A stretch of DNA of 64,000 nt from an uncultured Gammaproteobacteria bacterium (GTDB taxonomy: Bacteria; Pseudomonadota; Gammaproteobacteria; Arenicellales; Poriferihabitantaceae): assembly GCA_937992195.1 (NCBI GenBank), contig CALKKV010000043.1, positions 124,001 through 188,000 on the forward strand, in the 5' to 3' direction. The translations under genes were made by a program, and so were the position numbers. The notes beneath the pieces were generated by a model, which saw nothing but the letters and a program-made list of their open reading frames with translations, did no database searches and had not been told where the DNA came from. Of this stretch, positions 1 through 64,000 are shown piece by piece; position 1 is the stretch's first letter, and the number at the start of each line of letters is the position of its first letter.

Positions 1-68
1 GAAAAATCGTAGGTCAGCTTTGAAAAACTCACCATAATGTCACTGCACTTAACCAATATTTGTCTAAC

Positions 69-671
69 TTAAAAAGAAGACCCCGGTTGCTCCAAAAACG
101 CTATTTCCTGCTCAGTAGACTCCCTACCTAATATTGTATTTCGATGAGGAAATCTTCCAAACTCCGCAACGACATCACGATGCCGGATCGCAAAATTTAG
201 AAATCCGGCAAAGATTTCTTTTTCCTCATCGGCAGCCTGGTCGACCAAAGATTGCATTAGCGCTACTGCCTGTTCCTGGTCAGAAATTTCTTCACTATGC
301 TCAAACGGCATATAGATAAAAACTCGTTTTATCAATTGTACTTTTCGATCAAATCCCATCGCAACCGCTTGTCTGGCAAATCGCAAAGCTACCGCATCAT
401 ACGAGAATGATCTGCTATGCCCCCGATAGATATTTCTTGGAAATTGGTCTGTGCAAATAATACTTGCTAAAAGGCCCTGATGACTCTCATTCCAATGGTC
501 AAGTTCGCCACTCGCCACAGCGTCAACTAACTCCGAGAATCTAGCGGTAATTTCCGCATCTATCTCTTCGTTCTTACTCCACCAGACGCGCTTTTTCTGC
601 GCATTAATATCTGCCGACGAATGGGACTCACCAAACCAAAAGCGAATCACGCTGTCTATCGTTTCATTCAT
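69..671 (-). CDS. DUF924 family protein
   Basis: A 200-residue soluble protein with no signal peptide or membrane segment. It carries the conserved blocks of the DUF924 family: DQFPRN near residues 75-80 followed by YRG..R.F.YD, MPFEHSE near 121-127, and the C-terminal FPHRN..LGR.ST..E. The family has a helical, TPR-like fold and no settled function; length is normal. It stands alone on the minus strand, divergent from the J-domain gene 85 bp away, and its 3' end lies near the window edge. The ATG start gives the N-terminus expected for the family. The family assignment is firm; the role is unknown. Confidence 0.85.
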   Translation of the reverse strand: MNETIDSVIRFWFGESHSSADINAQKKRVWWSKNEEIDAEITARFSELVDAVASGELDHWNESHQGLLASIICTDQFPRNIYRGHSRSFSYDAVALRFARQAVAMGFDRKVQLIKRVFIYMPFEHSEEISDQEQAVALMQSLVDQAADEEKEIFAGFLNFAIRHRDVVAEFGRFPHRNTILGRESTEQEIAFLEQPGSSF

Positions 672-756
672 GTTGCTACAATATCGTGTAATCGCGAGTA
701 AACCAATACCCCTCGGTCTATAATCCTCTGCTGGAATTCAATAAGAATCTGCATTC

Positions 757-1242
757 ATGTTCATAAGGCTGTTTCTCTCCCTAGTCGCCGTTGCCGGCGT
801 CATGTGGTATCTGGCCTGGTACCAAAAAGCATCTCCGTCGCAGAGAAATCAGTCTTTGCGAAATGTACTTTTATACGGCGTAGGTATTGCCCTCCTGTTG
901 CTCGTGGTCACTGGTCGCATTCCCTGGTTATTTGCCATTTTTAGTGCCGCTGTGCCCTGGATCAGTCGTGCAATGACAGCGCGCAATTTATGGAAGCGGT
1001 TTCAAAAAACTTCCGAGCAGCCAAATAGCACCCAGAATCAACAAAATCGATCCATCGATACTATGACTAAAGCCGAAGCTTTGGAAATTCTTGGGTTAGA
1101 TGACGAGGCAACCAAAGAAGAAATAATTGCGACCCATAGAAAACTCATATCAAAAATTCATCCGGACAAAGGCGGCACGGATTTTCTGGCAAGAAGCATT
1201 AATCAGGCAAGAGAGGTCCTCTTGTCCGATAAAAATAGTTAG
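757..1242 (+). CDS. Membrane-anchored J-domain (DnaJ-like) protein
   Basis: 161 residues. Two hydrophobic segments (about 3-22 and 38-53, possibly continuing to 70) anchor the N-terminus. A Q/N-rich linker follows (about 87-100), then a short C-terminal J-domain from about 103, with the HPD tripeptide at 135-137 followed by KGGT. The terminal position of the J-domain and the HPDKGG form resemble the TIM14/Pam18-like bacterial proteins that stimulate DnaK ATPase at the membrane. It has no Gly/Phe or zinc region, so it is not a general DnaJ. It precedes the penicillin-binding protein on the same strand but with a gap near 200 bp. Client and partner are unknown. Confidence 0.85.
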   Translation: MFIRLFLSLVAVAGVMWYLAWYQKASPSQRNQSLRNVLLYGVGIALLLLVVTGRIPWLFAIFSAAVPWISRAMTARNLWKRFQKTSEQPNSTQNQQNRSIDTMTKAEALEILGLDDEATKEEIIATHRKLISKIHPDKGGTDFLARSINQAREVLLSDKNS

Positions 1243-1438
1243 TCTGGCTGACGTCAGTTAAATAACCCACCTTCACAATTTCTACGGCTTCAACAAAAAG
1301 GAACTTTTCTTCTACAAAATTTCGTTCACAAGTCTTAATTTTAGCGACACATTCCGTTAAAATTCAATTCCCGACCAGGTTCACCAAGCGTACCTAGATA
1401 TCAAACATCTCTGGTTCAAAATAACTACCCTAGCCGGC

Positions 1439-2626
1439 TTGTTGCTAGTGTCGATGTGGCCCGCTGCCATGTCGTTGGTTAGTCATCAGCGGATTAACTA
1501 CTTCAATATCAACGAAACCGGAATCGCCGCTGCGATTACGCCACATATCAAGGAACGGGCCTTTCCTGAGTCAGTCTCCATCCCTGACGTTAATATAGAC
1601 GGTGATTTGACGGTTGAATACACGCTAGACCCTGAATTACAAAACGAAGCCTTACGGCTTCTGCAGAAACATAATCCTGACTATGGCGTTTTAGTGGCCA
1701 TAGACCCCGATACAGGGAAAATTCTGGCACTGGCTGATAACACGCGTAATTATTCAGATCTTGACCATCTAGCGTTGTCCGCGACTTATCCTGCGGCATC
1801 TGTTTCTAAAATTATTACTGCTGTGGCTGGATTTGAACAAGGAGCGATAAATACCCATTCGGTTATTCCATTTAATGGAAAGTCTACCTCCCTCTATAAA
1901 AAGAACGTGTTCAAACATAGCAATAATAAATGGACTAGAAAACAACCATTTACTGAGTCTTTCGCGAAATCAGTTAATACCGTATTTGGTCGATTAGGGG
2001 CTGTAACCTTAGGCGGAGAGACCCTCAAGGATTACTTTTACCAGCTTGGATTTAATGCGCGGTTTGCTTCTGACTTCAATTTTGACAACGGCTCCATTGA
2101 ACTCGACGTCGACGACGAATGGCAGGTGGCCGAAGCCGCATCGGGATATACGAGAAAAAATACCTTGTCTCCAGTTCATGGGGCAGTGCTGGCAGCCAGC
2201 GCTGTTAACGGTGGAAAGCTGGTTGCGCCGGTAATGGTTTCCCGGGTAACCGGTCCACAGGGAATTCCTCTTTATCACTACAATGAACCTGCTGTTTCTC
2301 CTGCTATGTCGCAGAGCAGTGCCGAGATGCTGCAAACAGTTATGCGCGCTACTGTATCGAAAGGTTCGGCCAAAAAATCCTTTAAACGTTTTCACAGAAA
2401 TCATCTGGAAGATGTCGAGGTGGGAGGTAAAACTGGATCACTCACCGGATTTTCACCCAAAGGAAAATACGACTGGTTCGTAGGCTATGGCAAGTTAGGA
2501 GAGCGGAAAATCGCATTCGCCGCACTCTGCATCAACAAGGAAAAATGGTATGTGAAGTCGTCTCGACTGGCGAGAGAATTACTTGAATTCTATTTTCGTC
2601 CTGTTGAAGCCGTCGTGGAGAGTTAA
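1439..2626 (+). CDS. Penicillin-binding protein transpeptidase domain (start unclear)
   Basis: A D,D-transpeptidase-type protein with all three active-site motifs, numbered from the TTG at 1439: SVSK at 121-124 (nucleophile Ser121), SVN at 178-180, and KTG in the block VGGKTGSLTGF. There is no glycosyltransferase domain, so it should act on peptide cross-links or bind beta-lactams at the periplasmic face. The TTG at 1439 cuts into a hydrophobic helix; the frame stays open to 1361 and the upstream codons (HLWFKITTLAG) would complete a basic-then-hydrophobic anchor. No ATG, GTG or TTG exists in that extension; ATT at 1367 is the only weak option. Its stop is 3 bp from thyA, suggesting co-transcription with thyA-folA. 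Confidence 0.75.
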   Translation: MLLVSMWPAAMSLVSHQRINYFNINETGIAAAITPHIKERAFPESVSIPDVNIDGDLTVEYTLDPELQNEALRLLQKHNPDYGVLVAIDPDTGKILALADNTRNYSDLDHLALSATYPAASVSKIITAVAGFEQGAINTHSVIPFNGKSTSLYKKNVFKHSNNKWTRKQPFTESFAKSVNTVFGRLGAVTLGGETLKDYFYQLGFNARFASDFNFDNGSIELDVDDEWQVAEAASGYTRKNTLSPVHGAVLAASAVNGGKLVAPVMVSRVTGPQGIPLYHYNEPAVSPAMSQSSAEMLQTVMRATVSKGSAKKSFKRFHRNHLEDVEVGGKTGSLTGFSPKGKYDWFVGYGKLGERKIAFAALCINKEKWYVKSSRLARELLEFYFRPVEAVVES

Positions 2627-2629
2627 ACC

Positions 2630-3499
2630 TTGAAACAGTATCTCGATGCCGTTCGCGAAACACTGGAGGTGGGAACCCGCAAATCGAATCGGACTGGCGT
2701 AGACACGCTTTCTACATTCAATATTAATTATGAAATTGATCTTGCAGAAGGCTTCCCGCTATTAACGACAAAGGAAATCTCCTGGAAAAATATTGTAATT
2801 GAAAATCTTTGGTTTTTATCTGGAAAAACAGATATTGCACTATTGAAGAAACACAATTGCAAATTCTGGGACCCCTGGGCCGACGAGAATGGCAAAGTAC
2901 CGAGCGCATACGGCAACTTCTGGCGTCATTTTCCCCTACCCGAGAACGGCTTTAATGATCAAATTGCCTATGTCGTAGAGACCCTCAAAACCAACCCCAT
3001 GAGCAGAAGAATGATTGTCTCAGCATGGGCTCCGGGGAACGCGCAAACAAGTGCGCTACCACCCTGCCATGCGTTTTGGGTTGTGAATGTACAAAATGAT
3101 GAAACCGGAGATCCTAGGGTCTGTTTGCATCTCACCCAGCGCAGCTGTGATATAGCCCTTGGGGTGCCTTACAATATTGCCGGGTACTCGCTGTTACTTG
3201 AACTGTTTAGTCGGTTTTCGGGGATTAAGCCTGGTGTCTTTGGTCATACTTTAATCGATGCGCACATTTATACCGCCAAGCCGGATGGCAGCATGGCCGA
3301 ATATGACCATATACCTGGATTGCAAACCCAATTAACCCGGGAAACCAGAGCATTGCCAACGCTTGAGATCGATCCAGCGATCACTTCTTTAGATGATATT
3401 GAACCTCTTCTATCGCTGGAAACCGATGAAATCATGGAAAAATTTCAATTACACAACTATAACCCTCATCCAGCTCTACAGTTCAAAGTTGCGGTCTGA
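2630..3499 (+). CDS. thyA: Thymidylate synthase
   Basis: Converts dUMP and 5,10-methylene-THF to dTMP and dihydrofolate. The 289 residues contain the catalytic cysteine in ALPPCHAF (Cys146), the phosphate-binding RSCDIALGVPYNIAGY block and the HTLIDAHIY motif. It is longer than the 264-residue E. coli enzyme, through insertions around 90-120 and 260. The TTG start is supported by a GGAG about 9 nt upstream inside the 3' end of the penicillin-binding protein gene. It is followed after 14 bp by folA, which recycles the dihydrofolate this enzyme makes, a classic operon pair. Confidence 0.97.
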   Translation: MKQYLDAVRETLEVGTRKSNRTGVDTLSTFNINYEIDLAEGFPLLTTKEISWKNIVIENLWFLSGKTDIALLKKHNCKFWDPWADENGKVPSAYGNFWRHFPLPENGFNDQIAYVVETLKTNPMSRRMIVSAWAPGNAQTSALPPCHAFWVVNVQNDETGDPRVCLHLTQRSCDIALGVPYNIAGYSLLLELFSRFSGIKPGVFGHTLIDAHIYTAKPDGSMAEYDHIPGLQTQLTRETRALPTLEIDPAITSLDDIEPLLSLETDEIMEKFQLHNYNPHPALQFKVAV

Positions 3500-3513
3500 C
3501 CTCCGCTGATTCC

Positions 3514-4023
3514 ATGGCAAACCCTTCTCCTTTACGTGGCGCAATCGTTGCGATGAATGCCGACCGTGTAATCGGTATCGATGGCGATTTGCCGTGGCAT
3601 TACAGCGCCGACTTAAAACGCTTCAAAAAGCGGACGCTAAATACCACAATCATTATGGGACGTCTGACATGGGAATCTATCGGTGCAAAACCGCTTCCCG
3701 ACCGACGGAATATCGTTGTTAGCCGGTCGGCAAGGGCTGAGTCGTGTGCTTCCGACGATTCTGCAGAGTGGTTTGATTCACTCGATATTGCGCTATCGAG
3801 CGTGGGACAAGAGGATGCATGGATCATTGGTGGCGGCATGCTTTACGCAGCATCAATGGATTGGCTTAATCTGATTGACCTGACTTTGGTGCCAGATCAA
3901 ATCGATCGGCAGGATGTCGTTCGCTTTCCCAAATTAGATCCGAATCACTGGCAGCTAGCCGAGGAGGCCCACCTTGAAGATGCACCGCAGTTGATTAACA
4001 AAATTTACCACCGGGTAAAATGA
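3514..4023 (+). CDS. folA: Dihydrofolate reductase
   Basis: NADPH-dependent reduction of dihydrofolate to tetrahydrofolate. 169 residues, normal for bacterial DHFR. Recognisable parts are the N-terminal strand IVAMNADRVIGIDGDLPWH, the acidic active-site residue Asp33 in HYSADLKRFKK, the cofactor-binding IIMGRLTWESIG and LPDRRNIVVSR, and the C-terminal IIGGGMLY loop. It follows thyA and overlaps the next gene by ATGA, so thyA-folA-DUF6164 is probably one transcript. Any 5,10-methylene-THF spent by ThyA, or needed by the GcvT-domain demethylases further along the window, depends on this activity. Confidence 0.97.
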   Translation: MANPSPLRGAIVAMNADRVIGIDGDLPWHYSADLKRFKKRTLNTTIIMGRLTWESIGAKPLPDRRNIVVSRSARAESCASDDSAEWFDSLDIALSSVGQEDAWIIGGGMLYAASMDWLNLIDLTLVPDQIDRQDVVRFPKLDPNHWQLAEEAHLEDAPQLINKIYHRVK

Positions 4024-4349
4024 CGAAGCGTGTTTTCGATAGTTACCACGTGTCTGAAGAAGAGCTCTCAGGGGTCAAACAAGCGTTGGATCAAGCAAAC
4101 ATAGGCTGGTATGAAACAGAAAAAGGACGTTGGTGGGTTGGGTCCGCCGGAATCTGGTTAAAGGATGAGACTGAGTTCGTAAAAGCGAGACAAGCTATTG
4201 ATAACTTTCAGCTTGATTGGCAAAAAATTGTTCGAGAAGATGCAGCGTCACAGCAACTCGAAAGCGGCATTCGTTGGAGCCGCGTTCCGGTTTTAATCGT
4301 CGTAATTGGCATTTTGCTATTCTTTCTGTCGTTTGGATTCTGGATATAA
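4020..4349 (+). CDS. DUF6164 family small membrane protein
   Basis: 109 residues. The N-terminal soluble part shows the family pattern V.EEE....KQALDQANI.WYETEKGRWW....GIWLKDE.EF.KARQ, and a single C-terminal membrane helix spans about 89-108. Nothing is established about its function. The ATG overlaps the folA stop (ATGA), indicating translational coupling. It ends convergently 8 bp from a thiolase gene. I recognise the family from the WYE/GIW pattern; confidence in the family is moderate and in the gene itself high. Confidence 0.75.
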   Translation: MTKRVFDSYHVSEEELSGVKQALDQANIGWYETEKGRWWVGSAGIWLKDETEFVKARQAIDNFQLDWQKIVREDAASQQLESGIRWSRVPVLIVVIGILLFFLSFGFWI

Positions 4350-4367
4350 GCGAGCGCTTAAGTTTTT
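4347..4367 (+). terminator. Possible weak terminator of the thyA-folA operon
   Basis: TAAGCG at 4347-4352 pairs with CGCTTA at 4355-4360, followed by AGTTTTT. The loop is only two bases, so the real hairpin is probably four or five pairs. It sits across the stop codons of two convergent genes. Confidence 0.3.
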
Positions 4368-5572
4368 AATCCTTCTAGCGCGATTGCCATTCCCTGACCA
4401 ACGCCAACGCACATCGTTGCTAATGCATAGCGCCCTTTTCTCTCAGACAACAGTCTTGCAGCAACGCCGGTAATTCGGGCACCAGACATTCCCAATGGAT
4501 GACCGAGTGCAATCGCGCCGCCATATATATTCACGTTCTCGGCATTATCATTCAGACCTAATTCCCGCAGACACGCAAGGGACTGACTAGCGAAAGCTTC
4601 ATTGATCTCTATCACGTCGAAGTCTTGAATGCTAAGGCCCAACCGTTTACAGAGTTTCTCGGTCGCGGGGACAGGACCTATGCCCATAAGCTTTGGTGCC
4701 ACACCATAGCTGGCAGCACCAATCACCCGGGCAAGGGGGTGCAAACCGAAACGCTCACATGCCGACTGCGAAGCAATCAATACCGCTGCAGCACCATCAT
4801 TAACGCCACTGGCATTGCCTGCAGTGACCGTTCCATTGTCCCGAAACGGTGTTCCCAGACGCGACAATTTTTCTAACGAGGTATCGGCACGGGGATGTTC
4901 GTCAAGATCAATAATTACTGTAGATTTTGAGTTGGGTTTAACTTCTATTGGTATGATTTCACTAGAAAATTTATTTTCTTCTATCGCTGTTGTTACTTTA
5001 TGCTGAGAGTGAAAGGCAAATAGATCCTGATCTTCTCTACTCACTCCATAGGCTGCAGCAACATTCTCAGCCGTTTCTGGCATTGAGTCGACACCATATT
5101 GCTCACGCAATAGCGGGTTCACAAATCGCCAGCCGATTGTGGTGTCAAAAATTTCAGCGTTGCGAGCGAAGGGACTCGTTGCCTTGGGCATTACAAATGG
5201 CGCTCTCGACATACTCTCTACCCCCCCGGCAACCACAACATCTGCTTCCCCGAGACGCACTGCTCTGGCAGCAGACTGAATTGCATCCATACCGGAAGCA
5301 CACAAACGATTAATCGTCGCAGCGGGTACCGATTCTGGTAAGCCAGCAAGCAAGCTAGCCATCCGGGCGACATTGCGGTTGTCTTCACCTGCCTGATTCG
5401 CGCAGCCAAGAATCACGTCGTCTACGCTATCCCAAGCGACACTGGGATTTCTGGCTACCAGCGCCCTGAGAACATGGGCAGCCAGATCATCTGTACGCAC
5501 TGAAGACAGCGCACCGGCAAATCTGCCAATGGGCGTTCTAACATAATCACAAATATAAGCGTTGTGGGACAT
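4358..5572 (-). CDS. Acetyl-CoA acyltransferase, 3-oxoadipyl-CoA thiolase-like
   Basis: 404 residues with full thiolase chemistry: nucleophile Cys91 in NRLCASGMDA, the GHPLGMSGAR histidine loop and the second cysteine in ATMCVGVGQG. The N-terminus (ICDYVRTPIGRF.GALSSVRTDDLAAHVL) and CANQAGEDNRNVARM are typical of the PcaF/PaaJ group, which cleave 3-oxoadipyl-CoA to succinyl-CoA and acetyl-CoA in aromatic degradation. No other pca or paa gene is in the window, so a broader biosynthetic or beta-oxidation thiolase role is equally possible. Convergent with the DUF6164 gene. A 12-nt palindrome lies just upstream of its start. Confidence 0.85.
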   Translation of the reverse strand: MSHNAYICDYVRTPIGRFAGALSSVRTDDLAAHVLRALVARNPSVAWDSVDDVILGCANQAGEDNRNVARMASLLAGLPESVPAATINRLCASGMDAIQSAARAVRLGEADVVVAGGVESMSRAPFVMPKATSPFARNAEIFDTTIGWRFVNPLLREQYGVDSMPETAENVAAAYGVSREDQDLFAFHSQHKVTTAIEENKFSSEIIPIEVKPNSKSTVIIDLDEHPRADTSLEKLSRLGTPFRDNGTVTAGNASGVNDGAAAVLIASQSACERFGLHPLARVIGAASYGVAPKLMGIGPVPATEKLCKRLGLSIQDFDVIEINEAFASQSLACLRELGLNDNAENVNIYGGAIALGHPLGMSGARITGVAARLLSERKGRYALATMCVGVGQGMAIALEGLKT

Positions 5573-5605
5573 CTGCAGGAATTTTTTAAATCAGGTTATG
5601 GCACT

Positions 5606-5617
5606 TTGACTAGTCAA
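5606..5617. promoter_or_regulatory. Perfect 12-nt palindrome upstream of the thiolase
   Basis: TTGACTAGTCAA reads the same on both strands and lies 34 bp upstream of the thiolase ATG, between it and trmB. Position and symmetry suit a dimeric repressor, but no regulator can be named and a TTGAC half could also act as a -35 element. Confidence 0.3.
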
Positions 5618-5667
5618 CTGGAAACACGCGAACACATAACCAATCTAGTTGCATAAGCAGGAAACTA

Positions 5668-6369
5668 TCACACCTTTTGCATCAATATGTCCCAAACACC
5701 ATGGCCAAGTTTCAACCCGCGACGTTCAAACTTGGTTTCAGGACGCCATTCCGGACGTTCTGAAAAACCTCCCTCATACTTACAATTGTTAAAACCGGTA
5801 TGGTGTTCCAGTCGCTCCAGCGCCTGATAAGCATAATCTTCCCAATCAGTTGCAAAGTGAAATACACCACCTGACTTCATCTTCCGATGCAGTAACGCAA
5901 TAAAGTTTTCCGACAAGATACGGCGTTTGTGGTGTCTTTTCTTATGCCAAGGATCAGGAAAAAAAAGTTGAATTCGATCCAACGCGCCATCGCCTACAGA
6001 AGCATTGAGCACTTCAACCGCATCATGGTTAAAAACACGAACATTGGACAGTGCAAGCTCTTCAATTTTAATAAGTAAACTACCGACTCCCGGGGTATGC
6101 ACCTCAACACCAATAAAGTTTTGTTCGGGATGGTTAGCTGCCATTTGGGCAAGTGCATCGCCATCTCCAAATCCTATTTCCATCACGATGGGAGCTACTT
6201 GGGAAAACATCTGATTTAAGTCCGCACGCGGTTCATCCAGTGGTTCCAGTCCATAGATAGGCCATAACACCTCCATCGCACGAGTTTGACCTTTGGTCAT
6301 CCTACCCTCTCTCAACACATAGCTACGAATGGACCTTCTTTGCGCAGATTGTGGCGTATCAGGAGACAT
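5668..6369 (-). CDS. trmB: tRNA (guanine-N7)-methyltransferase
   Basis: SAM-dependent formation of m7G46 in tRNA. The 233 residues contain the SAM-binding VMEIGFGDGDALAQMA, the acidic strand end GVEVHTPGVG, and the family signature LFFPDPWHKKRHHKRR, with TDWEDYAY downstream. Length matches TrmB. A basic N-terminal stretch (RRSIRSYVLREGRMTKGQTRA) is normal for gammaproteobacterial forms. It is an isolated minus-strand gene between the two thiolases. Confidence 0.96.
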   Translation of the reverse strand: MSPDTPQSAQRRSIRSYVLREGRMTKGQTRAMEVLWPIYGLEPLDEPRADLNQMFSQVAPIVMEIGFGDGDALAQMAANHPEQNFIGVEVHTPGVGSLLIKIEELALSNVRVFNHDAVEVLNASVGDGALDRIQLFFPDPWHKKRHHKRRILSENFIALLHRKMKSGGVFHFATDWEDYAYQALERLEHHTGFNNCKYEGGFSERPEWRPETKFERRGLKLGHGVWDILMQKV

Positions 6370-6561
6370 ATAATTCAGGAAATTTCATTAAAAAAAAGCA
6401 CAAAATCAAGGTGATAGAGAGTTGGCGTCACTTGATAGATTCTACACATCTCCCATCGCGCTATACTTAGCCCCTCACGGGAAATTCACGCATTGTTCGA
6501 ATCGCTTTTAGCGACCCGATCAGCCCGTAACCCCATATTATATTCCAACCAGAAAAACGCC

Positions 6562-7857
6562 ATGTACGACGCAAGACCAGTTTATATCGTTGACGGAAGC
6601 CGCACTCCTTTTTTAAAGGCCAGCGCTCCAGGACCATTTGCCGCAGCCGACCTTGCGCTTCAAGCCGGTAGACCGTTACTCGCACGACAGACTTTTAACG
6701 CTGAAGATTTGGACGAAGTTATTCTTGGTTGCGTTGGCCCGGAACCAGATGAGGCCAACATAGGAAGAATTGTCTCTCTTCGATTGGGCTGTGGTGAGTC
6801 AACCCCGGCATGGACCGTTGCACGCAACTGTGCAAGCGGCATGCAAGCTTTAGATTCTGCTGCAACCAATATAGCGTTGGGTAGATCAGAGCTTGTGCTT
6901 GCAGGGGGCACAGAATCGATGAGTCATGCGCCAGTCTTATTCAGCGATAAGTTCGTCACTTGGTTATCTGAGTGGGCGCGCGCAAAATCCATCGGGAAAA
7001 AGCTTTCAGCACTAGGTCGACTGAAGCCTTCTTCTCTGGCTCCTGTTATTGGTCTGCTGAAAGGATTGAAAGACCCGGTGGTCGGGTTTTCAATGGGCCA
7101 GACCACAGAAAAGATTGCCTGGAATTTCGGTATTACCCGAGAGCAAATGGATTTCTTTGCTATTCGCAGTCACGATCGACTTGCTGCAGCGATTGATAAC
7201 AATTTGTTTGAAGGCGAACTTGTTCCAATCTACGACAATCGCGGTAACAGCTATACCGAGGACGATGGCGTTCGTCGAGGATCTACAATAGAAAAGTTGG
7301 CAAAACTCCGACCAGTCTTTGACAAACCTGCAGGCAGAGTCACTGCAGGAAATAGCGCTCAAATAACGGATGGCGCTTCCTGGCTTATCCTGGCCAGTGA
7401 AGAAGCTTTGAAGAAGTACAACCTAACCCCGCGTGGAAAGATTGTTGATGCAAATTGGGCTGGTCTTGATCCAACACAGATGGGGCTAGGACCAGTCCAC
7501 GCCAGTACACCTATTCTGAAGAACAATAAATTAAAACTGGATGACGTTGACTACTGGGAAATTAATGAAGCATTCGCCGGACAGGTCTTGGGCTGTCTTG
7601 CTGCCTGGGAGTCCGAAGAATACTGCAAAGAAAACTTGGAACTTGATAATGCCATGGGCAGTTTGAACCAGGAGCGCCTTAATCTTGACGGCGGCGGTAT
7701 TAGTATGGGCCATCCTGTTGGTGCAAGTGGTGCGCGAATTGTGCTGCACGCATTGCATGTTCTGGAACGAAATAACTGGGACAAAGCCATGGCCACCCTT
7801 TGCATCGGTGGTGGCCAAGGTGGCGCCATGTTGATCGAACGAATTTCAAAACCTTAA
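6562..7857 (+). CDS. fadI: Thiolase, FadI-type acetyl-CoA acyltransferase
   Basis: 431 residues from the ATG at 6562. An upstream in-frame TTG at 6493 would add 23 residues not resembling thiolase, so I prefer the ATG. The nucleophile is Cys90 in ARNCASGMQAL, the His loop is GISMGHPVGASGARI, and the second Cys is in ATLCIGGGQGGAM. It has the long mid-protein insert (SDKFVTWLSEWARAKSIG...) found in FadI and mitochondrial trifunctional beta subunits. It would release acetyl-CoA in the last step of fatty-acid beta-oxidation. The hydratase/dehydrogenase partner gene starts 23 bp downstream, as in fadIJ operons. Confidence 0.88.
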   Translation: MYDARPVYIVDGSRTPFLKASAPGPFAAADLALQAGRPLLARQTFNAEDLDEVILGCVGPEPDEANIGRIVSLRLGCGESTPAWTVARNCASGMQALDSAATNIALGRSELVLAGGTESMSHAPVLFSDKFVTWLSEWARAKSIGKKLSALGRLKPSSLAPVIGLLKGLKDPVVGFSMGQTTEKIAWNFGITREQMDFFAIRSHDRLAAAIDNNLFEGELVPIYDNRGNSYTEDDGVRRGSTIEKLAKLRPVFDKPAGRVTAGNSAQITDGASWLILASEEALKKYNLTPRGKIVDANWAGLDPTQMGLGPVHASTPILKNNKLKLDDVDYWEINEAFAGQVLGCLAAWESEEYCKENLELDNAMGSLNQERLNLDGGGISMGHPVGASGARIVLHALHVLERNNWDKAMATLCIGGGQGGAMLIERISKP

Positions 7858-7880
7858 GCGAAAAAACAAAGAACCTGTCA

Positions 7881-9905
7881 ATGAAAAACTGGACTATTGA
7901 ACACCAAGACGGCGTTTGCCTTCTCACACTGGATAAACTCGACAGCAGTCAAAATGTGCTGTCCTCCACTATTATCGAAGAGCTATCTGTCGCTGTTGAT
8001 GAAATCGAGGCAGAGAAACCCAGAGCGCTGATTATCGCTTCGGGTAAAAATAATGGTTTCATCGCAGGTGCTGATGTCAGCGAATTCGCCAAGGTTGAAA
8101 GTGCTGAACAAGCCGCGCAGTTTGTCGGTGGCGCACACAAAGTTCTGGATCGAATTGAGGCATTCTCATTTCCTACCGTGGCAATGATCAACGGCCACTG
8201 CTTAGGTGGCGGTTTGGAGCTTGCACTCGCCTGCGACTATCGAGTCGCATGCAACGATCCGTCGATCAGACTTGGTCTGCCTGAAGTGATGCTTGGCATT
8301 CACCCGGGATTTGGTGGAACCGTTCGCTTGCTCGAACAATGTGGTGTACCTGGGGCAATGGATCTTATGTTGAGTGGACGTACTGTAATACCTAAGGTCG
8401 CGACGAAAATGGGTTTTATCGATCAGGCGGTGCCAATGCGACAGCTAAGGCGTACAGTGGATTTTATGTTATCGAAAAGGCCGCCAGTGCGTCGCGCGAA
8501 AGGCTGGCAAAAATGGTTGAATTCAGGTCTTACCCGCGGACTCATGGCGAGTGTTCTGCAAAAGAAAGTTGCTAAACGCGCGTCAAAAGAAAATTATCCA
8601 GCTCCTTACGCCGTTATCCAGCTTTGGAAAGAGTATGGCGGGGATCGTAACCTGATGCTTCGCGAAGAACAGCGCTCGGTGTGCAAGTTGGTTACAACTC
8701 CAACATCACGCAACCTAGTTAAGGTGTTTTTTTTACAGGAGCATATGAAGGGCTTGGGGAAAACCGACCCCTCTGAAGGAAAGTTCAAACGATTGCATGT
8801 AGTTGGTGCTGGTGTAATGGGAGGCGACATCGCTTCCTGGGGCGCACTCAAAGGTCTGGACGTTACTATACAAGATAACAACCCGGAGGCGCTGGCCCGT
8901 GCCAGCAATCGTGCTTACGAACTTTTTAAGAAAAAGTTAAGAGACCCTCGTTTAGTGCAACGCGCAATGGATCGATTCCAACCCGATACCGATGGCTCAG
9001 GTGCGAAACGCGCGGATGTCATCATTGAAGCAATCTTTGAAAATGCCGACGCAAAATCTGGATTGTTTCAAGAACTAGAGAAAATCGCGCGACCGGATGC
9101 GATCTTGGCTTCGAACACGTCGAGCATACCTATTGAAACATTAAGTGAAGCTTTGCAAACGCCTTCACGTATGGTGGGGCTCCATTTCTTCAATCCTGTC
9201 GCAAAAATGCAGCTGGTGGAAATTGTTAACGGCAAAAAAACCGACAAAGAAGTAAGCAAGCGTGCAACCCAATTTGCGAATCAAATAGGTCGCCTTCCTC
9301 TCCCTGTGAAAAGCAGCCCAGGATTTTTGGTCAATCGAATTCTGATGCCCTATCTGATGGAAGCGGTTGAGATGCACAAAGAAGGAGTTCCGGATGCTGT
9401 TATTGATAAAGTAGCGACAAACTTTGGTATGCCAATGGGTCCGATCACTCTTGCTGACACAGTTGGGCTCGATATTTGTAAGAATGTTGCATCAAATTTA
9501 AATGCAAGTTTTGGTGGTGAAATGCCCGAAACCCTGCTGAGCAAGGTAGAAGCCGGACATCTTGGAAAGAAATCAGGGCAGGGATTTTATATTTGGGAAA
9601 AAGGCAAACCACAGAAAGTAAAACCAAGCAGCGACTATCAAGTCGCTCCGGATCTTGAAGACCGAATGGTTTTTCGTTTTCTCAATGAAACCGTTGCCTG
9701 TTTATCAGAAGGCATAGTTGACTCTCATACTCTTGCAGACGGTGGTTTAATCTTCGGCACCGGATTTGCTCCTTTTCGAGGCGGACCTGTGAACTACATT
9801 TTGGATGAAGGGGTTGAAAAGATGCACGGAAAGCTAGAAACACTGCATCAAAAATACGGAGATCGATTTAAACCTGCTCCGGGCTGGGAGTCATTGGGCA
9901 GTTAG
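7881..9905 (+). CDS. fadJ: Fatty oxidation complex alpha subunit (enoyl-CoA hydratase / 3-hydroxyacyl-CoA dehydrogenase)
   Basis: 674 residues from the ATG at 7881, 23 bp after the thiolase stop; an earlier in-frame start would overlap the thiolase. The N-terminal crotonase domain (1 to about 200) has the oxyanion-hole block GHCLGGGLELALACD and the two catalytic glutamates, Glu113 and Glu135 in GLPEVMLGIHPG. From about 305 a Rossmann domain with VVGAGVMGGDIA starts the 3-hydroxyacyl-CoA dehydrogenase, with SNTSSIPI, GLHFFNPV and SPGFLVNR. It hydrates enoyl-CoA and oxidises the hydroxyacyl-CoA with NAD. It should form a heterotetramer with the preceding thiolase. Confidence 0.92.
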   Translation: MKNWTIEHQDGVCLLTLDKLDSSQNVLSSTIIEELSVAVDEIEAEKPRALIIASGKNNGFIAGADVSEFAKVESAEQAAQFVGGAHKVLDRIEAFSFPTVAMINGHCLGGGLELALACDYRVACNDPSIRLGLPEVMLGIHPGFGGTVRLLEQCGVPGAMDLMLSGRTVIPKVATKMGFIDQAVPMRQLRRTVDFMLSKRPPVRRAKGWQKWLNSGLTRGLMASVLQKKVAKRASKENYPAPYAVIQLWKEYGGDRNLMLREEQRSVCKLVTTPTSRNLVKVFFLQEHMKGLGKTDPSEGKFKRLHVVGAGVMGGDIASWGALKGLDVTIQDNNPEALARASNRAYELFKKKLRDPRLVQRAMDRFQPDTDGSGAKRADVIIEAIFENADAKSGLFQELEKIARPDAILASNTSSIPIETLSEALQTPSRMVGLHFFNPVAKMQLVEIVNGKKTDKEVSKRATQFANQIGRLPLPVKSSPGFLVNRILMPYLMEAVEMHKEGVPDAVIDKVATNFGMPMGPITLADTVGLDICKNVASNLNASFGGEMPETLLSKVEAGHLGKKSGQGFYIWEKGKPQKVKPSSDYQVAPDLEDRMVFRFLNETVACLSEGIVDSHTLADGGLIFGTGFAPFRGGPVNYILDEGVEKMHGKLETLHQKYGDRFKPAPGWESLGS

Positions 9906-10113
9906 CTTTTTGGGAGTATCAAATAATGCCCTGATTTTAGTATGCGACTGCACTTCATCGTGATTTAGAAGCAGGGTTCTACTCACATTTTGAGCAAGAT
10001 CTAACCTCTCACAAGCTTATAAAAACTATAGTACCAACGATCACAACCGATCCCATATGACAGTTTAGGTAACATTTAAAGTCACGAAGGTAGATAATCC
10101 CAGGCAGGCAATC

Positions 10114-11070
10114 ATGTCCAATAAAACTTCCCCTGATATGGGGGCGATGTTTGGTGGTAAGGTGATGAAGGGACTAATGGATATCCCTTTATCTGACCCT
10201 GGCAACATCAATAACGCTGATATCGTCGTAATGGGCGCACCTATCGCAACTCCGTATCAATCAGTCGGTGCATACTGCGCAGATGCTCCTGACTCTATCC
10301 GCTCTGCATTCGGTTGGCCCGGCGTACTCAAGCACTATGACTTCGATGTCGGCGGAAATATATTTCAGGATAATACCAGCGCAGTAGATTGGGGAAATCT
10401 ACCCTGCAGTGAAACCGATTTTCAACTCAACCGAGAAACAATCTGCACCTATGTTAAAGCTGCGCTTGACGCTAACGCTGTACCTGTAGTTATTGGAGGA
10501 GATGACTCCACTCCTATTCCCGTGCTCCAAGCCTATAAGGACCATGGCCCTATCACTGTTGTCCAGTTTGATGCCCATATCGATTGGCGAGATGAAATCG
10601 CAGGAGAGCGTTTTGGATTATCCAGCAATATGCGACGCGCCTCTGAAATGAGCTGGGTGGAAGATATGATTCAAATTGGCGCTAGAGGCCTGGGTAGTGC
10701 ACGTCCAAGGGACTATCAAGACGCGCTCGATTGGGGTGCAAAATTTATCCCAATGCGGGATGTACAAAGCTCATCGCTTGATGATGTTGTTAATGCTGTT
10801 CCTAAAGGCAGCAAGGTGTTTATTAATCTCGATATCGACGCAATGGATCCGGCCATAGTGCCAGCGGTAATAGGACCAGCACCAGGTGGTTTTGATTACT
10901 GGCAAATAGTCAATCTGCTAACAGGAATTTCAAAGCGAGCCACCATTGTCGGATTTAATTTGGCAGAACTCATGCCTGCTAATGATATAGGAGGAAGGGG
11001 TGCGCTGGTTGCGGCTCGCGTCTTAACGATCGCAATAGCATTAATTAGCAGGCAATTTTCAGTTGAATAG
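10114..11070 (+). CDS. Ureohydrolase-superfamily protein with variant metal site
   Basis: 318 residues with the arginase/agmatinase fold: FDAHIDWRD (Asp153, His155, Asp157) and LDIDAMDP (Asp240, Asp242) supply metal ligands. The first ligand, normally His in GGDHS, is Asp131 in GGDDST, and the usual substrate-site HG around 170 is replaced by GLSSNMRRAS. It should hydrolyse a C-N bond of a guanidino compound or a relative, but substrate and metal cannot be read from the sequence. My recollection is that this GGDD/WRDE form is a distinct subfamily in Proteobacteria rather than a decayed arginase; the rest of the fold is intact. It stands alone, with 208 bp before it. Confidence 0.82.
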   Translation: MSNKTSPDMGAMFGGKVMKGLMDIPLSDPGNINNADIVVMGAPIATPYQSVGAYCADAPDSIRSAFGWPGVLKHYDFDVGGNIFQDNTSAVDWGNLPCSETDFQLNRETICTYVKAALDANAVPVVIGGDDSTPIPVLQAYKDHGPITVVQFDAHIDWRDEIAGERFGLSSNMRRASEMSWVEDMIQIGARGLGSARPRDYQDALDWGAKFIPMRDVQSSSLDDVVNAVPKGSKVFINLDIDAMDPAIVPAVIGPAPGGFDYWQIVNLLTGISKRATIVGFNLAELMPANDIGGRGALVAARVLTIAIALISRQFSVE

Positions 11071-11111
11071 CGGAACAGCTAGTACTTAGTTTGAACAACG
11101 CCAATGGAACG

Positions 11112-11498
11112 ATGAAGCATTTTCTTACAATCACTCTTGTTCCAGTTTTTATAGCCGGTTGCGCGACCACGGAAGGATATATAAAACTTGTTGAATCTTG
11201 GGAAGGAAGCAGCGAAGTACACTTAATCCGGCACTGGGGCACTCCGGAGAAAATATATGAAAGTGGTGAATCCAAGTTCTTAGAATTCATCTCTTCGCGC
11301 AACGTCTACTTTCCAGGCACATCACCGTTCTATACAAGAAGAGTATATAGGAACAGAATTCACACGTTTCCCGTGGGAGGAACGCCTGCAAGAACCGTGA
11401 TTTATCGCTGTCAAACTACCTTTGAAATAATTAATGAAACAGTTGTAGGCTACAATTTCAAGGGCAATGATTGCAGAGCTGATCCAGATAAAAATTAG
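11112..11498 (+). CDS. Putative small lipoprotein
   Basis: 128 residues from the ATG at 11112, chosen over an upstream TTG because it gives a standard lipoprotein leader: MKHFL, a hydrophobic stretch, then FIAGC with the lipidated cysteine at residue 17. The mature part (HWGTPEKIYESGESKFLEF and a Cys pair near the C-terminus) recalls small outer-membrane lipoproteins that monitor a ratio or slope (W-G-P-x motif), but I cannot name a family. It probably sits in the periplasmic leaflet of a membrane. No operon partner. Confidence 0.65.
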   Translation: MKHFLTITLVPVFIAGCATTEGYIKLVESWEGSSEVHLIRHWGTPEKIYESGESKFLEFISSRNVYFPGTSPFYTRRVYRNRIHTFPVGGTPARTVIYRCQTTFEIINETVVGYNFKGNDCRADPDKN

Positions 11499-11902
11499 AG
11501 CATTGCTGGTTCTAAGAAAACTAATATGTAGAGAGATCAAGAAGATAGTTACCATAACTCCCAACATCCAATCCACCTTATGACAAGCCTCTCTGGAGAA
11601 AGCTAGCGGCGTGTCATCTGCGATAACATTTCGAGCAGAGAAAAAAGAGCCAAACACAAGAAATTGATAGCGCAGGCATGATATGTCGATTTCGTCTATC
11701 TCACCCCTGCATTTCTAAACACTCGGTCAACTAAAGCGGCACATAAGAAACACCAAACCAAGGGAGACAGTATAAATCCACTAAAAACACTGTATCGTCT
11801 TTGGCGTCTGGTTCTGAAATTCCTATTGCACCTAAAGCGCTACCTAACGCAGCCCAATATGCAATGTAATAAGTTTTCAATTCAAGTTCGAATCTCGAAA
11901 TT
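11499..11902. other. 404-bp gap with a possible small or decayed reading frame
   Basis: No well-formed gene is visible. On the minus strand 11731-11880 gives 49 residues from a TTG with no ribosome-binding site; the text is hydrophobic and protein-like (YIAYWAALGSALGAIG, then DTVFLVDLYCLPW). A shift of frame near its end continues as CAALVDRVFRNAG before a stop, as if a longer membrane protein had been lost. Further left, minus-strand frames are also hydrophobic but broken. It could be a remnant or chance; I do not call a gene. Confidence 0.3.
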
Positions 11903-12793
11903 TCAGCTATTATTATCAGCTAACCACTTACTGAAAGTTATTGCTTCCTCACTCAGACTTTTCCCCACTGGAGAATTCAAGACAAACCCAGCTTCCGTTT
12001 TCAAAATAAGCTGTGTAGGTTTTATCAGCAAACCATCATTCAAAGATTGATCAACCAAACCTTTCCAACCCAACGCAATCCCCTGCCCAGCAATCGCTGC
12101 TTGAACGACCATAGAATAATGATTGAGCACGAACCGATTCGGCGCTTCAATATTTTCTAACGACATCGTTTCGAACCACTCAGGCCAATTGATCCAATTT
12201 TCATCGCTTTCCAACCATATCAAATCAAAAAACGTACACACGTTGTTTTCAACATTTACTTTATTCTCACTCATATACAGGGGACTACAGACAGGAAACA
12301 CCTCTTCAGTAAACAACACCCTTTGTTCTGCGCTGTTGTATTCTCGTGAATAATATAACGACAAGTCATGTTCGATTTGCATGCCTTCTCGCATACTGTC
12401 TCTTGCCACAAGCTTGATCTGAATATCAGGAAAAGCACGCTTGAAAGCGGGTATCTTTGGCAATAAATACATAGAAGCCACAGCACTACTTGTAACCAAC
12501 GTGACCCAACCTTGCTCATGGTTTGCTGAAAGTTCTTCGGTGGAAGCACAAAGTTGATCCAGAACATCAGCAATCGAGACAAAATAATTGTGGCCTTCAT
12601 CTGTCAACACAACATGTCTGCGATCACGTTTAAAAAGATCTAGTCCCAGAAAGTCTTCCAGTTGTCGTATCTGTCTGCTGACGGCCCCTTGAGTGACATT
12701 TTGTTCAACCGCAGCTGCGGTAAAGCTCTGTAAGCGCGCAGAAGCCTCGAAATAAACAAGACTTTTCAGCGGAGGTAACTTTCTGACAGGCAT
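11903..12793 (-). CDS. LysR-family transcriptional regulator (GcvA-like)
   Basis: 296 residues from the ATG at 12793; a longer start at 12850 would add residues outside the LysR pattern. The N-terminal winged helix-turn-helix (LKSLVYFEASARLQSFTAAAVEQNVTQGAVSRQIRQLEDFLG, written across about 8-50) is typical of the GcvA/AmpR branch. The effector-binding domain follows from about 90. It is divergent from the Rieske oxygenase gene with 135 bp between starts, so it most likely controls that gene in response to its substrate. Effector unknown. Confidence 0.88.
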   Translation of the reverse strand: MPVRKLPPLKSLVYFEASARLQSFTAAAVEQNVTQGAVSRQIRQLEDFLGLDLFKRDRRHVVLTDEGHNYFVSIADVLDQLCASTEELSANHEQGWVTLVTSSAVASMYLLPKIPAFKRAFPDIQIKLVARDSMREGMQIEHDLSLYYSREYNSAEQRVLFTEEVFPVCSPLYMSENKVNVENNVCTFFDLIWLESDENWINWPEWFETMSLENIEAPNRFVLNHYSMVVQAAIAGQGIALGWKGLVDQSLNDGLLIKPTQLILKTEAGFVLNSPVGKSLSEEAITFSKWLADNNS

Positions 12794-12817
12794 AAAACAA
12801 TCACAAGAGAATTTAAT

Positions 12818-12850
12818 ATGAGAACAATACAACTCATTACATTTTCTCAT
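12818..12850. promoter_or_regulatory. Inverted repeat in the LysR/Rieske divergent region
   Basis: ATGAGAA at 12818-12824 is matched by TTCTCAT at 12844-12850, separated by 19 bp, inside the shared intergenic region. LysR regulators bind interrupted dyads in such places. The spacing is wide for a single T-N11-A site, so it may be chance. Confidence 0.25.
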
Positions 12851-12928
12851 GAATTACTGCATAAAAATAGCTTGTCTGTAGCTTACGACTAATTCAAATT
12901 CTACTAACTATCATCCGAGCAACCTGCC

Positions 12929-14128
12929 ATGAATCGACCTGTTTCCAAAACTTCGCTTGGTATTCCTCATGAGGAATTAAACGCCGTTTTAAAACCAATA
13001 GAATCTGCTTCGGGAATGCCGAATTCGGTTTATACCAGCGAACAGGCATTTACCTTTGAGAGAGAATGTGTCCTAGGAAAACATTGGACTGCGATCGGAT
13101 TTGTAGATCAGCTTAAAACAAGCTCGGTCAAACCATTGGATTTTATGGGGATTCCAATTCTTATTAGCAAAGATAGTCGCAACGAGGTTCAAGTATTTCA
13201 TAACGTTTGCAGCCATCGGGGTATGAAGCTTGTAGATGCAGAAAAGAAAACCAATGGGTTGGTTGTGTGTCCCTATCACAGCTGGACATACGCATTATCT
13301 GGCGATCTTAGGGCAACGCCGAATATCGGCGGTGTTGGCGTTAATACGCTCGAAAAATTTGAATGCGAGAATCACGGCTTGAAATCGATCCGCTCGCATA
13401 TTTGGATGGGAATTTTATTTATTAATCTAGACGGAAAGGCAGAAGAATTCAGAGACGCAGCGGCTGAGCTGATCGAACGCTATCACGCTTTGATGGGTAA
13501 AGATGCAGAACAAAAATTAGTGAAAGGCGGCAAGGACAGCGAGCTAACTATTGAGTTGAAGTGTAACTGGAAGCTAGCTATTGAAAACTATTTAGAGGCA
13601 TATCATCTTCCTTTTATTCATCCTACACTTAACACCTACTCTCCATTGAGCAAACATACGCCTGAGATATTCAGCAATATCGCAAGCGGTCAGGTTACCT
13701 CGACCTTTGATCCAGGCCTAGATAGAGATGCACCCCTTCCAATTCTTCCCGACTGGGATCAAGATCGTATCAGCACTGGCGAGTATCCAGTTCTTTACCC
13801 CAACCTGTTACTCGGGTTTCAGGCAAACCATATGTTTGCCATGATCATTGTTCCTCTGTCACCAGGAGAATGTCGAGAAGAGTTATCGATTTTCTATACC
13901 AAAGATGCCGCGAGTGGAGAGCTTTATGCCGACCAACGCAGGAACAACATGGAATCATGGATAGGCGTTTTCAATGAAGATATAGAGCCATGTGAACGCA
14001 TGCAAATTGGCAGAAGTTCTCCGGGATTTTCCGGCGGGGCTTTTTCTCCAGTTCTTGACCGCTGCTCTCATCACTTTCACCAATGGATCGCCAATCACTA
14101 TCTCGTGGACGGCGAATTCTATTCGTAG
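12929..14128 (+). CDS. Rieske non-heme iron oxygenase alpha subunit (CntA/GbcA-like)
   Basis: 399 residues. The Rieske cluster ligands are CSH at 94-96 and CPYH at 114-117. The mononuclear iron site is His226 and His231 in ENYLEAYHLPFIHP, with a late acidic ligand near NEDIEPCERMQ. The residue that relays electrons between the two centres is Glu223, not the usual Asp; carnitine monooxygenase CntA also has Glu there. Related enzymes demethylate or split quaternary amines such as carnitine, glycine betaine and stachydrine. That substrate class is plausible given tmm/tdm elsewhere in the window, but is not proven. No reductase gene is adjacent. The 3' end overlaps the convergent AttH-like gene by 10 bp. 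Confidence 0.8.
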   Translation: MNRPVSKTSLGIPHEELNAVLKPIESASGMPNSVYTSEQAFTFERECVLGKHWTAIGFVDQLKTSSVKPLDFMGIPILISKDSRNEVQVFHNVCSHRGMKLVDAEKKTNGLVVCPYHSWTYALSGDLRATPNIGGVGVNTLEKFECENHGLKSIRSHIWMGILFINLDGKAEEFRDAAAELIERYHALMGKDAEQKLVKGGKDSELTIELKCNWKLAIENYLEAYHLPFIHPTLNTYSPLSKHTPEIFSNIASGQVTSTFDPGLDRDAPLPILPDWDQDRISTGEYPVLYPNLLLGFQANHMFAMIIVPLSPGECREELSIFYTKDAASGELYADQRRNNMESWIGVFNEDIEPCERMQIGRSSPGFSGGAFSPVLDRCSHHFHQWIANHYLVDGEFYS

Positions 14129-15309
14129 CCTGTAAGCTCCATATAGCCTTTACCCTTAATCTCTTTGTCGATCACTTCACCTTCAACGAAAACGGCACCC
14201 TCATAGTACCGAAAGGCTAAATCCAACTCCTGGTTTTGAATCTGAGGTCTGACAGTAATGGAAAAGCTCGCGTCCTTCTTTTCAGAGCTAAACTGCCATG
14301 CGACAGGGTAATTCGAACCGGTGGTTGGGCTTTTCCACCAGTCGATCTCGGTCATCGAGATGGATTCACTCTCAAAAATGACATTGTCGCCATCGTTCCG
14401 GATCAAGTGTGCCGTCCGATAGGTGTTTGCCGGATTCTGACTATCTCTCACCTGAAACAGCATGAGTTGAGTATGCGCATCCAGATGTAATGCGAACCAG
14501 TCCCAGCCAGACTGCCCTTTTGCCAGAACTGCGCTCGACCATTCTCTATCCATCCAGGAAGAACCGGTGACAGAATGTACTGTCTCACCAATACGAATTG
14601 TGCCGCTTGAGCCCAATGAAGGATAAGAATAATAGTAGGAAGCAACTGTACCGTCTGCATTCTTCTTACTGAAACCGTTGTCACCTTGCAATACAGGAGG
14701 CGAAGAAGACTTCAGTTGCAAATCTATTTCAATATCCCCCATCCCTGCTTTGAGCTGCATGGCAAGGCAGTTCGAACATGTCGATTCAAGCTCCTTTACC
14801 GACCAGCGATTTAGCCATACCGAAAATGGGTCCGTTTTTGTTCCCGCCAAACCGAGAGCCCCTCTGGAAAAGTCATCGGTAAAGTAGAATTGGTTAGCAG
14901 TAACATCGGTAATCGCAAAATGCGCCATCCAGGTACTGGATGTTTGCCATTTGGAGTCAAGGCTAACGTTTTGAGGAGGAAGCGCAAATCTGAAAATCGT
15001 AAGCTGATATCCAAACAAATCACCGCTATCAGAAACCAAATTACCCGTGTAATACCACCACTCTTGCCGAAAGTCAGGATGGGCGCCATGGTCTGTAGGG
15101 AACGAAATCTGTTTGCCTTTGACTGCCTTCGCGAAGTAATCAGAAGGTATATCGGAAAGAAAGGAAGACAGCGATTGAACAGATTCTTTCCTTTCTGATG
15201 GCTTTAGTAACGAATACAGAATGCCAACCAATAATACTAACGAGACGCACCCTATCCATAGCCAATGGACAGGAATTTTCCTTCTTTGGAATGCAGCCCA
15301 ATCACTCAC
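14119..15309 (-). CDS. AttH/CrtC-like lipocalin-fold protein, membrane-anchored
   Basis: 396 residues from a GTG at 15309 that overlaps the permease stop (GTGAGTGA), so the two are translationally coupled; a longer upstream reading lies inside the permease. One membrane helix at about 15-33 anchors a large outer domain. The text FPTDHGAHPDFRQEWWYYTGNL...GYQLTIFRF and GSSWMDREW is that of the AttH/carotenoid 1,2-hydratase lipocalin-like family. In AttEFGH-type loci this protein accompanies an FtsX/LolD-like ABC system. It probably handles a lipid or other hydrophobic ligand at the envelope; carotenoid hydration is unlikely, with no carotenoid genes nearby. Confidence 0.82.
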   Translation of the reverse strand: MSDWAAFQRRKIPVHWLWIGCVSLVLLVGILYSLLKPSERKESVQSLSSFLSDIPSDYFAKAVKGKQISFPTDHGAHPDFRQEWWYYTGNLVSDSGDLFGYQLTIFRFALPPQNVSLDSKWQTSSTWMAHFAITDVTANQFYFTDDFSRGALGLAGTKTDPFSVWLNRWSVKELESTCSNCLAMQLKAGMGDIEIDLQLKSSSPPVLQGDNGFSKKNADGTVASYYYSYPSLGSSGTIRIGETVHSVTGSSWMDREWSSAVLAKGQSGWDWFALHLDAHTQLMLFQVRDSQNPANTYRTAHLIRNDGDNVIFESESISMTEIDWWKSPTTGSNYPVAWQFSSEKKDASFSITVRPQIQNQELDLAFRYYEGAVFVEGEVIDKEIKGKGYMELTGYE

Positions 15310-17809
15310 TACGCAGCCCTGCGGAAAGATTGATTCTCCATAGCTGCCAGGCAGGATACAGACCGGCAATTAACGCAGCAGTTACCGCCAAAACTAAGGA
15401 TTGCACGATCAACTGCGGATCAAAAATGGTTTGCATTGACCAGCCATACGAGCGCAAATTAATAACTTTGATCAAAGATAACGCAAGTACTAATCCTATT
15501 GGCACCGCCATTATTCCGGCGATCAATCCGGTGACACCGGTTTCAAATAGTATCTGACCACCAAGCTGCCAATGACTAAACCCGACAGCTTTCATCGCGG
15601 CATACTCTCTCATGCGTTCAAGCTGTAACGCCATCAATGCAGAAACTATGCCCACCACAGAAACAAATATCGCTAACCAACGTAAAACCTCGGTTATTCG
15701 AAAGGTTTGATCAAATACAGTCAGCGTTTGCTCTTTTAAACTTTGGTTAGAACGAATAAATAACCCACTTGGTGCAGAATCTGCAGTTTGAACAGTATTG
15801 ATCACCTCTTCAACTTGTGTATTCTTGTCAACCACCAAGGCAGCAGAAACTATTTTTTGATCGTTAAAATAACGCTGATAGGTCGCCCTGCTCATCGCAA
15901 TAAGTCCACGATCGCTTGAATAATCACGATAGACACCAGCAATCAAAAACTCTTGGGAACCCTTTTCCGTTGGTATCATTACCGACTCCCCAGCCTGGAG
16001 CTGGTTATGTCTTGAATAGGGTTCCGAAATTAATACTGTTTCGTCTTCTTGAAACGATCTCCATAAGTCTTCAACATGTTGCTCAACGATTTGAAAACCG
16101 GAAAAACCAGAAACATCCGTATCTAATACGAATAGCGTTAGCGGACCCTGATTAGTGACTATGCTGTGACGGGTTGCTGTTGCTACACTTTTCACGCCTG
16201 AAATTAACGATAAATCTGCAAGAAAAGTATTTGACAGGGAGCCGTCCACGCTCGACGCCGCAGATATATAAACATCAGAACGTAGATAACCTTCTAGCCA
16301 CTGTTCAACTGAAAATCGAAAGCTGTCGATCATCAGGGCAACACCAAGTGTTGCGGAAACAGCGACGGATAAAGCAGCCACGGCTACAGATGTGCGTTTC
16401 TGATGTGCGGCAACATTCAGTACAACCATTTTTGCGAGCAAACCTTTTCCGGGGATTTCCACCTTTCGGCCTAATAAACAGATTCGCTCGATCACAACAG
16501 GAGTAAGTAGCGCCATAGCACATATCAGGAAAAACAAACCTGCAAATGCGATATATAGTGGCATCCCCGGAAGCAGCAACAGCATCCCACCAAACAAAAA
16601 AGATACAACTGCAATGGGAAATAACCAGCGAGACAGTCGGCCAAGAGGCTGATTAGAACGGTCTCCATGTATCAATCTAACTGGCTGAGTACGACTCACC
16701 GCGAGTATTGGAACAATACTACTGAGCAAAGTTGCTCCTACACCCAAGAGGCCGGCTTTAATAGCAACAAATGGGGTAAACAATACGCTGGAACTGGCAA
16801 GTGAAAAATACAATGCATTGATTGTTCCTGTTACCAACGCGCTGAGTAAAACAGCAAGAAAATAACCCAAGACCAGCCCGACCAATACACCGAGAAACGC
16901 AAAAGCAATTGACTCAACTATTAATACTGTCGCCAACTGAACGCTACTGACACCGCCAAGACGAAATAACCCGATCAGCCGACGTCGCCTTACAATTTGA
17001 AAACTAACGCTGCTGTATATTAGAAACATAGCAATAACCAATGCCAACAAACCAAGCGCAGAGAGATTCACCCTAAAAGCTCGTGTCATATCGCGCTTGG
17101 CACCATTGTAAAGTTCGATATCTACTAATCGCACTGAAGCGGGCAACGCTGCTTTTACTTGATCTATTTGTTCTGCTGACTCCAATTTCAGTTCAATTTG
17201 ACTCAGGCGTCCTGACATATCTAGAAAAGACTGGGCCCAACTAATATCGGTCACTAAAATTCTTTCCCCACTTTCTTTTTGCGCGGAAGACTGATCGGCG
17301 GAAGACGGCATCAATTTGAACGTTTGAAATTTACTGCCCGCATTCACCACAACGTGACCATTCGAATCCGCTTGAACTTCTGTCTCAATAGCAAACAACG
17401 GCCAGTCCTGTTGACCGTCTCCTGAATCGCTCTCGAACTGTAGACCATTAGACAGGCCGCGCACCCGAAAATCGCTGATTGGATCAATGCCAAAAAGCCG
17501 ATAGCTACCGCTCTCTCCCTCGATCGTTACACTACTCTCGACCACTGGCGCAGCATTTCTTAAGGCAAGATCTACTTTGACTAAACGAAAAATCGACTCA
17601 TCCAATCCATTAGTACCGCCGACAATTCGATGGGTTGCGACACCATCCACTGTTTTATTTGCGCGTTCGAATTCAGATAAAGCGCTGGTATTCGCAATAT
17701 CGACACCGACCACAACGGCAACACCTGACGCAACACTCAAAATAGTAAGGACCAATTGCCACGGTCGCTTAAGTGCTTCTCGAATTAACGCTATCCAGAG
17801 TAGCTTCAT
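15302..17809 (-). CDS. FtsX-family ABC transporter permease (two permease repeats, AttFG-like)
   Basis: 835 residues. One N-terminal helix (about 13-38) and a large periplasmic MacB-like domain lead to four helices (about 250-370); a further pair of helices (about 390-440) precedes a second FtsX unit with its own helix, periplasmic domain and three C-terminal helices. This double layout is that of LolE/YbbP-type exporters that move lipids or lipoproteins without crossing the membrane. It lies between an ABC ATPase (2 bp upstream) and the AttH-like protein (8-bp overlap), forming a complete ABC export or extraction unit. Substrate unknown. Confidence 0.87.
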   Translation of the reverse strand: MKLLWIALIREALKRPWQLVLTILSVASGVAVVVGVDIANTSALSEFERANKTVDGVATHRIVGGTNGLDESIFRLVKVDLALRNAAPVVESSVTIEGESGSYRLFGIDPISDFRVRGLSNGLQFESDSGDGQQDWPLFAIETEVQADSNGHVVVNAGSKFQTFKLMPSSADQSSAQKESGERILVTDISWAQSFLDMSGRLSQIELKLESAEQIDQVKAALPASVRLVDIELYNGAKRDMTRAFRVNLSALGLLALVIAMFLIYSSVSFQIVRRRRLIGLFRLGGVSSVQLATVLIVESIAFAFLGVLVGLVLGYFLAVLLSALVTGTINALYFSLASSSVLFTPFVAIKAGLLGVGATLLSSIVPILAVSRTQPVRLIHGDRSNQPLGRLSRWLFPIAVVSFLFGGMLLLLPGMPLYIAFAGLFFLICAMALLTPVVIERICLLGRKVEIPGKGLLAKMVVLNVAAHQKRTSVAVAALSVAVSATLGVALMIDSFRFSVEQWLEGYLRSDVYISAASSVDGSLSNTFLADLSLISGVKSVATATRHSIVTNQGPLTLFVLDTDVSGFSGFQIVEQHVEDLWRSFQEDETVLISEPYSRHNQLQAGESVMIPTEKGSQEFLIAGVYRDYSSDRGLIAMSRATYQRYFNDQKIVSAALVVDKNTQVEEVINTVQTADSAPSGLFIRSNQSLKEQTLTVFDQTFRITEVLRWLAIFVSVVGIVSALMALQLERMREYAAMKAVGFSHWQLGGQILFETGVTGLIAGIMAVPIGLVLALSLIKVINLRSYGWSMQTIFDPQLIVQSLVLAVTAALIAGLYPAWQLWRINLSAGLRSE

Positions 17810-17811
17810 GA

Positions 17812-18531
17812 CTACTGTGTAACCGCAAGCTTGCCATCCTGAAGAATCATATTTCTACTGGCACAACTAGCAGCAATATCGCTATGTGTTGCCATCACTA
17901 CACAAGTACCACTAGCCGCAACCGATTGCAGCAAATCCAACACCTCGGCCCCCGCAGTCTTGTCCAGATTTCCTGTGGGTTCATCAGCAATGATTAAACT
18001 TGGGCGGTTGATCGCAGCGCGAATTACAGCAACCCGTTGTTGCTCCCCACCAGACAACACGTCGGGATAAGACTCCCCTCGCAGAGACAAATCAAATCGT
18101 TCTAGCCAATCTTTGATCAGATCAGAGGAATAATCCGTATGACACAACTCCAGTGGCAGGCGTAAATTCTCTGCCACCGTAAGTGTCGGTATAAGATTAA
18201 AAAACTGAAATATAAACCCAATATTGTGACGCCGAAACAATGTGCGATCGGATTCACTCTTTTTACTTATATCGTCTCCACAAATCGTTACAGAGCCAGA
18301 ATCAGGCAGGTCCACTCCTCCAAGCAGATTTAGCAGTGTAGACTTTCCAGACCCACTAGGGCCGGTTATTGACACAAAGTCTCCGGCGTCTAGCTGTAGA
18401 GAGAGATCACTAAGTATCGTTCGCTCACCGCTTAAATCCCTGTAGGATTTTCGAATATCTTTGAGCTCTACGATAGAAGATGGAAACACCACAGTTATAG
18501 ACTGGTAAACGTCAGTAACAGAGACAGGCAT
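17812..18531 (-). CDS. ABC transporter ATP-binding protein, LolD/MacB class
   Basis: 239 residues from an ATG at 18531; the start is uncertain, because GTG codons near 18490 would avoid overlapping the upstream gene. Walker A is GPSGSGKST, the signature is LSGGEQQRVAVIRA, Walker B is SLIIADEPTG, and the H-loop is ATHSD. The E-P-T-G-N-L-D wording and short length are typical of LolD/FtsE/MacB ATPases. It ends 2 bp before the FtsX-type permease, so together they energise the AttH-associated system. Confidence 0.9.
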   Translation of the reverse strand: MPVSVTDVYQSITVVFPSSIVELKDIRKSYRDLSGERTILSDLSLQLDAGDFVSITGPSGSGKSTLLNLLGGVDLPDSGSVTICGDDISKKSESDRTLFRRHNIGFIFQFFNLIPTLTVAENLRLPLELCHTDYSSDLIKDWLERFDLSLRGESYPDVLSGGEQQRVAVIRAAINRPSLIIADEPTGNLDKTAGAEVLDLLQSVAASGTCVVMATHSDIAASCASRNMILQDGKLAVTQ

Positions 18532-18944
18532 ACCACGGTCGTCAAACCCACTCTTAAGCGTAAATACCAATCTGGAAAAAGCTGATTTTTTACAGCAAAC
18601 ATATCTATTGGCAGCATTATCACAAATGCTGAAAATAGCATTATAACCGCCGTATTTTCAGGCATCAGCAAAGCAATCCAGGCAACCAGCGAAGGCACTA
18701 CACTAATGGCCAAACGTTTTACACTTAAGTGATCGGGCAAACCAAGCACCACCCCCCAATGCACGCCACCGAGAAATGACAGTATGACCGCTGCATAACA
18801 GATCAGCATAAAAACGATCTCACTCTGAATAAACCCAGATCTGAGAAAGCCCGCTATGGACAAAGCAACGAATGGAATTAAACCGGCAACCCCAAAAGCC
18901 AATGCGGCAACCGGAATAGCGCTCTTATCAGAATGATTTGACAT
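18495..18944 (-). CDS. DUF3429 family membrane protein
   Basis: 149 residues with about four to five membrane helices. The pattern GLIPFVAL..., then YAAVILSFLGGVHWG, is the DUF3429 signature. Function unknown. Its 3' end overlaps the ATPase 5' end by about 37 bp if the ATG start of the latter is right, so it may head the same transcript. It lies 34 bp downstream of the SDR gene, again same strand. Confidence 0.82.
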   Translation of the reverse strand: MSNHSDKSAIPVAALAFGVAGLIPFVALSIAGFLRSGFIQSEIVFMLICYAAVILSFLGGVHWGVVLGLPDHLSVKRLAISVVPSLVAWIALLMPENTAVIMLFSAFVIMLPIDMFAVKNQLFPDWYLRLRVGLTTVVCLSLLLTFTSL

Positions 18945-18978
18945 AAAAATAGATCAGCTTAATTAAACTAACGGAATA

Positions 18979-19716
18979 CTACCAAACAACTTCTTTTCCA
19001 GCCCAATCGAGAAAACGAATATTGCAATCGCCGTTGGGTTGCATTAATACCTGCATTAACGACTCGGCAACATAGTCCGCAGAGAAAAGCGCAGCAGAGG
19101 GCACTGATTTTTGAAAAGGCTTGGACAGACTTGTATCCGTTGTACCAGGATGGAACACCAGAAAACGAATGTTTTTGAATCGTCTCGCATATTCTATGGC
19201 TGCAGTTTTGACCACCATATTCAAAGCCGCTTTCGATGATCGATACGCATACCAACCACCGGATCGATTGTCTTGAATACTGCCGACTCGAGCGCTCAAT
19301 ATGATCACATCACAGCTGCTTGCAGCATTGAAAACAGACGTTATCGCTTTAATCCATAGCGAAGGAATGACCGTATTGATATGGAAAACATGATGCATTA
19401 ACTCAGCATCGAGTGACTCGATGCGCTTTTCTGGTCCCCAACCTTCTCCGTGCAATACACCGGTGGCGATAAACACCTTGGTAAGTGGCTGCTCCAACTG
19501 TGAAACAGAACGGCAAATCTCTACCAGCGACTGCTCTGAATGATCCGACACATGCCAAACCACCGATACTTTAGGATCATTGATATACCGCGCAGGGCAA
19601 TCACTTCGACTGACGGCGACGACAACAGAGATGTTATCATCGGAAATAAGGCGATCACATATCGCCGCTCCAATACCACCAGACGCGCCGACCACTAACG
19701 CTACCCCAGGCATCAT
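18979..19716 (-). CDS. SDR-family oxidoreductase, C-factor (CsgA)-like
   Basis: 245 residues with a Rossmann nucleotide loop GASGGIGAAI near the N-terminus (a variant of TGxxxGIG) and the catalytic YAYRSSKAA (Tyr-x3-Lys), with the serine in ILSARVGS. The text VFHPGTTDTSLSKPFQ matches the branch related to the Myxococcus C-signal protein, whose bacterial homologues are NAD(P)-dependent enzymes of unassigned substrate. It may be the first gene of the run SDR-DUF3429-ABC ATPase-permease-AttH on the minus strand. Confidence 0.85.
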   Translation of the reverse strand: MMPGVALVVGASGGIGAAICDRLISDDNISVVVAVSRSDCPARYINDPKVSVVWHVSDHSEQSLVEICRSVSQLEQPLTKVFIATGVLHGEGWGPEKRIESLDAELMHHVFHINTVIPSLWIKAITSVFNAASSCDVIILSARVGSIQDNRSGGWYAYRSSKAALNMVVKTAAIEYARRFKNIRFLVFHPGTTDTSLSKPFQKSVPSAALFSADYVAESLMQVLMQPNGDCNIRFLDWAGKEVVW

Positions 19717-19752
19717 ATGTAATGCTTCTTCAGGTTGGTCGACAGCTTATGA

Positions 19753-21132
19753 CTAGCCGTTTACTACCTGATTTTCCGGCTCCGTTTCCCGGCCATTTTT
19801 TAACAATTCGGCAACCTTAAATGATAACTCTACCGCTTGATCGGCGTTTAGTCTTGGATCGCAGTGTGTATGATAACGGTCAGACAGATCCTCTTCGCGA
19901 ATAGCGTGCGCGCCACCGGTGCACTCGGTGACATCTTTACCAGTCATCTCGACGTGGATTCCTCCCGGATGCGTACCCTCCGCATGATGCACAGCGAAAA
20001 ATCGTTCCACCTCAGTCAAGACTTGATGAAATGGCCTGGTTTTATACCCATTCGCACTAATGGTATTCCCATGCATTGGATCGCAAGACCAAATTACTTT
20101 TCTGCCAGCCTGCTCAATCGCGCGAATTAATTTCGGCAGATATTGCTCCACTTTAGTATGTCCAAAACGTGCAATTAAGGTTATACGCCCAGGTACGTTT
20201 TCAGGATTGAGAATCTCAGTCAGTCTTACCAGCTCGGCTGGATCCAGCGAAGGTCCGCATTTGAGACCGATCGGGTTGTTAATACCGCGACAAAACTCGA
20301 CATGCGCATGGTCAGGCTGTCTCGTTCTATCACCAATCCAAACCATATGACCCGAAGTTGCATACCAATCGCCCGTCGTCGAGTCCGTCCTGGTCAAAGC
20401 TTGTTCATACCCGAGCAGTAACGCTTCATGGCTCGTGTAAAAAGGTGTCTCACGCAATCTCGGGTTATTCTCCGCGGTAATACCAATTGCGCGCATCAAC
20501 GCCATGGAATCTGATATTCGCTCCGCTACTTCCTCATACCGCGCCGCCTGGGGGCTGCCCTTAACAAAGCCCAGCATCCACTGATGAACATTCTCAAGAT
20601 TTGCATACCCACCTTGTGCGAATGCCCTGAGCAGGTTTAGGGTGGCGGCGGACTGACGATATGCCATTTTCAACCGTTCAGGATCTGGCACGCGCGACGC
20701 CGCATTAAACTCGATGCCATTAATAATATCACCGCGATAAGAAGGTAGCGTTAGGTTGCCCTGCGTTTCATTGTCTGAAGATCGCGGCTTGGCGAATTGA
20801 CCCGCAATCCTTCCAACTTTAACCACGGGCTTTGATGCCCCAAAAGTTAATACGATCGACATTTGTAAAAACACCCGAAAGAAATCCCGGATATTGTCAG
20901 CACCATGCTCTGCAAAGCTCTCAGCGCAGTCGCCGCCTTGGAGCAAAAATGCTCTCCCTTCACACACTTCAGCCAGAGACTGTCTAAGAGCCCTTGCCTC
21001 TCCTGCAAAAACAAGTGGTGGCCATTCACCAATACGTTCTTCAGCTTGCGCTAAAGCGTCTTGATCAGGATATGACGGCACCTGTAATACAGGTTTGTCT
21101 CTCCAGCTCGCAGGGTTCCATTTGTTATTCAT
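19753..21132 (-). CDS. 3-deoxy-7-phosphoheptulonate synthase, class II
   Basis: 459 residues from ATG at 21132 (a TTG three codons earlier is possible). Condenses phosphoenolpyruvate and erythrose 4-phosphate at the entry of the shikimate pathway. Class II (plant-like) features are the [17 protein letters not shown]-terminus, [45 protein letters not shown], and CDPMHGNT. This class is unrelated in sequence to the AroF/G/H enzymes of enterics and occurs in many non-enteric bacteria. The gene is monocistronic in appearance. Confidence 0.96.
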
Positions 21133-21185
21133 ATCGATCAAATATAGTGAAGAATTAATAATCTATTTTACAGCTACTTACGAAA

Positions 21186-22115
21186 TTAAGTTAAGGGCTT
21201 ACGTACGGTATTCAACCCCGACAAGGTCACCGCACCAATGACCAACAGCATGCCAATAAAATGATAGATCGTAAATTGCTCGGACAATATTGCGACAGCA
21301 AAGCCTGCGGTCACCACCGGTCCTACACATCCGACGATGCTGGTTGGCGAAGATCCTATCCTGTGTATGGCAGCCGCGACTAAAAAAGAAGGGATAACAG
21401 TGCAGAATATCGCAAGCAAAAATACATGAATTAGGGGCGTAAACTCGGGAACTCCAGAATTTAATCCGTTATCACTTAATACTAAATTTGACACAGTAAA
21501 GTGCAGAATAATCGCCAGCGATGCCGAAGTCATGGCGACACAGGTAAACAGCCTGCTACCCACTGCTGCAATGACCGGCTTTGAAAAAACCATAAAACAT
21601 GAAAAGCAAATGGCTGATACGAATATCCATATCGCTCCTTGCAGAACATTTGTTCCGTAAAATACCAGATCATGGAGAAATATCATCCCAATTCCAATAT
21701 ATGAAACCACCAGCGCCACAATGGTAACTCTGGAAACAGATGTATCAAGCAGCCACCAACCCAACAAAGTTACAAGCGTCGGGTAGGTAAACAAAATCAT
21801 ACGACCAAGTTGCGCACTTACAAACTGCAAGCCGTACAAGTCCGCGAATGCTGCGCAGTAGTAACCAAGAATTCCGAGCACCATTGCTAAAGACAGTGCG
21901 CGATAAGAATCTTTAGTTAATGGGGCTTTTCGGCCAAGAAAAACCCAGACCCCAATCGCTAAATAACAGGGCAATGAAAAGATCATTCGCCAAGTCAGTA
22001 TGGTTAGTGTATCGAGACCGTATCCATAAATTAGTTTTATTAAAATTGGCTTAAATGCAAATAGCATCGAGCCCGCTATCGCCAGTAACAATCCGTTTCT
22101 GGTTTTGGAAAACAT
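21186..22115 (-). CDS. EamA/DMT-family transporter
   Basis: 309 residues with ten predicted membrane helices in two repeats of five, the layout of drug/metabolite exporters. The C-terminal repeat contains IGSSPTSIVGCVGPVVTAGFAVAILSEQ, a typical EamA block. It lies 73 bp downstream of the amidinotransferase gene on the same strand, so it may export the product of that enzyme or a relative. The substrate cannot be read from the sequence. Confidence 0.88.
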   Translation of the reverse strand: MFSKTRNGLLLAIAGSMLFAFKPILIKLIYGYGLDTLTILTWRMIFSLPCYLAIGVWVFLGRKAPLTKDSYRALSLAMVLGILGYYCAAFADLYGLQFVSAQLGRMILFTYPTLVTLLGWWLLDTSVSRVTIVALVVSYIGIGMIFLHDLVFYGTNVLQGAIWIFVSAICFSCFMVFSKPVIAAVGSRLFTCVAMTSASLAIILHFTVSNLVLSDNGLNSGVPEFTPLIHVFLLAIFCTVIPSFLVAAAIHRIGSSPTSIVGCVGPVVTAGFAVAILSEQFTIYHFIGMLLVIGAVTLSGLNTVRKPLT

Positions 22116-22188
22116 CTAAGGCTCTGGAGAACCAGCTCGCCTGTTGATCATTAAAAAGTAGATAATAAATTCCAGCGCGGCACGTGTT

Positions 22189-23319
22189 TTATAGGCTAAT
22201 TTGTGTTCCACTCACCTGATTGGGAAAGTAGTCTTCACAATCCCCCTCTCGAAATACATCACCTGTAGCGCAATGCAGACCGCCACCAAACGGATAGGCA
22301 TCCCGGAACGGCACTGGAATCACATTCATCCCAAGCTTGTCCATTTGTTCTAGTTGATTTGTCTCGCTGGATTCAACGATAACCGTATTGTGATCGAGGA
22401 CCAAACAGTTCATTGATAACCACACGCTCGAGTAGCACAAAGGTGGAGGAGAGGTGTGAGCCGGTTGAGCAGCTTCTACAATTTGCCAATCATTGGATTC
22501 AAAAATCTTTCTTTGCCCTTCCGGCAGTTTTCTGTTTGGGTTATTAATAATCAACCCTGGTCTCAGTGGAACAAATGTCGCATCAATATGAATGGGATAT
22601 GGATCACCCGGAAAATTCACAGCATGCACGCGGTGATCTGGAAAATGACGTTGCAACCACTCCATACCGCGCCGGTTCGTTGTCAAACCATGCTGGCAAA
22701 ATAAGTCTTTGCCCAATCGCATCACGTCGGCTGCATCAAACAGCGGTTCTTCCTCGGTTGTTACAAAATCCAGCGCCGCAGTTCTATCCAAACGCTCCTG
22801 CATTGTAATCTCGTCAAAGTATCCGTCCTTGTACGAAGAGTTTCCTAGTCTCGGTCGAGGAGCCTGTTCCCATCGAAAACTAGGATCTTCATCGAAGTAT
22901 CTTTGCATCAAATCATGATAGGCAAGATATTCGAAGTAACGACAACGAAACGACATTGGCGCGCAGAGAATTTCACTACCCACTGTTAACAGCACGTCTC
23001 TCGGCGGCATACATCCGAACTGGCTAGCAGTCATAAAATCAGGCGTTACAACAGCCTGGTTCCATTGAATTGGTGACGGACGATCTACCTTTATTCCTCT
23101 ATCGGTCAGAACCTTAGCCAGTCCATCAAGTTGAATATTGGCTTTCTCAACGGTTTCCAGCGGTCGCGGCCCCCACATACCACGCATGTCACTATCTTCC
23201 GGCACTTTCGCTTCAGTGGCCGGTTCATTCGGAGGGATACAGGTGTTATCTGCACGACCAACAATAACGTGCTTTAGGGGATTAAACTCATTCCAGGAAC
23301 TAACTACAGTAGAAGACAT
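22189..23319 (-). CDS. Arginine amidinotransferase (AGAT-like)
   Basis: 376 residues, close to L-arginine:glycine amidinotransferase. The catalytic Cys350 lies in GGGLHCATGDV, the active His244 in YPIHIDATF, and the acidic partners in FDAADVMRLGKD (Asp195/Asp198). KWLSMN-type text (SSVWLSMNCLVLDH) and GMEWLQRHFPDHRVH also follow the family closely. It transfers the amidino group of arginine to an amine acceptor: glycine gives guanidinoacetate, while related enzymes use inosamine phosphate or lysine. Acceptor unknown here. The neighbours (FkbM methyltransferase upstream, EamA exporter downstream, ureohydrolase divergent) suggest a small guanidino-compound pathway. Confidence 0.9.
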   Translation of the reverse strand: MSSTVVSSWNEFNPLKHVIVGRADNTCIPPNEPATEAKVPEDSDMRGMWGPRPLETVEKANIQLDGLAKVLTDRGIKVDRPSPIQWNQAVVTPDFMTASQFGCMPPRDVLLTVGSEILCAPMSFRCRYFEYLAYHDLMQRYFDEDPSFRWEQAPRPRLGNSSYKDGYFDEITMQERLDRTAALDFVTTEEEPLFDAADVMRLGKDLFCQHGLTTNRRGMEWLQRHFPDHRVHAVNFPGDPYPIHIDATFVPLRPGLIINNPNRKLPEGQRKIFESNDWQIVEAAQPAHTSPPPLCYSSVWLSMNCLVLDHNTVIVESSETNQLEQMDKLGMNVIPVPFRDAYPFGGGLHCATGDVFREGDCEDYFPNQVSGTQISL

Positions 23320-23471
23320 TTCGCCTAGCGCTAAAGATTAAAATAGCGGCGTAATATAGACGAGAATCGATCGTTGTGGAAACATATTTACCGGCAAATA
23401 CGGGCCAAATTCGTACAATTGAAGAGAGTTCGTGAAAAAACGATCGAATGTATCTGCGAACGAAAGCCGGG

Positions 23472-24869
23472 CTACTTAAGCTGGACTTGTGCCAATAAGT
23501 CGAGCCTTTTCTTAGATTGCTTGTCGATAAAACCCATAGCTTTCAACCTCTTTAGAGCTGGCAACGCCTTGAGAGCGGTAAAATAGCTGGAATACGCATG
23601 ACTCTTTACCCATTGCTCAATCACCGAAGAAATCAGCCATTCGTTTAGACGGCCTTTAGGATTAACATTATCGTAGCGTGCAACTGCAGGTAGAAACGGC
23701 AATGCAGGTTCCAGCTTCGCTACTCCATCATTGCTGCTGATAGCGCCCACTAATAAGTGCACTGCTCTAGCGCGCAGTCCTCCTTCGATGGCAATTCTTG
23801 CATGGGTTGCCACCTGCTCAATAGGAACTGCACTCAGATCACCACCATTTGGCATTTGTGAGATAGACATCACCATTGCTCTACGCAGACACGCGAGTCT
23901 TTGACTCGGAGCAACAGACTTTTCCTGTGAAGCAACATAATAATTGAGTATTTGTTCAAACGAAGTTGGATCCGCATCCAGCCATCTTTGCTTGGTCTCG
24001 CCATTTCGGGAGTAAGCAAGCCGGGTGAGATGCTTCCTCGCTTTGCCTTCAACATCAATGTCAACACCCTCCGGCTTTCTTACCAGAAAACCCGCCTGCT
24101 CCAATTCCTCTGCACGATCCTCCTTGCAACAAAATAAATTCAACAGGTAAGAGTCAGGCTTTTGATTGCTGTCAAATGGCATTAGCATGTTCAAACCTGG
24201 CACCAATCGATAGCTACTATAGCCCAAGCTTTCAAACTTCTTTATCAGTGGAAGGTTGATTTGCTTCCCATGTTTCAGTTCAAACATCACCAAAGGAGAC
24301 ATCTCATCGAGAACGCCCTTCGCAGCTTCAACAATACGGCCTTCCTCTCCCTCAGCATCAAGCTTTATGAAATCTATATCAGGCCATTCGAATTCTTTCG
24401 CGGCCTCAGCAAGCGTTGTCAATTGCACAGTCTCTGTGTCAACTGAACTGGTTACTGCCTGCAGACTATTGAGCTCTGAGTTAGACGATAAATGGAAAGT
24501 TGCTTCACCCTGATGATCTGACAAACCCTTCTCAATGACAGTAATGTGGTCAAACCCGTTTTCAGCAATACTCTTTCGCAAGTGATTCGCAGTGTTGCTA
24601 GCAGGTTCAAATGCCCAGACCGCACCACTTGAACCAATTACTTTTGCTATCGCCAGAGAATAAACACCAAAATTAGCGCCGATATCTACGACGTTCATTC
24701 CAGGTTTTAACAAAATACGCAGAAACTTAATTTCGTCTTCAAACCAGTCTCCCTGCTCTTTCAATACAAACGTTGTCAAATATCGGTGCTGCTTTGGGAC
24801 ATTCAACTTCACACCATCCACCATTTCCAAAACAAGATCTTGGGGACTACTCTCGGATTTTGTTGTCAT
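23472..24869 (-). CDS. FkbM-family SAM methyltransferase with long C-terminal extension
   Basis: 465 residues. The N-terminal half (about 30-245) is the FkbM methyltransferase fold: LKPGMNVVDIGANFGVYSLAIAK, WAFEPASNTANHLRKSI, and IDFIKLDAEGEEGRIVEAAKGVL. The C-terminal 210 residues are helical, with no family I can name, and may contact a substrate or partner. FkbM enzymes usually O-methylate sugars or natural products. It is 152 bp upstream of the amidinotransferase on the same strand and divergent from the agmatinase-like gene, so its substrate might be part of the same pathway, which is inference. Confidence 0.83.
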   Translation of the reverse strand: MTTKSESSPQDLVLEMVDGVKLNVPKQHRYLTTFVLKEQGDWFEDEIKFLRILLKPGMNVVDIGANFGVYSLAIAKVIGSSGAVWAFEPASNTANHLRKSIAENGFDHITVIEKGLSDHQGEATFHLSSNSELNSLQAVTSSVDTETVQLTTLAEAAKEFEWPDIDFIKLDAEGEEGRIVEAAKGVLDEMSPLVMFELKHGKQINLPLIKKFESLGYSSYRLVPGLNMLMPFDSNQKPDSYLLNLFCCKEDRAEELEQAGFLVRKPEGVDIDVEGKARKHLTRLAYSRNGETKQRWLDADPTSFEQILNYYVASQEKSVAPSQRLACLRRAMVMSISQMPNGGDLSAVPIEQVATHARIAIEGGLRARAVHLLVGAISSNDGVAKLEPALPFLPAVARYDNVNPKGRLNEWLISSVIEQWVKSHAYSSYFTALKALPALKRLKAMGFIDKQSKKRLDLLAQVQLK

Positions 24870-25019
24870 GGGTTGATTTGAGAAAACTGGCCCCGAACCT
24901 TAGCCTCTTGAGAAATTTGGAGCAAGCGTTCATCAATATTGAATTTACCTTAATGCTAGTTATTCCAGGCCAACATGACTTAACATTGCAGCATACTGAT
25001 TTCATCTTACAGCTTGAAA

Positions 25020-26024
25020 ATGACTGAAAAGACTCCTCCAATTGAACCGGTAAGCGGAACCATCGTTCCGCGCTTCGCTGGACCTTCTACGTTCTGCAGA
25101 TTGCCCGAACTGAGAGACGTACCATATTGCGATATTGCCATGATTGGCATTCCATTTGATGCCGGTACGAGCTATAGGCCCGGAGCAAGATTTGGCCCCG
25201 GTGCAATTCGACAGGCGTCACGCCACCTTAGAACCAATTTTCATCCGGCTTACGACACCGAACCTTTTCGGCAGGTACAGGTAGCGGATGCTGGCGATAT
25301 TGCCTGCAATCCCTACAGTATTGAAGAAGCGATAAAACAAATTGAAGCTGGCGCTGGAGAACTCCTGGAACAGTCCGGGGCGATTGTCAGTATGGGCGGA
25401 GACCACACCATTGCAGTGCCATTACTTCGCGCGATCAACAAGGTGCATGGACCGGTCGCTTTAGTACATTTTGACGCCCATCTTGATACCTGGGATACCT
25501 ATTTTGGCGCACCCTTTACCCATGGCACACCGTTTCGCAGGGCCGCTGAGGAAGGATTATTTGATGATGATGCCTCGATGCATGTCGGAATTCGTGGTCC
25601 ACTTTATAGCCGAGACGATCTCGAAAAAGACGCTGAGCTTGGCTTCAAGGTTGTGCACTGTGACGAATTACAAACCCATGGAGTTGACCATGTTGTGAAG
25701 AGAATTCGAGATAGAGTCGGCGAACACCCGTTATATCTCTCTATCGATATTGATGTGCTGGATCCCGCCCATGCTCCTGGCACCGGCACTCCAGAAATCG
25801 CCGGGATGACGAGTCGCGAGATGGTCAATATCCTTCGCGGTCTCAAGGGGTTGAATCTTGTCAGTGCAGACATTGTAGAAGTGGCTCCCGCCTATGATCA
25901 CGCGGAAATCACGTCCTTAGCTGCCGCTACTGTTGCATTTGAAATGGTGAATTTAATGATATGCAGTAAATCTGCTCAGAGCGCTGCGAATGTGGCCTAC
26001 GATAAACGTAGACTCGCAGATTAA
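25020..26024 (+). CDS. Agmatinase-family ureohydrolase
   Basis: 334 residues from ATG at 25020 (a TTG two codons earlier is also possible). All binuclear manganese ligands are present: His129 in GGDHT, Asp152/His154/Asp156 in FDAHLD, and Asp243/Asp245 in SIDIDVLDP. The FTHGTPFRRA loop and GTSYRPGARFGPGAIRQAS at the N-terminus match agmatinase, guanidinobutyrase and guanidinopropionase; these cannot be separated by eye. It releases urea from a guanidino compound. It starts about 150 bp from the divergent FkbM gene and is followed after 3 bp by a GNAT acetyltransferase. Next to an amidinotransferase, hydrolysis of a guanidino acid is as likely as agmatine degradation. Confidence 0.9.
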   Translation: MTEKTPPIEPVSGTIVPRFAGPSTFCRLPELRDVPYCDIAMIGIPFDAGTSYRPGARFGPGAIRQASRHLRTNFHPAYDTEPFRQVQVADAGDIACNPYSIEEAIKQIEAGAGELLEQSGAIVSMGGDHTIAVPLLRAINKVHGPVALVHFDAHLDTWDTYFGAPFTHGTPFRRAAEEGLFDDDASMHVGIRGPLYSRDDLEKDAELGFKVVHCDELQTHGVDHVVKRIRDRVGEHPLYLSIDIDVLDPAHAPGTGTPEIAGMTSREMVNILRGLKGLNLVSADIVEVAPAYDHAEITSLAAATVAFEMVNLMICSKSAQSAANVAYDKRRLAD

Positions 26025-26027
26025 CTC

Positions 26028-26549
26028 ATGACAGCGATTGAGCAGGAGGCCCTATCGGTTGAATCGGGTCTGATCTCTGACGCAGCGAAAATCAATGAAA
26101 TTTATAACTGGTATGTGACTCATTCCACGATTACTTTTGATATTGAACCCTGGACAACTGCAAAACGTGAACAATGGATTGAGAATCTCCAACAACCGGA
26201 TAACCCCTACCATTTGTTCGTCGCAAGATACAAAGACGTACTTGTTGGTTTCAGCTATAACGCGATATTCCGTCCGAAAGCAGCGTACAGCTCCACCAGT
26301 GAGGTAACGGTTTACACTAGGCAACTGCAAGCACCGAAAGGCACCGGTACCATCCTCTATCAAACATTGTTCTCGGCGATGGCCAAAACCGATTTGCATC
26401 GCGCCTATGCCGTTATCTCCCAGCCCAATCCCGGGTCCGTGCGCTTACACGAGAAATTCGGATTCCATCTCGTTGGTACGCTCAACGAAGTCGGCACCAA
26501 ATTCGGTAAACGCATCGACGTAGCCTGGTATGAGAAGAAGTTAGATTGA
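26028..26549 (+). CDS. GNAT N-acetyltransferase, phosphinothricin acetyltransferase-like
   Basis: 173 residues with the PAT-type pattern: IYNWYVTHSTITFDIEP near the N-terminus, E.TVYTRQLQAPKGTGTILYQTLFS as the acetyl-CoA loop, and YAVISQPNPGSVRLHEKFGFHLVGTLNEVGTKFGKRIDVAWYEKKL. Members acetylate amino groups of small amino-acid-like compounds, not only phosphinothricin. It begins 3 bp after the ureohydrolase, so the two are probably co-translated; it could acetylate the amine left by that hydrolase. Confidence 0.87.
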   Translation: MTAIEQEALSVESGLISDAAKINEIYNWYVTHSTITFDIEPWTTAKREQWIENLQQPDNPYHLFVARYKDVLVGFSYNAIFRPKAAYSSTSEVTVYTRQLQAPKGTGTILYQTLFSAMAKTDLHRAYAVISQPNPGSVRLHEKFGFHLVGTLNEVGTKFGKRIDVAWYEKKLD

Positions 26550-26560
26550 CTCATTAATAG

Positions 26561-26597
26561 AGACCGTTTAGTAATAAAGACCGTTTGGTCGAAACGG
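26561..26597. repeat. Short direct repeat and hairpin upstream of rph
   Basis: AGACCGTTT occurs at 26561-26569 and 26578-26586. The second copy is part of a dyad: CCGTTT at 26581-26586 pairs with AAACGG at 26592-26597. No T-run follows on the plus strand. It may be the end signal of the ureohydrolase-GNAT transcript or a regulatory site for rph. Confidence 0.3.
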
Positions 26598-26708
26598 GTT
26601 ACAAACGCCTACGGTGAAGGGTCAAACTATCATCGATTTCTCTGCCGTATTATTCGCTGTCAGCGTATAATCGCGATTCCCTTAAATAGACCAAACAGAT
26701 TTCTGCGA

Positions 26709-27428
26709 ATGACACGACCAAGCGATCGTCAAGCCAATGAACTGAGACCAGTTTCCATTATCCGCCACTACACCCGACATGCAGAAGGCTCTGTACTGGT
26801 CAGCTTCGGCGATACCAAAGTGTTGTGCAATGCCAGCATCGAAGAACGGGTGCCACCGTTTCTTCGCAATCAGAAAAAAGGTTGGGTAACGGCAGAATAC
26901 AGCATGCTTCCGCGTTCAACCAATACCCGGTCGGATCGAGAAGCAGCCCGCGGTAAACAGTCGGGACGCACCCAGGAAATTCAAAGGCTGATCGGGCGGT
27001 CACTTCGCGGAGCCATCAATACAAGTCTCCTCGGTGAACGCACCATCACTTTGGATTGTGATGTGATTCAGGCAGATGGTGGAACCAGAACGGCTTCTAT
27101 TACTGGCGCATGGGTAGCAATGATGGACGCGGTTAACTGGCTGCTTTATCACGACATCATCAAACAAAACCCTGTTCATCGCACGGTTGCGGCAATTTCT
27201 GTTGGTGTTTACAAAGGCAACGTTGTGACAGATCTGGACTATGCTGAAGACAGTAACGCCGATACCGACATGAATGTGGTAATGGACGATGCAGGAGGCC
27301 TGATCGAAGTGCAAGGCACCGCTGAGGCAGAACCTTTTTCAAGGGATGTAATGAATCAACTACTCGATCATGCCGAGAGAGCATGCGGTCAATTAATAGA
27401 TATTCAAAAGGAAGCTCTGATTGACTAA
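26709..27428 (+). CDS. rph: Ribonuclease PH
   Basis: Phosphorolytic 3'-5' exoribonuclease that trims tRNA precursors. 239 residues with [15 protein letters not shown] at the N-terminus, [20 protein letters not shown], the [27 protein letters not shown] phosphate/RNA-binding block, and [19 protein letters not shown], all hallmarks of the hexameric enzyme. It overlaps rdgB by 8 bp, the usual gammaproteobacterial pairing. Confidence 0.97.
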
Positions 27429-28002
27429 CAAAGTCGTTATCGCAACTGGCAATCGAGGGAAGCTCACTGAAATACAGCAACTGCTGGTGGGTTGGGAAAT
27501 CGTGCCACAGTCTGAATTTACTATTCCATCGGTGGAAGAAACGGGGTTAACCTTTGTAGAGAACGCAATCCTTAAAGCCAGACATGCTTGTATCCATACC
27601 GGTCTTGCGGCACTTGCTGATGACTCGGGCTTGGAAGTAGATGCATTAAATGGCCAACCTGGAATCTTTTCGGCACGTTATGCCGGTGCCAATGCATCCG
27701 ATACAGATAATCTGCAAAAACTGCTTCTCAATCTTGAAAATATTGAAGAACGTAGCGCGCGTTTTCGTTGCGTTGTCGTATATATGCGCCACGGTCTCGA
27801 CCCTTCTCCGATTATTTGTAGCGGCAGTTGGCAGGGTCAGATATCCAGGAGCGCCAAAGGTAAAAACGGCTTTGGCTATGACCCGGTTTTTATACCTGAC
27901 GGCTCTACAACTTCTGCAGCGGAACTCAGCAAGGAAGTGAAAAATCAAATAAGCCATCGCGGAGAGGCATTGGCAAAATTAAAACGCGCACTTTATGCTT
28001 AA
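27421..28002 (+). CDS. rdgB: XTP/dITP diphosphatase
   Basis: House-cleaning pyrophosphatase that removes ITP, dITP and XTP. 193 residues: [17 protein letters not shown] substrate loop, [42 protein letters not shown], and [11 protein letters not shown]. The TTG start overlaps the rph 3' end, consistent with coupling. The fused phosphoglycerate mutase gene follows 27 bp later on the same strand. Confidence 0.96.
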
Positions 28003-28029
28003 AATTTACAATCTGGTAAATAACGAACA

Positions 28030-30180
28030 ATGACGTTAGAAAAACTTACAACCTTTCATGGATCGACGGGGCCAGTATTGCTGGTCGTAGCTGATGGAGT
28101 AGGTATTGCTCCCGATAGCGATGCCAACGCAGTTAGCCTTGCTAATACTCCTGTTATGGACAAACTCCTCAATGGACAACTTGCTACCCAGCTTAACGCC
28201 CATGGCACCTGGGTCGGCTTGGCAAGCGACGGGGATATGGGAAACAGTGAAGTTGGGCATAATGCACTGGGGAGCGGACAAATTATTAGCCAGGGCGCAA
28301 AGCTGGTTAAGCAAGCTTTCTCCAACAACAGTCTTTTTGAAAGCGAATGCTGGCAGCGGATCGAGTCGATCGGTGCCGACAATCATACGGTCCATTTTTT
28401 AGGTCTGCTGTCAGATGGCAATATCCATTCCCACATCGACCACCTGCTCGCACTAATTACGCGTTGCGATAACAACAGCGTTTCTTCAGTCAGAGTGCAT
28501 ATCCTGCTTGACGGCAGAGATGTCGACCCTCGATCTGCAATTGGATATGTCACCCAGTTGGAAGAGCACCTGTCTACGATTAATACGAAGGGAAATCGTG
28601 ACTATCAAATTGCGTCCGGAGGCGGGCGAATGATCATCACTATGGATCGCTACGAAGCAGACTGGGAAATGGTCAAAAGAGGTTACGATCTACATGTTCA
28701 TGGCATTGGCGCTAAGGTGTCTTCGGTCACTGAAGAAATACAACGTCAATACAACAGCGATAACGGAATCAACGATCAAACATTGCAACCCTTTGTTGTA
28801 GTTGACAGTACTGGTAATCCAAATGGCAAAATCGAATCCGGCGACGCTGTCGTGTTCTTTAACTTTCGCGGTGATCGTGGCATAGAGATTAGTCAGGCGT
28901 TTGAATCAACAACCTTTGATCATTTTGATCGTGGCGATCACCCAGACGTGTTCTACTGCGGCATGTTGCAATATGACGGCGATTTGAATATTCCACAAAA
29001 CTATCTCGTTGCCCCGCCGGTTATCGAAAACACCATGGTCGAAATTCTATGCAAGGAAAATCTTAAAACCTTTGCAGTCAGCGAGACCCAAAAGTTTGGT
29101 CATGTCACCTATTTTTGGAATGGCAATCGCTCAGGATACTTTAATGAAGATCTGGAAACATGGGTAGAGATCCCCTCCGACGTCATTGAGTTTAATCAAG
29201 CACCTGCGATGAAAGCACCGGAGATAACCGACGCCACCATCGCTTTGCTTGAGCAAAACAATATGCGATTTGGTCGCATTAACTTTGCCAATGGCGATAT
29301 GGTGGGTCATACCGGAGATGTAGCTGCTACGGTTTCTGCGCTGGAAACCGTCGACGCCTGCCTCGGGAGACTAGTTGAAGCGGTTGAAGGTTTGGGAGGC
29401 GTGCTTATTTTTACCGCTGACCATGGCAATGCTGATGAGATGTTTGTTGAAAAAGAAGGCGTGCGTATCGCGCGTACGTCGCATACTTTAAACCAGGTAC
29501 CATTTGCAATTCATGACCCACTAAACCAAGAAAAGTACCGGTTAAGCCAAAACATCGAAGGTGGACTCGCAAACGTTGCATCGACCGTGTTTAACCTATT
29601 GGGCTATCGCGCTCCTTCTGATTACCAACCTTCGCTACTAGCGTTCTCGGGCGAACCTCTTGGGCGACTTGCGATTCATCAGGGTTCAGTAGTGGATCTT
29701 GGTTTGGAAACCGTGCAGCTGCCAAATGATGAAATTATGGCACTGGAGATTGTGCGTCACATTGGAGGTGCCGTTATTGTTGCGATGGATAGTAGTGAGC
29801 AGGTGTGTTTGATCAAACAATTTCGTCATGCAGCAGGGGGCTGGATCTGGGAGTTTCCCGCGGGTCTTCTGGAAGTAGGTGAAGCGCCGGAAACAGCGGC
29901 ATTAAGAGAACTTCAGGAAGAAACCGGCAGCACCACTGACAACTTAATCAGTCTCGGATCAATGCTGTCCACCCCGGGTTTTTGCACAGAACGCTTGCAC
30001 CTTTTTCTGGCGAAGGACGTAACCACGGGGCAAGCTACCCCGGAGAAACACGAATTTATAGAGGCCCATTGGTTACCGCTGGCCACCGTACAAGAGATGG
30101 CAGCGAAAGGCGAAATTGATGATGCCAAAACAATTGTTGCGCTCTACCGATTGCAAAGTTGGTTACAACAGCATCAATAA
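28030..30180 (+). CDS. gpmI: 2,3-bisphosphoglycerate-independent phosphoglycerate mutase fused to NUDIX (ADP-ribose pyrophosphatase-like)
   Basis: A single 716-residue frame. Residues 1 to about 545 form an iPGM: Asp22, nucleophile Ser73 in DMGNSEVGHNALG, SDGNIHSH, DGRDVDP, ASGGGRMIITMDRYEADW, NFANGDMVGHTG, TADHGNADEM and a final His in TSHT. The GGGRMIITMDRYEADWEMVKRG wording is nearer to plant and trypanosomatid enzymes than to E. coli GpmI. From about 553 (VVDLGLETVQLPN...) begins a NudF-type NUDIX domain with the complete box: Gly612, Glu618, REL at 626-628, EE at 630-631, Gly633. One half interconverts 3- and 2-phosphoglycerate; the other should hydrolyse ADP-ribose or a similar NDP-sugar. 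No stop or internal start separates them clearly, so I read a true fusion. Confidence 0.9.
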   Translation: MTLEKLTTFHGSTGPVLLVVADGVGIAPDSDANAVSLANTPVMDKLLNGQLATQLNAHGTWVGLASDGDMGNSEVGHNALGSGQIISQGAKLVKQAFSNNSLFESECWQRIESIGADNHTVHFLGLLSDGNIHSHIDHLLALITRCDNNSVSSVRVHILLDGRDVDPRSAIGYVTQLEEHLSTINTKGNRDYQIASGGGRMIITMDRYEADWEMVKRGYDLHVHGIGAKVSSVTEEIQRQYNSDNGINDQTLQPFVVVDSTGNPNGKIESGDAVVFFNFRGDRGIEISQAFESTTFDHFDRGDHPDVFYCGMLQYDGDLNIPQNYLVAPPVIENTMVEILCKENLKTFAVSETQKFGHVTYFWNGNRSGYFNEDLETWVEIPSDVIEFNQAPAMKAPEITDATIALLEQNNMRFGRINFANGDMVGHTGDVAATVSALETVDACLGRLVEAVEGLGGVLIFTADHGNADEMFVEKEGVRIARTSHTLNQVPFAIHDPLNQEKYRLSQNIEGGLANVASTVFNLLGYRAPSDYQPSLLAFSGEPLGRLAIHQGSVVDLGLETVQLPNDEIMALEIVRHIGGAVIVAMDSSEQVCLIKQFRHAAGGWIWEFPAGLLEVGEAPETAALRELQEETGSTTDNLISLGSMLSTPGFCTERLHLFLAKDVTTGQATPEKHEFIEAHWLPLATVQEMAAKGEIDDAKTIVALYRLQSWLQQHQ

Positions 30181-30221
30181 AATTCAATCGCCAAAAATCT
30201 AGGGATTACCTGCTCTAGTAA

Positions 30222-31040
30222 CTAGCCTGAGGTAAAAGGTATCGGAGTCGCTGTATATCCGTCTGGAACACGCATACCCTCCAACCCTTGAATACCGTTG
30301 ATCTCAACCAACTTTACTTTACGCTGGCCTACCTGATCGTTCATACCAATCGGCACACCCGGTACGCTTTGCATCTGCACTGCAGGAATTTCTAAGCCAA
30401 ACACCTCTAGCAAACCACCTGCTTTCGTCAGCAATAGATTTCCGAATTCAGCAAACTTCTTGAGAGAATCATATTCCACCGCGGTCAAATTCAGAGCCGA
30501 AGAAGGAGCAAAGCATGCTTCTGCCTGCAGCTTCTGGTTTCGAAGCGCTTGATAAAGTCGACACTGAGCGCCACCAATATTTAAATCACGTCCGCTGTCT
30601 GCAAGATTTACTTTTGGTTTTTCCTGTGCGGCAGCCTTAGGCTTTTTGCCAAAACCAAAAGTCGACAACAAATCAGAAAATACATTTCTCTGCGACCCAA
30701 CTACTCCGGATACAGTATTCATCAACGCTGAGATTTCAGTCACCACTTTGTTGTCAATTCTCATATAGGACTTATCCTTGTGATTGATCACATAGAGAAT
30801 AGTGTTAGATGCGTCGAACAGCAGGTCGGTCGTTGGGTCACCCCCGGCTTTTCTAATCACAACGCGATCATCCACAACCTGGGTCGATTGTTTAATGGAG
30901 TTACCCTGCTCCTCGATTAAAAATTCAAGCGTGGAAGCGAACGTCTGGGGAATAAAAAACAGCGAGAGAAAAAGCGGAATGATTCGAGTGATGCAGAAGA
31001 AACGAGAAGCGCACATAAAATCTTGGTTTCCAGTCAGCAT
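30222..31040 (-). CDS. Secreted protein of unknown function (DUF4412-like)
   Basis: 272 residues. The ATG at 31040 has AGGA five bases upstream; a second ATG at 31016 is possible. A hydrophobic leader (about 17-36) ends near QTFAS, so the protein is exported. The mature part (TLEFLIEEQ...VVIRKAGGDPTTDLLFDASNTILYVINHKDKSYMRID) resembles periplasmic DUF4412-type proteins that record a property of a polymer or metal-bound state, without known function. An Ala/Lys-rich region at about 146-160 and two cysteines (about 172 and 190) are visible. It is convergent with gpmI, with 41 bp between. Confidence 0.65.
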   Translation of the reverse strand: MLTGNQDFMCASRFFCITRIIPLFLSLFFIPQTFASTLEFLIEEQGNSIKQSTQVVDDRVVIRKAGGDPTTDLLFDASNTILYVINHKDKSYMRIDNKVVTEISALMNTVSGVVGSQRNVFSDLLSTFGFGKKPKAAAQEKPKVNLADSGRDLNIGGAQCRLYQALRNQKLQAEACFAPSSALNLTAVEYDSLKKFAEFGNLLLTKAGGLLEVFGLEIPAVQMQSVPGVPIGMNDQVGQRKVKLVEINGIQGLEGMRVPDGYTATPIPFTSG

Positions 31041-31151
31041 AAGATTCCTAGGGTGGCGAAAATGTTGGGGCGGATTATAAACCGCATAGCATTGCTAGAC
31101 GCCAAAAAAACCTAAAATTTTCCGCTCGTGATTAAGCTCAAGTTCAGGTTC

Positions 31152-31598
31152 TTAGCCGAGCAAGCTCTTTATCCTGCCACTCAACGCTCCCATGTCGGCT
31201 CGGCCCTGCACCCGATCTCGCAAAATGCCCATCACCTGCCCCATATCTTTCATTGAACTGGCGCCGGTTTCCTCAATCGCTTGCCTGACCATCTGATCCA
31301 CCTCTTCATCAGAAAGTTTGGCGGGTAAATACGCCTCCATCACCGAGATGTTCGCGCGTTCTTTGTCGGCCAAGTCTTGCCGCTCACCGTCAATAAACTG
31401 TTTTTCAGCATCGCTACATTGCTTAACCAGCTTTTGAATAATTTGCAATACCGCGGCATCATCCAATTCAGTCCGATCGTCAACTTCCTTGCGCTGAATC
31501 GCTGCCCGCACCATACGAATCGTTTCTAATTGGATCACGCTCTTGTCGCGCATGGCGACTTTCATATCATCCAGCAGTCTTTGCTTGAGATCGGACAT
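31152..31598 (-). CDS. GatB/YqeY domain-containing protein
   Basis: 148 residues from the ATG at 31598, supported by GGAG seven bases upstream; an earlier ATG at 31619 lacks this. SDLKQRLLDDMKVAMRDK, LETIRMVRAAIQRKEVD, and the C-terminal SMKDMGQVMGILRDRVQGRADMGALSGRIKSLL are the YqeY pattern, a helical domain shared with the tail of GatB, where it binds tRNA. Stand-alone YqeY is often next to rpsU, as here, but its task is not settled. Confidence 0.92.
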   Translation of the reverse strand: MSDLKQRLLDDMKVAMRDKSVIQLETIRMVRAAIQRKEVDDRTELDDAAVLQIIQKLVKQCSDAEKQFIDGERQDLADKERANISVMEAYLPAKLSDEEVDQMVRQAIEETGASSMKDMGQVMGILRDRVQGRADMGALSGRIKSLLG

Positions 31599-31694
31599 AT
31601 CTGTTCTCCGGTTAACCATTAGTTATTGTTAAAAATAGTTTTGTCACCACACTCGTAGTATTCAAACTGCAATCCGGGTGTGTAAAACGTAAAA

Positions 31695-31723
31695 CGCCGA
31701 AATGGCGGTGGCTCATTTCGGCG
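31695..31723 (-). terminator. Stem-loop between rpsU and yqeY
   Basis: CGCCGAAATG at 31695-31704 pairs perfectly with CATTTCGGCG at 31714-31723 around a 9-base loop. On the minus strand the stem is followed by TTTTACGTTTT, so it can end or attenuate rpsU transcripts before yqeY. The T-run is broken by AC, so partial read-through is likely. Confidence 0.7.
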
Positions 31724-31767
31724 CTTATTTAAGACCCAAAGTTATATCGGGGCTTGAGTTAAGTCGT

Positions 31768-31983
31768 CTAGTAAAGACGTTTACGCCTGGCTTTCTGGCG
31801 CGATACCCGCTTCATTTCGCGTCGAACGGCAGCATCGCCATCTCGCTTACGAATGGTGGTTGGCTTCTCATAGCACTGGCGGCGACGAGATTCAGTAAAT
31901 ACACCTGCACGCTCGCAGGCTCGGCGAAAGCGTCTCAGGATTACGTCGAATGGTTCGTTTTGACGAACTTGTACGGATGGCAT
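31768..31983 (-). CDS. rpsU: 30S ribosomal protein S21
   Basis: 71 residues from ATG at 31983 ([19 protein letters not shown]), the standard S21 start, preceded by TTGGAGC eight bases upstream. Very basic, with [15 protein letters not shown] and the C-terminal [11 protein letters not shown]21 helps 30S subunits start translation. It is upstream of yqeY with a strong stem-loop between them. dnaG and rpoD, frequent neighbours in gammaproteobacteria, are not here. Confidence 0.97.
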
Positions 31984-32181
31984 GTAAAACAGCTCCAACA
32001 GCATTTTTATCGGGGCGGCGAGTTTACAAATAAATTTCGCCTAAGTACAGCAATTTACGACGAAAAAAAGCGTTTTAAAACTAGAACATTAAGCTACAGC
32101 TGATAGAATCCCGGCTTTGGCAAGACCCCTATTCTGATAAGGATTTTGCGCATTTTTCTCTCTCTATTTTCCGTTATTTTC

Positions 32182-33438
32182 ATGACAGATTCTCTTGCTT
32201 TGCTGGCTCAAAACCACCTTGAAATCAAGAATAAATATAATAATTTCAAAGAGATGGGGCTCGCTTTAGATATTACTCGAGGTAAACCTTCGTCCAAACA
32301 ACTGGATTTAGCAAATAATTTACTGGATCTACCGCTAAACAGCTATTTGGCGGGCGATCTAGATACGCGAAACTACGGAGGCATTGACGGTCTTCCTGAG
32401 ATGAAACAATTATTTGCCGAGATGCTGGAGTTAGAGGCGAAAAATGTCATTGTCGGCGGAAACTCAAGCCTCACCATGATGTATGAAACTCTGGCTCGAG
32501 CGTGTCAGTTTGGTGTTCCCGGTGGTCAAGAACCTTGGAACAACGTCAAGAGTCGAAAGTTTCTTTGTCCAACCCCTGGCTATGATCGACATTTCCTGAT
32601 CACTGAACATTTGGGTTTCGAATTAATCCCCGTTAGTATCTCCTCAACGGGGCCGGATATGGATCAGATCGAATCCCTTGTCGCGACAGATCACTCCATT
32701 AAAGGAATCTGGTGTGTGCCCAAGTACAGCAACCCAACCGGCGATAGCTGCAGCGAGCAAACGGTCAAACGACTTGCAGAAATGAAGGCAGCGCCTGATT
32801 TTCGAATCATGTGGGATAACGCCTATGCAGAACATCATTTGGATGACAGTCCGCCTGCCCTGGCAAACATCATGTCCTACTGTATTTCTGCAGGCAATGA
32901 AAATCGCGTGATTGAATTTGCCTCGACTTCAAAAATCAGCCACCCTGGTTCCGGGGTCGCGGCGATGGCGGCGAGCGATGAAAACATTGCCGACGCAAGA
33001 CATCATATGTCAGTTCAAACCATTGGCCCAGACAAGGTAAATCAGCTTCGCCATTTACAATTGTTTGGAAATCTAAAAGGCCTTCGCGAACATATGAAGC
33101 AGCATGCAGCGCTGATTAAACCCAAATTCGATCTTGTTGAGAGAATTCTTCAGCGAGATTTGGGAGACCTTGGTATCGCAACCTGGACATCGCCCAAAGG
33201 TGGGTATTTTGTGAGCCTGGATATTCTTAACGGCACGGCCAAAAAAGTCGTTGAACTGGCAAATGATGCCGGCGTAAAACTCACCAGCGCCGGCGCTCCG
33301 TTTCCCTATGGTAATGACCCGGATGATCGCAATATTCGCATCGCACCGACCTTCCCATCGATTGAAGATCTTAGGCAGGCAACCGATGTACTGACCGTAT
33401 GTGTGCAGCTGGCTGCTATTGAAAGTATGCAAAACTGA
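32182..33438 (+). CDS. PLP-dependent aminotransferase, aspartate aminotransferase PF12897 type
   Basis: 418 residues from ATG at 32182. An upstream TTG at 32146 adds a hydrophobic stretch that does not fit, though neither start has a good ribosome-binding site. Features: DITRGKPSSKQLDLANNLL, NYGGIDGLPEMKQLFAEML, SNPTGDSCS, MWDNAYAEHHL, and the PLP lysine in ASTSKISHPGSGVA. This wording is that of the fold-type I subgroup typified by Corynebacterium AspT, which transfers the amino group of aspartate to 2-oxoglutarate. The substrate is assumed from the family. It is followed by mltA after 37 bp. Confidence 0.85.
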   Translation: MTDSLALLAQNHLEIKNKYNNFKEMGLALDITRGKPSSKQLDLANNLLDLPLNSYLAGDLDTRNYGGIDGLPEMKQLFAEMLELEAKNVIVGGNSSLTMMYETLARACQFGVPGGQEPWNNVKSRKFLCPTPGYDRHFLITEHLGFELIPVSISSTGPDMDQIESLVATDHSIKGIWCVPKYSNPTGDSCSEQTVKRLAEMKAAPDFRIMWDNAYAEHHLDDSPPALANIMSYCISAGNENRVIEFASTSKISHPGSGVAAMAASDENIADARHHMSVQTIGPDKVNQLRHLQLFGNLKGLREHMKQHAALIKPKFDLVERILQRDLGDLGIATWTSPKGGYFVSLDILNGTAKKVVELANDAGVKLTSAGAPFPYGNDPDDRNIRIAPTFPSIEDLRQATDVLTVCVQLAAIESMQN

Positions 33439-33475
33439 GCATCCATTGAATATTCGTAAAGCAGGACGCGTGCAG

Positions 33476-34603
33476 ATGAAGCACAGATGGCGTATTGCGC
33501 TGGTATTTATCGCTGCCGCACTTGTGCACGGTTGTGCTACCTACACCCCACCCAAACCAGGAATTGGCGAAGCAATTTCCTGGAACGAGCTGCCTGACTG
33601 GGGATCTGACCGTCACTATGAAGCCTGGCCGGCTTTGTTGCAATCCTGCAAACGATTAAAGAAAAAAGCGCAATGGGTTGAATTGTGCGAAGCCGCTAAC
33701 GATTTGGTTATACCCGATGCCAAAACTGCAAGAGCATTTTTCGAGACCTGGTTTTTACCTCACCCGGTATTTGCCGAAGGGGGTAAAACCAAAGGGCTTA
33801 TCACTGGCTATTACGAACCAATACTTCGAGGCAGTCTGGAACCCGGAGGTGAGTACCAATATCCACTCTACAGCCGCCCGGAGAATTTACTAAAGATCGA
33901 TCTTGGCGATCGCTTTCCCGAGCTAAAAAACAAGCGATTGAGAGGCCGCGTTGTCGACCAAAAAGTGATTCCATTTTATGACCGTCAAGAGATTGAATCC
34001 GATCGCGATCTTCTTGCAGGAAATGAATTGCTGTGGCTCGACAGCCGCGATGATGCATTTTTTCTGCATATCCAGGGTTCTGGAAGAGTAAGTCTGCCAG
34101 ACGGCTCTACTGTGGGTGTCGGATACGCCGACCAAAATGGTCAAGCCTACAAAGCCATTGGCAAAGTTTTGGTAGAACGTGGTGCTTTAGCGATCGAGGA
34201 AGTGACGCTTTTTTCCATTCGACGGTGGTTGAATGAGAATCCGGAGCAAGCAGAGTCTGTGCTCAATGAAAATCCAAGTTATGTGTTCTTTGTGATGCGT
34301 GACGAGCCTGAAACTGGCCCTGTTGGTTCTCTGAACGTGCCGCTGACCGCCGGTCGCAGCATTGCTATCGATCCAAAGTTAGTTGATCTGGGCGTACCAA
34401 TTTGGCTCACCAGTCATTTTCCTGGACAACCCGAGCAACCGCTGAATCGACTGGTGCTCGCTCAAGATACAGGGGGTGCGATTAAAGGTAATGTGCGCGC
34501 GGATGTGTTTTGGGGAACGGGCGAAGATGCGGAAAAAATGGCTGGATTAATGAAATCACCCGGACAGCTCTATGTACTACTGCCTAAATCAGTAGATCAA
34601 TAA
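33476..34603 (+). CDS. mltA: Membrane-bound lytic murein transglycosylase A
   Basis: 375 residues from ATG at 33476 (AGGA about nine bases upstream). A lipoprotein leader ends at VHGC with Cys20, so it is anchored in the outer membrane. The MltA barrel shows GLITGYYEPILRGS, DRQEIESDRDLL..NELLWLDSRDDAFFLHIQGSGRVSLPDG, and the 3D-type C-terminal segment LVLAQDTGGAIKGNVRADVFWGTGEDAEKMAG with the catalytic Asp. It cleaves glycan strands to 1,6-anhydromuramyl products, which Mpl encoded nearby can help recycle. Confidence 0.95.
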   Translation: MKHRWRIALVFIAAALVHGCATYTPPKPGIGEAISWNELPDWGSDRHYEAWPALLQSCKRLKKKAQWVELCEAANDLVIPDAKTARAFFETWFLPHPVFAEGGKTKGLITGYYEPILRGSLEPGGEYQYPLYSRPENLLKIDLGDRFPELKNKRLRGRVVDQKVIPFYDRQEIESDRDLLAGNELLWLDSRDDAFFLHIQGSGRVSLPDGSTVGVGYADQNGQAYKAIGKVLVERGALAIEEVTLFSIRRWLNENPEQAESVLNENPSYVFFVMRDEPETGPVGSLNVPLTAGRSIAIDPKLVDLGVPIWLTSHFPGQPEQPLNRLVLAQDTGGAIKGNVRADVFWGTGEDAEKMAGLMKSPGQLYVLLPKSVDQ

Positions 34604-34636
34604 ATCCTTTCAGCGTATCTGATTCCTTTCCGTGCT

Positions 34637-35734
34637 CTAGGAAAATTTTTCTAGAATACGATCTCCTGCGGCGACTTTTCTCCAGCCTCTGAACAAATCG
34701 AGTTCCCGATTACCGCGAACGAATTTCTCCACTGTATTTCGATTCGCTAAAAGAGAGGAAGAAAGATTTTGCTCTTCTGCGATACTGCGTAATTCAGTCA
34801 TCACTGCTTTCACTTTTTTCTTTTGCTCAGGCTCCAACAAATCCGGCGCACGCCACAAACTATCGGCATTCTTATCTCGATTGGTTGAAGCGCAAATATG
34901 TAAGATAGCAGTAGCCGACTGACGCAGCACACCCTGGTTCACCCCTTCTATTTTGCCAAGTTTTGTCGCATTGTCAGGCGCTAAGCGTGCAATTTCCAAG
35001 AGTGATTTGGTACTTAATATCCACTCTCGCGGGCGATTCCGTTTTATCGCTTGTTGTTCCCTCCAGATAGCAAGTTCTTTAGCTGTTTCGTGAGCAACAA
35101 TCGGCAAGCGCATTGCGCCTTTCAGTTTTCGCCACGCCATTTGTGGATTAACCTGCCAGTTTTCAGGATTCAGCTGACGGGAGCACTCATCCTCAAACCA
35201 CGGCATACGATCAAATTGCTCAAGTTTTTGTTGAAGAAAATCTCGTACCGTATGCAGATAGAGGACGTCGTCCATCGCATATTCCAGCTCCCCCTGGGAA
35301 AGTGGTCGCGAGGACCAGTCTGCCCTGGTATGGGATTTTGCCAGCTTCACGGCACATACAGTTTCTACCATTGCTGCGTAACTCACTTGATCTCCATAGC
35401 CGCAAAAAGCAGCGGCAATTTGGGTGTCGAACAACTGGTGTGGCAGCCTCGGACTCCGCGTATCAAATGCCTCAAAATCCTGCCGGCAGGAATGCAGGAT
35501 CGTCTCGGTATTCTTAGTCTCCAACAGCGACAAAAAAGGGTCGAGTGAGTCGATCGATAGTGGATCGATACAGCAGTTGAAATTTCTGCTTGCAACCTGA
35601 ATTAAGCAAAGTATCGGCGCATAAGTTTTTTCGCGCATAAACTCCGTGTCGATAGCAAAACAGTCGTCTTCGGACAATCGTTTGCAGGCGGATTCGAGGG
35701 TGTCGGTGTCCTCGACAATATGGATGTTTGTCAT
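34637..35734 (-). CDS. rnd: Ribonuclease D
   Basis: 365 residues. DEDDy exonuclease domain: FAIDTEFMREKTY (first Asp and Glu), ILHSCRQDFEAF, and YAMDDVLYL with the last Asp, followed by two HRDC-like helical regions (about 205-285 and 290-365). It trims 3' ends of structured RNAs such as tRNA precursors. The 5' end overlaps by 15 bp the start of a divergent membrane-protein gene, so one of the two starts may be misplaced. Confidence 0.95.
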   Translation of the reverse strand: MTNIHIVEDTDTLESACKRLSEDDCFAIDTEFMREKTYAPILCLIQVASRNFNCCIDPLSIDSLDPFLSLLETKNTETILHSCRQDFEAFDTRSPRLPHQLFDTQIAAAFCGYGDQVSYAAMVETVCAVKLAKSHTRADWSSRPLSQGELEYAMDDVLYLHTVRDFLQQKLEQFDRMPWFEDECSRQLNPENWQVNPQMAWRKLKGAMRLPIVAHETAKELAIWREQQAIKRNRPREWILSTKSLLEIARLAPDNATKLGKIEGVNQGVLRQSATAILHICASTNRDKNADSLWRAPDLLEPEQKKKVKAVMTELRSIAEEQNLSSSLLANRNTVEKFVRGNRELDLFRGWRKVAAGDRILEKFS

Positions 35735-36301
35735 GCTCCTAATGATATCATCGCGCTTAACTTCTTAACTATTCGATCTTTGATTCCAATACCCATTCTT
35801 TTGCGAATTTGCCTGTTTGGTGCAAATCCTCAGGACCTTCCCGCGTCCCGTCAGGTGTTAGTGTTAACCATTGCATCGGCAATGATTATCTTGTTCATTT
35901 GCTATTCTGCGCTGCCCGGAGATCGCTTTGTCATGCCCTTAACCGTAGCGCATATCATTGCCATGGGAATTGTTTGGGTCGTTCTTCTAAAGTTTCACGA
36001 TCAACTGAAACGTTGGTATCAGTCCGCAACTGCGATCTACGGTTGTACAAGTATGATCAATCTAGTGCAACTACCGGTTGTCCTGAAACTCATCCAGCAA
36101 ACCAGCGGCGCCGTGAACAATTCACTTAGTTTGACTGCGGTGGTAGTTATGTTGATGTGGATCTGGGAGATTGCAGTGGTCTCCAGAATTATCCAGCAGA
36201 CGCTGGAGGTAAAACGGTTTACTTCTGTCATGCTCAGTCTTACCTTTACCTTCGCAATCCATCTGGCGTTATTGCAGATATTCGGCGACGCGAGAACTTA
36301 G
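35720..36301 (+). CDS. Hypothetical membrane protein
   Basis: Up to 193 residues with about five hydrophobic segments: around 20-30, 46-62, 70-90, 105-125 and 132-155, with another at the C-terminus (about 168-185). I do not recognise the family. The ATG at 35720 lies inside the divergent rnd start region; a later non-ATG start near residue 15-22 would avoid the overlap and is equally plausible. It ends 12 bp before mpl, so it may be translated with it. The last helix runs close to the C-terminus. Confidence 0.6.
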   Translation: MDVCHAPNDIIALNFLTIRSLIPIPILLRICLFGANPQDLPASRQVLVLTIASAMIILFICYSALPGDRFVMPLTVAHIIAMGIVWVVLLKFHDQLKRWYQSATAIYGCTSMINLVQLPVVLKLIQQTSGAVNNSLSLTAVVVMLMWIWEIAVVSRIIQQTLEVKRFTSVMLSLTFTFAIHLALLQIFGDART

Positions 36302-36313
36302 CGAAAAATAATT

Positions 36314-37693
36314 ATGCATATTTTTATTGCCGGTATATGCGGCACGTTTATGGCCGGTATTGCACAACTGGCGCAGTCCATGGGGCACCGGGTATCGGGC
36401 TGCGATACCAACGTCTATCCGCCTATGAGCGATGTGCTTGCCAGTGCGGGAATAGAGGTAATGGAAGGTTATCACCCGAATCACCTGCCCGACGATATTT
36501 CTAGTGTAATTATTGGCAATGCGCTCTCCAGAGGAAACCCTCTGGTTGAATTTGTGCTCGCCAATCAAATTCACTACCAGTCCGGTCCGGAGTGGCTTAA
36601 AAATGCGGTTCTTCGTGACCGCAAGGTAATCGCAGTTGCCGGCACCCATGGGAAAACCACAACTGCTTCCATGATCGCATGGATTTTGGACTCCGCTGGT
36701 CTTTCTCCGGGTTTTCTAATCGGCGGACAACCGGGCAACTTTAACGAGACAGCACGGCTGGGTTCAGGAGAATATTTCGTTATCGAAGCAGATGAATACG
36801 ATACTGCATTCTTCGACAAGCGCTCTAAATTTGTTCACTATCTGCCTGATATTGCTGTACTTAATAATCTGGAGTTTGACCACGCCGACATCTTCTGCGA
36901 CCTGGCTCAGATCAAAACACAATTTCATCATCTGATTCGAATCGTCCCAAGAAACGGCAAGATCATCGTCAATCAGGATGAAGACGAACTCAACGACGTG
37001 CTTTCCCAGGGCTGCTGGAGTCCGGTCTCTGGTTTCTCGACTAAGGACAATGGCGCAGAATGGTATGCAAAATCAGGTTCCGCAGCAGCGGTGCAATTTG
37101 ACGTTGCCCACAACGGCGACTTTCACTCCAGTATTCAATGGGGATGTATCGGTCATCACAACATGTTGAATGCGCTTGCGGCAATCGCGTCAGCATCGGA
37201 GGCTGGTGTATCCGCTGAACACAGCGCCGAGGCACTCACATTTTTTAAACCCAGCGCGCGTAGACTGGAGCGGATGACCCATTCGGGTTCAACCGTTCTT
37301 TATCAGGATTTTGCGCACCACCCTACCGCCATCAAAACCACTCTCGAAGCATTGCATGCGCGCTATCCGGAGAAACGAATACTTGCTATTGTCGAACCGC
37401 GATCAAATACAATGCAAATGGGCCATCATGGCGATCAGCTGGGAAAGGCGTTGGGTTGCGCTGACGAAACCTGGTTCTACACACCAACCTCATTAGATTG
37501 GCAACCAGAGAGACTGGCAACCAAAAACCCTGTATACGTATTTTCGGATGCCGAAGCACTCGTTAACGATGTGATGGGCAACTGCGAGGCAGATACCAGC
37601 GAAGAAGGCAGTGTTATTATTGCGATGAGCAATGGCGGTTTCGACGCTATTCCGAAGCGAATCGCTGACAGGCTAAAAAACGTGAACTTCTAG
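36314..37693 (+). CDS. mpl: UDP-N-acetylmuramate:L-alanyl-gamma-D-glutamyl-meso-diaminopimelate ligase
   Basis: 459 residues of the Mur ligase superfamily. MHIFIAGICGTFMAGIAQLAQSMGH at the N-terminus is diagnostic for Mpl; the ATP loop is VAGTHGKTTTASM, followed by FVIEADEYDTAFFDKRSKFVHY and the C-terminal DFAHHPTAIKTTLEAL and IVEPRSNTMQMG. It reattaches recovered tripeptide to UDP-MurNAc in murein recycling, which fits with mltA nearby. A 12-bp gap to the upstream membrane gene suggests co-transcription. Confidence 0.97.
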   Translation: MHIFIAGICGTFMAGIAQLAQSMGHRVSGCDTNVYPPMSDVLASAGIEVMEGYHPNHLPDDISSVIIGNALSRGNPLVEFVLANQIHYQSGPEWLKNAVLRDRKVIAVAGTHGKTTTASMIAWILDSAGLSPGFLIGGQPGNFNETARLGSGEYFVIEADEYDTAFFDKRSKFVHYLPDIAVLNNLEFDHADIFCDLAQIKTQFHHLIRIVPRNGKIIVNQDEDELNDVLSQGCWSPVSGFSTKDNGAEWYAKSGSAAAVQFDVAHNGDFHSSIQWGCIGHHNMLNALAAIASASEAGVSAEHSAEALTFFKPSARRLERMTHSGSTVLYQDFAHHPTAIKTTLEALHARYPEKRILAIVEPRSNTMQMGHHGDQLGKALGCADETWFYTPTSLDWQPERLATKNPVYVFSDAEALVNDVMGNCEADTSEEGSVIIAMSNGGFDAIPKRIADRLKNVNF

Positions 37694-37784
37694 CAAGCTA
37701 TGCCGCTGTTTAGGGAACTTGAGACCTGCAGGGTACTCAAAACTGAGTAAGTTTTTATCAACAAATAATTTAACGGACACCATC

Positions 37785-38432
37785 ATGACAAAATTATTGA
37801 CGAGAATCATCGGAGCTACTTTTATCGCTCTGCTTTTCATCCAACCTGCGACTGCACAATCTGATGTGTATGTGGAAGGTGGACATTACGAATTACTCGG
37901 GGAGTTTCAGCCGGTCCAAACTGGGGACAAAATTGAAGTGGTTGAAATGTTCTGGTACCGATGCCCGCACTGCTATCGCTTGGAGCCATATCTAGAAAAG
38001 TGGCTGCAAAATAAACCAGAGAATGCCGAATATGTTCCAATCCCAGCACTACTGAATAACAGCTGGGCATTTCAGGCGCGTGCATTCTACACATTTGAAG
38101 CATTAGGACTGACCGATACTCTCCATGCCAAGTTTTTCGACGCCATTCATAAAGAAAGACGGCCTTTTAATACCCCTGACCAGTTAGCAGAGTGGGCTCA
38201 GGAATACGGCGCCGATCCGGAAGAAATCAAACAAACAATGAATTCTTTCGCTGTTAACAACAAGCTCAATTTTGCAGCGCTCATGTCTAAAAAATATGGC
38301 ATCACCGGCGTCCCGGCAATTATTGTTGATGGCAAATATCGAACCAACGTTTCCATGGCTGGCAGCCACGAGGAGCTTTTTCTGCTGATTGACTATCTTG
38401 TTGAGAAAGCAGCAGCTGAAAGACAAAGCTAA
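37785..38432 (+). CDS. dsbA: Thiol:disulfide interchange protein DsbA
   Basis: 215 residues from ATG at 37785; the frame is open upstream but that part is not signal-like. Signal peptide ends near PATAQ. The periplasmic thioredoxin-fold has CPHC at 60-63 and the cis-proline in GVPAIIVDG, with the helical insert between. It introduces disulfides into exported proteins; several exported proteins in this window have paired cysteines. Monocistronic in appearance. Confidence 0.94.
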   Translation: MTKLLTRIIGATFIALLFIQPATAQSDVYVEGGHYELLGEFQPVQTGDKIEVVEMFWYRCPHCYRLEPYLEKWLQNKPENAEYVPIPALLNNSWAFQARAFYTFEALGLTDTLHAKFFDAIHKERRPFNTPDQLAEWAQEYGADPEEIKQTMNSFAVNNKLNFAALMSKKYGITGVPAIIVDGKYRTNVSMAGSHEELFLLIDYLVEKAAAERQS

Positions 38433-38540
38433 TTTCCTCAGCTGAGTTAGGTCGCGTAGCTTGTAAAAAGCGCTTTTTTCAGGCGCTATTCATTGCGATA
38501 AGATACGCTTCCTGACTCACTAACAAGAGGAATTACTAAT

Positions 38541-38948
38541 ATGGCGAAATCTATTGAAGCAATCGAAGGAATTGGTCCAGCCTACGGTGCAAAGCTTCGA
38601 GAAATTGGATGCAGTAGTCCGGCTAAGCTATTGAAAGCAGGTGCTGACCGACAGGGTCGCAAACAAATAGCTGAAAGGTCCGGCATCAGCGATAGTATCA
38701 TTCTCCGATGCGTTAATATGGCTGATCTCTTTAGAATCAAAGGAGTAGCGACGCAATATGCAGAACTTCTTGAAGCAGCAGGGGTTGATACCGTCAAGGA
38801 GCTGCGAAATAGAAATGCCGCGAATCTGGCCGAAGCAATGAAAAACACCAATGCTGAGAAGAAGTTGGTGCGGCTGGTTCCCAGTTTGAAAAGCGTTGAG
38901 AACTGGGTGGAACAGGCAAAATCCCTTCCCCCTGTGGTGACCTATTGA
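38541..38948 (+). CDS. DUF4332 (helix-hairpin-helix) protein
   Basis: 135 residues starting behind a good AGGAA. Two helix-hairpin-helix-like units are visible: IEAIEGIGPAYGAKLREIG near the N-terminus and LFRIKGVATQYAELLEAAGVDTVKELRNRN in the middle. That is the DUF4332 pattern, proposed to bind DNA or a nucleic acid, but with no known role. It has its own promoter region after dsbA and is followed by a strong terminator, so it is a single-gene unit. Confidence 0.87.
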   Translation: MAKSIEAIEGIGPAYGAKLREIGCSSPAKLLKAGADRQGRKQIAERSGISDSIILRCVNMADLFRIKGVATQYAELLEAAGVDTVKELRNRNAANLAEAMKNTNAEKKLVRLVPSLKSVENWVEQAKSLPPVVTY

Positions 38949-39000
38949 TTGCGAGATTCCGCAGCAGTCTGACAAAAAAACCTATCTGATACAAATCACA

Positions 39001-39038
39001 CCCGAGGCCAACCCATTAGATTGGTCTCGGGTTTTTTT
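39001..39038 (+). terminator. Rho-independent terminator after DUF4332
   Basis: CCCGAGGCCAA at 39001-39011 pairs with TTGGTCTCGGG at 39021-39031 (one G-T pair) and is followed by seven T. It ends the plus-strand transcript just before the convergent acyl-CoA dehydrogenase gene stop at 39037. Confidence 0.9.
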
Positions 39039-40821
39039 ATGCGACTTTGAAATCGTCGATATTGGTCGCAGCAATTAAATCTCCGCTGCTGTTAATTCGG
39101 TCTAACATCGTATGCATCTGCGGCATTTCACTGGAAAAATAGAATTCAGCCGTGCGTACTTTGGTCGCAAAGAAAGGATCCGTGTCGCCTGCGGCTATCC
39201 GCGATTTAGCACGAGAGGCTGATTTAGCCATTTGCCAGCCGCAAGTCACAATGCCCCACAGTCTTAAGTACGGTTCAGACACTGCGGCGATTTGACGCAT
39301 GTTTTCCGCAGGCTGTGCCGCTAATACTTCAACCACATGGTTAAGCTGATCCAGACCGTCCGTTAGCGCGCGTTGCATCGGCTCTTCAAGTCCCTCGAGA
39401 GTTTGCACATCCTGTTTGATATAGCCAATTACGCGCTGAGCCAATTGACCGCCGTCGCGCAATAGTTTTCTTCCAGCCAAATCCAGCGCCTGTATACCTG
39501 TGGTCCCCTCGTATATCGGAGTGATTCTTTGATCGCGATAGTGCTGGGCTGCGCCGGTTTCCTCCATAAAGCCCATACCGCCGTGTATCTGTAACGCAAG
39601 CGAAACATTCTCCAAACCAAGCTCGGTGGAATAGCCCTTTACAATGGGCGTCAGAATCTCGACCATATCATTCGCCGCATTTCTGGTTGACTCATCGGTA
39701 TGTCGCTCAGACTTATCCATACAGCTCGAAGACACCATCGCCAAAGCACGCAAAGCTTCATTACGACATTTCTGCGTCCACAGCAGCCTCTGCACATCAG
39801 GATGATCAATAATATTGACACGACCTCCTTTGGGATCGTCAATTGCAGCACCTTGTGTTCGATTGCTCGCATATTCCACAGCCTGCTGATAAGCGCGATC
39901 GGCCAATGCATAGCCCTGAACTCCAACAGAATGTCGTGCAACGTTCATCATAGTAAACATGCACATTAGGCCTTGATGCTCGCCACCAATTAAGTACCCT
40001 ACAGCACTATCGTCGTCACCATAGCCAAGCACCGCAGTCGGGCTGGCATGAATACCGAGCTTATGCTCAAGCTTCAGTGTTTTGACATCGTTACGAATCG
40101 TCCATTTTCCACTATCATCCTGCAGATACTTCGGCACAATAAATAAAGAGATGCCTTTAACCCCTTCCGGCGCATCTGGTAGCCTGGCAAGGACCAGGTG
40201 AATAATATTCTCGGTCATATCATGATCACCATAGGTGATAAATATTTTCTGACCCGATATCAGATAATGATCTCCATTCGGTTTTGCTTTCGCTCTCACA
40301 GCCGCTAAATCTGAACCCGCTTGTGGCTCTGTCAGGTTCATTGTTCCGGTCCACTCCCCGGAAACCAGTTTCGCTAAATAGGTTTCTTTCTGTTCTTCTG
40401 AACCGTGGGCTAAAACTGCTTCAATCGCACCTTGAGTCAGCAACGGACATAGTGCAAAAGACATATTTGATGCATGCCATATTTCATTGACCGCGGTAGA
40501 TATGACCCAAGGCAAACCCTGTCCCCCTACCTCCGGGTCAAAGGGCAAACCATTCCAGCCGCTTTCAATAAATTGTTTATATGCCTCCTTCCAGCCATCA
40601 GCGGTGACCGCTTGACCGTCAACTAATCTTGCACCCTGGATATCACCACTGTGATTTATTGGCGCTAATACCTCGCTACCAAACTTCCCGGCTTCTTCGA
40701 GAATTGCTTCAACCAGTTCCTGATTGACTTCTTCATACCCGGGTAGCTGCTGAATGCCTTCAAGGTCAGCCAGTTCCAAGCAAGCGAACAATAGATCTTT
40801 GGTTGGGGCGGTATAAGACAT
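39037..40821 (-). CDS. Acyl-CoA dehydrogenase, long form with C-terminal extension (DmdC/FadE-like)
   Basis: 594 residues, about 200 longer than a basic acyl-CoA dehydrogenase. Flavin and substrate motifs: GSAVNEIWHASNMSFALCP-like helix, GTMNLTEPQAGSDLAAVRAKA, GQKIFITYGDHD, and the catalytic glutamate in TPIYEGTTGIQALDL. The tail after about 460 matches the acetyl-CoA dehydrogenase C-terminal-like domain. This architecture occurs in 3-methylmercaptopropionyl-CoA dehydrogenase (DmdC) and in FadE-type enzymes for other acyl-CoAs. No dmdB or dmdD is next to it, so the substrate is open. Divergent from a GDPD gene. Confidence 0.9.
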   Translation of the reverse strand: MSYTAPTKDLLFACLELADLEGIQQLPGYEEVNQELVEAILEEAGKFGSEVLAPINHSGDIQGARLVDGQAVTADGWKEAYKQFIESGWNGLPFDPEVGGQGLPWVISTAVNEIWHASNMSFALCPLLTQGAIEAVLAHGSEEQKETYLAKLVSGEWTGTMNLTEPQAGSDLAAVRAKAKPNGDHYLISGQKIFITYGDHDMTENIIHLVLARLPDAPEGVKGISLFIVPKYLQDDSGKWTIRNDVKTLKLEHKLGIHASPTAVLGYGDDDSAVGYLIGGEHQGLMCMFTMMNVARHSVGVQGYALADRAYQQAVEYASNRTQGAAIDDPKGGRVNIIDHPDVQRLLWTQKCRNEALRALAMVSSSCMDKSERHTDESTRNAANDMVEILTPIVKGYSTELGLENVSLALQIHGGMGFMEETGAAQHYRDQRITPIYEGTTGIQALDLAGRKLLRDGGQLAQRVIGYIKQDVQTLEGLEEPMQRALTDGLDQLNHVVEVLAAQPAENMRQIAAVSEPYLRLWGIVTCGWQMAKSASRAKSRIAAGDTDPFFATKVRTAEFYFSSEMPQMHTMLDRINSSGDLIAATNIDDFKVA

Positions 40822-40961
40822 AACGAATTCTGATAGATTAAACTGTGGGCAGGAGTGGCCGATATTTCAGGCGCTTAAGTGGCAAGTTTATCGTTTTTAA
40901 GGAACGAATGAAACGGCGCTTTTTGTTAAGAAAATTTACGCGACAAAATCTCTTAATAGTC

Positions 40962-40980
40962 GTAAATTCACTGAATTTAC
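40962..40980. promoter_or_regulatory. Perfect 19-nt palindrome between the acyl-CoA dehydrogenase and GDPD genes
   Basis: GTAAATTCA at 40962-40970 and TGAATTTAC at 40972-40980 are exact reverse complements around one central C. A further AATTTACG at about 40933-40940 mirrors CGTAAATT at 40961-40968. The site is 33 bp before the GDPD start and about 140 bp before the dehydrogenase start. It looks like an operator for a dimeric regulator; which one is unknown. Confidence 0.45.
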
Positions 40981-41012
40981 TGCGATAACTATTCAATAGC
41001 TGAAAATCAACG

Positions 41013-41951
41013 ATGCCCCAGATTCAAGCCCAGTCCCGCGCTCGACCCGCTGTCCACGGACACCGCGGCGCACGAGGCAGAATGCCGGAAAACTCTCTAC
41101 CTTCTGTTTCTTACGCAATTGCCAGTGGCGCCGACGCGGCTGAGATAGATGTTTGTATCAGCGCAGACAATGCACTAGTGATCCACCACGACCTTCATTT
41201 ATCATCGGATCTAACCTGCGATGCAAATGCAAAGCGCGTCGATCCTCCGATCGCTATTCGCGATCAAACTCTGGCGCAGCTTAAACAATTCGATATTGGA
41301 CAGATTGATCGACAGTCATTATACGCCAAGCGATTTTTACAACAGGTTTCACTGCCAAATACTGGCATTCCAACCCTTACGGAATTTATCGATAGAATCT
41401 TGAATATCGCCGATGATCAGTTTGTGTTCAACATTGAATTAAAGGGCGCACCGGCAAATCCTGAACTCATTGCACAACCAGATCAGTATATTGACCTTTT
41501 ACTCGAAGTACTCCTTCCACACATGAATGGTTCGGAAAAATTCATCTCACGCCTGTTCGTTCAAAGTTTTGACTGGCGTTTGATCACCACATTGATGCAA
41601 CGCCATTCAAATATTCGATGCGGGTTGTTAACCGACCAACAAACTGACGGCAATCCCCGCATTCCTGTGGCAAACGTTAGCACCCTGTGGACAGACAGCA
41701 TGGATCTTGCCAACTATCAATCTGTTCCGCACATGATTGCATCCACAGGCGCTGATGTTTGGTCCAGCAATCATCTGGATTTAACGCGGGACCTGGTTGA
41801 GGAGGCGCACCAGCTGGGGTTATCTGTATACTGCTGGACGGTGAATGCCCTTGAAGATATGGAAAGAATGATTGCGATCGGAGTAGACGCAATTACCACT
41901 GACTATCCAGCAGAGTTAGTAAGTGTATTAAACAAAAACAGTAAACGATGA
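41013..41951 (+). CDS. Glycerophosphodiester phosphodiesterase
   Basis: 312 residues. HGHRGARGRMPENSLPSVSYAIASGADAAEIDVCISADNALVIHHD gives the TIM-barrel metal and phosphate site (His/Arg/Glu at the N-terminus, Glu and Asp on the next strand, His-His-Asp), with FNIELK and VYCWTVNALEDMERMIAIGVDAITTDYPAEL at the end. It hydrolyses glycerophosphodiesters to glycerol 3-phosphate. No signal peptide is seen, so it is cytoplasmic like UgpQ. Single gene, divergent from the acyl-CoA dehydrogenase. Confidence 0.92.
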   Translation: MPQIQAQSRARPAVHGHRGARGRMPENSLPSVSYAIASGADAAEIDVCISADNALVIHHDLHLSSDLTCDANAKRVDPPIAIRDQTLAQLKQFDIGQIDRQSLYAKRFLQQVSLPNTGIPTLTEFIDRILNIADDQFVFNIELKGAPANPELIAQPDQYIDLLLEVLLPHMNGSEKFISRLFVQSFDWRLITTLMQRHSNIRCGLLTDQQTDGNPRIPVANVSTLWTDSMDLANYQSVPHMIASTGADVWSSNHLDLTRDLVEEAHQLGLSVYCWTVNALEDMERMIAIGVDAITTDYPAELVSVLNKNSKR

Positions 41952-41956
41952 TCCGC

Positions 41957-41981
41957 ACTAGCAGAAGCCATTCCTGCTAGT
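41957..41981. terminator. Hairpin between convergent genes
   Basis: ACTAGCAG at 41957-41964 pairs perfectly with CTGCTAGT at 41974-41981 around nine bases, between the GDPD and mmsA 3' ends. There is no T-run on either strand, so it is not a classic intrinsic terminator. It may stabilise 3' ends. Confidence 0.4.
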
Positions 41982-42023
41982 ACGCTATATCAATCGGCTA
42001 ATTCGATTGTCATATTTAGTCCT

Positions 42024-43532
42024 TTAGTGTTCGCCGCCCGCCTTAAAATTAAAGACAGCGCCAGAACGAATACCCGATGGCCAGCGTGAGGTAACGGTTT
42101 TCAGCTTGGTATAGAAACGAACACCTTCTGCACCATGAATAGCATGGTCTCCAAACAAAGAACGCTTCCAGCCGCCAAAACTATGGAAAGCTAAAGGCAC
42201 CGGAATCGGTACGTTGATACCAACCATCCCAATTTGAATTCGGTTACTAAAGTCGCGCGCCGCATCACCATCTCTGGTGAATATCGCCGTGCCATTGCCA
42301 TACTCATGCACGTTGATCATTTCGACCGCTTCTTCATAAGTCTTCGCTCTTACGATAGACAGTACTGGGCCAAAAATTTCATCCGTGTAAATCGACATAT
42401 CCTTGGTTACTTTGTCAAAAATCGTTGCGCCAACAAAACAACCGTCGGGATGACCTTCGACAGACACACCGCGACCATCACGTACCAGTTCTGCACCCTC
42501 TCTGACGCCCTTCTCGATATATCCATTGATACGATCACGAGACTCCGGAGTAATAACCGGTCCCATTTCGGAAGATAGATCGGTGTAAGGCCCCACCTTT
42601 AATGCCTCAACTCGTGGAATCAACTTTTCCAACATGGCATCAGCAGGTTCATCGCCAACGGTAACGACCACAGAAATCGCCATACAGCGCTCACCAGCGG
42701 AACCATAGGCAGCTCCCATAACTGCATCCACCACCTGATCCATATCGGCATCGGGCATTACCACCATGTGGTTCTTAGCACCACACAGCGCCTGCACCCG
42801 TTTATTGTGACTGGTGCCGGTATGGTAAATGTACTCGCCAATTGCCGTCGACCCAACAAAACTGATCGCTTCAACGCGGTCGTCAGTCAGTAGAGTGTCG
42901 ACAGCTTCTTTGTCACCGTTAACGACATTCAAAACGCCATCAGGCAAACCCGCTTCACTCATCAGTTCACCCAGCAACAGCGGGCAGGACGGATCTTTTT
43001 CTGAAGGTTTGAGGACAAACGTATTACCACATGCGATTGCCATGGGAAACATCCACATCGGCACCATCGCTGGAAAGTTAAACGGCGTGATTCCGGCACA
43101 CACCCCCAAAGCCTGACGTGTGCTCCATGAATCAACGCCACCGGCAACACTCTCGGAAAACTCGCCTTTCAGAAGTTGAGAAATACCACAGGCAAATTCA
43201 ACAACCTCTAATCCTCGGGTAATTGAGCCTTTTGCATCATCCAGAGTTTTACCGTGCTCAGAGGAAACCGATTCAGCAAGACGATCCATGTTACTTCGCA
43301 GTAAATCACGAAAATTAAACATGATCTGTGCGCGCTTTCCAGGCGGCGTTGCCGCCCACGCAGGAAACGCTTCCTGGGCAATCGCGATCGCTCCTTCCAC
43401 CTCGGCCTTGGAAGCCAGCGGCACTTTTTTAGTTACCTGGCCGGTTGCTGGGTTATAAATATCGCCAGTTCGACCACTGTTGCCCGCTACTTTCTTTCCG
43501 CCAATGTAATGGTGAAGATTTGATTCGCTCAT
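42024..43532 (-). CDS. mmsA: CoA-acylating methylmalonate-semialdehyde dehydrogenase
   Basis: 502 residues of the aldehyde dehydrogenase superfamily. The catalytic cysteine is in GSAGERCMAIS, NAD contacts in ITPFNFPAMVPMWMFP and SFVGSTAIGEYIY; HYIGGKKV at the N-terminus and GGWKRSLFGDHAIHGAEGVRFYT are MmsA-type. It converts methylmalonate or malonate semialdehyde plus CoA to propionyl- or acetyl-CoA, in valine, thymine and beta-alanine breakdown. A close homologue, DddC, acts in DMSP catabolism. It is last in the line of minus-strand genes after the ABC transporter, 49 bp from the preceding small gene. Confidence 0.93.
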   Translation of the reverse strand: MSESNLHHYIGGKKVAGNSGRTGDIYNPATGQVTKKVPLASKAEVEGAIAIAQEAFPAWAATPPGKRAQIMFNFRDLLRSNMDRLAESVSSEHGKTLDDAKGSITRGLEVVEFACGISQLLKGEFSESVAGGVDSWSTRQALGVCAGITPFNFPAMVPMWMFPMAIACGNTFVLKPSEKDPSCPLLLGELMSEAGLPDGVLNVVNGDKEAVDTLLTDDRVEAISFVGSTAIGEYIYHTGTSHNKRVQALCGAKNHMVVMPDADMDQVVDAVMGAAYGSAGERCMAISVVVTVGDEPADAMLEKLIPRVEALKVGPYTDLSSEMGPVITPESRDRINGYIEKGVREGAELVRDGRGVSVEGHPDGCFVGATIFDKVTKDMSIYTDEIFGPVLSIVRAKTYEEAVEMINVHEYGNGTAIFTRDGDAARDFSNRIQIGMVGINVPIPVPLAFHSFGGWKRSLFGDHAIHGAEGVRFYTKLKTVTSRWPSGIRSGAVFNFKAGGEH

Positions 43533-43581
43533 GATAATGCTCAGTATAAATGGTTGCCCGACTAGCGCTAGGGATTAGCGT

Positions 43582-43962
43582 TTAGTTGGTCTTAAAATAA
43601 TTTTTCAGGGCAGAAGTATAATCCTTTCCCTCCTCACGACACCACCCGCGAAATCCGCCTAACCCCCGGTTCTGCCATTCCGCATAGGCAGCTTGACGGG
43701 CATCTGAAATCGCATCAAATTGCATCTGATCATTGAGGTCATATTGCTGAATCAGCCGCTGCTTCTCTACTAAGAAACCTTTCACCGACAGCGGATCACT
43801 CAACCCACAATAGCCAAGCACCTCTCTTTTGTACTCTAGCTGTGTCAGCGCCTTGGCGCCTGCGTTAGCTTGATCGGCGAAGACGGAAAGGTTTAGGCAA
43901 CCCCCGAAGAAAGCTACCGCTAACCAAATTAAAGAAAGTCTATATTCGCGCAGCCGCTTCAC
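43582..43962 (-). CDS. Putative exported small protein
   Basis: 126 residues from a GTG at 43962 that overlaps the end of the MetE-like gene by 23 bp; the longer reading to 44034 lies further inside that gene. The N-terminus (VKRLREYRLSLIWLAVAFFGGCLNLSVFA) looks like a signal sequence, ending near VFA-DQ. The mature part has two cysteines (GYCGLS and GWCREEG) and the text FRGWCREEGKDYTSALKNYF. I recognise no family. The coupling to the MetE-like gene suggests it is part of the operon. Confidence 0.6.
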   Translation of the reverse strand: MKRLREYRLSLIWLAVAFFGGCLNLSVFADQANAGAKALTQLEYKREVLGYCGLSDPLSVKGFLVEKQRLIQQYDLNDQMQFDAISDARQAAYAEWQNRGLGGFRGWCREEGKDYTSALKNYFKTN

Positions 43963-44992
43963 ATAAGTTTCGGAGTTTTGCTTTCGCCAACTCCCTGTCC
44001 AGCAAACCAAGTCCACAGTCCGGCGCAGCGACAAGCCGATCTTTGTCGATATGCTGCACCGCAGAGTTCAATCTTTCCTCGATTTCATCCACTGTTTCAA
44101 TTCGGCTCTTGGCGATCGCCACTACACCAAATATCGCAGTGGTCGACTTTAGATGCTCAAGCAACTTCAGATCATTATGGCGATGGGCATCTTCAAAAGA
44201 TACTGCATCAATTGACGAGTCCTCTACCGCATCAACAATCTGCATGTATGCATCCTGATCGGCTTTAGGATAGTTGGGATGATCCAGTCGATCGGGATAG
44301 CCGCAGCACATATGTACCACCCGTTTGACATGCTGCGGGCAACCTTGAAACGCACGCTCAAGATTTTCAAACCCAAAATCCAGAGCGTCTTGTGGCTTGC
44401 GAGCAAACAACGGCTCATCGATTTGAATATATTGACATCCTGCTTCTGCTAGCGCCAGCACCTCCCTATTTAGCGCCATAGCAATGTCATGCCCTGCTTT
44501 TTTTGGGTCATTATAATAATCATCGCTATTGGTATCGAATACTGTCATCGGACCCGGCATCGTGATTTTTAGCGAATTCTCCGTAAACGATTGTGCCAAT
44601 TTCCAATCTTCAGAGAGAAACAGTTTTTTAACCGAGACTGGACCTCTTATGGTCGGCAGGTTCGCAGAGTAAGTACCACCACGCACCGGCTTATTGGTTA
44701 AATTTTCAAAGTCAAAACCATTAAGATGCCGACAGTGATAGTGAATATAGTTTTCCCTGACAATCTCACCATCGGTTGGAATATCAATACCGCATTCGAT
44801 TTGATCGGTAATCGCTTCCTCTATTCCCTGAGCAATAATAGCTTTTGCATTGGGCCCAAGCTCCTCCATCGCCTTCAACCATTGCTTGGTTGGATCGGCA
44901 GTGTCAGGACCTGCAGGAATATTAAACCAGTCAGGTAGTTTAACGTAAGCCGGTTTAGGATATGCACCGATGCAAGTTGTCTTTAATCCCAT
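43940..44992 (-). CDS. MetE C-terminal-like (cobalamin-independent) methyltransferase
   Basis: 350 residues, half the length of MetE, corresponding to its zinc-dependent barrel. The zinc ligands can be placed: His227 and Cys229 in VVHMCCGYP, Glu267 in SFEDAHRHND, Cys326 in APDCGLG. These bind and activate a thiol such as homocysteine. The N-terminal folate-binding half of MetE is missing, so the methyl donor may be something else. It lies 30 bp downstream of an ABC transporter permease with its own AGAGG, in the same operon, which points to an imported methylated compound as donor. That is inference; short MetE-like proteins with other donors are known. Confidence 0.85.
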   Translation of the reverse strand: MGLKTTCIGAYPKPAYVKLPDWFNIPAGPDTADPTKQWLKAMEELGPNAKAIIAQGIEEAITDQIECGIDIPTDGEIVRENYIHYHCRHLNGFDFENLTNKPVRGGTYSANLPTIRGPVSVKKLFLSEDWKLAQSFTENSLKITMPGPMTVFDTNSDDYYNDPKKAGHDIAMALNREVLALAEAGCQYIQIDEPLFARKPQDALDFGFENLERAFQGCPQHVKRVVHMCCGYPDRLDHPNYPKADQDAYMQIVDAVEDSSIDAVSFEDAHRHNDLKLLEHLKSTTAIFGVVAIAKSRIETVDEIEERLNSAVQHIDKDRLVAAPDCGLGLLDRELAKAKLRNLCEAAARI

Positions 44993-45022
44993 TGGTTACC
45001 TCTATAACTATTCGCTTTTCTT

Positions 45023-46378
45023 TTATTCAGTTGTACTTGGCGACAGGTTTCCAGAGGAAAAAATACCGTTAAAATTCTCGGTTCCTGTGCGTGCCCCATC
45101 CTCAGATTTTTCGTTATTTTCTACTTCTGATCCAGGTTGCAAGTTACCGCCATTAAATATTCCGTTAAAATTCTCTGTGCCAGTTCGAGGCTGCGTCGCA
45201 CTGTCAGACTCACTTGCCTGTGGCAAAAGATTATCGCCATCAAAAATACTGTTAAAGTTTTCCGTTCCCGTACGATTCGCTTTTTCCTGCTTTTGCGTTT
45301 CAGCTTCCTCGGCGGCAGCCGCTTTCTTCGCAGCAGTTCGTTCCTGCAGGGCTTGAATACGTTTCGCGGTTTCAGCTTGCTTTTGTTCTTTCACCAATAC
45401 TTTACATTCTCCTACGCCGACCGTGCCGGCAAAAAACGCGGTACCTAAACCAGCTATAAAAACCAGCAAAATACAAATAATCGCTGGATCAATAAACCAT
45501 TTTGTCTGTACTTTCTTTTCCTTAATCAGACCTGCAGCTACCATTCCGGCTTGCTCTGCTTCCGCCTGCTCACGGCGCTTCAGTACCTCATGAATTGCTG
45601 CACCGAACACGGTCAACACAACAATCACAACCGCCAGCGCACTAATGGAGGGATCAATACCATAGCGCACCTTGCTGGCAAGTACGGTGGTTAAAGTGCT
45701 GGTTGAAATAGAGGTGAAGACCGTTGTATTGTAGTTTTCAAACGATGCCAAGAATGCGAGCACAGCAGCCGAGGCGATTGCTGGCTTTAAAAACGGTAAT
45801 AAGATTTTACGAAATGCCTGTACATGGGTAGCGCCTAAATCCAGCGCAGCCTCTTCCTGAGCAGAATCAAAACGCTGCAACCTGGAAATAAAAACCAGCA
45901 TGGTATAGGCCGCAATAAATGTAGACTGGCCAATTATAGTCAGAAAAAATCCGTTATAGAAAATAGAATCTCGACTTGCACCAAACATTACGCCAATGCG
46001 GTCCCAAAATAACAGGGTTGAAATACCAAGCACCACGCCAGGCACAAGAATTGGAGAGATCACGATAGTGTAGTACCAGGGTCTCACTCTTTGTTTAACC
46101 TGCGTGAGCATCAATGCACCAGCCAAACCCAAAGGAACTGCGAAAAGCACAACGCCAAAACCGATTAAGAAACTGTTCTTCAATCCTTCTAGCAAACGAC
46201 TGTCATTAGCGAGAACATCAAACCATTCCACCGTAAAACATTCCCAAGGTGTCACCCTGGGAAATGCCGAACTGTTGAAAGCGGTAAGACCCATAATAAT
46301 TAATGGGCCAAACAGATAGAGAAAGAAGCCTAAGACAAAAAACAGTACGAAAAACTGACGAACTCGATCCGAAGTCAT
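45023..46378 (-). CDS. ABC transporter permease (PotC-like) with extra helix and repeat tail
   Basis: 451 residues; PotC proteins usually have about 265-285. Residues 1-275 are the normal six-helix permease with the cytoplasmic EAA-type loop EEAALDLGATHVQAFRKILLP. After it comes a charged linker, a seventh hydrophobic helix (about 298-320), an Ala/Lys/Glu/Gln-rich coiled region (about 328-367), and three copies of RTGTENFN(S/G)IF at 369, 398 and 430, separated by acidic and Pro/Ser spacers. If the core has the usual topology the tail faces the periplasm. Overlaps the upstream permease by 4 bp. The tail is unlike any permease extension I know. Confidence 0.88.
   Translation of the reverse strand: MTSDRVRQFFVLFFVLGFFLYLFGPLIIMGLTAFNSSAFPRVTPWECFTVEWFDVLANDSRLLEGLKNSFLIGFGVVLFAVPLGLAGALMLTQVKQRVRPWYYTIVISPILVPGVVLGISTLLFWDRIGVMFGASRDSIFYNGFFLTIIGQSTFIAAYTMLVFISRLQRFDSAQEEAALDLGATHVQAFRKILLPFLKPAIASAAVLAFLASFENYNTTVFTSISTSTLTTVLASKVRYGIDPSISALAVVIVVLTVFGAAIHEVLKRREQAEAEQAGMVAAGLIKEKKVQTKWFIDPAIICILLVFIAGLGTAFFAGTVGVGECKVLVKEQKQAETAKRIQALQERTAAKKAAAAEEAETQKQEKANRTGTENFNSIFDGDNLLPQASESDSATQPRTGTENFNGIFNGGNLQPGSEVENNEKSEDGARTGTENFNGIFSSGNLSPSTTE
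45059..45274 (-). repeat. Three tandem copies of an 11-residue coding repeat
   Basis: The C-terminus of the permease encodes RTGTENFN-S/G-IF three times (45242-45274, 45155-45187, 45059-45091), spaced 87 and 96 bp. On the plus strand each copy starts with a form of GTTAAA(A/G)TT. Codon differences between copies suggest old duplication held by selection on protein, not recent slippage. Confidence 0.85.
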
Positions 46379-47298
46379 CGCGCAATTTCTCCCAGACGTA
46401 CTTTAAAGATCCGCATCATCAACAACACAAACACAATGCAGGCTATCAACAAGACCAGCGCATATGCTGAGCCTCTCGCCCAGTTAGCAGAATTGTTAAA
46501 CCACTTATAAACAAGCTGGGTAAACCATAAGCTACTGGGCCCACCCAGGATTTGCGGTGCGGCAAGCGCCCCAGCGGTCAGCATAAAAACCATGGTGCAT
46601 CCTGAGGTGATTCCGGGTTTTGCATGGGGAATCACAATCCGCCAGTGAATTCGCCACCAGGGAGAACCTAGATCTCTCGCCGCTTCAATTTGATTCTTAT
46701 CCAGACTCTCAATGGCGTTATAAATTGGAAAAATCATTAACAAAATATAGGCGTAACACAGTCCAGAATAGAGCGCGACATTCTCGCGAATAAAATCATA
46801 GGGCTGATCAAGAATGCCTATACCAACGAGAACATTGTTAACCACACCAGAGGCACCAAACATCACCTTGAACGAAAAGGCCCGAAGCAGTTCATTTACC
46901 CAAAACGGCACAATCAGTGACATCACCATCAAACGCCCCCAGCCGCCTTTGGCAACATGGGCAAGATAGTAAGCAACCGGATAACAAAGGCAAACATCAA
47001 TCAGTGTGACAAACACCGAAGCAAGGATAGTACGGCCGAATACCCCTAAATCGATATAATTAAAGGCATCGGTAGAGTTAACGTTGCCGTAGATCAGATA
47101 TTGATAATGCTCGAAGGTATAGACATGGCTATCGGTTCCCCATTGCGGTGGCGGAACATTTGCGCGAAAAGAAAAATCGAGCATATAGAGCTGCGGTAAC
47201 ACAATCATCACCAGCATCCATATTGCTACCGACAAAAGTAAAAATAGCCCAAGTGTAAGACCGTTTTTCCTGAAGTAATCTGACCAGAACTGAAACAT
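46375..47298 (-). CDS. ABC transporter permease (PotB-like)
   Basis: 307 residues with six to seven membrane helices and a long periplasmic N-terminal loop (WGTDSHVYTFEHYQYL). The cytoplasmic loop DKNQIEAARDLGSPWWRIHWRIVIPHAKPG is the EAA motif that docks on the ATPase. PotB-type pattern: PFWVNELLRAFSFKVMFG. Pairs with the downstream permease (4-bp overlap) to form the membrane channel. Confidence 0.92.
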   Translation of the reverse strand: MFQFWSDYFRKNGLTLGLFLLLSVAIWMLVMIVLPQLYMLDFSFRANVPPPQWGTDSHVYTFEHYQYLIYGNVNSTDAFNYIDLGVFGRTILASVFVTLIDVCLCYPVAYYLAHVAKGGWGRLMVMSLIVPFWVNELLRAFSFKVMFGASGVVNNVLVGIGILDQPYDFIRENVALYSGLCYAYILLMIFPIYNAIESLDKNQIEAARDLGSPWWRIHWRIVIPHAKPGITSGCTMVFMLTAGALAAPQILGGPSSLWFTQLVYKWFNNSANWARGSAYALVLLIACIVFVLLMMRIFKVRLGEIAR

Positions 47299-47316
47299 TT
47301 TCTATAGTAATTCGAA

Positions 47317-48423
47317 TTATTCTGCTGCCATTGGTCCTTGCGGCAAGGCTACCGCCAGATCAGAACCACAGCCAACCTGCACCCGACTACCAACCTCATA
47401 TCCCACTGAGTGTCCGTCATTCACCATCGATAACGTTACGATTCTCGCACTGCCATCGACCCGTAAATAAACCTGCCAAAAATTGCCTTCAAACTCTTGC
47501 CGCTCTACAACTCCGGATAGGACGTTATCCAACTCCTGCTGTTGAGAAAAGCGTAGCGATTCCGGTCGAATAAAAACGTAAGCTTCATCACCTACTGACA
47601 GCTGCTCCTTATCGTTACGCGAAACAGCGCGCGCGGCAAGCACCCCAGAAGGGGTGTCAACAACAGCCAACCCATTGTTTAGCTCACGAACCGTTCCGGC
47701 AAAATAATTGTTTTCACCGACAAAAGAGGCGACGAATGCAGTTTCAGGTGAATCGTAAATTTGATTACCCCCAGCAACTTGCTCAATCACACCTTGACTC
47801 ATCACCGCGACATTATCTGACATGGTTAATGCTTCTCCCTGGTCATGAGTGATATAGATAAAAGTGATGCCAACACGTTCCTGAATTGCTCTCAACTCCG
47901 TTCTCATATGTTGACGCAGTTTAAGATCAAGCGCGGATAGTGGCTCGTCTAGCAACAAAACATCTGGCTCGGCAGCCAAAGCTCTGGCAATAGCCACTCG
48001 CTGCTTTTGACCACCGGACAATTCATTCACCATCTTGTCGCCCTGGCCCGGGAGAGCGATTAAATCCAATAGCTCATCAGCGCGCTTACGCCGAGCGGCT
48101 TTGCTCATCCCCTTTACTTCCAGTGCAAAGGCAATGTTTTCCCACACGGTCATCAATGGAAATAAAGCAAGATTCTGGAAAATCAATGCCGTAGGTCGCT
48201 TGTTTGGACCAATCCCAGACATGTTTTTTCCACCAATCAGCACCTCTCCCTGAGATGGGGAAAGAAACCCGGACACTGCTCGCAGCAGTGTTGTTTTTCC
48301 GCATCCTGATGGACCAAGAAAACTAAAAAACTCGCCGTCTTTGATATGGATGTTGACATCCCGTGCAGCGACAAAGTCGCCAAAGCGAATCCACACATCT
48401 TGTAGTTGAACATCAGCGCTCAT
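47317..48423 (-). CDS. ABC transporter ATP-binding protein (PotA-like)
   Basis: 368 residues: Walker A GPSGCGKTT, signature LSGGQKQRVAIARAL, Walker B VLLLDEPLSALD, and H-loop ITHDQ, then a C-terminal TOBE domain (about 245-360) as in PotA/MalK importers. It sits 18 bp upstream of the first permease. The substrate-binding gene is further upstream, separated by a terminator-like hairpin that would raise binding-protein dosage. Confidence 0.93.
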   Translation of the reverse strand: MSADVQLQDVWIRFGDFVAARDVNIHIKDGEFFSFLGPSGCGKTTLLRAVSGFLSPSQGEVLIGGKNMSGIGPNKRPTALIFQNLALFPLMTVWENIAFALEVKGMSKAARRKRADELLDLIALPGQGDKMVNELSGGQKQRVAIARALAAEPDVLLLDEPLSALDLKLRQHMRTELRAIQERVGITFIYITHDQGEALTMSDNVAVMSQGVIEQVAGGNQIYDSPETAFVASFVGENNYFAGTVRELNNGLAVVDTPSGVLAARAVSRNDKEQLSVGDEAYVFIRPESLRFSQQQELDNVLSGVVERQEFEGNFWQVYLRVDGSARIVTLSMVNDGHSVGYEVGSRVQVGCGSDLAVALPQGPMAAE

Positions 48424-48541
48424 AGGTAAATTATTTTTCGGTTTTGCATCACTACATAAACTGACATTTTAATTTCCACGACTGGATCAAACGTCAAGTA
48501 TGCCCTAACTTGCAAACTCTTCGAATGGTCCAGAAAGGAAA

Positions 48542-48565
48542 AACCCCGATCCGATGACCGGGGTT
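48542..48565 (-). terminator. Terminator-like hairpin after the binding-protein gene
   Basis: AACCCCG at 48542-48548 pairs with CGGGGTT at 48559-48565. On the minus strand it is followed by TTTCC. It lies between the substrate-binding gene and the ATPase gene, a usual place for partial termination in ABC operons. Confidence 0.6.
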
Positions 48566-48634
48566 CTTGTTACGTTTCATTATCCCGACAACACAGTCGC
48601 GGGAAATCAAAACATGATACTTCAGTCAAAAACT

Positions 48635-49771
48635 CTATGCGGCCTGAAATTTGTTTTCAAATTCAGTTCTTACATCTGCATACCACTGCGGTTCAGCAGG
48701 CCAAGGATTCAGATTTGCCAGGGCATCGCCAGGATAGGCCTCTGCAAAGTTCTTCTTGTAGTTATCACCCGAGAACGCATCTGCGCCAAGCACTGCAGAG
48801 TTATAACCATGTGAATCAATAGCGACGCCAGCTGGCTCCGCCTCGTAGCAAAACTTCACAAACTCATAAGCTTGTTCGGTGTTTGCAGCAGCAGCCGAAA
48901 GTGACATTCCGTCAACCCAAGCCATCGCGCCTTCTTTTGGCGCTTGGTAGGTCACAGGCTCACCGGCGGTTTTTAACGCAAGCGGCGGCCCATCCCATGT
49001 TTGCCCAACGATAACACCATCATTTAACAATCCGTTTTTCTGGGTATCCGCATCATTCCAGGTCAGCTTTAGATTAGACTTGTTTTTTATACAGAACGCT
49101 AGAATTTGATCCCACACCTTACGCATGGCCGCTTCATCTTTATAGGCGGCCCAAACTGAACCCGGCTCCATTTGACCAGATGCTTCCATGTGTAAACCGG
49201 CGCCCAACATACCTGAATGCACACGCATCATAGTTTTGCCGGCATTTTCAGGATTCCACACATCACCATAACTTGGAACACCACCTTCAGGTACGAACAA
49301 GTCGGTTCTCCAACCAATTCCTTCTGTTCCCCAAATATGCGGTAACCAGTGAGAGCCCTTATCAGCAAAATTCCACTCGGCACCGCCAACTTTCAACATC
49401 GAAGGATTGGCATTTTCAATATTAGAAATCGCGTCGTAATCCCAAGGCTGTAATAATTCCAGATCGGCCCACTGCCCGGAACGGTTATTGGTCGGAGAAC
49501 AAATATCAAAGCCTGCTCCCTTTGAAGCTTTCATCTGGTTGATGATTTCTTCATTTGAGCCGATCCCCGTATAGTTCAGCTTGATACCTGTTTTTTCCTC
49601 AAAGGAAGCAATCCAGGGCTCTGGCAGATAATCAGACCACATTAAGACATTTAATTCGCCTGAAGACGCCAGGACTTTCGAGCTGACCACCCAAGGTCCA
49701 ACTACCGCTGCGGCAGCAGTTCCTTTAACGAACGTGCGCCGACTAAGAGATGATTGTGATTCTTTTTTCAT
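48635..49771 (-). CDS. Periplasmic substrate-binding protein, PotD/PotF-like, Tat-exported
   Basis: 378 residues from ATG at 49771, six bases after a strong GAGGAGG; a longer start at 49819 lacks this. A Tat-type leader is visible: SRRTFVKG at 10-17, followed by a hydrophobic stretch ending near VLASSG. The mature domain begins ELNVLMWSDYLPEPWIASFEEKTGIKLNY, the type-II polyamine-binding fold (PF13416-like). Bacterial relatives bind polyamines, but others bind amino-acid or betaine-like cations, and I cannot see diagnostic pocket residues. Divergent from a MocR regulator. Confidence 0.9.
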   Translation of the reverse strand: MKKESQSSLSRRTFVKGTAAAAVVGPWVVSSKVLASSGELNVLMWSDYLPEPWIASFEEKTGIKLNYTGIGSNEEIINQMKASKGAGFDICSPTNNRSGQWADLELLQPWDYDAISNIENANPSMLKVGGAEWNFADKGSHWLPHIWGTEGIGWRTDLFVPEGGVPSYGDVWNPENAGKTMMRVHSGMLGAGLHMEASGQMEPGSVWAAYKDEAAMRKVWDQILAFCIKNKSNLKLTWNDADTQKNGLLNDGVIVGQTWDGPPLALKTAGEPVTYQAPKEGAMAWVDGMSLSAAAANTEQAYEFVKFCYEAEPAGVAIDSHGYNSAVLGADAFSGDNYKKNFAEAYPGDALANLNPWPAEPQWYADVRTEFENKFQAA

Positions 49772-49829
49772 TTTTTCCTCCTCGTGGGAAATTTCAAGAA
49801 GCTGAACAATAGGCTTCATTTATTGCATA

Positions 49830-49957
49830 CCTGTTTCACGTAACAAAAAACAGGCGTCATAAATGCACACCGTTAGTGATACGAAGCCAGATTATGGAGA
49901 ATTCTACAGATAATCACAAACCCAATCACATTCTCGGCTCTGTACTCTTACTCTGTA
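49830..49957. promoter_or_regulatory. Putative control region between the binding protein and MocR genes
   Basis: CCTGTTT at 49830-49836 and AAACAGG at 49848-49854 form an inverted repeat. CTCTGTA occurs twice, at 49938-49944 and 49951-49957, a 13-bp period. MocR proteins often bind direct repeats near their own divergent promoter. The assignment is by position only. Confidence 0.35.
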
Positions 49958-49978
49958 TCTAGCCTTGCACTACAATCT

Positions 49979-51466
49979 GTGACTGAAATTAACGAGTATC
50001 TTCGATTGACTGAATATCTTTTCCAATTACCTGATCACCAGAGAGGCACACTGCAAACCCGGATACAGGAAATGCTGGTGAATTCGATATTGGATGGCCA
50101 TGTTGACCTTGCAACACCGCTGCCTTCGAGCCGCAAATTAGCCAAGCAGCTGTCAGTAGCAAGAAATACTGTGGTCTATGCGTATCAGCATTTGGTAGAC
50201 GAAGGTTTTCTTCTTTCAAAGGAAAGAAGTGGGTTTTTTGTTAACCCGGATATTCTTAAAGGACGGATTCAACAGGAAAAGAAAAAACCGACTTCGGGAA
50301 AGCAAGTTTCCTGGGAAGATAAACTAGTGGTGATGCCGGGACAGCTGCGGCAAAACAGCAAGCCAGCAAACTGGAGTAAATACCCCTATCCTTTTATCTG
50401 CGGTCAATATGATCAGCAATTATTCCCAATCTCTGATTGGCGCGAGTGTTGTCGCGAAGCAGCAGCCATCAATGCAATTCATGACTGGGCAAAAGATCAA
50501 ATTGATCGCGACAATCCTGAACTGATCGATCAAATTCATAAAAAACTGTTACCCCGCAGAGGCGTATGGGCTGAACCCGATGAAGTGCTGGTGACGCTTG
50601 GCGCACAACAAGGCATATATTTAGCGGCTCAATTGTTACTCAACCAGAACCGCACAATGGGTTTTGAGTCACCTGGGTATGTAGATGCTGAAAATGCTTT
50701 TGGAATTTTTACTGAAAAACTGCAAGGGCTAAATATCGATACCGAAGGCTTGATACCCGACGAAAGTTTCAGTCGCTGTGATTGTGTTTACACTACGCCA
50801 AGCCATCACTACCCAACCACTGTCACTATGCCACGGTCACGTCGACGGGAGTTACTTGAGTCTGCAAGAGAACACGATGTTGTGGTAATTGAAGACGACT
50901 ATGAGTCAGAATTTAATTATGTCGGCTCCCCTACCCCGGCCCTAAAAAGTCTTGATGAAGACGGCAGAGTGATCTATATAGGCAGTCTCTCCAAGACCTT
51001 GGCACCGGGTATACGTCTGGGATATATGGTTGCTCCCAAAGTGTTTATCCAACAGGCGAGAGCCTTGCGCAGGTTGATGATGCGTCATCCACCAAGCAAC
51101 AATCAGTACATCATCGCGCAGTTTCTAAGTCGCGGTTATCACGACGCGTTGATAAATCGCTTAAGTCAAACCCTGCATAAACGATGGGTGTTACTGGGTG
51201 ATTTACTAGATACACATTTTCCAGGTGGTAGTCGACGCCCTACCTTCGGCGGGTCAGCAGTATGGGTGGAAGGACCCAATAAATTGAATGCCCATGAACT
51301 ACTGGAAAAGGCCAAACAAGAAGGGATTTTATTTGAACCAGGTTCCGTATTCTTTCACGGAGATGATAAACCTCAGCATTTTTTTAGACTGGGGTTTTCC
51401 TCCATACCAACGGACCATATCGAACCAGGAATCGATAAACTTGTTGCTCTAATGAAGAACGCTTAA
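49979..51466 (+). CDS. MocR-family transcriptional regulator (GntR wHTH fused to aminotransferase-like domain)
   Basis: 495 residues from a GTG. The N-terminal winged helix (about 18-90) has LPSSRKLAKQLSVARNTVVYAYQHLVDEGFL, and the aminotransferase fold follows from about 130, with the PLP lysine in IGSLSKTLAPGIRLGYMV and the DDYESEFNY aspartate. MocR proteins sense PLP with an amino compound and act on a neighbouring operon. It is divergent from the ABC transporter binding protein, so that transport operon is its most likely target. Confidence 0.93.
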   Translation: MTEINEYLRLTEYLFQLPDHQRGTLQTRIQEMLVNSILDGHVDLATPLPSSRKLAKQLSVARNTVVYAYQHLVDEGFLLSKERSGFFVNPDILKGRIQQEKKKPTSGKQVSWEDKLVVMPGQLRQNSKPANWSKYPYPFICGQYDQQLFPISDWRECCREAAAINAIHDWAKDQIDRDNPELIDQIHKKLLPRRGVWAEPDEVLVTLGAQQGIYLAAQLLLNQNRTMGFESPGYVDAENAFGIFTEKLQGLNIDTEGLIPDESFSRCDCVYTTPSHHYPTTVTMPRSRRRELLESAREHDVVVIEDDYESEFNYVGSPTPALKSLDEDGRVIYIGSLSKTLAPGIRLGYMVAPKVFIQQARALRRLMMRHPPSNNQYIIAQFLSRGYHDALINRLSQTLHKRWVLLGDLLDTHFPGGSRRPTFGGSAVWVEGPNKLNAHELLEKAKQEGILFEPGSVFFHGDDKPQHFFRLGFSSIPTDHIEPGIDKLVALMKNA

Positions 51467-51470
51467 GAAC

Positions 51471-51710
51471 TTAAAGCTGACTCAGTTGATTCTTGGTTCG
51501 CTGGATCATCTGGTTAACCATTTTCAACATCGCTTTTTCGCTCTTCTTGGCTCTAGCCTGTACTGCGCGACCGCTATTTACTCGATATTTCGTATCAGAT
51601 TTTCTTGTGGTCGCACTTTCCGTTGCGCGTGTTGCACCCAGCTTTTGCTCCAGCTCCTGCTTGCGTTTCAATAACCCGGCAAGTTTATTCTCAAGCGCAG
51701 TTTTGTTCAT
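51471..51710 (-). CDS. Small basic coiled-coil protein, unknown
   Basis: 79 residues, very rich in Lys/Arg/Gln, with heptad-like helices (LENKLAGLLKRKQELEQKL near the N-terminus, MLKMVNQMIQRTKNQL near the C-terminus). No cysteine, signal or family I know. It fills the space between the convergent MocR gene (4 bp away) and the flavoprotein gene. The ribosome-binding site is weak, but the composition looks coding. Possibly a nucleic-acid or scaffold protein; role unassigned. Confidence 0.5.
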   Translation of the reverse strand: MNKTALENKLAGLLKRKQELEQKLGATRATESATTRKSDTKYRVNSGRAVQARAKKSEKAMLKMVNQMIQRTKNQLSQL

Positions 51711-51746
51711 TTCTTAGGTCCACCTCAGACTACATTCCACAGCGAA

Positions 51747-54206
51747 TTATGTTCGCATTCGCTCTCCCTTTGGATCATACATAGCGCGAAGGCTTGCTTT
51801 CGCCGGGATTGCAACGCCACCCACCTCAATTGCCATTGGTTCAGCTGTGAGGTACTCAGCGGTCACTCCCTCTTCAGCGTAGACATAGCCTAAACCAACG
51901 GCGCCACCGAGCGTATGACCATAGTTACCAGAAGTCAGATGCCCCACCATCTTACCCCCTCTTAATATCGGCTCATGGTGATACAACACAACTTCCGGAT
52001 CTTGTAACAGGAATTGTACCAAACGCTTTCCTTTCCAGGAGCCTGTCTCTTTTTGTTCTGCAATCGCATCATGGCCTATGAAAGGAATCTTCTTATTCAT
52101 ATCGCAGACAAACGAAAGACCACACTCCAATGGCGTATCTTCATCACCAATATCATGTCCTAAGTGCACAAATTTTTTCTCAATCCGGCATGAATCCAGT
52201 GCGTGCATTCCCGCCATCTTCAAATGCTCTTCTCCTGCGCTCTGCAACAAGTAGTCAAAACCATGTCGCGCTTGGTCGACGGGCACATACAGTTCCCAAC
52301 CGAGCTCTCCAACGTATGACACGCGTCCAGCACGCCCTACCGCACATCCTAGCTCAATATCTTTCACACTGCCAAACGGGAAAGCTTCTGTAGAAAAGTC
52401 AGTATCAATGGCCTTTGATAATACACTTTTGCTGTTCGGTCCCATTACACCGAGAACGGCCCATGCATTAGTAACATCATTGACAATACAATTCGCACCT
52501 TCGGGTATATGCCGTTGCAGCCAATTCATATCTTTACCCGATACAGCAGCACCACTGATTATGAAATATTCATTCTCAGAGATGCGAGTAACCGTTAGAT
52601 CAGCTTCAATTCCACCGAGTTTGTTTAACCAGTGGGTATAAACCATCTTGCCAGCAGACACATCAATGTTCGCGCTGCAAACCCGCTGTAATACTTTACA
52701 AGCATCGCTTCCCTGAACGGTGTATTTTGAGAACGAACTTTGATCAAACATGACAACGCCTTCTCTGGCAGCAGTGTGTTCTGCCGCAGAATGTGCAAAC
52801 CAGTTTTGTTTACCAAACGAATATTCGTATCTCGGTTCAACGCCCTTCGGTGCAAACCAGTTTGGTCGCTCCCACCCTGCCGCTTCGCCAAAACAAGCAC
52901 CCCTTGCTTCTAATCTTTCATGCACAGGGGAGTGACGCACGTTTCTCGAGGTCTCCATTTGCCTGTAAGGGTAATGATTGTCGTATAGCAAACCAAGTGT
53001 TTCAGTGACACGCTCTTGCAAGTACTTTTGTGTACCTTGGAAAGGCTGCATTCGACGAATATCATTGCCCCATAAATCTAATGGAGGATGATCGTTTGTC
53101 ATCCACTCCGCTAGCGCTTTTCCAAGACCACCAGCACTTTGAATACCAACAGAGTTTAACCCTGCCGCAACAAAATAATTCTTAACCTCCGGTGCTTCTC
53201 CAATATGAAACTGATCATCCGGGGTAAAACTTTCCGGCCCACAAAAAAACTTTCTCCAACCCGTTTCTTGCAACATCGGTACGCGTTGCATTGCATCCTC
53301 AAGCACAGGCATTAATTGCTCTTCCATATGCCCTTCCAACTCGTCGAAGGAGAAATCTTTAGGAATGCCGTTCTGACCCCATGCTACTGCTTTTTTCTCG
53401 AATGCTCCTACCAATAAACTACCGGCATCTTGTTTATAGTAAGCACATCGATCGTGGTCTCGCAGTACCGGCAGATCATCGGGTAGATCGGTGAGTTTCT
53501 CTGTTACCGCATAGTAGTGCTCACAGGCATGCAGCGGAATATTTACTCCCGATTTCTTACCAAGTTTTCTCGCCCACATGCCGCCACAATTCACAACATA
53601 ATCTGTTTGGATATCACCATGATCCGTGATGACGCCAACAACTTTCCCGTTTTCTATCAAAACATCTTCAACCGTGACGCCTTCTATACACTGTGCACCC
53701 TCTTTTCTTGCACCTTTGACAAAGGCCATGGTGACATCGACCGGACTGGCAAATCCATCATGGGGAACGTAACTGGCGCCCAGGAGATCATCGGTTTTAA
53801 GAAACGGATAGATTTCTTTGGCTTGACCAGGAGTGAGCATATCGACCTGGGTAATCCCAAAGGCGTTGTTCATCGACGCAACTCGTTTCAATTCTTCAAA
53901 ACGCGCCTCGCTGTGCGCAATAGACAGTGAACCAACTTGGCGAAAGCCTGTTGATTGGCCAGTCTCTTCCTCAAGTTGGCGAAGAATAGACATCGAGTAC
54001 TCAGCCATCTTGGCATGATTCTCATTCGCGCGCATCGTACCGATTAGACCAGCAGCGTGCCAGGTCGTACCACAGCTGAACTGGCTTCTCTCCAGCTGTA
54101 CCACATCGCTCCAGCCCAATTTCGCAAGATGATAGGCAACACTAGAGCCTGTGACTCCACCCCCAATAACAACAACACTGGCTTTGCCAGGTAACGCTAC
54201 GTTCAT
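51747..54206 (-). CDS. Dimethylglycine/sarcosine dehydrogenase-like flavoprotein (FAD oxidase + GcvT)
   Basis: 819 residues. The N-terminal FAD domain begins VVVIGGGVTGSSVAYHLAKLG and has His50 in GTTWHAAGL, the place where FAD is covalently bound in mitochondrial dimethylglycine and sarcosine dehydrogenases. After about 430 comes the aminomethyltransferase (GcvT) fold: GVVMFDQSSFSKYTVQGSDACKVLQRV, then the C-terminal barrel. It should oxidise an N-methyl group and pass the one-carbon unit to tetrahydrofolate. Dimethylglycine and sarcosine are both possible. The start has AGGAA seven bases upstream. Confidence 0.9.
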   Translation of the reverse strand: MNVALPGKASVVVIGGGVTGSSVAYHLAKLGWSDVVQLERSQFSCGTTWHAAGLIGTMRANENHAKMAEYSMSILRQLEEETGQSTGFRQVGSLSIAHSEARFEELKRVASMNNAFGITQVDMLTPGQAKEIYPFLKTDDLLGASYVPHDGFASPVDVTMAFVKGARKEGAQCIEGVTVEDVLIENGKVVGVITDHGDIQTDYVVNCGGMWARKLGKKSGVNIPLHACEHYYAVTEKLTDLPDDLPVLRDHDRCAYYKQDAGSLLVGAFEKKAVAWGQNGIPKDFSFDELEGHMEEQLMPVLEDAMQRVPMLQETGWRKFFCGPESFTPDDQFHIGEAPEVKNYFVAAGLNSVGIQSAGGLGKALAEWMTNDHPPLDLWGNDIRRMQPFQGTQKYLQERVTETLGLLYDNHYPYRQMETSRNVRHSPVHERLEARGACFGEAAGWERPNWFAPKGVEPRYEYSFGKQNWFAHSAAEHTAAREGVVMFDQSSFSKYTVQGSDACKVLQRVCSANIDVSAGKMVYTHWLNKLGGIEADLTVTRISENEYFIISGAAVSGKDMNWLQRHIPEGANCIVNDVTNAWAVLGVMGPNSKSVLSKAIDTDFSTEAFPFGSVKDIELGCAVGRAGRVSYVGELGWELYVPVDQARHGFDYLLQSAGEEHLKMAGMHALDSCRIEKKFVHLGHDIGDEDTPLECGLSFVCDMNKKIPFIGHDAIAEQKETGSWKGKRLVQFLLQDPEVVLYHHEPILRGGKMVGHLTSGNYGHTLGGAVGLGYVYAEEGVTAEYLTAEPMAIEVGGVAIPAKASLRAMYDPKGERMRT

Positions 54207-54407
54207 TGTAATTTCCTGTAAAATTTCCGCATTAACGGCAAACTAATTATTCGCAGAGTTTAGTAGAGTCGGCAGATAGCAGAAGTCAGATTTGCGCCAC
54301 GCTGTTTCGAGACTGACACATAATACCACCCGCTACAGATTCAATTGCTTCGTGATCTAAAATCGCTGGTATGATTCCAACAATCTAACCATAAACAAGG
54401 TCAACCT

Positions 54408-54653
54408 ATGGATCAACCTGAACGTGCGAGTGACACCCCATTTGCTATTGAAGTCGAAGCTGGCAAATCTTATTACTGGTGTGCATGCGGTAAAAGCGCC
54501 AACCAGCCTTTTTGCGATGGATCGCACAAGGGTACTAGTTTCAATCCAATGAAATATGATGCGACGGAGAGCAAACGCGTATTTTTTTGCGGTTGCAAAG
54601 CAACCTCAAATCAGCCACTTTGCGATGGCTCACATAAGCAGGACGCAAGCTAG
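54408..54653 (+). CDS. Double-CDGSH iron-sulfur protein
   Basis: 81 residues with two CDGSH motifs: Cys25, Cys27, Cys36 and His40 in the first; Cys61, Cys63, Cys72 and His76 in the second. Each holds a [2Fe-2S] cluster with 3Cys-1His ligation, as in MitoNEET-type proteins; two motifs in one small chain is the usual bacterial and MiNT-like form. It has no membrane helix, so it is soluble. Electron transfer or cluster delivery is plausible. Start behind AAGG at good spacing. Its divergent neighbour, 200 bp away, is the dimethylglycine dehydrogenase-like gene. Confidence 0.92.
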   Translation: MDQPERASDTPFAIEVEAGKSYYWCACGKSANQPFCDGSHKGTSFNPMKYDATESKRVFFCGCKATSNQPLCDGSHKQDAS

Positions 54654-54709
54654 AGTCAAGAGCCAACGTTACTGAGCCAAGTGGTCAAAGCCAGATATCT
54701 TTAGCGCTG

Positions 54710-55204
54710 CTACAAGAGGTACGCAGTTAATACCTGGCGGGTATCAGGAGTCACCTGGTTCACGGGCAATGCAAGGGCTTCTTCGACGCTCACAAAAGCG
54801 GCGTCTGCAACTTCCTCAGGCTGCAGATTAAATGGACCTTCGTGTTGGCAAGAATAGACCCATCCCCAGTTGCGGTTTCTAACAGGTGCAACCAGATCAT
54901 CATAGAAAAGAACAAACTCAGCTTTCAAAGTCGGCGTAATTCCCAACTCTTCCTCAAGCTCTCTTTCCGCAGACAGATTATAGCTCTCGTCAAATTGAAT
55001 AATCCCTCCCGCCGCAAGGTCATAGCGGCCCGGACACCAATCCTTAGAATCCGTCCGTCTCTGAATAAGCACCTGCCCAGCAGCATTAAACACCAGGATA
55101 TAGGTAACCCTGTAGGTGAGACCGAATTTACGGATCTCCGGGCGTTCTCTGCTTTCAACTACTTGATCCGCGAGATCAACAATCGTCACGATTTCAACAG
55201 CCAC
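54710..55204 (-). CDS. NUDIX hydrolase (YfcD-like)
   Basis: 164 residues from a GTG. VESRERPEIRKFGLTYRVTYILVFNAAGQVLIQRRTDSKDWCPGRYDLAAGGII precedes the NUDIX box, which reads GGIIQFDESYNLSAERELEEELGI with the usual Glu residues. YfcD-type enzymes hydrolyse nucleotide or isoprenoid-like diphosphates; the substrate is not set. It is convergent with the CDGSH gene. Confidence 0.88.
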   Translation of the reverse strand: MAVEIVTIVDLADQVVESRERPEIRKFGLTYRVTYILVFNAAGQVLIQRRTDSKDWCPGRYDLAAGGIIQFDESYNLSAERELEEELGITPTLKAEFVLFYDDLVAPVRNRNWGWVYSCQHEGPFNLQPEEVADAAFVSVEEALALPVNQVTPDTRQVLTAYLL

Positions 55205-55252
55205 AAGCGATCCCGATCTACGTCGTCAAATTTATAGCAAAGGAATTTGCAA

Positions 55253-55915
55253 CTACCAGCCGGGTGGGAGCTTCTTGTGAATAGTGATCACCCGCGACTC
55301 GGTAGATACATACCCTCCTTTGTTTAACTCCGAAAAAACGCGACTCACCATTTCTCGGGACGAACCCACCATATCGGCAATATCCTGATGCGTAAATGCA
55401 TTGTTCACAACTCTAACCCCATCTGATTTTTCGGTTGAGTTTTCGTTGAGCATCACCACGATTCGCTCATAGACATTTTTAAACGCTAAATTGCTCACGC
55501 TCGCCGCATAATTTCGAATACGTTTGGTTAGCACCTGAATAATTTCATAAGCTAAATCAGGATTATCGGTTAAAAAGCCTGGAAATTCTCCTTGGGCAAC
55601 ATGAAGAACTTTAGACGGTTCAAGCATGGTTACCGAAGCAGTTCTCACCTGACCATCCAATGAAGCGATTTCACCAACCACCTCACCAGGACCAAGAATG
55701 GCAATCATCATTTCCTTTCCATTCTCGTCTCCGATATAGACTTTCGCACGCCCTTCTTTGATGATGTAAAGACCGTCTGATTCATCTCCTTGGGAGAATA
55801 GCAATGCTCCCTTCGGCAGCGATCGCTCTATCGCATACTTTTTAGACGGATTAACCCATGCTTTTGAAAACTCACCAAAAAAAGTTGAACTCTCAGATTT
55901 TTCAGCTTCTGTCAT
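55253..55915 (-). CDS. Crp/Fnr-family regulator, copy 1
   Basis: 220 residues. Cyclic-nucleotide-binding-type barrel (about 25-135) with LLFSQGDESDGLYIIKEGRAKVYI and GEVVGEIASLDGQVRTASV, a dimer helix, then a winged HTH with FTHQDIADMVGSSREMVSRVFSEL. No cysteine cluster, so it is not an FNR-type oxygen sensor. It is closely similar to the next gene, 34 bp upstream on the same strand, and probably arose by duplication. The signal it detects is unknown. Confidence 0.93.
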   Translation of the reverse strand: MTEAEKSESSTFFGEFSKAWVNPSKKYAIERSLPKGALLFSQGDESDGLYIIKEGRAKVYIGDENGKEMMIAILGPGEVVGEIASLDGQVRTASVTMLEPSKVLHVAQGEFPGFLTDNPDLAYEIIQVLTKRIRNYAASVSNLAFKNVYERIVVMLNENSTEKSDGVRVVNNAFTHQDIADMVGSSREMVSRVFSELNKGGYVSTESRVITIHKKLPPGW

Positions 55916-55949
55916 TTTCCACCTACCGTTGTTATATAACCAGCGTGAC

Positions 55950-56615
55950 TTACCAGCCTCTGGGCAAAGACTTGAGGATGGTGATAATTTTATGATCGAT
56001 CGAGATATATTCTCCTTTTACAAGCTCGGAGACAACCCGACTAACCATTTCCCGCGACGAACCAACCATATCGGCAATATCTTGTTGCGTGAAACGCCGA
56101 TTCACAGTGAATGTACCATCTTCATTTCGCGAGGAATGCTTTTCTAACAACCATATCACTCGGCCATAGACATTTTTGAACGCCAGATTGCTGATACTTG
56201 TTGCATGATCTCGAATTCTTGAAGTTAAAATCTGGATAATTTCGAGCGCCATGTCAGAATTATCTTCGATAAACTGCCGAAACTCATTCATCCCGATCTT
56301 TGCTACTTTCGTATTTTGAACAGCGCTAACTGACGCTGTACGAGGCTGACCATCAAGAGAAGCCACCTCTCCAACAATCTCACCCGGGCCTAACAAAGCG
56401 ATCTGCATTTCTTTACCCGACTCATCACTCATAAAAACTTTAACCTGGCCCTCGCGAATTAAGAACATGCCATCTGAAGCATCACCCTCTGAAAATATCA
56501 GAGTGCCTTTAGAATAGGTTTTAGCGCTAGCATACTCGTCAAAACGCGCAAGCCAGCTAGGTGAAAAGACCGTGTTTTTCACATTAGGATTTAGCCCAGT
56601 TGGGTTTTTAGTCAA
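55950..56615 (-). CDS. Crp/Fnr-family regulator, copy 2
   Basis: 221 residues from a TTG. Same architecture as copy 1 and strongly alike: LIFSEGDASDGMFLIREGQVKVFM, GEIVGEVASLDGQPRTASV, FTQQDIADMVGSSREMVSRVVSEL. No cysteines at all. The recognition helix SSREMVSR is identical in both copies, so both should bind the same DNA site; the sensing pocket and C-terminus differ more. A perfect 20-nt palindrome lies 65 bp upstream. The pair is divergent from an HD-domain hydrolase gene. Confidence 0.93.
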   Translation of the reverse strand: MTKNPTGLNPNVKNTVFSPSWLARFDEYASAKTYSKGTLIFSEGDASDGMFLIREGQVKVFMSDESGKEMQIALLGPGEIVGEVASLDGQPRTASVSAVQNTKVAKIGMNEFRQFIEDNSDMALEIIQILTSRIRDHATSISNLAFKNVYGRVIWLLEKHSSRNEDGTFTVNRRFTQQDIADMVGSSREMVSRVVSELVKGEYISIDHKIITILKSLPRGW

Positions 56616-56679
56616 TGTATCATCCAGATTAGGTTAAGCGCACCGCTGATTATAAATGGATACTTGATTCTTCATACCG

Positions 56680-56699
56680 TTTTGGTAATGTTACCAAAA
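56680..56699. promoter_or_regulatory. Perfect 20-nt palindrome upstream of the Crp/Fnr pair
   Basis: TTTTGGTAA at 56680-56688 and TTACCAAAA at 56691-56699 are exact reverse complements around TG. The inner form TTGGT-N6-ACCAA has the half-site spacing of CRP-type sites (5-6-5). It lies 65 bp before the start of copy 2 and 183 bp before the divergent HD gene. Autoregulation by the Crp/Fnr proteins is the simplest reading. Confidence 0.55.
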
Positions 56700-56881
56700 A
56701 TAAGTAAAGCTGCAGACGTATTTCATTGGCATTCATCTTGACCAGCATAGTTAAGCTAAATTTACAATGGAAAAGGTTGCTGATTTCTTAATAGATTTCA
56801 ACTATTGTTCAGTGTTCCGGGGGTAGTCTGGGGGATAAAAGCTCCCATACGCGCAAACAGTTTACATCTTTAACAAATATA

Positions 56882-57523
56882 TTGAACCTGCAAGACAAAC
56901 AACGCTTTAAGCAAATCTGGAAAACGCTCTGTATCGAATATCGCGAAGATCATTGTGACCGTGTATTCGACGAGCTTTCCGATCTCTATAGTAGCCCGGG
57001 ACGGCACTATCACACTGACGCACACATTCGCCATTGCCTGAATGAACTAGATAATGCCGTAGCGACAGCTTCAAGTCCTGCGCGCATTGAAATGGCGATA
57101 TGGTGCCATGATGTCATCTACATCCCCGGAGATCCGGACAACGAACTAAAGAGTGCTGCTTGGTTTAAATCCCATGCAACGACGCACATGTCCGCTTCTA
57201 ATATTGAAACCATTTCCAATCTGATCACAATCACTGAGCATCGGGATAATCCAACGACTCATGACGAAAAACTGATGGTTGATATAGACTTAAGCAGTCT
57301 TGGCTTATCAATAGAACAGTTTAAAACCGATGGACAGCGCGTTCGTCTGGAGCTTCCAGAACTGAGTGACAAGGAATTTGCCCAGGGGCAACAAAAATTC
57401 CTGGAAAGTCTAATGCAAAGACCCACTCTCTATTGCACAGACTATTTTCAAAAACAATATGAAGCGGCGGCACAAAGTAATATTGCGCAACTACTCAAAC
57501 AATATAGATCTATTTTAGACTGA
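56882..57523 (+). CDS. HD-domain predicted metal-dependent phosphohydrolase
   Basis: 213 residues from a TTG. RHYHTDAHIRHCL supplies metal-binding histidines (42, 44, 48), WCHDVIYIPGDPDNELKSA gives the HD pair (His76-Asp77), and DIDLSSLG and a later Asp complete the pattern of the family COG4339. Members hydrolyse an unknown phosphate substrate. Divergent from the Crp/Fnr pair. About 250 bp without a gene follow. Confidence 0.85.
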   Translation: MNLQDKQRFKQIWKTLCIEYREDHCDRVFDELSDLYSSPGRHYHTDAHIRHCLNELDNAVATASSPARIEMAIWCHDVIYIPGDPDNELKSAAWFKSHATTHMSASNIETISNLITITEHRDNPTTHDEKLMVDIDLSSLGLSIEQFKTDGQRVRLELPELSDKEFAQGQQKFLESLMQRPTLYCTDYFQKQYEAAAQSNIAQLLKQYRSILD

Positions 57524-57776
57524 CAAAGTTGGTCTCGGAACCAATAAAAAAGCCCGACAAAGTTAACCATTGCCGAGCTCCTAGTAGTTCATAACCAGCC
57601 TAGGGAACCTCTGCAAAAGTCATGACCGGAAAGCTTGGGCGAAAAATACCAATATCAGCGTTGCAAAACTTCGCAATAACCCCGCTATTACGTGCATTTT
57701 GCGCCTTGATCTTGAATATTTTTCATCTCAATCTCCCACGCCTCGCCGGCCGCACCCAGACTTTTATAGAGGCTCC

Positions 57777-59114
57777 CTAGTTTTTCAGGTAACTTTCTTT
57801 CGAATCGTCCATCGCTTCCATCCACGGGGTGTGATGCACCGGCTGCATGTTCCCGGTCATCAACGATTTATAGCAATTGTCGCGAAAGCTCATAATGTTC
57901 TCGTGCTTGTGATGCTCCCATTCCATAAAAGTTTTGTTTACGCCTTCGACATCAAAAGACGGATAGTCAGTTTGATCAATTAACGCCTGAACATAGTCAC
58001 CCTGGAACCAGATCATTTGTTCGTCATCTTCTAAGCCTTCTTCTCTTTCCCTCCATTTAGCACTATCTGCCTTCATTTCTTTTTGTGGCGGTAAACTAAT
58101 TCGCCCCATCACAACGTCTCGCGCGTACCAGGCCTGGGCATCAAACATATTGAAAGTATAAAATTGATCTTGCATACCCAAATACATAAGTTTTGGATTG
58201 CTCTCCCAAACGACACCTTGATAGAGATCGAGAGGCCATAATCTATTGGTTGTCTCCAATCGCAATTCATTTTCGATAAATGGGAAGTGATGTAGATATC
58301 CAGTGCATAGAATAATCGCATCAACTTCTTTGCTAGTGCCGTCTTTAAAGTATGCCGTTTTATTTTCCACATGAGTAAGCAGCGGCACTTCAGAAAATGC
58401 TTCTGGCCAATGATGCCCAATTGGCGCGGTTCGATGGCTGATAGTTACCGACTTGCAACCGTACTTGTAACATTGAGATCCGATATCTTCAGCCGAGTAA
58501 CTGGTACCGATAATTAGGATATCTTTATCTTTAAATTCCACCGCATCACGAAAGTCATGAGCATGCATTACCCGGCCGTTGAAGGTATCAAATCCTTCAA
58601 AATAGGGCACATTTGGCGTCGAAAAGTGCCCTGTCGCAACAATTACATAGTCAAACTCTTCGCTAACATTCGTATTATTTTTTAGATCTCTGACAACAAC
58701 GGTAAACATGTCAGTTTCTTCTGAATAAGAAATATCCTGCGCCGCATGATTAAATTTACAAAACTTCCTGACATCAGCTTTTTCCACCCGGCCCTTAATA
58801 TAGTCCGCAAGAACAGCCCGTGGAGGATAGGAGGCAATCGGTTTACCAAAATGCTCTTCAAAGGTGTAATCAGCGAATTCCAAACATTCTTTAGGACCAT
58901 TCGACCATAAATATCGATACATGCTGCCATGAACCGGTTCACCATGCTGATCCAATCCGGTGCGCCAGGTGTAATTCCACAATCCACCCCAATCATCCTG
59001 CTTCTCGTAACACACGATTTCAGGAGTCTCTGCTCCTTTAGCCTTGGCAGATGCGAAAGCCCTCAACTGCGCAGTACCACAAGGCCCTGCGCCAATAATA
59101 GCCACTCTTGTCAT
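57777..59114 (-). CDS. tmm: Trimethylamine monooxygenase
   Basis: 445 residues, the length of bacterial Tmm. FAD loop GAGPCG at 8-13, NADPH loop [13 protein letters not shown] signature [11 protein letters not shown], and CTGY late in the chain. Long stretches follow known Tmm closely: [59 protein letters not shown], and [11 protein letters not shown]. It oxidises trimethylamine to trimethylamine N-oxide with NADPH and oxygen. GGAAAG sits four bases upstream of the ATG. It is 244 bp downstream of tdm on the same strand, so tdm and tmm form the first two steps of trimethylamine catabolism. Confidence 0.94.
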
Positions 59115-59266
59115 TTATCTTTCCAACGTTAGTTTAAAATTTGTCTCGATAGCACATTGTCTCCGAAACTTTATCTACAAAATAATATACCGTATTAAGA
59201 CAAGATTAAACGTTCTGGTTGTCAAAATGGACAAAACAGGGCAGCTTCAAAAGCTGACAAAATGAA

Positions 59267-59287
59267 ATGGTACAAAATTTGTACCAT
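59267..59287. promoter_or_regulatory. Perfect 21-nt palindrome between tdm and tmm
   Basis: ATGGTACAAA at 59267-59276 is mirrored exactly by TTTGTACCAT at 59278-59287 around a single A. It lies 153 bp upstream of the tmm start. A smaller dyad (CAGCTT at 59242-59247 and AAGCTG at 59251-59256) is just upstream in the minus-strand sense of tmm. The size and symmetry suggest an operator for a dimeric regulator such as a GntR- or TetR-type protein, none of which is encoded next to it. Confidence 0.5.
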
Positions 59288-59358
59288 CAGATTACGCTTA
59301 AACTCTATCCCTATTATGCTTTGAGAATGGGATCAGCCAGAATAGTCCGAAAAGCTGG

Positions 59359-61719
59359 TTATTCGTAGTTGCCTCTCACCCGTTCTTTGGTCGGGTCGAA
59401 ATGAGGAAACGGAACTACTGTTGCAGGGATTCTTTTTTGCTGACCGTCTAGTTTGCCAACCTCAATACTGGTAGACGGCTCGCTAAATTCAATATTCATT
59501 TTACAAAGCGCAATGTTCTTGCCAAGAACAGGGGAAATCATCGCGCTGGTAATCTCACCTACTTGATATCGACCATTAAAAACACCATCGCCGTGAGCCG
59601 CCGGTTCTTGCCCGCTTAACTCTAATCCCACAAGTTTGCGTTGCGGGTTTTCTTTTCTCCTCTCCAGAGCAGAACGGCCAATAAAATCATCCTCTTTGGT
59701 TTTTAAAGGAACAGAAAATGGAATACCTGCTTCAAATGGATCTGTTTGTTCGCAGAACTCATAACCCGCAAAAATCAGCCCAGCCTCAATACGTAGCATA
59801 TCCAAGGCTTCTAATCCCAAAGGTTTGATCCCTTCTGCATCGCCAGCGGCGGCAATTAAACGCCATACCTCAGGCGCTTTGTTAGGATGACAGAAAACCT
59901 CATAACCTAACTCCCCGGTGTAGCCAGTTCGAGAAACCAGAATCGGAATTCCAGTATCATTTTCCATACGGGCAATCGAGAAACGAAACCAGTTTAGTTC
60001 ATCCACTGAAGCCTGATCGGGACGAGTCCAGATCACTTTCTTTAAAATATCTCGGCTTTTCGGGCCCTGAATTTGCAAATTAGCAAGTTGATCTGTGGCG
60101 TTTTTCACCCAGACTCGAAGGCCAAGTTTATTTGCCTGTTCTCTTAACCAGAGCCCAGAGCCATCACAACCACCTATCCAGCGAAAATTCTCCCTGCCCA
60201 ACCTGAAGATCGTGCCATCGTCGATCATCCCCCCTGACTCATTGCACATCGCAGTATAAACGACCTGGCCAACAGATAACTTCTTCATATCCCTTGGCAC
60301 GCATGTCTGCATTAGTCGTTCAGCATCAGGGCCAACAACTTCGTATTTGCGTAGTGCAGTAAGGTCAATCATCACTGCCGCTTGACGACAGGCCCAATAC
60401 TCATCGATAGCGCCTTGATTGGTATAACAATTCGCTAACCAGTAGCCGTTATATTCCACAAAATTTCTGGTTAGTTTGGAAGTTTCAGGGTGAAAGGCGG
60501 TTTCCTGGGTCATAACAGGTTCTGCGTCGGTAGTTTTTCGGAAAGCGATAGCGCGTTTAAACAATTCTTTTTCATCATAGACGCGCACATGAATATCGGT
60601 TGGCGTCCATCCATTCGCGCAACTTACATCATCAGGACAGGCAGAAGAGATACAAACAAGGTCTCTCGCAGCCTGCATCAGAATATAGTCGCCCGGCCTT
60701 GACCAAGGCTCATCGGAATAAAGCTGATAATCGTCGTCAAAAAAAGTATTAAAAAACAGATTCATCGCCATCCAACCTCCCCGAGGGGCGATTGGATAAT
60801 CTTTAACGGCAAGATTAAAGTTATCAGAGCAATTAACGTGGCCAGGATAGCCGACGTCATCATAGTACTTACTGGTACACGCAAGGCCGAAACTATCGTG
60901 ACGTCCGCAGGTGTCCTGGACAACCTCTACAACCGGAGTTAGATCCACATCGTAGAACTTTGCATGCATCCCGGGGCCGGGATAAGCGGAAGCCATCAAA
61001 GTTCTGGTCACTGTAGCATCGAGACAACGCTCTATACCGATATCGAGCTTAGCGGTATCAAAACACTGAAAATCAGAACACTGTCGGCCGTCGACATCAA
61101 TGATTTGGAGATACTGTCCTGATTTAACTTCATAGCTGCTGGCAGTCGCAGCGTCGATGGTAAATTCATCCACCGGATCGGCCAGTGGATCAGGCAAAGG
61201 ATGGCTGACCAAAGTTTGTGGTGATCTGCGGGTTACCCATGCGATTAGATCAGTAGGCGGATTTTGCTGATCTACAGACATCGGTTCACCAGGTGCACCG
61301 ATCATCACCACAACATCTTGCTCCGCCTGAAAGGAAATTGAATTTCCAGCGGGTGTTTCTCCTTCCAGAACCCGGGCCGTCGCCGCGGAAGCCAGATCAA
61401 TATCGAAGCCGGAGAGCTTCTTGCGAATTTTAAAGGAGCCGGCGGTCTCAACATTCAGCATTTCCGCCAAACGTTCCCCCTTGGCATTGGTAGGTAGTCC
61501 AAGGTGCGCGGTAGAAATCTCTCCGCTTGAGTTAAATGCAACCACATCTGCTGACTGCAAACCTTCCGGATCAACCAGTTCCAAAGAGTCTCCTTGCAAC
61601 ATTGGTATTACCGCCATTGCACATGCACGAACGACATAACGTTCGTGCCCTGGCCAATGATCTCCTAACCCCGGATGGCGAAGGGTCATTGTGCTTTGGT
61701 GTTCGATATTTATATCCAT
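59359..61719 (-). CDS. tdm: Trimethylamine N-oxide demethylase (DUF1989 + GcvT)
   Basis: 786 residues. The N-terminal DUF1989-type domain (about 1-400) is rich in conserved cysteines and acids: RQCSDFQCFD near 212-221, DTCGRHDSFGLACTSKYYDD with Cys271 and Cys281, and Cys361 to 367 in SSACPDDVSCANG, likely the metal site. From about 405 follows a GcvT fold (EYNGYWLANCYTNQGAIDEYWACRQAAVMIDLTALRKYEV...), the tetrahydrofolate end. That domain order is the known Tdm architecture. It splits TMAO to dimethylamine and formaldehyde, which the GcvT part can take to methylene-THF. With tmm next door the call is strong. No dmm or gma genes are seen in the window. Confidence 0.93.
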   Translation of the reverse strand: MDINIEHQSTMTLRHPGLGDHWPGHERYVVRACAMAVIPMLQGDSLELVDPEGLQSADVVAFNSSGEISTAHLGLPTNAKGERLAEMLNVETAGSFKIRKKLSGFDIDLASAATARVLEGETPAGNSISFQAEQDVVVMIGAPGEPMSVDQQNPPTDLIAWVTRRSPQTLVSHPLPDPLADPVDEFTIDAATASSYEVKSGQYLQIIDVDGRQCSDFQCFDTAKLDIGIERCLDATVTRTLMASAYPGPGMHAKFYDVDLTPVVEVVQDTCGRHDSFGLACTSKYYDDVGYPGHVNCSDNFNLAVKDYPIAPRGGWMAMNLFFNTFFDDDYQLYSDEPWSRPGDYILMQAARDLVCISSACPDDVSCANGWTPTDIHVRVYDEKELFKRAIAFRKTTDAEPVMTQETAFHPETSKLTRNFVEYNGYWLANCYTNQGAIDEYWACRQAAVMIDLTALRKYEVVGPDAERLMQTCVPRDMKKLSVGQVVYTAMCNESGGMIDDGTIFRLGRENFRWIGGCDGSGLWLREQANKLGLRVWVKNATDQLANLQIQGPKSRDILKKVIWTRPDQASVDELNWFRFSIARMENDTGIPILVSRTGYTGELGYEVFCHPNKAPEVWRLIAAAGDAEGIKPLGLEALDMLRIEAGLIFAGYEFCEQTDPFEAGIPFSVPLKTKEDDFIGRSALERRKENPQRKLVGLELSGQEPAAHGDGVFNGRYQVGEITSAMISPVLGKNIALCKMNIEFSEPSTSIEVGKLDGQQKRIPATVVPFPHFDPTKERVRGNYE

Positions 61720-62137
61720 TGTTCCAATGAAGTTAAGCTAATGGTTCTCCTGAGATATTATTGCTGAGTGTGAGTGTATTGCAACAACACAAGAAAGCGA
61801 TTGATAAAAGATATTAGTATCAACCACTTATTCGGGTTTCTTAAAACTAGAATCTAGAAAAGATAATCCAGAACTTCATCAGAAATGGCTTGTGTAGCGC
61901 TGCAACTGAATCGACACGCCTCATGTCAAAAACGCCATATCAATAGAGAGCGGATCTGGGGAAATAGACAACTAACTGATCATGATAAGGCGCAAACCGT
62001 GTCTCATTGAGAAGTGTTTGTTCGCTCTTACCATTGTTCTTTACAACATTTGATAACAAGACCCGATTGGATGCTGTCGAAGCTATGCGCACCCAATTCC
62101 ATTGATGCGCACATTAAGATCAAGCCTAGTTAATTAT
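61720..62137. other. 418-bp gap upstream of tdm
   Basis: No gene is visible on either strand. Within it, TTGATA at 61801-61806 and TATCAA at 61818-61823 form an interrupted inverted repeat about 80 bp upstream of tdm, and CTAGAATCTAG-like text follows near 61850. It should hold the tdm promoter. No RNA gene is recognised. Confidence 0.5.
61801..61823. promoter_or_regulatory. Inverted repeat upstream of tdm
   Basis: TTGATA and TATCAA, separated by 11 bp, about 82 bp before the tdm start. The halves resemble FNR/Crp-family half sites (TTGAT), but the spacing is not theirs (4 or 6). Candidate operator only. Confidence 0.3.
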
Positions 62138-62947
62138 CTAACAATCTACTGCGAAAATGTCTGCTACACCATTGAGCTGAACCGTATTAGCAGGATCACC
62201 GCATATTTCGATAGTGGCGACGCCATTCACAATGCCGGTAATCTTTGCCTCTCCTCTGCTACTCGCAGCGGCGAAATTCAGTCGCACATCAGCAGACCCG
62301 TCAATTGTGACTGCAGCATGGGTAAGCTCACTGCCAATCAAATCAGCATTGCCCGCGCCATTTACTGCAAGAGTCAGCGTTTCTAACTTGTTGCCCCTGC
62401 CAGTCGTCATACCAGCGCCAATCAACTGAACATCCATTGCAGATTGATCGAACCCTGAAAACTGGACGGCATTAGAACCGTGCTGGTTTAGCTCTATCAG
62501 GTCAGGCATCACAACTTCCAATGAAATGGTAGCGTTTGTGTAGTGACCATTCTCCAATCGTGCAACCAACTGGTCGCCCTTCATATCTACTACAACTTTA
62601 TTAATTAGATTGCTATCTGCTACCACCTTCACCGACGAGGTTTCACCATACGTCACGATTGCATCCAAATCTGTCAAAGCGAGTGAAGTGAAGCCGCTTA
62701 AGCTGATTTCCTTTTTCTGAATATCACCATTGCCTGCAAACACATTTGAGGACTTGGTAACTTCTCCGTTGCACGTCGTGGTGCAATTGCCGTTTACGCA
62801 AACAGAAGAACAGCCTGACCCAACGTTTGACTGCACAATGGTTGTTTGCGCAAAAGCCCCTGGCACCACAAGGCTGGTGAATGCTGCAGCAAAAATTGCT
62901 TTGGCCTTCACCAACCTCGTCACGTCATTCCAGCGAAAACTGGTCAT
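62138..62947 (-). CDS. GIN-domain (DUF2807) exported protein
   Basis: 269 residues. A leader ends near PGAFAQ. A cysteine-rich stretch (GSGCSSVCVNGNCTTTCNG) follows, then a GIN-type beta-helix domain (about 80-269) with repeating text such as LDAIVTYGETSSVKVVADSNLINKVVVDMKGDQLVARLE and ADLIGSELTHAAVTIDGSADVRLNF. Such domains are thought to bind polysaccharide or other surfaces; function unassigned. It starts 4 bp after the OmpA gene, so it is the last gene of a three-gene operon. Confidence 0.85.
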   Translation of the reverse strand: MTSFRWNDVTRLVKAKAIFAAAFTSLVVPGAFAQTTIVQSNVGSGCSSVCVNGNCTTTCNGEVTKSSNVFAGNGDIQKKEISLSGFTSLALTDLDAIVTYGETSSVKVVADSNLINKVVVDMKGDQLVARLENGHYTNATISLEVVMPDLIELNQHGSNAVQFSGFDQSAMDVQLIGAGMTTGRGNKLETLTLAVNGAGNADLIGSELTHAAVTIDGSADVRLNFAAASSRGEAKITGIVNGVATIEICGDPANTVQLNGVADIFAVDC

Positions 62948-62951
62948 TGAT

Positions 62952-63602
62952 CTAGTTAGTCAATGTAGTGATAGAAACACGACGATTGACACCAGAAGTC
63001 GGGTTGCTTGGATCTAGCAGAGCAGTTTCTCCACGGCCAAGAATGTTCAATCGGCTTGGATCTACACCATAGTATTGATACAGAAAGTTTCCAACCGCAA
63101 GTGCACGCTGCTCCGACAAACTCATGTTATAGCTATCAGGTCCGGACGCATCGGTATGCCCTTCTAGCATAAAGCCAAATCCCGCCAGTTCCTGAGACTG
63201 CAACGCCTGTCCAAGAGGTGCAAGCTGAGCGATAGACTGATCGGTTAACTGCGCTGAGTTATAGCCAAAGTTAATCTCCATGGATATTGTCGGCGCCGGA
63301 GCAGGCTGTTCAACAGCGGCAACCTGTTGCACCGACTGAACCTGTTGGACAGGTTGTATTTGCTGCACTGGTTGCTCAACTACTTGTTGCGCTGCCGGTT
63401 GTGCCGCAGGCTGCTGCGTATTCACCGCAGTTTGCGCCGGCTGGTTAATCCGAATGCCTCGGGTTTTCACCTTGGGCTGCAAGCGATCTATGATCTCATT
63501 CGCACCAAGCACCTGTGATCCGACGTGGCTGGACTGGTCGGCCCATGTCATTGAGGTAGAAAGTACCCCGGCTATCATCATTGTTAACAGACTCTTTTTC
63601 AT
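62952..63602 (-). CDS. OmpA-family outer-membrane-associated protein
   Basis: 216 residues with a signal peptide ending near TWA-DQ. A Gln/Pro/Val-rich linker (about 54-103, repeats like QPVQQ and QVQSVQQV) leads to a C-terminal OmpA peptidoglycan-binding domain: INFGYNSAQLTDQSIAQLAPLGQAL, GHTDASGPDSYNMSLSEQRALAVGNFL, GRGETALLDPSNP and NRRVSI. There is no N-terminal beta-barrel, so it is soluble or linked to the wall only. Tightly placed between the secreted protein and the GIN protein (4 bp on each side). Confidence 0.9.
   Translation of the reverse strand: MKKSLLTMMIAGVLSTSMTWADQSSHVGSQVLGANEIIDRLQPKVKTRGIRINQPAQTAVNTQQPAAQPAAQQVVEQPVQQIQPVQQVQSVQQVAAVEQPAPAPTISMEINFGYNSAQLTDQSIAQLAPLGQALQSQELAGFGFMLEGHTDASGPDSYNMSLSEQRALAVGNFLYQYYGVDPSRLNILGRGETALLDPSNPTSGVNRRVSITTLTN
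63294..63443 (-). repeat. Low-complexity Q/P/V repeat in the OmpA-like gene
   Basis: The linker codes for degenerate QPAQ, QPVQQ and QVQ units, giving plus-strand runs of TGTTG/CTG. It is a flexible spacer between membrane export and the peptidoglycan domain. Confidence 0.7.
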
Positions 63603-63606
63603 TGGA

Positions 63607-63951
63607 TTATCCTCCTAAGTAAATACAAAAAGTTTCGCCATAATCAAAGGCATGAAGAGATTTTGAGCCTTTGCTCAAAAGCTTCCCTTTACTGCCATCT
63701 ACTGGCCTAAAATCATTCTCAAGGACGATTAAGTCCCCATGTTGCCAGCAGCGGAGCTGATTGGACTTGTTAAACGCGCTAGAGCCTTGTCTTTTAGTGA
63801 CCTGAAGCGGTTGCGCTTTAATTACTTTGTTCCAATCATCTGGCTTTGCCTGTTGGTTCGTCGTTACATCAGCAGATGCGACTCCGACGAACAAGATAGA
63901 CACTAAGCTAGCAGCGATTGCGCTGGTTTGAATATATCTCTCGATCTTCAT
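63607..63951 (-). CDS. Putative exported small protein
   Basis: 114 residues. MKIERYIQTSAIAASLVSILFVGVASA is a signal peptide, likely cut after ASA. The mature part has two cysteines (about 68 and 108) that could form a disulfide with DsbA help, and the text LQVTKRQGSSAFNKSNQLRCWQHGDLIVLENDF. Family not recognised. First gene of the operon with OmpA and GIN-domain genes; its upstream sequence continues to the window end. Confidence 0.6.
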   Translation of the reverse strand: MKIERYIQTSAIAASLVSILFVGVASADVTTNQQAKPDDWNKVIKAQPLQVTKRQGSSAFNKSNQLRCWQHGDLIVLENDFRPVDGSKGKLLSKGSKSLHAFDYGETFCIYLGG

Positions 63952-64000
63952 GCTACTGTACCTTTATCGTATATGTTGCTTCGCCATATCGACCTGCAGT

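Follow-up and report, generated by a model that had tools for sequence, protein, structure and literature searches.

A PotC-type permease with a conserved C-terminal tail, predicted to form a periplasmic arm with repeated motifs

Our analysis showed that the window (the whole stretch of DNA analysed, 64,000 nt) encodes an ABC permease with a PotC-like core and a C-terminal tail whose architecture is real, conserved and undescribed within the literature searched. This architecture is conserved across 78 non-redundant proteins, and both its anatomy and its periplasmic exposure are well supported. A literature search for the motif or the tail, with most subscription journals outside its scope, returned nothing, in agreement with the statement in a preliminary description of this DNA that no transporter tail of this kind is known. 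The best overall explanation, which we favour tentatively, is a PotABCD-type importer with a periplasmic arm that may capture its own substrate-binding protein (SBP).

The permease and its C-terminal addition

The permease gene lies on the minus strand at 45023..46378, stop codon included, and encodes 451 aa from an ATG start. The open reading frame of the preliminary description is real, but the end assigned to it, 45059, falls inside the third repeat and truncates it, the conserved unit lying at 45044-45091. Residues 1-275 (45554..46378, minus strand) form the six-TM PotC-like core, as had been proposed; this is borne out by a match to BPD_transp_1 (Pfam) on residues 81-269, at 57.3 bits against a curated cut-off of 26.4, and by E. 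coli PotC (8y5f_C) as the closest solved chain in both sequence and structure searches, the latter, run with the permease model, returning only ordinary permeases. The Pfam match, together with an operon that includes a PotA-type ATPase, a PotB-type permease and a PotD/F-type binding protein, places the protein among the PotC-type (type I) ABC importer permeases. At the same time, it reaches 117.6 bits against NF007047, the NCBIfam spermidine/putrescine PotC equivalog, where the cut-off is 326, and is on these grounds best regarded as related to PotC without being PotC itself. The present system is like the E. coli PotD-PotABC spermidine importer (8y5f, 8y5h, 8y5i; PMC11414716) in core fold and sequence, and in combining a single PotB and a single PotC with two PotA and a PotD-type binding protein that is a separate component. 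E. coli PotC differs in that it has six TM helices, carries a glycine in place of Cys47 and lacks a tail.

The addition beyond the core comprises 176 residues, with one hydrophobic helix, one charged helix and RTGTENFN in three exact copies. The AF2 model places a seventh membrane helix (TM7) at residues 298-319 (45422..45487, minus strand), in accord with hydropathy across relatives, and a charged helical stalk at residues 322-368 (45275..45415, minus strand), so that the extra membrane helix and charged coil of the preliminary description both stand. In this model, built on a 77-sequence alignment, block means of pLDDT are 92-97 over stalk residues 331-360, and disorder is predicted past residue ~370, apart from a four-residue helix inside the first repeat. 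The arrangement is seen again in a divergent alphaproteobacterial member, whose model, built from fewer aligned sequences and less confident, has a helix at 295-315, which matches TM7, a second at 318-351, and then disorder. No Pfam domain scored above its cut-off in the tail.

Distribution, the cysteine pair and topology

Relatives and genome-contig searches yielded 110 loci, partly overlapping, most of which show the same tail plan. The tailed homologues (78 non-redundant) come mainly from gamma- and alphaproteobacteria, the latter including Roseibium, Celeribacter, Allorhizobium, Jiella and Marivibrio, and a few contigs of the tailed type are labelled SAR324 or Marinimicrobia. Alphaproteobacterial plasmids provide further examples (Leisingera, Paroceanicella, Ruegeria), annotated just as 'ABC transporter permease'. 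Twelve tailless relatives, 277-301 residues long, share about 61-65% identity with the core; frameshifted or contig-cut copies (L026, L060, L031, L032) were not counted as tailless. Close relatives carry the motif, and its absence from them, which the preliminary description had named as grounds for rejecting its proposal, was not observed. On a tree of PotC cores, tail presence maps to one change, on a branch with support 100/99, and on an SBP tree made by a quick method the tailed systems fall on one side of a branch with SH-aLRT 99. The tail was apparently gained once, to judge from these trees, and with a single origin the link of the tail with Cys47 and with the SBP residues described below is largely one evolutionary event.

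A feature of the tailed proteins that the preliminary description had missed is a pair of cysteines. Cys47 (codon 46238..46240, minus strand) lies in periplasmic loop 1 (WECFTVEWF), between TM1 and TM2, at the position of the Gly in E. coli PotC WQGF; Cys325 (GECK; codon 45404..45406, minus strand) directly follows TM7 and is its predicted disulfide partner. The two occur together in 76 of the 77 evaluable non-redundant tailed proteins, L030 being outside this count as N-terminally incomplete, and 44 of the 78 contain two cysteines and no more. Neither is present in the remaining one, L029 (1468-2763), a tailed PotC relative with V47 and A325 in their place; it would represent the sole second change in the pairing of tail and cysteines, and its position on the tree is weakly supported. 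In 25 tailless relatives position 47 is G in 24 cases and E in one. The same pattern emerged from a core-only query, blind to the tail, against 399 Pseudomonadota genomes: all five additional tailed proteins that it found had both cysteines, while none of 13 tailless ones had C47.

The simplest reading of these counts is a Cys47-Cys325 disulfide, predicted to pin the tail to the periplasmic face. Since such a bond requires loop 1 and the tail to lie together in the periplasm, the pair supports a periplasmic tail, and the earlier suggestion that the repeats face the periplasm gains evidence beyond topology rules. The contrary case considered there, a tail of disordered filler in the cytoplasm, conflicts with the cysteine pair and with the conservation of the motif. 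Judging from sequence, the tail is very probably a periplasmic arm with a predicted disulfide anchor. Two other bonding partners were considered. A disulfide between tail and SBP was ruled out, as several alphaproteobacterial SBPs are free of cysteine in systems whose PotC tail keeps its own; a disulfide to PotB is disfavoured, as the common cysteines of PotB are about equally frequent in tailless systems. Cys47 and the tail together make a clean marker for a subfamily whose present annotation is simply that of a generic permease.

The repeated unit and its occurrence

The three repeats, each with an exact copy of RTGTENFN, are RTGTENFNSIFDGDNL (residues 369-384; 45227..45274), RTGTENFNGIFNGGNL (residues 398-413; 45140..45187) and RTGTENFNGIFSSGNL (residues 430-445; 45044..45091), all on the minus strand, with the 5' ends of the RTGTENFN copies at 45274, 45187 and 45091. 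The preliminary description had reported three copies of RTGTENFN(S/G)IF, which are indeed present, but its frame was off: the conserved unit runs past IF to N-L, and RTGTEN is specific to a lineage. Across the family the unit reads [FY]-x-x-[IVA]-F-[ASDN]-P-x-N-L, or [FY]xx[IVA]FxPxNL in short form, and RTGTENF, GTEGY, AGRQY and NPSPF are lineage variants of its lead-in. A loose pattern found 157 copies, usually two or three per tailed protein, of which 156 have the F and 155 the closing L, while N is kept in 130 and P in 124, and F/Y stands three before I in 146; because the pattern itself required F/W and L/I, the informative figures are those for N, P and the F/Y three before I. Under a strict motif pattern, 8 of the 78 tailed proteins have no matching copy.

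Over 11 residues the repeat copies of the window permease vary at one residue, while synonymous differences are found at 7 of the 11 codons, so the repeats are old and selected at the protein level. A recent DNA duplication or mobile element as their source was ruled out by these synonymous differences and by the lack of other genomic copies: with 2 DNA mismatches allowed, no RTGTENFN copy beyond these three was found in the window's own genome (a reversed control pattern gave 0). Among seven close orthologues, pairwise identity is 77% in the repeat units, 21% in the linkers and 88% in the core.

We could not extend the motif convincingly to other proteins. The tail profile matched this permease and no other protein in its own genome, and across 399 genomes it found, at E below 1e-12, five other tailed permeases in addition to this one. 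The only other matches in these genomes were six weak ones (L205-L210; E 4e-4 to 7e-3), which probably reflect coil or low-complexity likeness. In 109 genomes of the order, IFAPxNL occurred, at the loci examined, in PotC tails or at isolated, mostly non-coding spots, and the motif matches outside PotC (L115, L125, L152, L169) either lacked a credible open reading frame or were isolated. The idea that the repeats could serve as a tag for sorting or docking, carried by further envelope proteins too, did not hold, convincing matches to motif and tail profile being limited to this permease family; a general sorting or anchoring tag was ruled out, as the motif was not found at the C-termini of other proteins of the window's genome. 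Since the profile is convincing in this permease family only, among 399 genomes, the partner of the tail is probably a dedicated one. The motif itself is probably a protein-binding site.

Operon, binding protein and possible function of the arm

The operon has the order SBP-PotA-PotB-PotC. Upstream of the permease on the minus strand are the PotB-type permease partner (46375..47298), the PotA-type ATPase (47317..48423) and the PotD/PotF-type SBP (48635..49819), the proposed partner of the arm, which carries a twin-arginine leader (SRRTFVKG) that is also seen on most of its relatives. A divergent MocR-type regulator (GntR and aminotransferase; 49979..51466, plus strand) often adjoins tailed operons, and a MetE-C-like protein (Meth_synt_2; 43940..44992, minus strand) lies downstream in most gammaproteobacterial ones. 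We compared 71 tailed with 25 tailless systems and counted as tail-diagnostic any column with one residue in at least 90% of tailed proteins and the same residue in at most 15% of tailless ones; this gave 20 columns in the SBP, none in PotA, one in PotB and five in the PotC core. The excess in the SBP makes a multivalent arm for this protein the best guess.

At the same time, L093, a tailless Rhodospirillales system (PotC at 5043-5927) whose SBP is sister to all tailed SBPs, matches the tailed type at 12 of the 20 diagnostic residues, so the SBP differences may stem from a change of substrate. L093 can be seen as an intermediate, of use in parting tail-linked from substrate-linked changes, and the eight columns at which its SBP has no match (162, 196, 252, 271, 334, 337, 354 and 389) are better candidates for tail-linked change; of these, column 337 is two residues from the ligand-site residue Y339 (= PotD Y293).

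The following mechanism could account for these observations. In the anatomy, which is well supported, TM7 takes the C-terminus across the membrane, and the predicted Cys47-Cys325 disulfide fixes the base of the arm beside the importer's periplasmic mouth. A helix of ~47 residues, ~70 Angstrom long if straight, rises off the membrane, and ~80 disordered, mostly acidic residues present usually two or three copies of [FY]xx[IVA]FxPxNL. These copies may be weak, repeated docking points for the soluble SBP of the same system, which, kept by the mouth, would reach a higher local concentration there, in a non-covalent counterpart of fused binding domains. Capture of the SBP is the leading mechanism, since this permease is alone in carrying the motif and, among the products of the operon, the SBP is the soluble one in the periplasm; E. 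coli PotD docks onto the periplasmic surfaces of PotB and PotC (PMC11414716). Among the partners suggested in the preliminary description (the wall, another partner or the binding protein), the binding protein is the best supported, through co-variation only, and we regard the cognate SBP as a plausible partner, if somewhat short of a probable one.

Alternatively, the arm could act in cis, as a regulatory or structural element held by the disulfide, its motifs folding onto periplasmic loops of PotB and PotC to gate the mouth or steady a conformation; the loop 1 anchor sets the arm next to the mouth, and the five diagnostic columns of the PotC core and the one of PotB (D83) would fit. We consider this unlikely, as two or three near-identical spaced sites suit capture of a mobile partner better than a single cis site does, and PotA and PotB are almost alike in tailed and tailless systems. 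The PotB column, residue 83, is Asp in 99% of tailed systems and His in 23 of 24 tailless ones. Another possibility is that the arm binds a target outside the operon (cell wall, outer-membrane porin or other envelope protein) and so sites the importer near the point of substrate entry. The named hosts are Gram-negative, and a stalk and disordered arm such as those modelled could extend far into the periplasm, but the motif is convincingly on no other protein and a search of the operons, limited to relatives of the window's own genes, found no outer partner gene, which makes an outside target quite unlikely. Improbable, too, is an acidic tail that gathers cationic or amine substrate by the mouth with low specificity: polyamines are the cargo of related importers, and the disordered part has a median net charge of -8 among tailed proteins and a net charge of -11 in the window permease, but this charge ranges from -20 to +2, FxPxNL is the conserved part, and the SBP lacks two of PotD's acidic polyamine residues. 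Functionless, neutral low-complexity filler is disfavoured and hardly credible, as, for all the fast-evolving linkers and predicted disorder, TM7, the motif and the cysteine pair are retained over two classes, and the repeat codons diverged synonymously while the protein hardly did.

An SBP that has to find its importer in the crowded periplasm is usually viewed as diffusing freely unless the receptor is fused or lipid-anchored; OpuA is an importer with the binding domain fused to the permease. In GlnPQ, tandem binding domains are joined to the TM domain (PMC8025302). Should the arm recruit the SBP, the present system would resemble GlnPQ and OpuA in keeping a receptor near the mouth, but it differs in that its binding protein is encoded by a gene of its own and that short motifs would provide a non-covalent link; the modelled tail, made of TM7, helix and disorder, has no folded substrate-binding domain, and the permease is not a member of this group. 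The Mycoplasma MMSYN1_0195 fusion (NF043073) also combines a PotC-like permease with a C-terminal addition, and the core scores 80 bits against its cut-off of 1250; there the addition is a binding protein, according to the family name, whereas TM7, stalk and disordered repeats make up the one described here. A disulfide-stapled stalk whose several short linear motifs catch free SBP by avidity, with no need for receptor fusion or a lipid anchor, is possible though somewhat doubtful in this full form. If true, a disulfide-pinned arm of repeated motifs in one importer lineage would be a third arrangement, besides diffusion and the fused or lipid-anchored receptor.

As to the substrate, PotD E36 and D257 correspond to D63 and D303 of the SBP, while H201 stands at the position of PotD D168 and nothing aligns with E171, so that two of the four acidic residues of a polyamine importer are missing. 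The SBP retains the aromatic ligand residues, and tailed SBPs show no variation at R199 and H201. With two PotD acidic residues gone and PotC far below the equivalog cut-off, the label 'spermidine/putrescine' is unsafe. A methylamine catabolic cluster is found near the importer, its TMA/TMAO genes ~8-12 kb from the SBP gene: a trimethylamine monooxygenase (NF058570; 57777-59114) and a TMAO demethylase (NF053776; 59359-61719), both on the minus strand and above curated cut-offs. Their proximity makes a methylated amine substrate conceivable, as a lead only. A DAO and GCV_T protein (51747-54206) is encoded near the methylamine genes.
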